Assembly (NCBI GenBank): GCA_003221695.1
Contig: QHSX01000070.1
Coordinates: 1-36,771, forward strand
Direction: 5' to 3'
Length of the DNA: 36,771 nt
Source of the DNA: Candidatus Rokuibacteriota bacterium
GTDB taxonomy: Bacteria; Methylomirabilota; Methylomirabilia; Rokubacteriales; CSP1-6
Below the pieces are notes generated by a model. It was not told the DNA's origin and did not search any database. It was given only the letters and a program-made list of their open reading frames with translations. A program made the translations under genes and the position numbers. This document shows, in pieces, positions 1 through 36,771 of this stretch (positions within the stretch are counted from its first letter, which is position 1; each line of letters starts with the position of its first letter).

Positions 1-165
1 CGTCGGCGGAAGCGCGTCGAGGAGATCTTCGGCTGGCTCAAGACCGTCGGCCTGATGCGAAAGACCCGTCATCGCGGGACCCGCCGCGTGGACTGGATGT
101 TTACCTTTACCTTGGCCGTCTACAACCTCGTTCGGATTCGAAACCTCACGTCCCAAACGGTATGA
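1..165 (+). pseudogene. C-terminal fragment of a DDE transposase (IS5/IS1182-type), cut by the window edge
   Basis: The open frame enters from before base 1 and stops at TGA 163-165, giving 54 residues. The fragment has the end typical of IS5/IS1182-family DDE transposases: a Glu in the context VEEIFGWLK (the likely third catalytic acid), then an RKTRHRG stretch and a hydrophobic helix ending YNLVRIRNL. The upstream catalytic Asp residues and the N-terminus lie outside the window, so I cannot tell whether the full gene is intact. It sits at the left of a region that also carries an excisionase-like gene and an integrase, so it is probably an insertion sequence that landed in an integrated element. 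Confidence 0.75.
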
Positions 166-279
166 CGGGTAACGGACAGGGCCTGACGATCGCAGATCGG
201 CCGGCAGCCGGACGCCGCGCGGGTCGCCCGCGGGGCCTCCGCTGGACCGAGTTGAGAACAACAGTGCCGTCGTCATTCG

Positions 280-299
280 CTTTTTCAGCAGCCTGTTAG
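280..299. repeat. Possible right end of the insertion sequence
   Basis: The stretch CTTTTTCAGCAGCCTGTTAG lies about 115 bp downstream of the transposase stop. Similar CTTTTTCAGCAGCCTG sequences often follow IS5/IS1182-type transposase genes, from general knowledge. The matching left inverted repeat would be outside the window, so this is a weak call. Confidence 0.25.
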
Positions 300-1435
300 T
301 GGCGCGAAGCAACGCCGGCCAGCGTCCATGTTGAGTGCAATGTTACACGCCGTCGTCATACGAACCCAGCGATTCCACACGCGGTAGTTTCCGCCTTTTG
401 TTGCGGTTGTCTTTCGCGAGCACGCCTGGCACGTCCGAGAGCCACCGGCGGCGGCGCCGAGAGCGCCACCATAGCTCCAGGAGCTCGAAGTACCCACGAG
501 CGGAGTACTTCACAGCTTCGCCTGAAGCGGGACGACTTCCGTCGCGTCTGAGGTAAAGCTTTGCCTAACCCTCCGCCTCCCGTCCCTCTCCTCAATGGCC
601 GCCAGCCCACTCGTCATCGATCCGCCGTTGGGACCCGTTCTGGACCCGCCGTGGGCCCACCTCAAGGCACGATCCTGGGTCCACGAACGAGCACGGCAGC
701 TGGACGATGAGCGGCTACAGGTCAATTGTCGTGCCGATCAGCTCGCGGTATCACGCGAAGTACGCGTCGACGGCACGCTAATGAACCATCGCGGGTCCCG
801 CTTTCCCCCCTCTGGCCACCGCCCTCATGCGGCCCTCGCGCCGAAATGGCGGATTGCGTCTGCGCCCCCAGAGGGCCGCGCGCCGATCAATAGATGCGTG
901 CACTTAGGGTCCGTCCGGCCCTCCGCTTATCTTGCGATCTCCCTCTTCCTCTCCGCGTCGCTTCCCTTCCTCGTCTCGCTATCTCGTCATCAGTCCGCCG
1001 CGGATCTCTTTGACTGTCCCGACGGCGCCGGGAAGGTATGAGATGGTGCGTTTCGCGGCGGAGGCGCTGCGAAACACCGCGGTCTCGCACGACGCCGGAA
1101 GGAGGCATGATCCTGATCTCGTCGAGCAGAGCACTTTGCCGGTGAGGACTTGTGGTCGGCGGAGCTTCCCCGACCGGCCCTGGCATGTTTCTCGCTCCCG
1201 GCCGGCCATAGAACGGCGCGGCGGTGATCGCGAACGCCCATCGGAGACCGTTGCGCCGGAGGGAGGTCGCGAGGTTGTCTGAGTGGAACGGTGGAGTGGA
1301 CTAGGCAGGACGGGCCGAGAATCTTGATTCCGTGCCCGCACAAATCATCACTTCCCAGCCCCAGGACGTGAGTTTTAGGTGGAGGAAAGGTTTCGGGCCG
1401 GGCCCCGAGCCCGGACGCGAGAGAGGGGCCGCCAA
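300..1435. other. Stretch without a supportable gene
   Basis: Both strands hold only short, compositionally biased open frames that overlap each other in several phases and show no family motif, signal peptide or convincing ribosome binding site. No tRNA fold or CRISPR-like repeat was seen. It is probably non-coding or decayed DNA inside the integrated element. Confidence 0.5.
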
Positions 1436-1792
1436 GTGGACGGAGCTTGCATCCCAGACACTGACCTAGGAAAGATCCCTCGGACCGCCGGAACCGCGGC
1501 TCTGAGCCATCCCGAGGGCAAGACCGAGGTCCTCGAGGGAGGACAGGAATACCTCACGGTCGACGAGGTCGCCGAGGTCTTGCGGGTGTCGGCTCCGACG
1601 GTGTATCGCCTTGCCAAGAGAGATCCGACCCTTCCCGTGCTGCGCCTGGCCGGGCTGATGCGGTTCCCACGCGAGCGCCTCCTCCGCTGGCTCCGTGACC
1701 GGGAGCAAGGGCACGGAAGGCCGCGTGGGATTGGTGGACAAGCGACTGTACTGCGTAAGACCGCGCGAGACCACGCAGGCAGCCAAACGTAG
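1436..1792 (+). CDS. Excisionase-like helix-turn-helix DNA-binding protein
   Basis: Predicted small DNA-binding protein of the excisionase/AlpA type (MerR-like winged HTH). The core begins with YLTVDEVAEVLRVSAPTVYR, the helix-turn-helix, followed by a wing and a Phe-Pro-Arg-Glu-Arg-Leu-Leu segment typical of these domains. Such proteins set the direction of integrase-driven recombination or regulate element genes. I chose GTG 1436 because a GAGAGGGG sequence lies 7 nt before it. An in-frame GTG at 1379 would add 19 residues, has weaker start context and cannot be excluded. The residues before and after the HTH are low-complexity and charged and match nothing I recognise. The gene lies 266 bp upstream of the integrase on the same strand, the arrangement expected for an integrative element. 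Confidence 0.65.
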   Translation: MDGACIPDTDLGKIPRTAGTAALSHPEGKTEVLEGGQEYLTVDEVAEVLRVSAPTVYRLAKRDPTLPVLRLAGLMRFPRERLLRWLRDREQGHGRPRGIGGQATVLRKTARDHAGSQT

Positions 1793-2047
1793 GGCACTCG
1801 TGTCCTGATCTTGTGCTGACCGTGGGCTTCGTCACTGCGAAGAGGGGGGCGTGCGCCGCCGTCCTGATCGTGCGCGAGGGATTCTGCATAATCGCGATCG
1901 AGCGCGACTTCCTCTCGAGCTACTTCGACAAGCGCAGCTCCTAGCAAGCAGAGTTATGATGCCATCGCCCTCGCAAGAGCGGACCGTCGTCATGTTCACG
2001 AGGGCGATGCTTCAGTGCGCAACACCCGGCGAGGAGGCCGGGAGAGA

Positions 2048-2055
2048 GGAGGAGG
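2048..2055 (+). promoter_or_regulatory. Strong ribosome binding site of the integrase
   Basis: GAGGAGG lies immediately before the GTG at 2059 and fixes that codon as the start. It is stronger than most sites elsewhere in the window, consistent with the integrase being separately acquired DNA. Confidence 0.6.
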
Positions 2056-2058
2056 TAA

Positions 2059-3234
2059 GTGGCGAAGCTCATCAAACGAACATGGACAAGTCGAGGACCC
2101 ACGGGGCACAGGGTCCGCAAGGTCGCGCACGGGTACACACTCCAAGTACCGTGCCGGCCTTGCCCGCACAGGGACACGAAGACGGGAAAGATTCTTCACC
2201 CGAATGGGGTGCGACAGGTCCGGGTGGTGAACTCGGCCTGGAGTCGCGAAGACGCTGAGAAGGCGCTCGCTTCGTATCTACTGGGCGTCGAGCAGGAGCA
2301 GGCGAAGGCGTCCGCACTGACGACGTTCGGCGAGGGCATCGAGCAGTATCTCAAGGCGAAGGCGCGGAAGAGGTCCCTCGCGTTCGACAAGCTCTACTTG
2401 AATCAATTCAAGGAGGAGTTCGGCGCTGGGACTCCGCTCATCGACATCACGGCGGCGCGGATCAGCACGTGGAAGGCCGACAAGCTCTCGGCGGTCTGCC
2501 CGCGTACTGGGAAGCCCTACGCGGCTGCATCCATCAATCGCCCGCTCGCTGCCCTCCGGCACCTCCTTCAACTCGCTCATGAAGAGTGGGGGGTGCTGTC
2601 GGCGGTGCCCAAGATCCGTCTGGAGAAGGAACCCCAAGGGCGTATCCGCTGGCTTGAGCCAGACGAGGAAGTCCGGCTGCTCGCCGCGTGCGCCAAGTCG
2701 AGGAACCCGGAACTCACCAAGATCGTCACCGTCGCCCTGGAGAGCGGCCTACGCAAGGGCGAGCTGCTCGGCCTTACCTGGGACCGCGTGGACCTCAGCC
2801 GCGGCGTCATCCGGCTGGAGCAAACGAAGTCGGGCAAGCGGCGTGAGGTTCCCATGCGCCAGGTGGTGTACGACACCTTGGCGAGCCTGCCTGGCCCGCG
2901 AGAGGGTCAGGTGTTCCAGACCCGTAGCATCAGGACTGCATTCGAGAACGCCGTGGTCGACGCCAAACTGGAAGACTTCCGCCTCCACGACACGCGGCAC
3001 CATTTTGCTTCGTGGTTCGTGATGCGCGGTGGGAATCTCCAGGCGCTCAAGGAAATACTCGGTCACGCGAGCCTGACCATGACGCAGCGGTACGCCCATC
3101 TCTCGCCCGATCATCTAAGGAGTGAGGTGGCCAAGACCGAGCGGCTTGCGAACTCCCGAGCCGTCAGCACAAAGTCAGCACAAAGCGTCGTTGATGCAGT
3201 AGCGGCTCGTGAGGGTGCCGCGGCAACTATCTGA
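2059..3234 (+). CDS. Tyrosine recombinase / phage-type integrase
   Basis: Site-specific recombinase of the tyrosine integrase family, 391 aa, a normal length. The N-terminal part (about 1-90) resembles an arm-binding region and carries PCRPCPHRD, a possible metal-binding or basic patch. A SAM-like core-binding domain follows (about 90-190), then the catalytic domain (about 195-355). The catalytic set is complete: R232 in SGLRKGE, K257 or K260 in TKSGK, H310 and R313 in HDTRHHF, H336 in LGHAS and nucleophile Y345 in TQRYAHLS. The GTG start has an excellent AGGAGG 4-5 nt upstream. The gene ends 7 bp before the 3' CCA of tRNA-Leu on the opposite strand, so the element probably integrated into that tRNA gene. 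All active residues are present, so it may be functional, although the rest of the element looks sparse. Confidence 0.93.
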   Translation: MAKLIKRTWTSRGPTGHRVRKVAHGYTLQVPCRPCPHRDTKTGKILHPNGVRQVRVVNSAWSREDAEKALASYLLGVEQEQAKASALTTFGEGIEQYLKAKARKRSLAFDKLYLNQFKEEFGAGTPLIDITAARISTWKADKLSAVCPRTGKPYAAASINRPLAALRHLLQLAHEEWGVLSAVPKIRLEKEPQGRIRWLEPDEEVRLLAACAKSRNPELTKIVTVALESGLRKGELLGLTWDRVDLSRGVIRLEQTKSGKRREVPMRQVVYDTLASLPGPREGQVFQTRSIRTAFENAVVDAKLEDFRLHDTRHHFASWFVMRGGNLQALKEILGHASLTMTQRYAHLSPDHLRSEVAKTERLANSRAVSTKSAQSVVDAVAAREGAAATI

Positions 3235-3241
3235 TTTTCTT

Positions 3242-3270
3242 TGGTGCCGAAGCGGGGACTCGAACCCCGA
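3242..3270 (-). other. Likely attachment (att) site at the tRNA-Leu 3' end
   Basis: Tyrosine integrases often recombine in the T-arm and 3' end of tRNA genes and leave the integrase gene next to that end. Here the integrase stop is 7 bp from the tRNA CCA, so this segment is the expected crossover region. I did not find a second copy of the tRNA 3' end between 1 and 3241, so the other att copy should lie left of the window. This is inference from arrangement. Confidence 0.45.
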
Positions 3271-3328
3271 CACCCTTGCGGGCACATGACCCTGAATCAT
3301 GCGCGTCTGCCAATTCCGCCACTTCGGC
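3242..3328 (-). tRNA. tRNA-Leu (anticodon CAG)
   Basis: Read on the minus strand, the 87-nt sequence folds as a class II tRNA. It has a 7-bp acceptor stem GCCGAAG/CTTCGGC, a D arm with AATTGGCAGACGC, and a perfect 5-bp anticodon stem CATGA/TCATG enclosing loop TTCAGGG (anticodon CAG). It also has a long variable arm CCCGCAAGGG, a T arm CGGGG-TTCGAGT-CCCCG, discriminator A and an encoded CCA. The long variable arm plus CAG identifies tRNA-Leu reading CUG, the main Leu codon expected in this GC-rich genome. Its 3' end faces the integrase gene. Confidence 0.97.
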
Positions 3329-3344
3329 CCACGCGGCGTCAGTC

Positions 3345-3372
3345 ATAATACCGTCCGAGGATGGCAAGTCAA
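3345..3372 (-). promoter_or_regulatory. Sigma-70-like promoter of tRNA-Leu, overlapping the smpB start
   Basis: On the minus strand TTGACT (3367-3372) and TATTAT (3345-3350) are separated by 16 bp. The -10 box ends 17 bp before the tRNA 5' end. The -35 box lies inside the first codons of smpB, so the two divergent genes share this DNA. Confidence 0.6.
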
Positions 3373-3849
3373 GCCAGCGCCCGCGCGAGTGACCGTACCG
3401 TCGCCACCAACCGGCGCGCGCGGCACGAGTACGAGATCCTCGAGACCGTCGAGGCGGGCCTCGTGCTGCGCGGGACCGAGGTGAAAGCGCTCCGCGCCGG
3501 GCAGGTGACCTTCAAGGACTCCTACGCGACGGTCCGCAACGAGGAGGCGTGGCTCGTCGGGTGCCACATCAGCCCGTACAGCCACGGCAGCGACGCCAAC
3601 CACGACCCGGAGCGCGACCGAAAGCTCCTCCTGCACCGGCGCGAGATCACCCGGCTCGTCGGCAAGATCGCCGAGCGGGGTTTGACCCTCGTCCCTCTTC
3701 GACTATACTTTAAGGACGGTCGCGCGAAGGTGGAGCTCGGCTTGGCGCGCGGTCGCAAACTTCACGACAAGCGGGCGGCCATCCGGGAGCGCGAAGTCCG
3801 GCGCGAGATGGACAAGGCCGCGCGAGCCGGCCGTCGGGGCGAATGGTGA
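3361..3849 (+). CDS. smpB: SsrA-binding protein SmpB
   Basis: SmpB binds tmRNA and carries it to ribosomes stalled on broken mRNAs, where it mimics the codon-anticodon pairing. The 162-aa product has the full family pattern: NRRARHEYEILETVEAGLVL near the N-terminus, the GTEVKALRAGQVTFKDSY segment, the HISPY motif, the RKLLLHRREI region and LTLVPLRLYFKDGRAKVELG. It ends in a basic tail with GRKLHDKRAAIRERE and many Arg/Lys residues that enter the mRNA channel. ATG 3361 is the first good start. The gene ends 21 nt before its partner RNA, tmRNA. A promoter-like sequence inside its coding region probably drives ssrA. Confidence 0.97.
   Translation: MASQASARASDRTVATNRRARHEYEILETVEAGLVLRGTEVKALRAGQVTFKDSYATVRNEEAWLVGCHISPYSHGSDANHDPERDRKLLLHRREITRLVGKIAERGLTLVPLRLYFKDGRAKVELGLARGRKLHDKRAAIREREVRREMDKAARAGRRGEW
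3682..3709 (+). promoter_or_regulatory. Putative internal promoter for tmRNA inside smpB
   Basis: TTGACC (3682-3687), a 16-bp spacer and TATACT (3704-3709) form a near-consensus sigma-70 promoter inside smpB, about 160 bp before the tmRNA 5' end. The local codons (TTG, CGA, CTA, TAC, TTT, AAG) are unusually AT-rich for this gene, as if kept for promoter function. Confidence 0.5.
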
Positions 3850-3870
3850 GCCCCGGCGGTTCCGAGAGGA

Positions 3871-4226
3871 GGGGGCGACAGGTTTCGACGGGGATCAGTG
3901 AGGCCCAGGCTGCGTCTCGAGGTTTCTCTCCCCTCGTTAAATAGAGAGAACGGTATAGCTGCCGACACTCAGCTAGCTCTGGCGGCCTAACACCCGTCAG
4001 CGCCCGCCGGATCGGGCCATCAGGATTCGGGAACGGGCGCCATATTCTGGTGGCTGGCCCCAAACCTGGCCTCAGGGGAGGGGCGAGACACTTGAGGCTG
4101 GTCCTGCGGCGATCCTGCCGACCGGAGTGCCGCGGGACGAGACGCTGTAGAGTCGATCGGCTATCGACGTAGACGCCTGCGGCTGAGGGTTTCCGGACGT
4201 GGGTTCGATTCCCACCGCCTCCACCA
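3871..4226 (+). ncRNA. ssrA: Transfer-messenger RNA (tmRNA), one-piece
   Basis: tmRNA rescues stalled ribosomes and adds a degradation tag to the unfinished protein. The 5' part GGGGGCGACAGGTTTCGACG and the 3' part GGTTCGATTCCCACCGCCTC are the conserved tRNA-like ends. The acceptor stem GGGGGCG/CGCCTCC pairs with one G-T, followed by discriminator A and encoded CCA. The tag frame is 3961-3990: resume codon GCC after ATAGCT, reading Ala-Asp-Thr-Gln-Leu-Ala-Leu-Ala-Ala and then TAA. This ends in the usual LAA. GC-rich pairing segments suited to the pseudoknots follow. The total length, 356 nt, is normal for a one-piece tmRNA. smpB is directly upstream, and no terminator is visible before the next gene. 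Confidence 0.96.
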
Positions 4227-4235
4227 ACCCCTCGC

Positions 4236-4934
4236 GTGAGGCTCCTCTTGATCAGCAACTCCGGAAAGCCGTTTCTCGAGCACTGCATGGGGCAGATCGC
4301 CGCCTTCCTCGGCCCCGCCCGGCGCGTCGTGTTCGTCACGGCCGCCAACCTGTACGACGAGCCCGCCTACTACGAGCGGGCGCGCGCGGCGCTGGGGGCC
4401 GCGCCGCCCGCCGGCTGCGGAGCCCACGTCCTCCACCTCCGCTGGGACGCGGATCCGCTCGCCGTCCTCGAGCGCGCCGAGGCGCTCTTCGTCGGCGGCG
4501 GCAACACCTACGCCCTGCTCAAGCGGCTCCAGGAGGGCGGCCTGCTCGATCCCATTCGGACCCGCGTGCGAACGGGTCTGCCGTACATCGGCTCGAGCGC
4601 CGGCTCCAACGTGGCGGGCCCGAGCGTTCTCACGTCCAACGATTGGAATGTGGTCGGCCTCACCGTCTTCGGGGCCCTCGCCCTTGTGCCGTTCAACATC
4701 AACCCGCACTACCTCGAGACCGATCCCGCGATGGCGCCCGGGAGCGAGACCCGCGACGAGCGGATCCGCGAGTATCACGTGGTCCACAGCAGTCCCGTCG
4801 TCGGCATCGAGGAGGGCACCGTGCTGCGCGTCGAAGACGGCGTGGCGATCGTCCTCGGCCGTGGCCGGGTGAAGGCCTTCGCGCGGGGGCGCGAGCCGCG
4901 CTGGTACCGGGCCGGCGAGCGCGTCGAGGTCTAG
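4236..4934 (+). CDS. pepE: Dipeptidase E (peptidase family S51)
   Basis: Alpha-aspartyl dipeptidase that splits Asp-Xaa dipeptides in the cytoplasm. The 232-aa length matches the E. coli enzyme (229 aa). The catalytic triad of family S51 can be read: S121 in GSSAGSN, D136 in SNDW and H158 in INPHY. The FVGGGNTYALLKRL segment (85-98) is the usual substrate-side motif. The GTG start at 4236 lies only 9 nt after the tmRNA CCA end and has no clear ribosome binding site. It is therefore probably cotranscribed with tmRNA and released by processing, or leaderless. The stop codon shares the palindrome CTAG with the stop of the convergent DUF1177 gene. The family assignment is firm; the link to tmRNA is only positional. 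Confidence 0.92.
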   Translation: MRLLLISNSGKPFLEHCMGQIAAFLGPARRVVFVTAANLYDEPAYYERARAALGAAPPAGCGAHVLHLRWDADPLAVLERAEALFVGGGNTYALLKRLQEGGLLDPIRTRVRTGLPYIGSSAGSNVAGPSVLTSNDWNVVGLTVFGALALVPFNINPHYLETDPAMAPGSETRDERIREYHVVHSSPVVGIEEGTVLRVEDGVAIVLGRGRVKAFARGREPRWYRAGERVEV

Positions 4935-5866
4935 TCGCGCCCGGGGGTCTGGAGCAGCCGCATCGAGCCGTAGCGGCGCAGGATGGCCTCCCACTCGGCC
5001 GCGTCGTGGAACTGGCACTGCCGGCGACCGAAGGCCTTGGCGACCTCGAGGCAGAAGCGCACGGCCAGCTCGATGTCGGCCGGCTGCGAAGCGCCAGTGG
5101 CCGAGCCCGGCACGGGCACCTCCGCGGTGAGGGCCACGCCGACCACCGGCGCCCGTGTCGCCGTGGCAGGCTGCAGGATCGAGTTCAGATGGAAGAGCGC
5201 GTTGCCGTACGGCGTGATGTCCTGCATGGTCAGCGGAAACACCACGGGCATGCGGCCCGTGACCTGTTGCATGAGCGTCAGCAGATCCTCGGCAACACGG
5301 AGGATCCAGCCCTCCTTGACCGTCGCCGAGATCGCGATCCCCCGGTGGTTGATCACGCGGTTGCCACGTGTCGTGTCCACACTGAGGATCGCCTCCATCT
5401 CCGGCCGCACCTCCTCCTGATTCAGGGTCGCCATGTCGACAGGCGAGTTCATCATCGTCACCGACGGGTGGGCGATGGTTCGCGCATTCGGGCAGATGTG
5501 AGTGGAGATGACGACATCGCCCGGCAGGCGATCGCGTTTTTGCGCCATGCGACCGAGCTTGAGGGCACAGGCGACGGCCGTCACCGCGCCGTCGGCGTCC
5601 GACACGAGCCCGATCTTCTCGGGGCGGGCGCCGATGCCGCCCAGGCGGCCGATGATGCCGAGGGTGGGCGCCTGGCCGCCCGCGAGCCGTCCCTCCGTCC
5701 CCGGCACGGTGATCCTCAGGAAGTCGGTGCTCCCGTCCTTCCCAACGACCTGCTTGACCTGCACGTCGGTCACGCCTGCCGCTCGGATGGTCGCGGCGAC
5801 CTCCTCTCCGGTGACGGTGGCGGAATCGAGCACTTCGAGCGCCTGCAGCACCGCGGGAAGCGACAT
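4931..5866 (-). CDS. DUF1177 family protein
   Basis: A 311-aa protein of unknown biochemical function that I place in DUF1177 from its overall pattern: a start like MSLPAVLQALEVLDSATVTG, the central VVISTHICPNARTIAHPS segment (about 119-136) and a following NSPVDMATLN. It has no signal peptide and no membrane segment. ATG 5866 is preceded by AGGAGGG at ideal spacing. It is the last gene of the long minus-strand array, after the SDR, DUF917 and the Dpp/Opp importer. Members of this family are often found beside peptide or hydantoin transport and catabolic genes, from general knowledge, so a role in the same catabolic route is likely but unproven. Its stop overlaps the pepE stop. Confidence 0.78.
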   Translation of the reverse strand: MSLPAVLQALEVLDSATVTGEEVAATIRAAGVTDVQVKQVVGKDGSTDFLRITVPGTEGRLAGGQAPTLGIIGRLGGIGARPEKIGLVSDADGAVTAVACALKLGRMAQKRDRLPGDVVISTHICPNARTIAHPSVTMMNSPVDMATLNQEEVRPEMEAILSVDTTRGNRVINHRGIAISATVKEGWILRVAEDLLTLMQQVTGRMPVVFPLTMQDITPYGNALFHLNSILQPATATRAPVVGVALTAEVPVPGSATGASQPADIELAVRFCLEVAKAFGRRQCQFHDAAEWEAILRRYGSMRLLQTPGRD

Positions 5867-5892
5867 GCGCCCCTCCTAGCTGGTTCTCGGAA

Positions 5893-6681
5893 TCACGGTT
5901 CCATCCCCGCCGCGAGATTCAGCCGGGCGAACACGGGTATCGTGCGGCCGCCGTCCATCACGATCGCCCGCCCGGTGACGAAGTCGAAGGCGGGCGAGCA
6001 GAGGAGGACGACCATCTGCGCGATCTCGCCCGGCGTCACGAGGCGGCCGAGCGGGGTCGCGGCGATCGCTGCCGCCCGATACGCCGGCATCCTGTCCGTC
6101 CGGGGACCGGCGATCTGGCTCGGCACCACGGCGTTCACGGTGATGTGCGGCGCGAGCTCGACGGCGAGGCTCTCCGTGAGGCTCAAGAGCGCCGCCTTGG
6201 CGAGCCCGTAGACCCCGTGCGAGCGGACGAGCCCCGAGGTCGCTCCGACGTTGACGATACGGCCCCAACCCAGGCGCGCCATCTCGGGGGCGACCTGCTG
6301 GGCGGCGACGTACACGGACTTGAGGTTCGCGTCCATGACGTAGTCCCAATCCGGCTCGGCGAGCATCGTGAACGGCGTGTCGCAGAACGGGCCCGCGTTA
6401 TTCACGAGGATGCTGATCGGCCCGAGCCGTTCGCCTACCTCCTCGATCAGGCGCCGTACGTCGTCAGCCCGGGCGATGTCCGCCTGAAAGGCGGCGGCCT
6501 CCCCGCCCCCGTCGCCGATCGCCCGCGCGACCATTTCCGCGGCGGCGCGCGACGTCCGATAGTGCACGGCGACCCGGGCACCCCGCCGCGCCAGCGCGGT
6601 CGCGATCTCCACGCCGGCACCCGACGAGGACCCGGTGACGAGCGCCAGCTTGCCCTGGAGAAGCGTCGCGTCTTCGGTCAT
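5893..6681 (-). CDS. SDR family NAD(P)-dependent oxidoreductase
   Basis: Classical short-chain dehydrogenase/reductase, 262 aa. The Rossmann cofactor motif is TGSSSGAG (16-23) and the structural motif is NNAG (94-97). The catalytic set is N119, S149, Y158 and K162 (YGLAK). The C-terminal VTGRAIVMDGGRTIPV resembles the FabG-type VTGQ-x-DGG end. The Arg residues in VHYRTSRAAAE after beta-2 suggest NADP(H), but this is inference. It sits between the HapK-like gene and DUF1177 in the catabolic array and could reduce or oxidise a ring or side-chain carbonyl of the imported substrate. FabG-like fatty acid synthesis seems less likely in this setting. Confidence 0.88.
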   Translation of the reverse strand: MTEDATLLQGKLALVTGSSSGAGVEIATALARRGARVAVHYRTSRAAAEMVARAIGDGGGEAAAFQADIARADDVRRLIEEVGERLGPISILVNNAGPFCDTPFTMLAEPDWDYVMDANLKSVYVAAQQVAPEMARLGWGRIVNVGATSGLVRSHGVYGLAKAALLSLTESLAVELAPHITVNAVVPSQIAGPRTDRMPAYRAAAIAATPLGRLVTPGEIAQMVVLLCSPAFDFVTGRAIVMDGGRTIPVFARLNLAAGMEP

Positions 6682-6720
6682 GGCGTTCTCCTAAGATCCC
6701 GAGCAGGAGCAGGCCGCCCT

Positions 6721-7044
6721 TCATGGCTCGACCAGCTCCGTCCAGATCGACGTCGTGTACGAACGGTCGAGATACTTGGCGTAGAGCTCGTCGATCAGCT
6801 CCTTGCCGACGATGGCGAGCTCCGTCTCGTACGCGGCACGATCGCTGACCTCGATCCGCTCGATGTAGTCCCATGGCCCGCCTGTGAGCCTGGCGCCGAC
6901 CTCGATGATCCGGTGGGTGCGATAGGACCTGATTGTTTTCAGCCTCGCGGCGACCGCGTAATCCACCTCGCGCTCGAAGCGCTCGTAGTCCTCCTTGCTG
7001 ACCCCGGGCTTGAGCTTCGCCAGCACGTACCGGATGATCGCCAT
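6721..7044 (-). CDS. Small HapK/RedY-like alpha-beta barrel protein, copy 1
   Basis: A 107-aa cytoplasmic protein with the pattern YVLAKLKPGVSKEDYERFER, then SYRTHRI, WDYIERIEV and YLDRSYT near the end. It resembles the small dimeric alpha-beta barrel proteins (ABM/Dabb-like, HapK/RedY group), which bind or transform small aromatic or pyrrolic molecules. Function here is unknown. ATG 7044 overlaps the DUF917 stop as TGATG, which suggests translational coupling; a TTG one codon earlier is also possible. A clear paralogue lies at 13754-14077 in the same array, sharing SYRTHRI, YIERIEV and YLDRS. Family naming is tentative. Confidence 0.7.
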   Translation of the reverse strand: MAIIRYVLAKLKPGVSKEDYERFEREVDYAVAARLKTIRSYRTHRIIEVGARLTGGPWDYIERIEVSDRAAYETELAIVGKELIDELYAKYLDRSYTTSIWTELVEP

Positions 7045-8189
7045 CAACGCCCTCCCATGAGGTGTTCGATCGGGATCCAGTCCAGGTCGTAGCCGTAGTG
7101 GCGGGGCGCGAGCAGCGCGAGCGCCGCGGGCGTCCTGAGCTTATCATCCGCGCGCGCGCCGACGACCCCCACCCGCGCGCCCTCCGCGAGGAGGGTGTTC
7201 GTGTACGGTGTGCCCGTCTCGGCGTCCAGCAGCATGATGAGATCGGGCGAATGCACCCAGGGCCGCTCGTCGAGCCACGTCACGTGGTTCTCGTTCTTGA
7301 ACCAGACGCGCAGCGTGCGGCCCGCGTCCCGCCCCTCGCCCTCCACGGTGGTCGTGCCGAGCATGTAGCCGTCTCGGCTCTCCCACTCCTTCCTCGCGAT
7401 GCGCCCGCGGAAGAGCACCCAGCCGTCGAGCGCGCCGGCCGCCGCCGCGGCGGGGTCCGTGGAGCGGGCCCGCGCCGCGTGGATCGCACGGCCGACGGCG
7501 AGGGCGCGCGAGATCCCGCCCCGGACCGTGATCATCTTGAGGTCGCGGCCCCGCATGAGGAAGCCCGCGTGGGCGCACGGCGCCTTCACGTCCGGGAGCT
7601 TCGTGGCGATACTGATGAGCTTCCCGATCCGCTCGGTCACGAGGTCGCTCGCGGTCTCCTTCACGACGAGCACGTTGCCCCACGGGTCCGCGATCGCCCC
7701 CGGCGCGAATGGCAGGCCCGCGATCGCGGCCGTCGTCTGGCAGAGCTCGGGAATCGCGCGCCCGGCGCAGTCGCCGTCGACGATGGCCGCGCCGAGGCGG
7801 ACCGCCGCGTCCATCGGGCTCGACGTGTTGCCCGCGCCGAGCTCGAACGGGACGATCGCATCGATCCGCCGGCCCACGTACGCCTGCAACTCCTGGACCG
7901 CGCGCACCATCGGCTTCGCCACGACCCACTCCGCGGGGTAGCCGAGCTGCCGTCGCTCGACGGCCGTGAGCGGCTTGCTTGGCGCGATCGAGCCCATACC
8001 GAACACGGAGCAGACCCAGGCGTCGTCGGGAAGCGAGCCGACGTCGACCCACGCCAGGCGCCGTCCCGATTCGACGTGGGGCAACAGCGCGTCGAGCCCC
8101 TGCTCGGGGCGGCCGCCGCCGCCGGTCCCGAGCAGGGTCAGGCCGGCGATCAGGGCGTGAACGTCCTCGCGGGTCTTCAGCTCTCCCAT
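7044..8189 (-). CDS. DUF917 family protein
   Basis: A 381-aa protein matching DUF917. The N-terminal segment is LTLLGTGGGGRPEQGLD; the middle contains FELGAGNTSSPMDAA and DGDCAGRAIPELCQTT, and the C-terminal part has DLIMLLDAETGTPYTN. DUF917 proteins are commonly encoded with hydantoinase/oxoprolinase-type enzymes and peptide ABC importers, and are suspected to be accessory or enzymatic partners in cyclic amide breakdown, from general knowledge. No hydantoinase HyuA/HyuB gene is visible here, which is notable. The start was placed at ATG 8189, preceded by GAGGAG; the open frame extends 30 residues further upstream into the gap and the transporter gene, and that part has no family similarity. 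The gene begins 23 bp after dppF and its stop overlaps the next gene. Confidence 0.82.
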   Translation of the reverse strand: MGELKTREDVHALIAGLTLLGTGGGGRPEQGLDALLPHVESGRRLAWVDVGSLPDDAWVCSVFGMGSIAPSKPLTAVERRQLGYPAEWVVAKPMVRAVQELQAYVGRRIDAIVPFELGAGNTSSPMDAAVRLGAAIVDGDCAGRAIPELCQTTAAIAGLPFAPGAIADPWGNVLVVKETASDLVTERIGKLISIATKLPDVKAPCAHAGFLMRGRDLKMITVRGGISRALAVGRAIHAARARSTDPAAAAAGALDGWVLFRGRIARKEWESRDGYMLGTTTVEGEGRDAGRTLRVWFKNENHVTWLDERPWVHSPDLIMLLDAETGTPYTNTLLAEGARVGVVGARADDKLRTPAALALLAPRHYGYDLDWIPIEHLMGGR

Positions 8190-8212
8190 GGCGGTCGTCT
8201 CCTCGGCTCGCG

Positions 8213-9190
8213 CTAGACCAGGTGGCAGGCGACCAGGTGTCGGGGCGCCACCTCGCGCAGGGCGACCGGCTCGGCGCACACGGGCTGCGCGAGCGGGCAG
8301 CGGAAGCGGAGCCGGCAGCCGGTCGGCACGTCGATCGGGCTCGGCACCTCACCGGCGAGGACGAGGCGCTCGCGCCGGGCGTCCGGGTCCGGGACCGGGA
8401 TCGCGGAGAGCAGGGCGCGCGTGTACGGGTGGAGCGGGTGCCGGAACAGCTCGTGCGTCGGGGCCTGCTCAACGATGGTTCCGAGGTACATGACGGCCAC
8501 GCGCCGGGACAGGTACTTCACCGTGGCGAGGTCGTGCGAGATGAACAGGTACGTCATGCCGAGCTTCTCGCGCAGCTCGCCGAGCAGCATGATGATCCGC
8601 GCGCGCAGCGACACGTCGAGCGCCGAGGTGGGCTCGTCGAGCACGACGAGGCGCGGCTCGGTGGCGATGGCGCGCGCGATGTTCACCCGCTGCCGCTGCC
8701 CGCCCGACAGCTCGTGCGGGTAGCGGTCGAGCAGCTCGGCTCCGAGCCCCACCCGCCCGAGCACCTCCTGGGCCCGCTCCCGGCGTCCGGCGCGACGGAG
8801 GTTGCTGTGCAGGCGCAGCGGGTCCTCGACCGTTCGCCGCACCGTGAAGCGTGGGTTGAGCGACGCCGTCGGGTCCTGGAAGACCATCTGGATGTCGCGC
8901 CGCCGGCGGCGCAGCGGTTCCTCGCCGAGCGTGGTGAGCTCCACCGCGTCGAAGCGGATGCGCCCCGCCGTCGGCTCGATCAGCCGGAGCAGGCAGCGCG
9001 CGAGGGTGGACTTGCCGCAGCCCGACTCGCCCACGAGCCCGAGCGTCTCACCCGCGTCGATCGCGAGCGAGACGCCATCGATGGCACGCACCGCCGGCGG
9101 GACGCGACGGCGCAGGGTGTCGAGCCACACCCCGAGCCCCCGGAGGGGGAAGTGCTTGACGAGGCCGTCAACCTCGAGGAGCGGCGACAC
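8213..9190 (-). CDS. Dpp/Opp-type ABC transporter ATP-binding protein (DppF/OppF-like)
   Basis: ATPase subunit of a dipeptide/oligopeptide-family importer, acting at the inner face of the membrane. The 325-aa protein has Walker A GESGCGKS (54-61), Q-loop VFQDPTASLNP (about 103-113), signature LSGGQRQRV (161-169), Walker B LVVLDEP (181-187) and switch His in ISHD. The C-terminal oligopeptide-ABC extension has four Cys (292, 298, 305, 322), as found in OppF/DppF proteins where a cluster has been suggested. The GTG start overlaps the end of the DppD-like gene by 23 bp, so the two ATPases are likely translated together. Confidence 0.95.
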   Translation of the reverse strand: MSPLLEVDGLVKHFPLRGLGVWLDTLRRRVPPAVRAIDGVSLAIDAGETLGLVGESGCGKSTLARCLLRLIEPTAGRIRFDAVELTTLGEEPLRRRRRDIQMVFQDPTASLNPRFTVRRTVEDPLRLHSNLRRAGRRERAQEVLGRVGLGAELLDRYPHELSGGQRQRVNIARAIATEPRLVVLDEPTSALDVSLRARIIMLLGELREKLGMTYLFISHDLATVKYLSRRVAVMYLGTIVEQAPTHELFRHPLHPYTRALLSAIPVPDPDARRERLVLAGEVPSPIDVPTGCRLRFRCPLAQPVCAEPVALREVAPRHLVACHLV

Positions 9191-10154
9191 GCGCGGCCTC
9201 GGTGGCGTAGCAGGCGACCTCGTGGTCCCGGGCCCGCGCCGAGCGCGCGGGCTTGACGGTCCGGCAGACGTCGAGGACGTCGGGGCAGCGGTCGGCGTAG
9301 CGGCAGCCCGGCGGCGCGTCGAGCAGCGAGGGGACGACGCCGGGGACGGGCTCCATCGTCACCTCGCGGTCGACGCGCGGGATCGAGCGCACGAGCGCCC
9401 GCGTGTACGGGTGTGCGGGCTCGCGGAAGAGCGAGCGCACGTCGGCGCACTCGACGAGCTGGCCGGCGTGCATCACCGCGACGCGGTCGCACAGGCCGGC
9501 GACGACGCCGAGGTCGTGCGTGATCAGCACGATCGAGGCGCCGGTGCGGCGCCCCAGGTCGCGAAGCAGGTCCAGGATCTGCGCGGCGATCGAGACGTCG
9601 AGCCCGGTGGTCGGCTCGTCGGCCAGCAGCAGGCGGGGCGACGTCGCGAGCGCCATCGCGATCATCACGCGCTGGCACATCCCGCCGGAGAGCTGGTGCG
9701 CGTAGTCCCTGGCGCGACGCTCGGGCTCCGGGATGCCGACGAGGCCGAGCATCTCGAGCGTCCGCCGGCGCGCCTCGGCGGCCGAGCAGCCCTGGTGGAG
9801 CCGGTAGAGGCGCGCGATCTGCCGGCCGACGGGTAGCACGGGGTTGAGCGCCGTGCGTGGACTCTGGAAGACCATCGCGATCTGGGCGCCACGGATCCTG
9901 CGCATCTCCTCCTCGGGCAGGGCGAGCAGGTCGCGTCCGTCGAAGCGGATCGAGCCACCGGCGATTCGTCCCGGGGGACGAATCAGCCGGAACACGGCGA
10001 GCGCCGTCACCGACTTGCCCGAGCCCGACTCGCCCACGAGCCCGAGAATTTCGCCGCGGCGCACGTCGAGGTCGATCGCGTCGACGGCGCCCACCGTGCC
10101 CTCGTCGGTGTCGAACGCGACGCTGAGGTTCTCGACCTCGAGGAGCGGCCTCAC
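9168..10154 (-). CDS. Dpp/Opp-type ABC transporter ATP-binding protein (DppD/OppD-like)
   Basis: Second ATPase subunit of the importer, 328 aa from GTG 10154. It has Walker A GESGSGKS (41-48), Q-loop VFQSPRTALNP, signature LSGGMCQRV, Walker B LLLADEP and ITHD. It also has the C-terminal Cys-rich extension seen in OppD (GCRYADRCPDVLDVC). The longer open frame begins far upstream inside the permease gene; I chose the GTG that makes a 4-bp GTGA overlap with the DppC-like stop, because the family N-terminus (LLEVENLSVAF) begins just after it. It works as a heterodimer with the DppF-like ATPase. Confidence 0.94.
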   Translation of the reverse strand: MRPLLEVENLSVAFDTDEGTVGAVDAIDLDVRRGEILGLVGESGSGKSVTALAVFRLIRPPGRIAGGSIRFDGRDLLALPEEEMRRIRGAQIAMVFQSPRTALNPVLPVGRQIARLYRLHQGCSAAEARRRTLEMLGLVGIPEPERRARDYAHQLSGGMCQRVMIAMALATSPRLLLADEPTTGLDVSIAAQILDLLRDLGRRTGASIVLITHDLGVVAGLCDRVAVMHAGQLVECADVRSLFREPAHPYTRALVRSIPRVDREVTMEPVPGVVPSLLDAPPGCRYADRCPDVLDVCRTVKPARSARARDHEVACYATEAARVAAPRG

Positions 10155-11038
10155 GCCACGCCCCGCATGCGCGGATCGAGGAGGTCGCGCAGGCTGTCGC
10201 CCACCAGGTTGAACGCGAGGACGGTCACCATGATGGCGAGCCCGGGGAAGAGGAAGATCCACCACTCGCCCGACACGATGTAGCTCGCGCCCTCGGCGGC
10301 CATCGCGCCCCACTCGCTCTGCGGCGGCTGGATGCCGAGGCCGATGAACGACAGCGCGGCGACCGTCAGGATCGCGAAGCCCATGGCGAGCGTCGCCTGC
10401 ACGATCACCGGCGGAAAGCAGTTCGGGAGCAGGTGGAAGAAGATGATGCGGCGCTGGCGGTTGCCGACGGTGCGCGCGGCCTCCGCGTACTCCATCTCGC
10501 GCACGCGCAGCATCTCGCTCCGAATGAGCCGCGTGTAGATCGGCACGTGGGTGATCGCGATCGCCACGACCACGTTCGCGGTCGCGTTGCCCGCGGCGGC
10601 CGTGATCCCCATGGCCAGGATGAACGCGGGAAACGCCATGATCGTGTCGACCAGGCGCATGACGACCTGGTCGACGAGCCCGCCGCGATAGCCCGCCAGC
10701 GCGCCGAGGACGCAGCCGGTGGTGAGCGCCATCGCGGTCGCCGCGAGGGCCACCAGCAGGTCGACGCGCGCGGCCCAGACGATGCGCGAGAGCTGATCGC
10801 GTCCATAGATGTCCGTGCCCAGCCAGTGACGCCAGCCCGGCGCCTGGAGCGTCTCCTCCGCCTGCGGCGCGTCGGGGTCGTAGGGCGCGACGAGTGGCGC
10901 GGCGAGCGCGAGCCCGATGATCGTCAGGATCGCCCCGAGCGCCAGGAGCGAGAGCGTGTTCCGGCGCACCCGCCGCCAGGCGACGGCGGCGCGGCGGGTC
11001 GCGACCCGCTCAGCGGAGGCGGATACGAGGGTCGACAA
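10151..11038 (-). CDS. Dpp/Opp-type ABC transporter permease (DppC-like)
   Basis: Integral membrane subunit of the importer. It has a first membrane helix around LLALGAILTIIGLALAAPLVAPY, followed by the periplasmic HWLGTDIYGRDQLSRIVWA motif typical of DppC/OppC. Four or five more helices follow, with the EAA-like cytoplasmic loop EYAEAARTVGNRQRRIIFFH that contacts the ATPases. It ends in the usual LRDLLDPRMR. The start is uncertain: TTG 11038 leaves about 27 residues before helix 1 and overlaps the DppB stop; GTG 10969 would give a very short N-terminus. Substrate specificity cannot be read from permeases. Confidence 0.92.
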   Translation of the reverse strand: MSTLVSASAERVATRRAAVAWRRVRRNTLSLLALGAILTIIGLALAAPLVAPYDPDAPQAEETLQAPGWRHWLGTDIYGRDQLSRIVWAARVDLLVALAATAMALTTGCVLGALAGYRGGLVDQVVMRLVDTIMAFPAFILAMGITAAAGNATANVVVAIAITHVPIYTRLIRSEMLRVREMEYAEAARTVGNRQRRIIFFHLLPNCFPPVIVQATLAMGFAILTVAALSFIGLGIQPPQSEWGAMAAEGASYIVSGEWWIFLFPGLAIMVTVLAFNLVGDSLRDLLDPRMRGVA

Positions 11039-12026
11039 CGCCGTAGACCAGGTCGACGGTGAGGTTGATGAGCACGTAGACGACCGCGACAAAGAGGACG
11101 AAGCCCTGGATCGGCGCCGCGTCCTTGGTGAGCAGCGAGGTCACGGCGTAGTTCCCGATGCCGGGCCACGCGAAGACGATCTCGACGACCACGTTGCCCG
11201 CCATCAGGAATCCGAAGACCACGCCGACGAGCGTGATCACGGGGATCAGGCAGTTCCGGAGCGCGTCGCCGTAGACGATCGTGCGCCGCGGCAGGCCGGC
11301 CGCCCACGCCGCCTTGATGTAGTCCGACTCGAGGATCTCGAGCATCGTCGCGCGCACCATCCGGGTGACGGGCGCCATCACCGAGAAGCCGAGCGTGAGC
11401 GACGGGAGCATGAGCTGGTGAAGGGCCGAGCCGAGCGCCCGCGCGTTGCCGGTGAGGAGCGCGTCCACGGCGTAGAGGCCTGTGAGCGCCGTCGGCGCCA
11501 TCACCCCGGGGCTCAGGCGCCCGAGCGGCGGGGGCGCCACGCCGAGGTGGTAGAAGAAGAGGTAGACCGCGAGCAGCCCCGTCCAGAACGTGGGCATCGC
11601 GACGCCCCCGACGCCGAGCAGGCGGCTCGCGTGGTCGACCGGCCCGTCGCGGCGGACGGCGGCGACCACGCCGAGCGGGATCCCGACCGCGATCGCGATG
11701 AGCATGCTGGCGAGCGTCAGCTCGAGCGTGGCGGGGACGCGCTGCAGGAAGTCCTGGAGCACCGGGCGCCCGGTGGTGGCGCTCTCGCCGAAGTCGCCGC
11801 GGAGCACCCCGGAGAGGTAGCGCCAGTACTGCACCGGCACCGGCCGGTCGAGCCCCATCTGGCGCTCCATCTCCCGGATGTGCTCCGGTGTCGCGAGCGG
11901 CCCCGCCTTGACGAGCGCCGGGTTTCCCGGCAGGAGATAGGTGAGGGCGAACGTGATCAGGGTGACGCCGAAGAGCGTGGGGAGCACGAGGAGCACGCGG
12001 GTCGCGACGTAGCGGCCGAGCCCCAT
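11010..12026 (-). CDS. Dpp/Opp-type ABC transporter permease (DppB-like)
   Basis: Membrane subunit, 338 aa, normal for DppB/OppB. The N-terminal YVATRVLLVLPTLFGVTLIT forms helix 1. The PGNPA segment and the MGLDRPVPVQYWRYLSGVLR periplasmic region are typical. The EAA-like loop is DYIKAAWAAGLPRRTIVYGD and the C-terminus is VDLVYGVVDPRIRL. ATG 12026 has a GGAGG upstream. It pairs with the DppC-like permease to form the membrane channel. A GC-rich hairpin lies between it and the upstream binding-protein gene, which may lower its expression relative to that gene. Confidence 0.94.
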   Translation of the reverse strand: MGLGRYVATRVLLVLPTLFGVTLITFALTYLLPGNPALVKAGPLATPEHIREMERQMGLDRPVPVQYWRYLSGVLRGDFGESATTGRPVLQDFLQRVPATLELTLASMLIAIAVGIPLGVVAAVRRDGPVDHASRLLGVGGVAMPTFWTGLLAVYLFFYHLGVAPPPLGRLSPGVMAPTALTGLYAVDALLTGNARALGSALHQLMLPSLTLGFSVMAPVTRMVRATMLEILESDYIKAAWAAGLPRRTIVYGDALRNCLIPVITLVGVVFGFLMAGNVVVEIVFAWPGIGNYAVTSLLTKDAAPIQGFVLFVAVVYVLINLTVDLVYGVVDPRIRLR

Positions 12027-12053
12027 GGTCAGGCCTCCGCCCGCGCGGGGGCG

Positions 12054-12073
12054 GGGCGGCCCGCGGACCGCCC
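12054..12073 (-). terminator. GC hairpin between binding-protein and permease genes
   Basis: GGGCGG (12054-12059) and CCGCCC (12068-12073) can pair around an 8-nt loop in the 73-bp gap. There is no U tract, so it is more likely a transcript-stabilising or attenuating structure that raises the binding-protein level than a true terminator. Confidence 0.3.
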
Positions 12074-12099
12074 TGGCCTCCGGCCGCGGTCGCGCGCGC

Positions 12100-13725
12100 T
12101 CAGGCGCGCCGGACCGAGTAGTAGCGCTCGAACGTGTCCCACCGCTTCTCGAGCCCGCTGAGATCGGCGGTCATGACCCGCACCCAGTTGTCGTACCAGA
12201 GCAGGCCCCACACCGCATCGTCGATGACGATCTTCTGGATCTCCTGCGACGCCGCGTTGCGCTTGGCGACGTTGGGCTCGTGCATGTTGTCGTCGATGAG
12301 CTTGTCGACCTTCTCGTTCACGTAAAAGGAGAGGTTCGTGAACTTCTGCCGCGAGTCGAAGAGGAAGCTCAGGTGGTAGAAGGGGTCGTTGATCCATGAC
12401 TGCCACGACTCGATCGACAGTGCGTGGTCGCCCTTGATCGCCACCTGCCGGAACGTCGCGTCGCTCTCCTTCACGATGTTGACCTTGAAGCCGATCTGCT
12501 CCAGCTCGCGCTGGATCCAGACGGCCGCCTGCTCGTGGGTCGGCCAGCCCACGCGGATCGCGAGGTCGACCGGGATCGGCGTCTTGACCGCGGCCTCGGT
12601 CATCAGGGCCTTGGCCCGCGCGATGTCGTGCCTGTACGGCGAGTAGTCGCCGAGGTGGCTCGGGGTCAGGCTGGGGACCGGGCTCTTCATCTGCGCGCCG
12701 TACCCGTACAGCACGTTCGGCAGGATCGCCTGGATCGGGATCGCGTAGTTCACGGCGCGCCGGACCGACAGGTTGTCGAACGGCGCCTTCTTCTGGTTCA
12801 TGCCGAGGTAGTGGCAGGTCGTGTCGGGCACCTGGAGGATCTTGAGTCCCGGCTCGCCCTCGAGCGACTTGACGTTCTTCGGGCTCAGGCCGGGACGGCC
12901 GGAGACGAGCTGGATCGCCTTGCGCTTCAACAGCAGCACGCGGTCGGCCTCGTTGGGCACCAGCTTGAGCACGATCCGCTCGAAGGGGGGCTTCGGCCGC
13001 CAATAATTCGGCGTCGCCTCCAGCACGATCTCCACGCCCGGCTCGTTCTTGACGAGCCGGTAGGGACCGACGCCAGCCGGGTTTCGCTTGAGCCACTCGG
13101 CCGCCCACGGGTCGTCCGTGGAGGCGTGCGCCTTCACCTCGTCCGCGTCGAGGATGGCGTTGTTCGACAGGGCGACGGTGTCGAGCGCCATCGGACCGTA
13201 GGCCTTCATCTTGATGGCGAACGTGGAGTCGTCGCGGACCTCGAACTGCGCGGGGTCGGTGACCTGGATGAGGCGTGGGATGATGAGCTTCATGTAGCCC
13301 GGGGACTGGAGTCCCCGGTCGAAGGAGTACTTGAACGAGTGCGCGGTGACCGGCCGTCCGCTCGGGAACTTCACGCCGCGGCGGACCCTAAACACGAGCG
13401 TCGCGCCGTCGTCTTCCTCCTTCCAGGACTCCGCCAGCATCCCGTCGAACTCCCCCGGACGCGACCGGAAGAAGCCCGGCCGGCCCTCGATCGGGCGGAC
13501 CTTCCAGCCGATGGGCCCGTCGCAGATGTTGGCGATCGTCACGTAGCCGCCGTTGGACTTGAACGCCGATGGATCGAGCGTGTCGATGTCGGAATCCCAG
13601 GCCGCGACGAGCGTGTTGGGGTCCTGCGCCTCCGACGGCCGGGGCCGGACGACCGCGGGCCCCGCCGCTAGGAGCGCGGCGGCGCCGCCCGTGACCTTCA
13701 GGAAGGACCGTCGATCCAGGTTCAT
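12100..13725 (-). CDS. Extracytoplasmic solute-binding protein, family 5 (DppA/OppA-like), Tat signal
   Basis: Periplasmic receptor of the importer, 541 aa, the usual size of family 5 binding proteins. It begins MNLDRRSFLKVTGG, a twin-arginine (Tat) export signal with RRSFLK followed by an Ala-rich hydrophobic segment and a possible cleavage near SEAQ. The mature protein starts with the typical NTLVAAWDSDIDTLDPS. Later come LAESWKEEDDGATLVFRVRR and a VKFPSGRPVTAHSFKYSFDR segment characteristic of this family. Export in folded form by Tat is noteworthy but not rare in this family. AAGGAGG precedes the ATG. The ligand cannot be predicted; despite the DppA resemblance it need not be a peptide. 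Confidence 0.95.
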   Translation of the reverse strand: MNLDRRSFLKVTGGAAALLAAGPAVVRPRPSEAQDPNTLVAAWDSDIDTLDPSAFKSNGGYVTIANICDGPIGWKVRPIEGRPGFFRSRPGEFDGMLAESWKEEDDGATLVFRVRRGVKFPSGRPVTAHSFKYSFDRGLQSPGYMKLIIPRLIQVTDPAQFEVRDDSTFAIKMKAYGPMALDTVALSNNAILDADEVKAHASTDDPWAAEWLKRNPAGVGPYRLVKNEPGVEIVLEATPNYWRPKPPFERIVLKLVPNEADRVLLLKRKAIQLVSGRPGLSPKNVKSLEGEPGLKILQVPDTTCHYLGMNQKKAPFDNLSVRRAVNYAIPIQAILPNVLYGYGAQMKSPVPSLTPSHLGDYSPYRHDIARAKALMTEAAVKTPIPVDLAIRVGWPTHEQAAVWIQRELEQIGFKVNIVKESDATFRQVAIKGDHALSIESWQSWINDPFYHLSFLFDSRQKFTNLSFYVNEKVDKLIDDNMHEPNVAKRNAASQEIQKIVIDDAVWGLLWYDNWVRVMTADLSGLEKRWDTFERYYSVRRA

Positions 13726-13753
13726 AGACCAAAACCTCCTTGCCGCGTACGGG

Positions 13754-14077
13754 TTAGTCCTCGATCGGCTCTGACCAGAAGAAGACGTTCCGGGAGCGGT
13801 CGAGGTACCTCTCGTAGAGCTGGCGGATCAGCTCCTGGCCGGCAGGCGACGCGAGGTCCTTGGCGTACTGGTCGACGTCGCGGACCTCGATCCGCTCGAT
13901 GTAATTCCAGCGCGCGTCGGGCGCGCCGTTGATGGGCCCCTCGATGCGGTGGGTGCGGTAGCTGATGATGCTGGGCAGGGTGTTGGCCACGCGGTAGTCG
14001 TACTCACGCAGCCACCGCTCGTAGTCCTCGGGCCGGACGTCCGGCTTCAGGGTCGTGATGACGTATCGCACGGGCAT
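13754..14077 (-). CDS. Small HapK/RedY-like alpha-beta barrel protein, copy 2
   Basis: A 107-aa paralogue of the protein at 6721-7044, with identical length and aligned motifs: YVITTLKPDVRPEDYERW, SYRTHRI, WNYIERIEV and YLDRSRNVFFW. The ATG is preceded by GAGGAGG that overlaps the stop of the MoaD-like gene. It lies between the oxidoreductase block and the importer. Two copies in one array suggest either two related substrates or a heterodimer. No catalytic residue can be named from sequence alone, and the family name is tentative. Confidence 0.7.
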   Translation of the reverse strand: MPVRYVITTLKPDVRPEDYERWLREYDYRVANTLPSIISYRTHRIEGPINGAPDARWNYIERIEVRDVDQYAKDLASPAGQELIRQLYERYLDRSRNVFFWSEPIED

Positions 14078-14088
14078 CGTCGCCTCCT

Positions 14089-14319
14089 CTAGCCCGCTGC
14101 CACCGGCTCGAAGCAGTCGAGCTGGTCGTCGGCGTGCAGGACGTGGTCGCGGTCCGCCGTGGCGCCGTTGAGGGCGACGAGCCAGGTGTCGCGCTCGGCG
14201 CCGAGCCCGACGAGGAGCGCCTCGATCGTCGTGCCCGGCGCGACCTCCAGCACCGTCCGGTCTGCGCCCCCCGTCAGGAAGCGGCGGAGGTTGCCGTGCA
14301 TGTGAACCGTGACCGTCAC
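14089..14319 (-). CDS. MoaD/ThiS-like ubiquitin-fold protein with a non-GG end
   Basis: A 76-aa protein with a beta-grasp pattern: VTVHMHGNLRRFL at the start, the acidic VLEVAPGTTIEALL segment (hydrophobic-Pro-Gly-Thr-Thr) and WLVALNGATADRDHVLHADD near the end. This is the MoaD/ThiS layout. Genuine sulfur carriers end in Gly-Gly, but this one ends Val-Ala-Ala-Gly, with one terminal Gly. It starts at GTG 14319, overlapping the LLM stop by 4 bp (GTGA). Proximity to a molybdenum hydroxylase suggests a dedicated cofactor-sulfur carrier or a structural partner. It could also have lost carrier activity. Confidence 0.75.
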   Translation of the reverse strand: MTVTVHMHGNLRRFLTGGADRTVLEVAPGTTIEALLVGLGAERDTWLVALNGATADRDHVLHADDQLDCFEPVAAG

Positions 14320-15350
14320 GCGAGCGCCTCCCGGACGCGCGGCATGACCTCCCGCGCGAAGCGCTCGACCGTCGTCTCGATGCGCCCGTCCACCGCGAGT
14401 GGGAACACCATGAGCCGCCTGATGCCTTCTCGCGCGAGACGCACCACGCCGCGCGCCACGTCCTCCGGGGGCCCGGCCAGGGTGACGGCGTCGACGAAGT
14501 CGTCGGGCACGTCGGGCGCGACGGCCTTGAGCGGTGCGGGGTCGTGCGTGTAGGGCAGGACCTGGACCTTGTCGCGGAGCCCGGGCGGCACCGTGAGCCC
14601 CGCCGTCCTGAACGTGAAGAAGTCCGGACGCTGGGTCGCGAGGCTCCGCACGATGGTGGGCCGCATGACGTCGCGCGCTGCGCGGCGGTCGTCCGCCACG
14701 CAGACGTTGATCCGCGCGACCAGCTCGACGGCCGCCGGCTCACGCCCAGCGCGTCGCGCGCCCTCTGCGACGGTCTCGCGGAAGAAGCGCACCAGCGGCT
14801 CGGCGACGCAGCCTTGCATGATCGCGCCGTCGGCCACGCGTCCCGCCACCCGGCAGCCCGCCGCGCGCTGGGATGCGACGTAGATCGGGACCGCCGGCCG
14901 GGCCGGCGCAAAGTCGAGCCGGCCCTCGTGGAACGCGACGACCTCGCCCTTTGCGGTCACGGTGTCCCCGGCCAGGAGCCGGCGGATCAGCTCCACGGCC
15001 TCGCGGATCGCGACCGCCGACCGGCTCGCGTCGACTCCGAGCTCGCGGAAACCGCTCACGCCGGCGCCGATGCCGAGCACGGCCCGCCCGCCCGAGAGCT
15101 CGTCGAGCGTGGCGAGCGCCATCGCGGTGAGCGCGGGGTGGCGCGAATACGGGTCGGTCACGCCCGTCGCGAGGCGGATCCGACGCGTGGCGAGCGCGCA
15201 CGTGGCGAGGCACGCGTAGACGTCGCGGAAGAAGCGCTCGTCGGCCAGCCACAGGTCGTCGTAGCCGAGTTCCTCCGCGCGCGCCGCCAGCGCCGCCAGC
15301 GCGCGCGCCGGCCGTGAGGGCAGGAGGAGGAGCGCGGTCCGGAGCGTCAC
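14316..15350 (-). CDS. LLM class flavin/F420-dependent oxidoreductase, copy 1
   Basis: A 344-aa luciferase-like (TIM-barrel) oxidoreductase of the methylene-H4MPT-reductase (Mer) type. The N-terminal ARAEELGYDDLWLADE, the RIRLATGVTDPYSRHP segment and LDELSGGRAVLGIGAG (the cofactor phosphate region) are family hallmarks. These enzymes use reduced FMN or F420 to hydroxylate or reduce substrates. Whether F420 or FMN is used cannot be decided here, as no F420 biosynthesis gene is in the window. GTG 15350 overlaps the molybdenum-subunit stop by 4 bp (GTGA), and its own stop overlaps the MoaD-like start. It is therefore translationally coupled on both sides. It resembles copy 3 (22130-23140) more than copy 2. 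Confidence 0.9.
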   Translation of the reverse strand: MTLRTALLLLPSRPARALAALAARAEELGYDDLWLADERFFRDVYACLATCALATRRIRLATGVTDPYSRHPALTAMALATLDELSGGRAVLGIGAGVSGFRELGVDASRSAVAIREAVELIRRLLAGDTVTAKGEVVAFHEGRLDFAPARPAVPIYVASQRAAGCRVAGRVADGAIMQGCVAEPLVRFFRETVAEGARRAGREPAAVELVARINVCVADDRRAARDVMRPTIVRSLATQRPDFFTFRTAGLTVPPGLRDKVQVLPYTHDPAPLKAVAPDVPDDFVDAVTLAGPPEDVARGVVRLAREGIRRLMVFPLAVDGRIETTVERFAREVMPRVREALA

Positions 15351-17623
15351 GGCGTCGCTTCGCCGGAGAGCGCGAGCGCGACCTTCTCGGCGGTGATCGG
15401 CAGCGTCGTCACGCGGACGCCGACGGCCGCCGCCACCGCGTTCGCGACGGCCGCCGGGGGCTCGATGTTCGGCGGCTCGCCGACGCCCTTCGCGCCGTAC
15501 GGCCCGACCGGGCTCGGGTGCTCGACGAGGATCGACTCGACCCGCGGCAGGTCGAGGGTCGTGGGCATCTTGTAGTCGGTCAGATTCGGGTTCAGCACGC
15601 GCCCGCCCTCGTACACGATCTCCTCGGACAGCGCCTGCCCGAGCCCCTGCGCCACACCGCCCTCGATCTGCCCCTCGATGTAGGTCGGGTTCATCGCGAA
15701 GCCGACGTCCTGGGCGACGACGTAGCGGTGGAGCGTGACCTCGCCGGTCTCGCGGTCGACCGACAGGTCGACCGCGTGCGCGTGGAAGCTCGGCGAGTGG
15801 AACGCGGGGTAGACGTGTGCCTCGACGCGCTTGGCGTCGTACGCCGTCGGCGGCGCGATGAACGTGCCGTGCGCGATCAGGCCGCCTCCCGAGGCCTGCG
15901 AGAGCCGGGCGAGCTCGACCAGCGCGATCCGCTTGCCGTCGCCGACGACGTGCTTGTCCCGCACGGTGAGTGTCTCGGCCGCGACGCCCCACTGGGCAGC
16001 CGCAAGCGCGCAGAGCTGGCGCCGGAGGTCGGCGGCAGCCGCGCGGCAGGCGTTGCCGACGGCGAACGCGGTGCGGCTGCCCTGCGCGCCGAAATCGAAT
16101 GGCGTCGCGAACGTGTCGGCGGAGACCACGCTGATGTCCGCGAGATCGACGCCCAGATCTTCGGCGAGCACCTGCGCCGCCCCCGTCAGCGCCGCGGTGC
16201 CGATCTCGGCCGCGCCGGTGTTGAGCGCGACCGTGCCGTCGGGGTTGAGCTTCACGTAGACGCCAGAGGAGCCGCCCGTGGTCGTCCACCAGCCGCACGC
16301 GAGCCCCTTCCCGCGGTCCGCCGTCGGTCGGCGGTCCGCCCAGCCGATCGCCGCCGCCGCGCGTCGCAGGCACTCCTCGAGCCCCACGGCCGTCAGCACC
16401 TGGCCCGTCGGCCCCTCGTCGCCCTCGCGGACGATGTTCTTCAGGCGGAAATCGAGAGGGTCGAGGCCGAGCGCGTCGGCGATCATGTCCATCTGCGACT
16501 CCACGGCAAAGTTCGCCTGCGGGCCCGACGGCGCGCGGAACGAGCCGCAGTTGGTCTTGTTCGTGTAGACCGCGTAGCCCTCGATCAGGAGGTTCGGGAT
16601 CCGGTACGGCCCCGCGAGGACGAGCGTCGCCACCGACGCGACTCCGGGGCCCGAGCCCGCGAACGCGCCCGTGTCGAACCAGATGCGCCCCGCCTTCGCC
16701 GTAATGCGTCCGTCGCGTGTGACGCCGGTCTTGAGCTCGACCCGCGTGGACTGGCGCGGGTAGGCGGCGGTCAGCTCCTCCTCGCAGGTGGTGACGATCT
16801 TGACGGGGCGCCCCGCGCGGCGCGCGAGGAGCGCGGCGAAGTGCTCGACTCCGACGCGCAGCTTGCCGCCAAAGCCACCGCCGATCCCCGGCACGATCAC
16901 GCGGATCTTCGAGGGCGGGAGTGCCAGAATCTCCGCGAGCGTGTTCTGGATTTCGAAGGGAAGCTGGGTGTTCGACCACACCGTGACCTGCCCCGACGTG
17001 TCCCAGACCGCGACGGCGGCGCGCGGCTCCGTGTAGCCCTGGTGGACCATCCCGGTGCGGAAGCGATGCTCGAAGACGCGGTCGGCCTCGACGAATCCGC
17101 GCTCCACGTCGCCGGCCACGATGCGCGCGCGGTTGCACACGTTGCCCTCGCGGTGGAGGATCGGAATCGCCGTGTACGTTGGCCACGCCTCGTGGATCAG
17201 CGGCGCGCCGGGTGCGAGCGCCGCCTCGACGTCGAACACCGCCGGCAGCGGCTCGTACGCGACGTCGATCGCCGCGAGCGCGGCCTCCGCAGCCTCGCGG
17301 GTCGTCGCCGCCACCGCCGCCACGGGCTGGCCGACGTAGCGCACCTTGTCCCGCGCGAACACGGTCTCGTCCTTCAGGGCGCCGCCGTAGCGGACGTCGG
17401 GGACGTCGGCCGCGGTGATCACCGCGCGCACGCCGGGCAGCGTGCGCGCGCGGGCGGCGTCCACCCCCAGGAGGCGCGCGTGCGCCTCACGGCTCCGGAG
17501 CACCTTGCCGTGGAGCATGCCGGGCAGGGCGAAGTCCGCGGCGTAGACCGCGGTGCCCGTCACCTTCCCGGGCGCGTCCAAACGGGGCAGTCGCTGGCCG
17601 ACCACGCGCGGCCCGGTGCTCAT
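15347..17623 (-). CDS. Molybdenum hydroxylase large subunit (xanthine dehydrogenase / CoxL family)
   Basis: Molybdopterin-binding catalytic subunit of a xanthine-oxidase-family hydroxylase, 758 aa, normal length. It hydroxylates an aromatic, heterocyclic or aldehyde carbon using water. The N-terminal RLDAPGKVTGTAVYAADFALPGM is the typical fold start. GIGGGFGGK (247-254) binds the cofactor, and E716 in GAKGVGEPP is the conserved catalytic base. The substrate loop reads NCGSFRAPSG (359-367 region), not the AYxCSFR of true CO dehydrogenase and not the AYRGAGR of many form II proteins. It is therefore not a standard CO dehydrogenase. The ATG overlaps the small-subunit stop (ATGA), and a longer upstream open frame has no similarity. 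Actual substrate unknown. Confidence 0.93.
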   Translation of the reverse strand: MSTGPRVVGQRLPRLDAPGKVTGTAVYAADFALPGMLHGKVLRSREAHARLLGVDAARARTLPGVRAVITAADVPDVRYGGALKDETVFARDKVRYVGQPVAAVAATTREAAEAALAAIDVAYEPLPAVFDVEAALAPGAPLIHEAWPTYTAIPILHREGNVCNRARIVAGDVERGFVEADRVFEHRFRTGMVHQGYTEPRAAVAVWDTSGQVTVWSNTQLPFEIQNTLAEILALPPSKIRVIVPGIGGGFGGKLRVGVEHFAALLARRAGRPVKIVTTCEEELTAAYPRQSTRVELKTGVTRDGRITAKAGRIWFDTGAFAGSGPGVASVATLVLAGPYRIPNLLIEGYAVYTNKTNCGSFRAPSGPQANFAVESQMDMIADALGLDPLDFRLKNIVREGDEGPTGQVLTAVGLEECLRRAAAAIGWADRRPTADRGKGLACGWWTTTGGSSGVYVKLNPDGTVALNTGAAEIGTAALTGAAQVLAEDLGVDLADISVVSADTFATPFDFGAQGSRTAFAVGNACRAAAADLRRQLCALAAAQWGVAAETLTVRDKHVVGDGKRIALVELARLSQASGGGLIAHGTFIAPPTAYDAKRVEAHVYPAFHSPSFHAHAVDLSVDRETGEVTLHRYVVAQDVGFAMNPTYIEGQIEGGVAQGLGQALSEEIVYEGGRVLNPNLTDYKMPTTLDLPRVESILVEHPSPVGPYGAKGVGEPPNIEPPAAVANAVAAAVGVRVTTLPITAEKVALALSGEATP

Positions 17624-18108
17624 TGTGTTGTCCTCCCTCCGTAGAGCTCGCGGGCCGCGGTGGCGACGGCCTCGGTGATTTTCTGGTAGCCAGTGCAGCG
17701 GCAGAGATTCCCGGCGAGCGCCTCGCGGATCCCGTCCTCGCTCGCCTCGGGGCACTCCTCGAGGTAGGCCTTGGCCGAGAGGATCATGCCCGGAATGCAG
17801 TAGCCGCATTGCACGGCGCCGCGCTCGACGAACGCCCGCTGCAGCGGGTGGAGCTCACCACCCGACGCCAAGCCTTCGATGGTGACGATGTCGCGGCCCC
17901 GGCACTGAGCGGCCAGCAGGATGCACGCGTTCACCGCGCGCCCGTCGAGGAGCACCGTGCAGACGCCGCACTCGGCCTCGAGGCAGTTCTCCTTCGTGCC
18001 CGTCAGACCGAGGTCGTCGCGCAGCACGTCGAGCAGCGTGCGATGGGGCGCCGTGAGCACCTCGTGCGTCTCGCCGTTGATCCTGAGGGAGAGTGCGAGG
18101 CGACTCAC
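17620..18108 (-). CDS. Molybdenum hydroxylase small [2Fe-2S] subunit
   Basis: A 162-aa iron-sulfur subunit carrying electrons from the molybdenum site to FAD. The plant-type cluster ligands are C42, C47, C50 and C62, and the second, helical-domain cluster uses C101, C104, C136 and C138 (CGYC ... CRCTGY). Length and spacing match CoxS/HcrC-type subunits. It starts at GTG 18108 in a GTGA overlap with the FAD subunit and ends in an ATGA overlap with the large subunit. This order (medium, small, large) is the classic CoxM-CoxS-CoxL order. Confidence 0.96.
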
Positions 18109-18974
18109 GCCGCCCTCCCGATACGCTCGAGGCTACGACGGAGCGCGCGCGGGACCAGCGTCTCGACGAGCAGCCGGCGGTAACGCGCCGAGGCGCGCAC
18201 GTCGTCGATTGGCCCGCACTCGCCCGCCGCGAGCCGCCCCGCACGGCGCAGGACCTCGTCCGTGAGTGGCTGCCCCTCGAGCGCCCGCTCCGCGGCGCGC
18301 GCGCGCAGGGTGGTGGGCGCGACGGCTCCGAGCGCGATCCGCGCCTCCTGGCAGCGGGCGTGCGCCGCATCCAGCGTCAGGCGGACGGCCACGCAGACCA
18401 CCGAGATCTCCATCGCCTTCCGGCGTCCCGCCTTGACGAACGCGGTCGCCGAGCCGGGCGGCAGCTGGTCGAAGCGGACCGACGTCAGCAGCTCACCGGG
18501 CCGGCGCGCGGTCTGCCCCGGGCCGGTGAGGAAGCCGTCGAGCGTCAGCGTGCGCTCGCCGTCGGGCCCGAGGCACGTGACCGTCGCGTCGAGCGCGAGG
18601 AGCACCGGCACCACGTCGGCAGCGGGCGAGGCGTTGACGATGTTCCCGCCGACCGTGGCGACGTTGCGGATCTGATGGCCGCCGACCACCGCGGCGCTCT
18701 CGACGAGTGCCTGCAGCGGGCCCTGGAAAGCGGGGCAGCGCTCGATCGTCCGGTGGGTCACGAGGGCACCGAGCCTGACCGCGCCGTCCGCCTCGATGCG
18801 GTCGAGTCCGGACACGCGGTGCAGGCTCATCACGTGGCGCGGCCCGACCTTGCCCCGCCGCATCTGGATGATGAGGTCCGTGCCGCCGGCCAGGAAGCGG
18901 CCCTCCTCGCCGAACCGCGCCCCGAGGGCGACCGCGTCGGTGACCGAGCTCGGCTCGTGGCACTCGAAGCTCAT
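18105..18974 (-). CDS. Molybdenum hydroxylase FAD-binding (medium) subunit
   Basis: FAD subunit of the CoxM/xanthine dehydrogenase B type, 289 aa. FLAGGTDLIIQMRRG (the AGGT FAD motif) lies in the N-terminal part and VGGHQIRNVATVGGNIVNASPAADVVP (the TxGGN-type motif) in the middle. A CoxM-type C-terminal domain includes RLTLDAAHARCQEARIALGAVAPT. ATG 18974 overlaps the IclR stop as ATGA; a 28-residue upstream extension in the open frame is GC-rich noise. It passes electrons from the [2Fe-2S] subunit to an acceptor that is not encoded here. Confidence 0.94.
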   Translation of the reverse strand: MSFECHEPSSVTDAVALGARFGEEGRFLAGGTDLIIQMRRGKVGPRHVMSLHRVSGLDRIEADGAVRLGALVTHRTIERCPAFQGPLQALVESAAVVGGHQIRNVATVGGNIVNASPAADVVPVLLALDATVTCLGPDGERTLTLDGFLTGPGQTARRPGELLTSVRFDQLPPGSATAFVKAGRRKAMEISVVCVAVRLTLDAAHARCQEARIALGAVAPTTLRARAAERALEGQPLTDEVLRRAGRLAAGECGPIDDVRASARYRRLLVETLVPRALRRSLERIGRAA

Positions 18975-19822
18975 GGCGTCGAGGCCCTGGCCCGGCGGCC
19001 GTTCGTCACGGGACGCACGCGGAGCCCGAAGTCGCGGGCCGTCACCCGCGGCGGCCACACCACCCCGAGCTCGGCGGCGGCGCGCCGCATGCGCGGGGCG
19101 ATCCGGTGGAGCTTGGCCAGCGACAGGCGGAAGGTCGGCCCCGAGACGGCGACCGCCCCGACCACCCGGCCGCCGGCGACAATCGGCGCCGCCGCCGCGC
19201 GCCCGCCCTGGACCAGCTCCTCGTCCACGATCGCGTAGCCTCGAGCGCGCGCCTCTCGGAGCTGGGCGAGCAGCTTGCCGCGGGACGTGATCGTCCGCGG
19301 CGTCAGGCGGCGGAGCCCTTGCCGGGCGAGGACCGCGAGCGCCTCCGCCTCGGGGAGATGGGCGAGCCAGACCTTCCCGGACGCGGTTGCGTGGGCCGGC
19401 GCGACGAGCCCGACCAGGGGCAGCATGCGGATCTGCTGACCCGGCCCCTCGGCCTTGGCCACGAACAGCACCTCGCCGTCCTCGACGACCGCGAGCTGGA
19501 CGAGCTCGTCCGTCTCGTCGGCAAGCGCCTGGAGGATCGGCACGCAGATCGCCGGCATCCCGACGCGCTCGGCGTGGCCGAAGGCCATCGCGAGCAGCCG
19601 CCAGCTCAAATGGAAGCGCCCGGTCGGCGGGTCTTGCCGCACGAACCCCTCGCGGACGAGCGTGCCCAGGATCTTGGAGAGGCTGGCCTTGCCGTATCCG
19701 AGTGTGGCGGCGAGTCGGCTCAGCGCCACCCCCTCGGGATGGCCCACGAACGCCTCGAGCACACGCATCGCCCGGGACACCGAGGCCACGCGGACGCCGG
19801 AACCGTCGACGAGGTGTGGCAT
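18971..19822 (-). CDS. IclR family transcriptional regulator
   Basis: A 283-aa IclR-type regulator: an N-terminal winged helix-turn-helix (about 10-70; RAMRVLEAFVGHPEGVALSR, then LGYGKASLSKILGTLVREGF) and a C-terminal effector-binding domain (about 80-255) including AHATASGKVWLAHL and GYAIVDEELVQGG. IclR proteins usually repress or activate a catabolic operon in response to its substrate or an intermediate. It is the first gene of the array and overlaps the next by 4 bp, so regulator and enzymes are made together. A perfect palindrome just upstream of its start is a good candidate for its own operator. A basic tail of about 30 residues after the effector domain is unusual and unexplained. Confidence 0.95.
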   Translation of the reverse strand: MPHLVDGSGVRVASVSRAMRVLEAFVGHPEGVALSRLAATLGYGKASLSKILGTLVREGFVRQDPPTGRFHLSWRLLAMAFGHAERVGMPAICVPILQALADETDELVQLAVVEDGEVLFVAKAEGPGQQIRMLPLVGLVAPAHATASGKVWLAHLPEAEALAVLARQGLRRLTPRTITSRGKLLAQLREARARGYAIVDEELVQGGRAAAAPIVAGGRVVGAVAVSGPTFRLSLAKLHRIAPRMRRAAAELGVVWPPRVTARDFGLRVRPVTNGRRARASTP

Positions 19823-19828
19823 AGGATT

Positions 19829-19843
19829 GGAAACCAGGTTTCC
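19829..19843 (-). promoter_or_regulatory. Probable IclR operator palindrome
   Basis: GGAAACC-A-GGTTTCC is a perfect 7-bp inverted repeat with a 1-bp centre, 7 bp upstream of the iclR start codon. It lies in a local AT-rich patch, unlike the surrounding DNA, and partial outer repeats ATAGGA/TCCTAT flank it. It resembles the TGGAAA...TTTCC layout of known IclR-family sites. Binding there would block transcription or translation start, giving autorepression. Confidence 0.65.
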
Positions 19844-19895
19844 TATTTAGGCCCTGGGCCTCGTCGTGTCAAGCACCGGGTCCGAACCGCGGGCG

Positions 19896-21071
19896 TCAGC
19901 CGACGATGCGCAGCTCGCGGCTCGAGCGGGTGAGCAGCCGCGCGCCCGCCGCCGTCACCTCGACGGCGTCCTCCACCTGGACGCCTCCCCAGCCGTGCTC
20001 GTAGTAGGGTGTCTCCACGCAGAACACCATGCCGGGCTCGAGCACCGTGTCGCCGCCGGGCGCGATGGTCGGCGGATCGTACGGCTCGAGCCCGATCCCG
20101 TGGCCGACGTGGTGCCGCTGGTAGTGGGGGATGCCCGCGGCGCGGGTGGTCTGCACCGCGATGTCGAAGATTCGGCCCACGGGGACGCCCGGCTTCATCG
20201 CCTCGATCGCGGCCCGCTCGCCGGCGAGCGCCGCCCCGTAGTAGCGCGCCTGCTTCGCGTCCGGCGCGCCGAGCACGGCCGTGCGCGAGATGTCGGAGCG
20301 GTACCCTTCGTACACGCAGCCGAGGTCGAAGCGCACGAGGTCGCCCGGCTGGAGCGCCCGTGTGGACGGGTAGACGTCGGCCAGCGCCGCGCGCTCGCCG
20401 ATGGTGATGACGCTGAAGTAGGGCGACGCTCCCCGGCGCACCACCTCCTCCTCGTATACCATGACCGCCTCGCGCTCGGTCACGCCCGGCCCGAGCCTGG
20501 CGAGGACGGCGGCGACGCTGTCCTCCGCGATCTGCGCGGCCCGCTCGAGCCGGGCGACCTCGGTGGGGCTCTTGACCATCCGCGCCCGACGCAGGACCTG
20601 GTAGGCGGGGATGAGCGTCGTCCCGGCCAGGCGCTCCGCCAGCCTGGCCCACGCCGGCGCGAACAGGTTTCCCTCGTCGAGCCCGACCCGATGGCCGGCG
20701 CCGCCGAGGTCGCCCAGCACGCCCGCCAGCGCGTCGGCGGCGCTCCCGGCCGGCTCCCGCGTCCAGTGTCGGATCTTCTCGCCCACCTCGCCGGGAGGGT
20801 CCGCGTACGCGAAGAAGAACTTCCCGTAGCACGCGACGCGGTCGCAGGCGATCCCGTCGGCCGCGACGCCGGCGGTGTCGATGAACGGCACGACGAGGCC
20901 GGTGCCGCGGCGGCTCACGATGCCGTACAACTCCGCGCCTCGGAAGATCGCGTGAGAGATGGAGCGAAACCCGGTCAGATAGAAGAGGTTCTCGGGGGTG
21001 GTGGCCACGAGGGCGTCGAGGCCCTCGGCCTCCAGCACTGAGAGCAGGCGCGCTCGTTGATGCGGATCCAT
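19896..21071 (-). CDS. M24 family metallopeptidase (Xaa-Pro aminopeptidase/creatinase-like)
   Basis: Cytoplasmic pita-bread-fold hydrolase, 391 aa, with an N-terminal creatinase-type domain (about 1-165) and a C-terminal M24 domain. The dinuclear metal ligands of the peptidase subgroup are present: D249 (RFDLG), D260 (YRSDISR), H324 (HVGHGIG), E353 (VETPYY) and E367 (VQVEDAVEV). It is therefore likely a metal-dependent peptidase, not a creatinase, which lacks these ligands. I chose ATG 21071: GAGGAG lies 6 nt before it, while the ATG six codons upstream would place this Shine-Dalgarno sequence inside the coding region. It may cleave proline-like or cyclic-imide-derived peptides delivered by the importer. 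It is followed by a 73-bp gap containing the IclR operator. Confidence 0.92.
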   Translation of the reverse strand: MDPHQRARLLSVLEAEGLDALVATTPENLFYLTGFRSISHAIFRGAELYGIVSRRGTGLVVPFIDTAGVAADGIACDRVACYGKFFFAYADPPGEVGEKIRHWTREPAGSAADALAGVLGDLGGAGHRVGLDEGNLFAPAWARLAERLAGTTLIPAYQVLRRARMVKSPTEVARLERAAQIAEDSVAAVLARLGPGVTEREAVMVYEEEVVRRGASPYFSVITIGERAALADVYPSTRALQPGDLVRFDLGCVYEGYRSDISRTAVLGAPDAKQARYYGAALAGERAAIEAMKPGVPVGRIFDIAVQTTRAAGIPHYQRHHVGHGIGLEPYDPPTIAPGGDTVLEPGMVFCVETPYYEHGWGGVQVEDAVEVTAAGARLLTRSSRELRIVG

Positions 21072-21128
21072 CGGGCTCTCCTCATTCATAGACTCGCCTC
21101 GCCTTCGGCTGCGGCTCGCACTGCCACG

Positions 21129-22139
21129 CTAGCGGAAGTTGGACAGGACCTCGCGCCCGAACAGCTCGATCCTCTCGTGCATCTCGGTGACGGTGTTGGC
21201 CACGAACAGCATGCCGGCCAGCGTTCGCACCCCGGCCTTCTGGTAGGCGCGGATGCGCTCGCAGATCGCGTCGGGACTGCCGATGAGGTTACGCTGCTCG
21301 TGGCCGCCGGTCTGTTCGCGGAGCGTCGTGGCCCTGAGCGACTCCAGGTGCCTGGCGAGCTGCGAGGTGCGGAAGCGCTGGAGCGCCTCCTCGTGCGTCC
21401 GGCCGATGGAGACGGCGAACTGTGGGGCGATGTCGATCTTCGAGCCGTCGCGACCGGCCCGCTCCGCGGCACGGTGGACGTCCTCCACGCCCTTGGCGAT
21501 CTCCTCGGGGGAGAGCACGGCCGGCAGCCACCCCTCTCCCAGCTCGCCGGCGCGGCGCCGGACCTCGGGGTGGTTGCCGCCGGCGTAGATCGGGAGCGGC
21601 CGCTGGACTGGCTTGGGAAAGCACTCGACCTCCTCGAAGTGCACATAGCGCCCGCGGAAGGTGACCCGGCGCTCGGTGAAGAGGCGACGCAGGGCCAGCA
21701 TCCCCTCGTCCACGACGACGCCGCGCCGGGCCTCTCGGGCGTCGGGGAAGAGCGCCTCGTACTCCTCCCGGTAGGCGCCGGTGCCGACGCCCAGGATGAG
21801 TCGCCCGCCGGAGAGCTGGTCGAGCGTCGCCGCTTGCTTGGCGGCGACGACGATGTGGCGCATCGGCAGCACCAGGATGCAGGTGCAGACTTTCACGCGC
21901 GTGGTGCGGGCGGCCACGTACGTGAAGGTGACGAGGGGCTCGAAGTAGTTGGGCGGCTCCGGGAACTCGCGCTGCACGTAGCGCTGGGTCGTCATGTGGT
22001 CGTTGCCCCACACCGAGTCGAATCCCAGGCGCTCGCAGAGAAGCGCCGTCGGCAGGATGTCCTCGGCCCGCGCGAAGGGAATCGGGTACATCATGCCCTC
22101 GATACACGTGGGGATGTGGACGCCGAAGCTCAGCGGCAT
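21129..22139 (-). CDS. LLM class flavin-dependent oxidoreductase, copy 2
   Basis: A 336-aa luciferase-like oxidoreductase. Family markers are CERLGFDSVWGNDHM near residue 35-49, the VKVCTCILVLPMRHI strand, LDQLSGGRLILGVGTG (about 104-119) and the RPLPIYAGGNHPEVRRRAGE segment near 180-200. It differs from copies 1 and 3 in lacking their NPYTRHP/DPYSRHP motif, so it belongs to a different subgroup and is not a recent duplicate. Its start overlaps the end of copy 3 by 10 bp. The cofactor may be FMN or F420. Its partners suggest oxidation or reduction of a catabolic intermediate. Confidence 0.9.
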   Translation of the reverse strand: MPLSFGVHIPTCIEGMMYPIPFARAEDILPTALLCERLGFDSVWGNDHMTTQRYVQREFPEPPNYFEPLVTFTYVAARTTRVKVCTCILVLPMRHIVVAAKQAATLDQLSGGRLILGVGTGAYREEYEALFPDAREARRGVVVDEGMLALRRLFTERRVTFRGRYVHFEEVECFPKPVQRPLPIYAGGNHPEVRRRAGELGEGWLPAVLSPEEIAKGVEDVHRAAERAGRDGSKIDIAPQFAVSIGRTHEEALQRFRTSQLARHLESLRATTLREQTGGHEQRNLIGSPDAICERIRAYQKAGVRTLAGMLFVANTVTEMHERIELFGREVLSNFR

Positions 22140-23140
22140 CGGATCTCCTTCCAGTGGGGTGACAGCTCGGCTCCGATCAACGCGAGCTGTTCGAGCATGT
22201 CCGTCTCACGCGGGACGACCGCGATGACGGTGTCGAGCCCCGCCTCGGCCCAGCGCGCGAGCGCGCGCCGGCACTCGCCGGGCGTCCCGGCGATCGCGAC
22301 CGCGTCGAGCACCTCGTCGGTGACGAGGTGGCCGGCGCGCTCGCCGCGGAGCAGTGCCTCCCGGAGCGCGCGCGTCCGCGCCGCGTCGAGGCCCGCGTCG
22401 GCCAGGATCGACTGGCCGTGGAGGAAGCCGAGGTAGCGGGCCACGAATGGCCTGAGGGCGTCGCGGGCGGTGGCGCCGTTGCGGCCGACGACGAGGGGCA
22501 CATACGCGATCACGCAGAACGGCCCGGCGCCCGCGCCCCGGGCAGCGCCCGCCGTCTCACGCACGCGCCGCACGTGCGCGGGCGAGGCGAGGATAGCGCA
22601 GTGGACGCCGTCGGCGATCTCGCCGGCCAGGCGCAGAGCCTTCGGCCCCTTGACGCCGAGGAAGATCGGCACGTCGCGCGTTGGCGCGGACTCGAGGGCG
22701 ACGCCGTCCACGGCGAAGCGCTGGCCGCGGAAGGTCAGCCGCTCGCCCGCAAGGAGCCGCCGGACGATCTCGACGCACTCGCGCACAGACTCGAGCGGCG
22801 CCGTGAACGGGATGCCCATCCGCTCCTCGATCCAGACGCGATTGCTGGTACCCAGGCCGAGCACCACGCGCCCGGGCGCCAGGCCCGCGAGCGTCGCGGT
22901 CTCCATCGCCAGCAGCGCCGGGTGCCGCGTGTAGGGGTTCACCACGCCGATCCCGACGACGGCGCGCTCGGTGACGGCCGCCGCGGCGCCGGCGAGCGCG
23001 AAGGCGCCGGGATAGAAGTAGTCCTCGATGAGCCAGACACTGCCGAGTCCCGCACCCTCCGCGGCGCGTGCCCAGCCGGCCACGTGCCGAGGCGCGTCGG
23101 CCCCGAGAAACGCGACGCCGAGGCTATCGGTGAAGCTCAA
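22130..23140 (-). CDS. LLM class flavin/F420-dependent oxidoreductase, copy 3
   Basis: A 336-aa Mer-like luciferase-family enzyme. It has AEGAGLGSVWLIEDYFYPG near residue 30, GVVNPYTRHPALLAMETATL and GRVVLGLGTSNRVWIEE (cofactor region), then VPIFLGVKGPKALRLAGEIADG. The start is TTG 23140, which overlaps the end of the threonine-synthase-like gene by 17 bp; the longer open frame upstream is that gene read in another phase. The first residues, LSFTDSLGVAFLGADAP, fit the family's first beta strand. It shares the xPYxRHPAL segment with copy 1. Confidence 0.87.
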   Translation of the reverse strand: MSFTDSLGVAFLGADAPRHVAGWARAAEGAGLGSVWLIEDYFYPGAFALAGAAAAVTERAVVGIGVVNPYTRHPALLAMETATLAGLAPGRVVLGLGTSNRVWIEERMGIPFTAPLESVRECVEIVRRLLAGERLTFRGQRFAVDGVALESAPTRDVPIFLGVKGPKALRLAGEIADGVHCAILASPAHVRRVRETAGAARGAGAGPFCVIAYVPLVVGRNGATARDALRPFVARYLGFLHGQSILADAGLDAARTRALREALLRGERAGHLVTDEVLDAVAIAGTPGECRRALARWAEAGLDTVIAVVPRETDMLEQLALIGAELSPHWKEIRCR

Positions 23141-24467
23141 GCCCGTAGCTCTCGCGGAGCACCCCGAGCAGCGTGTCGAAGTCGGCGCCGGAGGCGGGCA
23201 CCTCCGGCAGCCAGGTGCGGCTCGCCCCCGGGTCCTTGAGCCCGCTCGACGTGAGGACCAGCACGATCGTCTGGTCGGGGTCGAGCGCCTTCCGCGTGAC
23301 GAGCTGCATGACCGCGGCGAGCGCCGCCGCCGAGGAGGGCTCGACGAACATACCCTCCTCGCGCGCGAGCGCGCGCTGGGCCTCGAAGATCCCCTCGTCC
23401 GTGGTCTGCACGCCGAGGCCGCGCGACTCGCGAAGCGCGGCCAGCCCCTGGAAGGTCCCGTAGCGCGTGGCGATGGAGAAGGCGACGGAGCCCGCGCCCG
23501 GCACCGGTGCCGGCGTCTCGAGCTCGCGCTCGAGCGCCGTGGCGAGCGGCCCGTACGGCTCGGCCGCGACCATCCGCGGCACGCGCTCGACGAGACCCAG
23601 CGCGTTGAGCTCGGCCATGCCCTTCCAGATACCGAAGAGCCCGTCGCTGTACGCGCTCGGCACGACGATGAGGTCGGGCGCCCGCCAGCCGAGGTCTTCC
23701 GCGACCTCATACGCGAGGGTCTTGTAGCCCTCGATCCCGTACGGATTCGACCCGATCGGCGGCACCTGGAACCCGCCGGTCGGGTACCATCCGAAGCGCT
23801 CGATCCCCTGGCGCATGAGGTCCCAGCGCGCCTCCGGCGTCGGGCAGGCGACGACGGCGGCGCCGTACGCCTGCATCAGCGTCTTCATCGTGGCCGGGGC
23901 CGAGGCGAGCGCAAAGATCACGCAGGGCAGGCCGGCGCGCGCCGCGTAGGCGGCGGTGGAGGCCCCGTGATTGCCGGTCGACGCGATCGTCACGACGCGC
24001 GCCCCCGACTCGACGGCGTGAGTCACCGCGACGGCACAGAGGCGGTCCTTGTACGACCACGTCGGATTCTGGCTCTCGTCCTTGGCGTACAGGCGGCTCA
24101 GCCCGAGGCGCCGGCCGATGCGCTCGAGGTGGATGAGCGGCGTGTCGCCCTCGCCGAGTGTGACGGGGTGCTCGCTCGCGACCGGCAGCAGCGCACGAAA
24201 TCGCCAGAGCCCGCGCGGCGTCGCAGGGAACCGCTCGGTCTTGAGACGTGCGAGCGGGCCGAGCTCGAGCTTGACGCTCAGGTTGACCGGAATCTTCTGC
24301 GCGTCACAGCGCGGGCAGCCGGTGAACAGACGCGCGCCCTTGAACAGGGTGCGGCACCGGGGGCACTCGAGCCCGACCACGTTCGGCGATTGTGCCACGT
24401 GGGGCCGGCGCGCGCGACCGGTCGGCCGAGCGGCGCGGCTCGAGATCTCGAGGCACCTCAATTCCAT
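23124..24467 (-). CDS. Threonine-synthase-like PLP-dependent enzyme with zinc ribbon
   Basis: A 447-aa fold-type II PLP enzyme. An N-terminal zinc ribbon (CPRC at 35-38 and 51-54) precedes the catalytic domain. The Schiff-base Lys is K140 in NPTWSYKDR, the nucleotide-loop-like motif is ASTGNHGASTAAYAARAG, and EPSSAAALAA lies near the C-terminus. Threonine synthases usually show a T-G-S/T-S-F-K-D loop; the Trp and Tyr around this Lys are unusual, so the true reaction could be another beta-replacement or elimination. ATG 24467 was chosen; an upstream ATG at 24554 would extend the protein into the divergent promoter region, and GTG codons further in are possible. No hom or thrB gene is nearby; the downstream genes are oxidoreductases. 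Confidence 0.85.
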   Translation of the reverse strand: MELRCLEISSRAARPTGRARRPHVAQSPNVVGLECPRCRTLFKGARLFTGCPRCDAQKIPVNLSVKLELGPLARLKTERFPATPRGLWRFRALLPVASEHPVTLGEGDTPLIHLERIGRRLGLSRLYAKDESQNPTWSYKDRLCAVAVTHAVESGARVVTIASTGNHGASTAAYAARAGLPCVIFALASAPATMKTLMQAYGAAVVACPTPEARWDLMRQGIERFGWYPTGGFQVPPIGSNPYGIEGYKTLAYEVAEDLGWRAPDLIVVPSAYSDGLFGIWKGMAELNALGLVERVPRMVAAEPYGPLATALERELETPAPVPGAGSVAFSIATRYGTFQGLAALRESRGLGVQTTDEGIFEAQRALAREEGMFVEPSSAAALAAVMQLVTRKALDPDQTIVLVLTSSGLKDPGASRTWLPEVPASGADFDTLLGVLRESYGLELHR

Positions 24468-24482
24468 CGCTTTTTCCGCAAC

Positions 24483-24511
24483 TTGCTGATAGAGAAAAGG
24501 CGGTCTAGTAT
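24483..24511 (+). promoter_or_regulatory. Sigma-70-like promoter of the HAD-to-flippase operon
   Basis: TTGCTG (24483-24488), a 17-bp spacer and TAGTAT (24506-24511) lie in the only intergenic space between the divergent gene sets, about 70 bp before ATG 24583. The DNA here is locally AT-rich. Confidence 0.55.
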
Positions 24512-24582
24512 CGGAAGCTGGGTGACGGTTGGCGTTCGTCGCGACCGCCTCCACTCAGCTCACGCACGCATACGCTCTCGGG

Positions 24583-25269
24583 ATGGACACGACCTCGAAC
24601 ACCGCAGTGCTGTTCGACTTCGGCGGGACGCTCGATGCCGACGGGCTCGCCTGGAAGGAGCGCGTGTATCGGCTCTTCAGGGACGAGGGTGTCGCCGTCG
24701 AGCGCGCGCGCTTCGATCCCCTGTTCCACGCGGCCGACGACGCGCTGGTCGGAACGCTCTCGCCGACGACCTCCTTCGACGCGACGGTGGCGCGCCTGGT
24801 CGCCGCCGTGGCGGCGGCGCTCGGCCTCGCCGATCCACGGATGACCGCGCGCCTCGCGCGGCGCTTCGTCGACGACGCGCTCGGGCACCTCGGCGACAAC
24901 GTCCCCCTGCTCAGGCGCCTCGCGCGCCGGGCCCGCCTCGGGATCGTGTCCAACTTCTACGGCAACCTTGCGCGCGTGTGCGAGGACGCGAAGATCCGGC
25001 CGCTCTTCAGTGTCCTCGTCGATTCGGCCGCGGTCGGCTGCGCGAAGCCGGAGCCACGGATCTTCCTCCACGCGCTCGCGGCGCTCGGGCTCGGGCCCGC
25101 CGACGCGACGTTCGTCGGCGACTCGCTTCCACGCGACATGGCCGGAGCGCGCGCGGTCGGGATGCGCCACATCTGGCTGGTCAGCGAGGCGGCCCCGGCC
25201 CAGGATCCCTGCTGCCGGGGCGATCGGGTGATCCACTCCCTCAAGGACCTCGAGGGACTGCTCCTGTGA
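24583..25269 (+). CDS. HAD superfamily hydrolase, variant motif I
   Basis: A 228-aa haloacid-dehalogenase-fold hydrolase, probably a small-molecule phosphatase. Motif I is DFGGTL (nucleophile D12), motif II is IVSNFYG, motif III is the Lys in CAKPEPRIF and motif IV is FVGDSLPRDMAGA. The usual DxD of phosphatases is DxG here: the second Asp, the general acid/base, is Gly14. This variant occurs in some HAD subgroups but may change activity. An alpha-helical cap lies between motifs I and II (about 30-110). ATG 24583 was preferred over ATG 24529, whose extra 18 residues look like leader DNA. It is the first gene of the plus-strand operon. Confidence 0.88.
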   Translation: MDTTSNTAVLFDFGGTLDADGLAWKERVYRLFRDEGVAVERARFDPLFHAADDALVGTLSPTTSFDATVARLVAAVAAALGLADPRMTARLARRFVDDALGHLGDNVPLLRRLARRARLGIVSNFYGNLARVCEDAKIRPLFSVLVDSAAVGCAKPEPRIFLHALAALGLGPADATFVGDSLPRDMAGARAVGMRHIWLVSEAAPAQDPCCRGDRVIHSLKDLEGLLL

Positions 25270-25973
25270 GGCCGCCGCCGCTCCGGGGCGGCATCATCGC
25301 GGCTGGCGAGGGCAGCCGGCTGCGCGCCGCGGGCTTCGGGGTGCCGAAGCCGATGGTGCCCATCGCGGGCGTGCCGCTGATCGAGTCGGTGATCCGGAAC
25401 TTCCGCGCCGCCGGCATCACGTCGCTCGTCGTCATCGTCAACGAAGCGGAGCAGGCGGTCGTGGACTGGGCGCGTGCCCGCTTCGGCGATCTCGACCTCG
25501 AGTTCATCGTGAAGACGACGCCGTCGTCGCTCGTGAGCTTTCGCGAGGTCACGGCCCGGTGGCCCGGCGGCCGGATGCTGGTCTCGACGGTGGACGCGTG
25601 GTGTCGCGAGGCCGACTTCGCGCGCTTCGTCGCCGCCGCGGCGCGGCGGCCCGTGGAGGCGACCGTGCTCGCCGTGACGCCACTCGTGGCCGACGAGACG
25701 CCGGTGCGCGTCGAGGTGGACGCCGGCGGGCGCATCCTCGGTCTGGGCGGGGCCTCCGGCGACACGGTGACCGCCGGCATATACCTCGTGTCGGAGCGGG
25801 TGCGGACCCTGGACCCGCCGCCGGGGCTCGGACGGCTCCGCGAGTTCCTCGCCTGGCTCTGCCGGGCAGGGGAGCCGCTCTACGCGGAGGTCATCGAGAC
25901 CGTCGTGGACGTCGACCGGGCCGACGACGTCGCGATTGCCGAGGCGTTGGCCCTGGCGGGGCGGGTATCATAG
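25266..25973 (+). CDS. Sugar-phosphate/alcohol-phosphate nucleotidyltransferase
   Basis: A 235-aa NTP-transferase with a Rossmann-like fold, transferring NMP from an NTP to a phosphorylated sugar or alcohol. The hallmark GGIIAAGEGSRLRAAGFG is the nucleotide-binding loop, and PKPMVPIAGVPLIESVI contains the conserved Lys-Pro and the substrate part. TVDAWC (about residue 105) is in the place of the usual metal-binding Asp segment. No C-terminal left-handed beta helix follows, so it is a short form. The GTG start makes a GTGA overlap with the HAD gene. Together with the downstream CDP-alcohol phosphotransferase it could supply a CDP-activated alcohol. Confidence 0.87.
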   Translation: MRPPPLRGGIIAAGEGSRLRAAGFGVPKPMVPIAGVPLIESVIRNFRAAGITSLVVIVNEAEQAVVDWARARFGDLDLEFIVKTTPSSLVSFREVTARWPGGRMLVSTVDAWCREADFARFVAAAARRPVEATVLAVTPLVADETPVRVEVDAGGRILGLGGASGDTVTAGIYLVSERVRTLDPPPGLGRLREFLAWLCRAGEPLYAEVIETVVDVDRADDVAIAEALALAGRVS

Positions 25974-25993
25974 CTCCTTTGAGGAGGGCACGC

Positions 25994-26830
25994 GTGGAAC
26001 ACTCGTCCTGCTGGGGCATCTTCAGGGAAGTGGCGCACTCACCGGGACGGGAGTCGGACGACACCGAGATCCTCCGCCTGACGGGCAAGCATCTCGAGGC
26101 CCGCGGGCTCCAGGTGATTCTCAAGACCCCGGACGAGGTCAACGGCGCGGACGACGTCCCGCCCCGCTTCGTCTTCCTCATGTGCGAGCGGCTCCCCGTG
26201 CTCGAGAGGCTCCGCGCGCTCGAGGCGCGCGGGGTGCCCCACGTGAACACGCCGCGGGCCGTCCTCAATACCTATCGTGAGCGGATGATCGAGGCGTTCG
26301 CCGAGGCGAACGTGCCCTTCATCGAGAGCCGCGTGGTGCCCACGCGGGGCGGGCGCCTCGAGGCCGCGCCGCCCGTCTGGGTGAAGCGCGCCGACGTCCA
26401 CAACACCCAGGACGGCGACGTCGTCCTCGCGCCCACCGCCGACGCCGTGCGCGAGGCGCTCGCGGGCCTCGCCGCGCGGGGGATCCCGCGCGCGGTCCTT
26501 CAGCCGGACGTGCGGGGCGATCTCGTCAAATTCTACGGCATCGGCGCCGGCGGAGGCGCGCACGGCGCGCCGCGCTGGTTTCGCTGGTTCTATCACAAGG
26601 AGCAGCGCCTGGCCGGCCATGCGTTCGACCAGGGGCGCTTCGCGCGCCTCGTGCGTGACGCGGCCACGGCGCTCGGCCTCGAGGTGTACGGCGGAGACGC
26701 GATCGTCCCGCCCTCGGGCGAGCCCGTGCTGCTGGACGTGAACGCCTGGCCGAGCTTCGCGCTCTACCGCGACGAGGCGGCGGAGCGGATCGCCGCCCAC
26801 CTGGCGCTCCGCTTCCTGGACGGCCGATGA
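25994..26830 (+). CDS. ATP-grasp-like ligase (RimK-type fold), unknown substrate
   Basis: A 278-aa protein. GTG 25994 has GAGGAGGG 5 nt upstream. The layout fits an ATP-grasp ligase: an N-terminal pre-ATP-grasp part with PRFVFLMCERLPVLERL, a PPVWVKRADVHNTQDGD strand-loop in the nucleotide-binding region, a central VLQPDVRGDLVKFYGIG and YGGDAIVPPSGEPVLLDVNAWPSF. The last contains the Asp and Asn expected of a metal-binding site (D-x-N). Such enzymes join a carboxylate to an amine or thiol through an acyl phosphate. I know no named family for it. Next to an aminotransferase it could add an amino acid or acyl group to the amine product. Confidence 0.68.
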   Translation: MEHSSCWGIFREVAHSPGRESDDTEILRLTGKHLEARGLQVILKTPDEVNGADDVPPRFVFLMCERLPVLERLRALEARGVPHVNTPRAVLNTYRERMIEAFAEANVPFIESRVVPTRGGRLEAAPPVWVKRADVHNTQDGDVVLAPTADAVREALAGLAARGIPRAVLQPDVRGDLVKFYGIGAGGGAHGAPRWFRWFYHKEQRLAGHAFDQGRFARLVRDAATALGLEVYGGDAIVPPSGEPVLLDVNAWPSFALYRDEAAERIAAHLALRFLDGR

Positions 26831-28152
26831 AGCCCCGTGAGGTCGGCCCGCGGTCGCAGCGCATCGTGGCCCAGGAGCGGCGGCACGTCGCGCCGGGAAG
26901 CCAGTCCTTCTCGCTCATGGCCGGGCTGGCGATGGCCCGCGGCACGGGCTCGACCCTCATCGACGAGGACGGCAACGAGTACATCGACTTCATCGCGGGG
27001 ATCGGAGTCGGGAGCGTCGGCCACTGCCACCCGCATTACGTGGAAGCCCTGAAGCGGCAGGTCGAGCGGCTGACGTTCGGGAGCTTCACCACCGAGACAC
27101 GGGCGAAGTTCCTCGAGCTGCTCGCCTCCGTCACGCCCGAAGGCCTCACGCGCATCCAGATGTTCTCCGGCGGCGCGGAGGCCGTCGAGGCGGCCCTGCG
27201 GCTCGCGAGCGCCGCCACGGGCAAGGCGGAGGTCGTCGGGTTCTGGGGCGGGTTCCACGGCAAGACCGGCGGTGTGCTCCCTCTCCTCGGGAGCGAGTTC
27301 AAGCATCACCTGGGGCCCTTCATGCCGGGCCGGTACCTCTCGCCGTACGCCGACTGCTATCGCTGTCCGCTCAAGCTCCGCTACCCGGACTGTGGGATCG
27401 CGTGCGCCGAGTTCGTGCGCGAGGTCATCCGCTACCAGACCGCGGGCGAGGTCGGCGCGATCATCGTCGAGCCCATCCAGGGCACCGCCGGTAACGTGGT
27501 GCCGCCCGAGGGGTTCCTCCGCGCCATCCAGGCGATCGCGCGCGAGCACGGCGCGCTCATGATCGCCGACGAGATGCTGACGGGGTTCGGCCGGACCGGT
27601 GCCATGTGGGGCGCGGAGCACGACGGCGTGGTGCCGGACATCATGACGGTCGGCAAGGGCATGGGGGGCGGATTCCCCCTGTCCGGCGTGATCGCTACGG
27701 ACGCGATCGCCGCCAGCAAGCCCTGGTCCAACCCGAGCGCCAGCTCGTCGAGCTACGGCGGCAACCCCCTCGCCTCCGCCGCGGGGCTCGCCGCACTCGA
27801 GATCATCGTCAAGGAGGACCTCGTCACCAACGCCGAGCGTGTCGGCAAGGTCATGCTCACCCGCCTCGAGGCGCTGAAGGAGAAATACCGGTGCGTCGGC
27901 GAGGTGCGCGGCCGCGGGCTCATGCTCGGCATCGAGCTCGTCCGTGACCGAACGACGAAGGCGCCGCTCCCGAAGACCGTCACCCAGGCGCTCTATCAGG
28001 AGTGCCTGCGGCGCGGCCTGGTCGCGATGACCTACGCGCCGTCGATCCGCATCAACCCGCCGCTCGTGATCCGTGAAGAGCAGGCACTGGCCGGGCTCGC
28101 GATCCTGGACGAGGCGCTCGGCGCCGTCGTCCGCGAGCACGGGCTCCAGTAG
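26827..28152 (+). CDS. Class III PLP-dependent aminotransferase
   Basis: A 441-aa aminotransferase (ornithine/GABA/diaminobutyrate-type fold I). FSGGAEAVEAALRLA (113-127) binds the cofactor phosphate, FWGGFHGKTGG lies near residues 139-149 and IADEMLTGFGRTG contains D248. K277 in TVGKGMGGGFPLSG is the Schiff-base Lys. A Cys cluster, C177, C180, C189 and C193, in YADCYRCPLKLRYPDCGIAC is seen in a subset of class III enzymes. The start overlaps the ATP-grasp stop (ATGA). It could turn a keto intermediate made by the downstream dehydrogenase into an amine. Substrate unknown. Confidence 0.92.
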   Translation: MKPREVGPRSQRIVAQERRHVAPGSQSFSLMAGLAMARGTGSTLIDEDGNEYIDFIAGIGVGSVGHCHPHYVEALKRQVERLTFGSFTTETRAKFLELLASVTPEGLTRIQMFSGGAEAVEAALRLASAATGKAEVVGFWGGFHGKTGGVLPLLGSEFKHHLGPFMPGRYLSPYADCYRCPLKLRYPDCGIACAEFVREVIRYQTAGEVGAIIVEPIQGTAGNVVPPEGFLRAIQAIAREHGALMIADEMLTGFGRTGAMWGAEHDGVVPDIMTVGKGMGGGFPLSGVIATDAIAASKPWSNPSASSSSYGGNPLASAAGLAALEIIVKEDLVTNAERVGKVMLTRLEALKEKYRCVGEVRGRGLMLGIELVRDRTTKAPLPKTVTQALYQECLRRGLVAMTYAPSIRINPPLVIREEQALAGLAILDEALGAVVREHGLQ

Positions 28153-28153
28153 C

Positions 28154-29182
28154 ATGCTGCGCGGCGCGATCGTCGGCGTCGGCAACATCGCCCTCCAGGG
28201 GCACGTGCCCGCCTGGCGCCGCCGGCGCGACGTCGAGATCGTCGCGGGGACGGACGCGCGCCCGGCGCAGCGCACCGCGCTTGCCACGCACCTGCCCGGC
28301 GCGCGCTGGTACGACTCCGCCGACGCGCTCTTTGCCGACGCCCGCCTGGACTTCGTGGACATCGCGACGCCGCCGTCGAGCCACGCGCCGCTGATCCGGG
28401 GCGCGCTCGATCGGGGCCTCCACGTGCTCTGCGAGAAGCCGCTCGTCCATTCGCTCGACGACCTCGGGTCGCTGCGGGCCCTGGCGGAGGCGCGTGGCCG
28501 CGTGCTCCACACGGTCCACAACTGGCATCATGCCCCGATCGTGCGGCGCACGGCCACACTCGTGCGCGAGGGGGCGATCGGCCGGGTGACGCGGGTCGAC
28601 TGGCACACGCTTCGCACCCGCCCGGCGGCGGCGGGCGACGGCGACGAGGCGAACTGGCGCCTCGATCCGCAGATCGCCGGCGGGGGCGTGCTGGCCGATC
28701 ACGGCTGGCACGTGTTCTACATCGTCCAACGCTGGATCGGTGAGGCCCCGCAGTCGGTGAGCGCGCGGCTCGAGACGCGGCGGCACACCGGCTGGGCCGT
28801 GGAGGACACCGCCACCGTGCGGCTCACCTACGCGCGCGCGACGGCCGAGATCCTCCTGACGTGGGCCGCCGACGAGCGGCGCAACTGGGCCGCGGTGACG
28901 GGCACCGACGGCACGATCGAGCTCCAGGACGACACGCTCGTGGTTACGCGCGCCGGCAACGGCACGAGCCGCTGGCCCTGTCCCCCGGCGTTGTCCGGCG
29001 GCGGGTACCATCCGGACTGGTTCGACGCGGTGGCGGAGCAGTTCCTCGCCGAGGTCGCCGGCCAGGGGCCGCGCGGCGCCAACCTCGACGAGGCGTCGCT
29101 CTGCGTCGCGCTGGAGCGCTCGGCGCGCGCGTCGAGCCTCGCGGGCGGTCGCGGCGTCGCGCTGGGCGAGGTGTCAGGCTGA
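28154..29182 (+). CDS. Gfo/Idh/MocA family oxidoreductase
   Basis: NAD(P)-dependent dehydrogenase of the glucose-fructose oxidoreductase / inositol dehydrogenase family, 342 aa. The N-terminal GAIVGVGNIALQGHVPAW carries the glycine-rich fold. ATPPSSHAPLIRGALDRGLHVLCEKPLVHS contains the family EKP motif, with the catalytic Lys in EKP. WRLDPQIAGGGVLADHGWH (about residues 168-186) matches the substrate-binding domain, including the usual DxGxH-like DHGWH site. It probably oxidises a hydroxyl of a sugar, cyclitol or sugar-like alcohol to a ketone, which the neighbouring aminotransferase could aminate. Confidence 0.92.
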   Translation: MLRGAIVGVGNIALQGHVPAWRRRRDVEIVAGTDARPAQRTALATHLPGARWYDSADALFADARLDFVDIATPPSSHAPLIRGALDRGLHVLCEKPLVHSLDDLGSLRALAEARGRVLHTVHNWHHAPIVRRTATLVREGAIGRVTRVDWHTLRTRPAAAGDGDEANWRLDPQIAGGGVLADHGWHVFYIVQRWIGEAPQSVSARLETRRHTGWAVEDTATVRLTYARATAEILLTWAADERRNWAAVTGTDGTIELQDDTLVVTRAGNGTSRWPCPPALSGGGYHPDWFDAVAEQFLAEVAGQGPRGANLDEASLCVALERSARASSLAGGRGVALGEVSG

Positions 29183-30342
29183 CAGACGCGCTGCTCCTCG
29201 TCGTTCCACCCGAGCCCGGCGTGGCCGAGCGCGTCCCGCCGGGGACGGTCGTGGCGGGTCTGCCTCTGCTGCGAAGGATCGTCCTGGCGGGGGCGCGCGC
29301 CGGGTTTGCGGATATCCGTGTGCACAAGGCCCTCGCGGGCGCCGAGGACCTGATCGTGGGCACGCGCGCCGCCACGCTCACCCCCGACGAGCCGGACACG
29401 CCGCGCGGGTCACGCCGTATCGTGATCGTGCCGGCGAACCTCGTTCCCCAGCCGCGCTGGCTCCGGTCGCTCCTCGACGCGGAGCTCTCCCCGGAGGCGA
29501 TCTACGTCGATCCGGCGCTGACCGCGGTGATCGTGACCGCGGACCCGGCCCGCGTCCTCGCGGGCGCGGCGCGCTGCCGAAGCGCCGGCGAGCTGCTCGG
29601 CGAGCTCCGCGGCGCGTCGGTCGAGCTCCCGGGCGCGTTCGAGCTGGCGGGGCGATTCGTCCTGACGGCGCGCGGCGATGTGCGGCGCGCGGAAGCCTGG
29701 CTCCTGCGCGGCCTCATCAAGCAGCGGGAGGGCTTCATGTCGCGTCACGTCGAGCGACGGATCTCGCTCGCGCTGACGCGGCGGCTCGTCGCCACGCGCG
29801 TCACGCCCGACGCGATGACGCTGGTGAGCGTCGCCGTCGGCCTCGTGGGCGCGACGTTCTTCCTGTCGGTGTCACCGGGGTACCAGCTCGTCGGGGCGCT
29901 CCTCTTCCTGGCCCACTCGATCCTCGACGGCTGCGACGGCGAGCTGGCGCGACTCAAGCTCATCGAGTCGCGCCGCGGGGCGATCCTCGACTTCTGGGGC
30001 GACAACCTCGTCCACGCCGCCGTGTTCGGGTGCATCGCCGTCGGCTGGACACTCACCACCGGGGCGGTGTGGCCGCTCGCCCTCGGGGCCGTGACGATCG
30101 CAAGCGGGCTCGGATCGGCGGCGTGCGTCTTCCGTCGGACGTTGCTCGACGTCGTGTCGGGCGCCGGGGCCTCCATGACGGATCGCCTCACCGAGGCCTT
30201 CGCCCACCGGGACTTCATCTACCTGGTCGTCGTCCTGTCGGCCTTCGGCCGGGCCGACGTGTTCCTGGTCCTCGCGTCCGTCGGCACGCCGATCTTCCTG
30301 CTCCTGCTGCTGTGGGTCGGCGCGGCGCGCCGCCGGGCCTGA
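29179..30342 (+). CDS. CDP-alcohol phosphotransferase with a degenerate N-terminal nucleotidyltransferase domain
   Basis: A two-part membrane protein of about 387 aa. The C-terminal part (from about residue 205) has the CDP-alcohol phosphotransferase motif D-x2-D-G-x2-A-R-x8-G-x3-D-x3-D intact (DGCDGELARLK followed by GAILDFWGD), with hydrophobic helices on both sides. It swaps a CDP-bound alcohol for another alcohol phosphate or lipid. The N-terminal part, DALLLVVPP then VVAGLPLLRRIVLAGARAGF, looks like a sugar nucleotidyltransferase fold that has lost the GxGxR loop; it resembles fusions such as IPCT-DIPPS but would be inactive. No ATG or GTG fits at the start. CTG 29179 gives a 4-bp CTGA overlap and full-length strand 1; GTG 29221 would cut it. 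Confidence 0.82.
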   Translation: MTDALLLVVPPEPGVAERVPPGTVVAGLPLLRRIVLAGARAGFADIRVHKALAGAEDLIVGTRAATLTPDEPDTPRGSRRIVIVPANLVPQPRWLRSLLDAELSPEAIYVDPALTAVIVTADPARVLAGAARCRSAGELLGELRGASVELPGAFELAGRFVLTARGDVRRAEAWLLRGLIKQREGFMSRHVERRISLALTRRLVATRVTPDAMTLVSVAVGLVGATFFLSVSPGYQLVGALLFLAHSILDGCDGELARLKLIESRRGAILDFWGDNLVHAAVFGCIAVGWTLTTGAVWPLALGAVTIASGLGSAACVFRRTLLDVVSGAGASMTDRLTEAFAHRDFIYLVVVLSAFGRADVFLVLASVGTPIFLLLLLWVGAARRRA

Positions 30343-30348
30343 GGGGCT

Positions 30349-31920
30349 GTGGCCGGTTTCGTCGATGTCGTGCTCCGCGGCCTGGCGCTGTGCGGCCAGG
30401 CGGTGGCGATCGGCGGCGTGCTGTTTGCGCTGCTGGTCCTCCGGCCCGCGGTGCACGCGCGGCCCGCCCTCGTGCCGCTGCTCGACCGGAGCCTCGCATT
30501 CTCGGCGGTGGGTGCAGCCGTCGTCTGTGTCGCGCAGCTCCTCTCGCTCGCCGTCGGTCTCGGCTCGCTGGCCGGCGATGACGGCTGGCCCGTCCGGGAC
30601 CTCCTCGCCACGACCTACGTCCGGACGGTCGCCGTCCGCGTCCTCGCCAGCGCCGGGCTGGTCGTCGGCGCTCTCCGCCTCCGCCGGGGGACGGGCAGGG
30701 GGCGCGGCTGGCTCGCGCTCTGTGGGGTGGCGCTGGTGCTGGCGGCGAGCGCGTCGTGGACCAGTCACGCGGCGGCGCGCCTGGGGTCGCGCGGCCTGCT
30801 ACTGGCGCTCGATGGCGTCCACCAGCTCGCGGCAGCGGCGTGGGTCGGCGGCCTCGCGCACCTCGTCGTCACGGGGCTCGGGCGGAGCGAGCGCCTGTGG
30901 CCGGCGCTCTTGCTCCGACGCTTCTCGGCGCTCGCGCTCACGGCGGTCGGGATCCTCGTGGCCGGCGGCCTCGCGCTCACGCTCGCGTTCGTCGGCGGCG
31001 TCCTCCCGCTGCTCGGGACCGCGTACGGCATGATGGTGCTCACCAAGGTGGCGATCCTCGCCGCCCTCCTGCTCCTCGGCGCGCTGAACTTCGTCGCGGT
31101 GCGCCGGCTCCCGCCGGAGGCCGACGTCGGCTCCGCGCGGCTCCGTCGGCTCGTCGAGGTCGAGCTCGGGCTCGGCCTCACGACCCTGTTCGTCGCGGCG
31201 TCGCTGACCTCGCTCCCGCCCGCGGTCGACGTGGTCACGGACCGCGCGACGCTCGCCGAGGTCGTCACGCGGTTCACCCCCAAGTGGCCGACGCTCTCGT
31301 CGCCGCCGATCGAGGCGCTGCCCGTGGACGATCGTGACGCCCCGCGGACCGCCGCGGACCGCGCGTGGTCCGAGTTCAACCACAACGTCGCCGGGCTGTT
31401 CGTGCTCACCATGGGGCTGCTCGCGATCGTCCACGCGACCGGCCGCGCGGGCTGGGCGCGCCACTGGCCGCTGATCTTCCTCGGGCTCGCCGCCTTCCTG
31501 GCGATCCGCGACGACCCCGGCGCCTGGCCGCTCGGGCCGTTGGGGTTCTGGGAGAGCTGGGCGTATCCCGCCGTGCTCCAGCACCGCGTGTTCGTCCTGC
31601 TGGTCATCGTCTTCGCGATCTTCGAGTGGATGGTCCGCGCGGGGCGCCTGCGCACCCGGCAGGCGGCGCTCGTCTTTCCGCTCGTCTGCGCGGTCGGCGG
31701 GGGCTTCCTCCTGACGCACTCGCACGCGAGCCTCGGGCTCAAGGAAGAGTTCCTGACGGAGGTGACCCACGCGCCGCTCGGCCTCCTCGGGATGCTCGTC
31801 GGCTGGGGCCGATGGCTCGAGCTCGGGCTCCCGTCGCCCGAGGGACGGATTCCCCGGTGGCTCTGGTCCGGCGCGCTCGCCGCGGTCGGTGTCCTGCTGA
31901 TCTTCTATCGGGAGAGCTGA
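30349..31920 (+). CDS. CopD-like multi-pass membrane protein
   Basis: A 523-aa integral membrane protein with roughly a dozen hydrophobic segments. The LDGVHQLAAAAWVGGLAHLVV region (about 155-175) matches the CopD signature (H-x-L-a-a-a-x-W-x-G-G). A possible second module follows after about residue 340, with an FNHNVAGLFVLTMGLL segment and late helices ending LLTHSHASLGLKEEFLTEVTH, which is His-rich. CopD proteins are placed in copper handling. Here the context is a lipid or alcohol-phosphate biosynthesis operon, so a role in metal supply or periplasmic electron transfer is possible but not shown. GTG 30349 lies 6 bp after the upstream stop. Confidence 0.78.
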   Translation: MAGFVDVVLRGLALCGQAVAIGGVLFALLVLRPAVHARPALVPLLDRSLAFSAVGAAVVCVAQLLSLAVGLGSLAGDDGWPVRDLLATTYVRTVAVRVLASAGLVVGALRLRRGTGRGRGWLALCGVALVLAASASWTSHAAARLGSRGLLLALDGVHQLAAAAWVGGLAHLVVTGLGRSERLWPALLLRRFSALALTAVGILVAGGLALTLAFVGGVLPLLGTAYGMMVLTKVAILAALLLLGALNFVAVRRLPPEADVGSARLRRLVEVELGLGLTTLFVAASLTSLPPAVDVVTDRATLAEVVTRFTPKWPTLSSPPIEALPVDDRDAPRTAADRAWSEFNHNVAGLFVLTMGLLAIVHATGRAGWARHWPLIFLGLAAFLAIRDDPGAWPLGPLGFWESWAYPAVLQHRVFVLLVIVFAIFEWMVRAGRLRTRQAALVFPLVCAVGGGFLLTHSHASLGLKEEFLTEVTHAPLGLLGMLVGWGRWLELGLPSPEGRIPRWLWSGALAAVGVLLIFYRES

Positions 31921-31921
31921 C

Positions 31922-32908
31922 CTGCGTTCCGTCCGCGCGGCGCTGCTCGTCCTCGGCGTGGGCCTGCTCGCCGTCCTCGTGGCGACGAACGACCCGGCGG
32001 CGATCCTCGCCTCGATCGTCCAGCTCTCCTGGCGGCTCGCGATCGTCCTCTGCTTCCCGGTGGTGCTGGTCATGGTGTTCGACACGCTCGGCTGGCGCTT
32101 CGCGTTTCTCCAGGAGGGCGTTGCCTTCCGCACCCTCCTCTGGGTCCGGCTCGCGGGCGAGGCGTTCAACGTCGCGACGCCGACGGCGGCGCTCGGCGGG
32201 GAAGCGGTCAAAGCCTGGCTCCTGCGGGGCCTGGTCCCGCTCGACACGAGCGTGCCCTCTGTGATCGTCGCGAAGACCACGATCACGATCGCGCAGGGCC
32301 TCTTCCTGCTGCTCGGCATCGTGCTGGCCTTCGCCGGCACGCTCCCCGGGTCGCCGCTCCTCTATGGAATGCTCTGGCTCCTCGCGATCGAGACGGTCGC
32401 GCTCGCGGGCTTCGTCGTCGCGCAGACGCGCGGTCTGCTCGGGTGGGGCGGGCGGCTCGTCGCCCAACTCGGGCTCGAGCACGGGCACGGGGAGGCGCTC
32501 GGGCGCATCGACGAAGTGCTCGCGCGCTTTTACCGGACCGCCCCCTGGCGCCTCGTCCTCTCGCTCGCGTTTCATCTGGTTGCGTGGCTGCTCGGCTCGC
32601 TCGAGGCCTGGCTGATCTTGCAGTTCCTGGGCGTCCCGGTCTCGCTGACGACGGCCACCGTGATCGAGTCCTTCGGCACGGCGGTCCGCTTCGCCACGTT
32701 CCTGATCCCGGCGAGCCTCGGCGCCCTCGAGGGCGGCTACGTGGTCACGTTCGCCGCGCTCGGCCTCGGACCGGCGACGGCGGTCGCGTTCAGCCTGGTG
32801 CGCCGGGTGCGCGAGGCCGCCTGGGTGGGCCTGGGTCTGCTCGTCTTCGCGCTGGCCCGCCCCGCGGCTGGGCCGCTCCCGGATTCGCCTGCGGCGAGGC
32901 GAATTTAA
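31922..32908 (+). CDS. Flippase-like membrane protein (lysylphosphatidylglycerol synthase TM / UPF0104 family)
   Basis: A multi-pass inner-membrane protein of about 328 aa. The conserved GEAFNVATPTAALGGEAVK region (about 80-98) is the family's P-x-x-x-L-G-G-E motif, and a second region with IPASLGALEGGY (about 260-271) is also typical. Members of this group are implicated in moving phospholipids or lipid-linked groups across membranes, or are near aminoacyl-lipid synthases. CTG 31922 is the suggested start: GGGAGAG lies 5 nt before it and it gives a full first helix (RSVRAALLVLGVGLLAVLVA). The GTG at 31958 would remove half of that helix. It is the last gene of the operon, and a hairpin covers its stop codon. 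Confidence 0.8.
   Translation: MRSVRAALLVLGVGLLAVLVATNDPAAILASIVQLSWRLAIVLCFPVVLVMVFDTLGWRFAFLQEGVAFRTLLWVRLAGEAFNVATPTAALGGEAVKAWLLRGLVPLDTSVPSVIVAKTTITIAQGLFLLLGIVLAFAGTLPGSPLLYGMLWLLAIETVALAGFVVAQTRGLLGWGGRLVAQLGLEHGHGEALGRIDEVLARFYRTAPWRLVLSLAFHLVAWLLGSLEAWLILQFLGVPVSLTTATVIESFGTAVRFATFLIPASLGALEGGYVVTFAALGLGPATAVAFSLVRRVREAAWVGLGLLVFALARPAAGPLPDSPAARRI
32883..32906 (+). terminator. Terminator-like hairpin over the flippase stop codon
   Basis: ATTCGCCT (32883-32890) pairs perfectly with AGGCGAAT (32897-32904) around a 6-nt loop and is followed by TT and AAAG. The tail is short, so termination may be partial. It marks the end of the operon and precedes the amidase gene. Confidence 0.5.
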
Positions 32909-32951
32909 AGCGCACTGGCCCGCGGTGGGCGTTGCTAGAATTGGCCTCACC

Positions 32952-34412
32952 GTGAGCCAGATACGTCGCGCCATCATCCTCGGGGGACTCCTGCTCATCC
33001 CGGCGGGAAGAGCCGCGGGCGCCACGCTGCCCACGGTGACCCATCAGGGTCGACCCTACGTCGAGCTCAGACGACTCGCGGACTCCCTGAACCGCGCCGG
33101 GCTCGAGGCGCGCCCGTCGAGCACGCGGGCCAGGCTCAGGTTCCCGGGGCACGTCGTGACCTTCACCCGCAACTGGGCCCAGATCCTCGTGAACAACACC
33201 CCCGTCGTGCTCGACGCGCCCGTGCGCGTGAGGCGCGGGGTGTGGCTCGTGCCCGAGTCGTTCGTGGGCCGGGTGCTCCCGCGGCTCACCGCCGGGGTGT
33301 CCGTCGCCGCCGCTCCGGCGGCGGCCAGGGCGCCCACGCCCGAGGTCGTCCTCGAGGAGCTCCGCTTCCGCTCGTACCCCTCGTTCACCCGCGTCGTCCT
33401 CGAGACTTCCGGCCTCCTCGCGTACCGCGTCGAGCAGCCGGGCCCGAAAGAGGCGCGGATCCGGCTGATCGGCCTCGCGGCCACGGCGCAGGTCGAGGAG
33501 ATCCGCGACGGCTTCGTGGGCGAGGTGCGCGTCGAGCGCGCGGGCGGGGACGCCCTCCTGCGCGTCGTCTTCGAGGGCACGGCGGGGACGGTGCGCGCGA
33601 GCACGCTCGCGGACCCGCATCGCCTCGTCCTCGAGTTCACGCGTCCGACCGAGCCCGGGCCGCCGCAGGAAGAGGTGGCGCCACTCCGCACGCTCGTGCT
33701 CGACGCGGGCCACGGCGGCCACGACTCCGGCGCGCTGGGGCCGACCGGTCTCATGGAGAAGGAGCTCGTGCTCGACGTGACCCGGCGCGCTGCGAAGCTC
33801 GCCGAGGAGCGGCTCGGCGTCCGCGTGCTCCTGACGCGCGATGCCGACGCCTTCGTCGCGCTGCGGGACCGTACGAGCTTCGCGAACCGCGCCCGCGCCG
33901 ACCTCTTCGTGTCGATCCACGCGAACGCGCACCGCCAGGCCATGACCGACGGCGTCGAGACCTACTTCCTGTCCTCCGAGGCGACGGACAGCGAGGCGCG
34001 CCAGGTCGCGGCGCAGGAGAACGGCGTCGTCCAGCTCGAGAGCGCGTCGGGGCGCGGCGGGGCCCCGAAGGACATCGTGAAGACGATCCTCTGGGATCTC
34101 GCCCAGTCCGAGTTCCAGACGGAGTCCTCGCGGCTGGCGGAGATCGTCCACGACTCGATGACGCAGTCGCTCCGCATCGGGAACCGGGGTGTCAAGCAGG
34201 CGGGGTTCTACGTCCTGGGAGGCGCGGCGATGCCCGCCATCCTGATCGAGATCGGCTTCATCACGAACCCGAAGGAGGAGCGCCGGCTGAGAGACCCGCG
34301 GCACCGAGACGAGATCGCGCGGGCCATCGTCGCCGGCCTCGCCGAGTACAAGCGCAACTGGGACCAGCGCGTCCGCGCCGCGGGCGAGCCGTCGCTGACG
34401 AAGACGCGGTAA
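32952..34412 (+). CDS. N-acetylmuramoyl-L-alanine amidase (AmiC-like, Amidase_3) with AMIN and Cu-amine-oxidase-like N-terminal domains
   Basis: Secreted peptidoglycan hydrolase, about 486 aa, that cuts the amide bond between MurNAc and L-Ala. A short hydrophobic signal ([17 protein letters not shown]) is followed by a domain with [13 protein letters not shown] and [12 protein letters not shown], like the copper amine oxidase N-terminal-like repeat. An AMIN-type region follows (about 120-230), then the Amidase_3 zinc domain. Its ligands are readable: His and Glu in [14 protein letters not shown] and LMEKELVLD, His in VSIHANA, and the catalytic Glu in [12 protein letters not shown] 32952 gives a normal signal peptide; GTG 32925 is a weaker alternative. 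TAGAAT at 32936-32941 could serve as a -10 box. Confidence 0.92.
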
Positions 34413-34417
34413 GCGCC

Positions 34418-35149
34418 GTGCCCCGTCCCGACGGCCGCGCCCCCGATCAGCTCCGGCCGGTCACCGTCACCCGGGACTTCCTGCTCCACCCCGAGGGCTC
34501 CGTGCTGGTCGAGTTCGGGGCGACCAAGGTGATCTGCACGGCGTCGCTCGAGGACAAGGTGCCGCCCTTCCTGAAGGGCCAGGGGCAGGGCTGGGTCACA
34601 GCGGAATACGCGATGCTGCCGCGCGCGACCAACACGCGCACGCCCCGCGAGATCCGCGGCCCGAGCGGCCGGTCGCAGGAGATCCAGCGGCTCGTCGGCC
34701 GCGCCCTGCGCGCCGTCATCGACCGGGCGAAGCTCGGTGATCGCACGGTGTGGGTGGACTGCGACGTGATCCAGGCGGACGGCGGCACGCGCACCGCCGC
34801 CATCACGGGCAGCTTCATCGCCGTGGCGGACGCGATCGCGAAGATCCCCGGGCTCCAGCCGTCGACGGCGATCCGCGACCACGTCGCCGCGATCAGCGTC
34901 GGCGTCGTCCAGGGCCAGGCGGTGCTCGACCTCTGCTACGCCGAGGACTCGAGCGCCGAGGTGGACATGAACGTCGTCATGACCGGCAGCGGCGAGTTCG
35001 TGGAGGTGCAGGGCACCGCCGAGCAGGTGCCCTTCGGCCGCGCGCGGCTGGACGCGCTCCTCACCATCGCCGCGGGCGCCATCCGTCATCTCATTCGCCT
35101 CCAGCGCCGCGCCCTCGACGCGCGTGCCGAGCGCGTCTTCAGCCTCTAG
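34418..35149 (+). CDS. rph: Ribonuclease PH
   Basis: Phosphate-dependent 3'-to-5' exoribonuclease that trims tRNA 3' ends; works as a hexamer in the cytoplasm. The 243-aa product has the typical order: [31 protein letters not shown] near the N-terminus, [16 protein letters not shown], the phosphate-site [18 protein letters not shown] and [18 protein letters not shown], and [22 protein letters not shown] 34418 lies 5 bp after the amidase stop. The family length is 237-250, so it is complete. Its start has no strong Shine-Dalgarno sequence. Confidence 0.97.
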
Positions 35150-35738
35150 GCCGCGTCTGGTCCTCGCGACGCTGAACCTCGCGAAGGCGCGCGAGCTGGC
35201 CGCGCACCTGGGCGACATTCCCTACGAGGTCCGTGTGCTCGCCGAGCTGCCGGGCGCCGCGCTTCCCGAGGAGACGGGCGATACGTACCGCGCCAACGCG
35301 CTCCTGAAGGCGCGCGCCGCCGCGCGGTTCACCGGGGCGTGGGCGCTCGGCGACGACTCCGGCATCGAGGTGGCCGCGCTCCGGGGCGCGCCCGGCGTGC
35401 GGTCGGCGCGGTTCGGCGGCCCGGGGCTCGACGACGCGGGCCGGTGCGCCCTGCTCCTCGAGGCGCTCCGCGACGTCCCGCCCGCCGAGCGGGTGGCGCG
35501 CTTCCGCTGCGTCGTCGCGCTCGTGGATCCGGCCGGCGGCGAGCACACGGCCGAGGGATTCGTCGACGGCGTCATCACCGATGCGCCGCGCGGGCGCCAC
35601 GGCTTCGGCTACGACCCGGTCTTCCTCTACCCGCCGCTCGCTCAGACCTTCGCGGAGCTCGCGCCCGAGGAGAAGGCGCGCGTGGACCACCGCGGGCGGG
35701 CCGTGCGGGCGGCCCGGCGCTTCCTCGGGATGCATTGA
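35124..35738 (+). CDS. rdgB: RdgB/HAM1 family non-canonical purine NTP pyrophosphatase
   Basis: House-cleaning pyrophosphatase that removes dITP, dXTP and related nucleotides, 204 aa. The N-terminal T-x-N-x-x-K motif (ATLNLAK) contacts phosphate. DDSGIEV, then [10 protein letters not shown] and the HGFGYDPVF segment form the substrate site. GTG 35124 overlaps the end of rph by 26 bp. The pair rph-rdgB is common in bacteria. Its stop codon lies inside the -35 box of the next promoter. Confidence 0.96.
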
Positions 35739-35763
35739 CAAGGTGTGGACGAAATCCTATAGT
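35735..35763 (+). promoter_or_regulatory. Near-consensus sigma-70 promoter of the DUF1330 gene
   Basis: TTGACA (35735-35740), exactly 17 bp, and TATAGT (35758-35763). This is the best promoter match in the window. The -35 box overlaps the rdgB stop codon. Transcription would begin near 35770, leaving about 125 nt before the start codon. Confidence 0.8.
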
Positions 35764-35769
35764 TCCGCC

Positions 35770-35889
35770 GCGCTGACACATCGTGCGGAGTGCACCCCCG
35801 GCGCCCGCCCACGGTTGGGAGGAGGCGCACGGCAAAACGCCCCGTCCAGGGAATCGACATGACGGGGCGTTTGTGTTCTCACGGAGGAG
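35770..35889 (+). ncRNA. Structured 5' leader / possible attenuator or small RNA
   Basis: The leader can form an outer 6-bp stem, CGTGCG (35782-35787) with CGCACG (35826-35831), then the strong terminator-like hairpin at 35835-35872. A promoter, a structured domain, an intrinsic-terminator shape and then a Shine-Dalgarno (GGAGGAG at 35883) is the layout of a riboswitch or attenuator. I do not recognise a known riboswitch class. A free small RNA of about 105 nt is the other reading. Confidence 0.4.
35835..35872 (+). terminator. Terminator-like hairpin in the DUF1330 leader
   Basis: AAACGCCCCGTC (35835-35846) and GACGGGGCGTTT (35861-35872) form a perfect 12-bp stem with a 14-nt loop, followed by GTGTTCT. 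The U run is weak and interrupted. It sits after a strong promoter and before the gene, so it is either a bidirectional terminator, an attenuator, or the end of a small RNA. Confidence 0.6.
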
Positions 35890-35895
35890 ATGCCC

Positions 35896-36282
35896 ATGAA
35901 GACTCAATACGTGGTCACGCTGGCGGTCGTCGCTGGCTTCGGACTTGGTGCTGTCACGGTCCAAAGTCTTCACGCCCAAGCGAAGCCGCCCGTCTACTAC
36001 ATCGCGGAAATCGATGTGACGAACGTGGACGCCTACGTGAAGGAGTACGCTCCGGTCGCCCAGGGCACGATCAAGAAGTTCGGCGGCCGGCTCCTCGCTG
36101 CAGGACAAAAGGTAACTGCGATCGAAGGGCAACCGCCGAAACCGCGCGTTGCCGTACAGGTGTGGGACAGCATGGAGAGAATTAAGGCGTGGCGCAATTC
36201 AGCGGAGTATAAGGAGGCTCGGAAAATCGGCGACAAGTATGCGAAGTTCCGTGCCTTCACCGTCGAGGGCTTACCGCAATAG
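35896..36282 (+). CDS. Secreted DUF1330 family protein
   Basis: A 128-aa protein with an N-terminal signal peptide (MKTQYVVTLAVVAGFGLGAV, cleavage probably after HAQA), then one DUF1330-type alpha-beta barrel domain: YYIAEIDVTNVDAYVKEYAP, GGRLLAAG, VAVQVWDSMERIKAW and a YKEARKIGDKYAKFRAF tail. Members bind or degrade unknown small molecules. ATG 35896 is preferred because GGAGGAG ends 6 nt before it; ATG 35890 would touch the Shine-Dalgarno. Codon use is more AT-rich than in its neighbours (ATT AAG, GAG TAT AAG), hinting at transfer. It has its own promoter and leader and is followed by tRNA-Pro. Confidence 0.88.
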   Translation: MKTQYVVTLAVVAGFGLGAVTVQSLHAQAKPPVYYIAEIDVTNVDAYVKEYAPVAQGTIKKFGGRLLAAGQKVTAIEGQPPKPRVAVQVWDSMERIKAWRNSAEYKEARKIGDKYAKFRAFTVEGLPQ

Positions 36283-36306
36283 TAAGTGATAGGATTTTCT
36301 AAGGTT

Positions 36307-36383
36307 CGGGGTGTGGCGCAGCCTGGTAGCGCACCTGCTTTGGGAGCAGGGGGCCGGAGGTTCAAATCCTCTCACCCCGACCA
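36307..36383 (+). tRNA. tRNA-Pro (anticodon TGG)
   Basis: A 77-nt cloverleaf: acceptor stem CGGGGTG/CACCCCG, D arm GCGCAGCCTGGTAGCGC, anticodon stem CCTGC/GCAGG around loop TTTGGGA (anticodon TGG), T arm GGAGG-TTCAAAT-CCTCT (one G-T pair), discriminator A and an encoded CCA. TGG reads CCA and, by wobble, other Pro codons. Confidence 0.97.
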
Positions 36384-36771
36384 CCATTACAACCTCTACC
36401 GTGCCGCTCTTGTGCGGGTTCTGTGCGGGAACAGTCTTCTCACACTCGTCTGAGCCCATGCAAGAGAGAATTTTCAAGCTGGCCGTTCTCGGGGGCACAG
36501 GGGACCAGGGGGCCAGAGAAAATTTCAAACGGGGGCCAAACGAGCCGGGTTGCGCCCGAGGGGATCGGGAGGCTTTGATTGCAGAGTCGCCAGCACCCCT
36601 CGCTCGAACGGTAACGAGTGAACGGTCAATGGAGCCATCCCCCGATAGGAGCTATCCCCGATACGTCGAACGGGGACCCCTCCTCCTGGCTAGCATGCTC
36701 GCGGGGCAGTACTGAGCCTGTGCGCGAGTTTCAGTTGTATGGGTCCCTCTCAGGGGAGAAACGGCTGCATG
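36384..36771. other. Stretch without a supportable gene, downstream of tRNA-Pro
   Basis: No open frame here has a family motif. A 73-bp segment (36470-36542) repeats GGGGGC blocks in GGGGGCACAGGGG, GGGGGCCAGAG and GGGGGCCAAAC, and base composition is lower in GC than the neighbouring genes. This may be a remnant of a mobile element that used the tRNA-Pro 3' end, but no integrase gene is intact in the window. Confidence 0.4.
36411..36429. repeat. Short tandem direct repeat beside tRNA-Pro
   Basis: TGTGCGGG occurs at 36411-36418 and again at 36422-36429, one helical turn apart, 28 bp after the tRNA CCA. This spacing is compatible with a protein-binding site but is short enough to be chance. 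Confidence 0.35.

Follow-up and report, generated by a model that had tools for sequence, protein, structure and literature searches.

A CDP-alcohol phosphotransferase with a degenerate N-terminal nucleotidyltransferase domain in a conserved bacterial operon that also encodes an intact nucleotidyltransferase

AF2299 of Archaeoglobus fulgidus (PDB 4o6m, 4o6n, 4q7c) is a CDP-alcohol phosphotransferase (CDP-AP) whose N-terminal domain has been described as 'cytidylyltransferase-like' (PMC4634129). In the AF2299 chimeras, pockets of this domain bury two TM2-TM3 loop residues, L75 and F77, and when 14 different phosphatidylinositol-phosphate (PIP) synthases were given the domain, expression rose in all constructs tested (PMC4634129). 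The bifunctional IPCT-DIPPS proteins (IPCT, inositol-1-phosphate cytidylyltransferase; PDB 4mnd; NF041135) carry a nucleotidyltransferase (NTase) half that is active, with an intact IPCT active site of GxGxR, Lys, and metal Asp. Neither AF2299 nor IPCT-DIPPS processes lipids, and six-TM CDP-APs use soluble acceptors (PMC4634129). For a Bacteroidetes cluster of NTase, CDP-AP, HAD, and INO1 genes, a route to inositol lipids by way of CDP-inositol has been proposed (PMC9246714). Among soluble enzymes, the non-catalytic GMPPA interacts with and regulates the active GMPPB (PMC11228364).

We analyzed a window of 36,771 nucleotides from a Candidatus Rokuibacteriota bacterium (contig QHSX01000070.1), in which positions 29179‒30342 encode a CDP-AP of 387 residues with a degenerate N-terminal NTase domain; this gene and all other window features described here lie on the forward strand. 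The frame is open and coding, with full-length relatives of 34‒88% identity in dozens of genomes. Searches of one genome collection with the product gave 358 candidate stretches, 80 of which were retained for analysis, and among 45 near-complete genomes related to that of the host, 43 contain some match. No ATG, GTG, or TTG was found in frame near the start, and the CTG at 29179, which overlaps the TGA of the preceding gene as CTGA, is most likely the start codon. The same CTGA overlap is repeated in many of the Rokubacteria examined, and at three other loci (L001 at 3962, L016, and L086) the CDP-AP frame is closed upstream with no usably placed ATG, GTG, or TTG.

The only Pfam match of the product is CDP-OH_P_transf (PF01066) at residues 208‒318, with 38.8 bits against a cut-off of 22. 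The CDP-AP signature DxxDGxxAR(x)nGxxxDxxxD is complete between D250 and D275 (DGCDGELARLKLIESRRGAILDFWGD, positions 29926‒30003, including the L259/x/L261 pair, which probably corresponds to the domain-interface residues of AF2299). In the alignment of full-length relatives, D250, D253, G254, A257, R258, G267, D271, and D275 are each conserved in 70/70 rows, which bears out the earlier note in its claim that the C-terminal half keeps its catalytic Asp residues. The membrane CDP-AP domain covers residues 186‒387 (29734‒30339) and is preceded by a linker helix at residues 166‒185 (29674‒29733) in which E172, L175, L179, and K181 are almost invariant. By its signature, the product is a class-I CDP-AP, predicted to catalyze transfer from a CDP-linked donor.

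Since neither Pfam nor NCBIfam models matched residues 1‒184, we turned to structure for the fold of this part. The full-length AF2 model has a pLDDT of 90.7 and a pTM of 0.86, and residues 1‒180 predicted separately reached a pLDDT of 93; residues 1‒165 (29179‒29673) take an NTase fold both alone and within the full protein (pLDDT 91‒93). A Foldseek search with the model of residues 1‒180 returned 184 matches with E < 0.001, and the matches listed are NTases, among them IspD, MurU, KdsB, GlmU, RmlA, and the A. fulgidus IPCT. Of the 50 best solved matches, nearly all are NTases, and the highest Z is 13, for an alignment of about 165 residues. Alignment with stand-alone IPCTs by hhalign gave a probability of 93%. 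The prediction thus returned for the N-terminal half the NTase fold that the earlier note had proposed.

The best match of the full-length model is AF2299, with a Foldseek E of 1e-13 and a Z of 27.4 when both domains are superposed over 327 residues; IPCT-DIPPS comes next (Z 24.5), and then many NTases (Z about 12‒13). Its membrane half adopts the multi-TM fold of AF2299 and of native PgsA1 (Z 17‒18 for the latter), and the profile E values of the window sequence follow the same order (AF2299, 1.5e-40; IPCT-DIPPS, 4e-27; mycobacterial PgsA1, 2e-6). The resemblance to IPCT-DIPPS that was first noticed stands, and it extends to domain order, fold, and a related CDP-AP half, but AF2299, and not IPCT-DIPPS, is the closest solved structure over both domains.

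The fused domain has no GxGxR loop across 70 relatives, the two rows with matching letters being chance hits, and the stretch ahead of G27 is shortened. In the hhalign comparison, N87 (codon 29437‒29439) stands opposite D107, the invariant metal-binding Asp of the stand-alone IPCTs. Among the 70 relatives, 34 have Asn at this position, 13 have Gly, and 11 have Asp, so not every relative has lost all of the catalytic residues. No DxD equivalent was found near residues 161‒163 of the window protein. As read from the alignment, the N-domain has lost its active site. The contrast with the active and longer NTase half of IPCT-DIPPS also holds, since GxGxR and the metal Asp are absent, and the best NCBIfam model, NF041135 (IPCT-DIPPS), matched residues 165‒323 only, with 79.6 bits against a cut-off of 580. 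The N-domain diverges much faster than the membrane half, with a mean pairwise identity of 25% versus 55% and two invariant residues (G27 and R33) versus 25. No homologue without the N-domain was found among the complete sequences examined, and the shorter homologues lie at contig edges or have frame breaks. A tree of CDP-AP domains, calculated to ask whether the dead domain arose once, placed AF2299, IPCT-DIPPS, and two paralogues in an unresolved fork.

At about 24% identity, AF2299 and the window protein share the shortened cytidylyltransferase-like N-domain, a G..L..R..AGF segment, the linker Glu, an ARLKF stretch, and the complete CDP-AP motif. Since AF2299 already has such an N-domain, the combination of a dead NTase with a CDP-AP is not a new architecture; the new part is the bacterial family, its operon, and the arrangement in trans with a live NTase. 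What sets this family apart from AF2299 is a pair of signatures, D-F-W-G-D-N-x-V-H and R-D-F-I-Y, together with the conserved operon and its live NTase. The AF2299 architecture is therefore no archaeal oddity but that of a large bacterial family. The packing of the interface pair is known for AF2299 (PMC4634129), and the window protein has hydrophobic or aromatic residues at positions 259 and 261, which by our numbering probably correspond to L75 and F77. All 91 CDP-APs assigned an N-domain have L/I/V at residue 259 and F/Y/L/M at residue 261. The comparison covers only four short CDP-APs that lack the domain, and all four have Asn at position 261. Because of the AF2299 chimera data and this pattern with and without the N-domain, we favor a structural clamp, and a clamp on the membrane domain seems somewhat better supported than the docking or substrate sensing suggested at first.

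The separate, intact NTase that had been noticed upstream is indeed present at 25266‒25973, as the fourth gene upstream of the CDP-AP with three genes between. Profile searches and the family alignment show AAG.G.R (AAGEGSR in the window enzyme), Lys28, and Asp110 to be essentially invariant in 42 rows. The stand-alone NTases of these operons keep AAGxGxR, Lys, and Asp, and the fused domain does not; the active-site loss thus accompanies a separate live NTase, which offers a testable setting for the role of a non-catalytic domain. Among loci with enough upstream flank, an intact NTase lies within about 8 kb of the CDP-AP in 46 of 51, and none was found near the CDP-AP in five (L053, L056, L058, L059, and L077), each of which has the dead domain. 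Since the window NTase is closer to MurU/RmlA-type enzymes than to IPCT, its substrate may differ from inositol phosphate.

The two genes belong to an operon in which a HAD-type hydrolase (24529‒25269), the NTase, an ATP-grasp-like protein (25961‒26830, start uncertain), a class-III aminotransferase (26827‒28152), a Gfo/Idh/MocA dehydrogenase (28154‒29182), and the CDP-AP follow one another, and this order is conserved across phyla. It is complete in Rokubacteria, Methylomirabilota, Acidobacteria, several deltaproteobacterial groups, and Nitrospirae; Hyphomicrobiales keep it with the CDP-AP inverted, and most of the operon is present in Elusimicrobia and Hydrogenedentota. The ATP-grasp-like product is highly conserved in the operon, yet Pfam gives nothing for it. 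When 18 orthologues were combined into a profile, the matches were weak ones to ATP-grasp ligases (E 0.0025 for an ATP-grasp protein) and, among the weaker still, to inositol 1,3,4-trisphosphate 5/6-kinases. A literature search, with most subscription papers outside its reach, found no published description of this operon.

HpnL, INO1, HpnN, and squalene-hopene cyclase are recurring neighbors of the CDP-AP operon. The window encodes an HpnL-like membrane protein at 31958‒32908 (TIGR03476 / PF03706), and the INO1, HpnN-like, and hopene cyclase genes of the same genome are on another contig. HpnL lies next to CDP-AP, INO1, and NTase genes repeatedly and across phyla, both in the window and at many homologous loci. 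A CopD-like gene at 30349‒31920 was excluded from the system because it adjoins the CDP-AP only in some Rokubacteria. In Mariprofundus, the homologue is adjoined by INO1 (TIGR03450, E 4e-135), a stand-alone IPCT lies beside the CDP-AP (NF041135, E 2e-37; A. fulgidus IPCT 2xme, E 1e-22), and the loci are without the aminotransferase gene set. The Bacteroidetes cluster likewise has a stand-alone NTase, a CDP-AP, a HAD, and INO1/MIPS, with a lysylphosphatidylglycerol-synthase-type membrane protein nearby (PMC9246714); the window operon adds the aminotransferase, the Gfo/Idh and ATP-grasp-like genes, and a hopanoid-linked neighborhood. The function of HpnL has not been established (PMC12583986), and the link of the CDP-AP with INO1, stand-alone IPCT, HpnL, and HpnN is a testable lead on it, as well as on an unrecognized phospho-headgroup pathway in Rokubacteria, Methylomirabilota, and other phyla.

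Our proposal builds on the observed domain fold, NTase motif loss, intact CDP-AP motif, operon conservation, and INO1/IPCT pairing in relatives. The gene cluster looks like one for a membrane lipid, probably of the inositol type, and the presence of an aminotransferase and a dehydrogenase points to a cyclitol or sugar in modified form as the substrate. The separate operon NTase, or a stand-alone IPCT in relatives, would perform nucleotide activation in trans by joining CTP and a polyol phosphate into a CDP-polyol, much as proposed for the Bacteroidetes cluster (PMC9246714). The polyol phosphate is probably that of inositol or else of a cyclitol modified by the dehydrogenase and aminotransferase. 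The CDP-AP would move the polyol phosphate from the CDP-polyol onto an alcohol acceptor, building a membrane-lipid headgroup, and HpnL may flip the resulting headgroup lipid. The degenerate N-terminal domain would be a non-catalytic structural module packed on the membrane domain. What we infer here is the identity of the donor, the acceptor, and the end product, as well as the role of the N-domain as a clamp; given the INO1 and IPCT neighbors in relatives, the donor may be CDP-inositol and the acceptor a lipid alcohol. A CDP-inositol route to an ether-type inositol phospholipid in Rhodothermus, reportedly described by Jorge et al. in 2015, would be alike by its description, in that the polyol and not the lipid is CTP-activated before CDP-AP transfer. 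The acceptor could also be a soluble one, as is reported for six-TM CDP-APs (PMC4634129), and a soluble diester product would fit as well as a lipid. For the reading as a whole, combining an active CDP-AP, a dead structural N-domain, an NTase in trans, and a membrane-lipid headgroup, we consider the chance of being right slightly better than even.

The dead domain could instead be a docking platform that binds the live NTase as a pseudo-dimer for channeling or regulation. The frequent proximity of a live NTase (46/51 loci) would fit this idea, as would the IPCT-like gene directly upstream of the type-2 paralogues described below, and GMPPA/GMPPB may serve as a precedent (PMC11228364), although this functional analogy of a dead NTase paired with a live one comes from a soluble guanylyltransferase pair with no membrane enzyme. 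When evolutionary distances are compared by partial correlation, the N-domain paired with the NTase gives the highest value (0.34), but the values for Gfo/Idh (0.29) and the aminotransferase (0.22) show that this co-divergence (mirror-tree) signal is not specific to the NTase. Also counting against docking are the N-domain's having only G27 and R33 as invariant residues, the pairing of two different NTase types with one N-domain family, and the five loci that retain the domain and have no NTase found nearby. We therefore regard it as rather unlikely. There is a smaller chance for a more elaborate form, in which the dead domain would be a membrane-anchored docking subunit, forming a pseudo-dimer with the live NTase that passes the CDP-polyol directly to the transferase. 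The operon would then equip a membrane lipid or hopanoid of hopanoid-producing bacteria with an amino-cyclitol phosphate headgroup not described so far, and HpnL would be its flippase. Allosteric control of the CDP-AP by a retained nucleotide or polyol-phosphate pocket would be consistent with the high-confidence prediction of the NTase fold, but the nucleotide-binding loop and the metal Asp are lost and the N-domain is poorly conserved, which makes such a sensor improbable.

A catalytically active, if divergent, NTase in the N-terminal half is highly improbable: the fold is retained and 11/70 relatives have Asp at the metal position, but the family GxGxR loop is missing, the stretch before G27 is shortened, residue 87 is Asn, there is no DxD equivalent, and a live NTase is already encoded in the operon. 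A different question is whether the CDP-AP takes the lipid donor CDP-diacylglycerol, like the PIP synthases, which share its membrane fold (Z 17‒18 for native PgsA1), with the operon NTase serving another step. We find this doubtful, since the sequence is nearer to AF2299 and IPCT-DIPPS, neither of which processes lipids (PMC4634129), and the NTase is encoded in the same operon. A CDP-polyol donor, with the dead domain as a structural clamp, is the reading we prefer.

Many Rokubacteria have a second, 'type 2' CDP-AP, whose N-domain is also degenerate, and no match to it was found in the window genome. The type-2 gene usually lies directly 3' of an IPCT-like gene and 5' of HpnL and INO1 or HpnN, as at L110 (5573‒6667) and its equivalents at L111‒L115, L118, and L120. 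One Rhodospirillaceae operon (L041, 7071‒11252) brings together an IPCT-like NTase, a CDP-AP with the dead domain, a divergent INO1, and another, short CDP-AP that lacks the N-domain.
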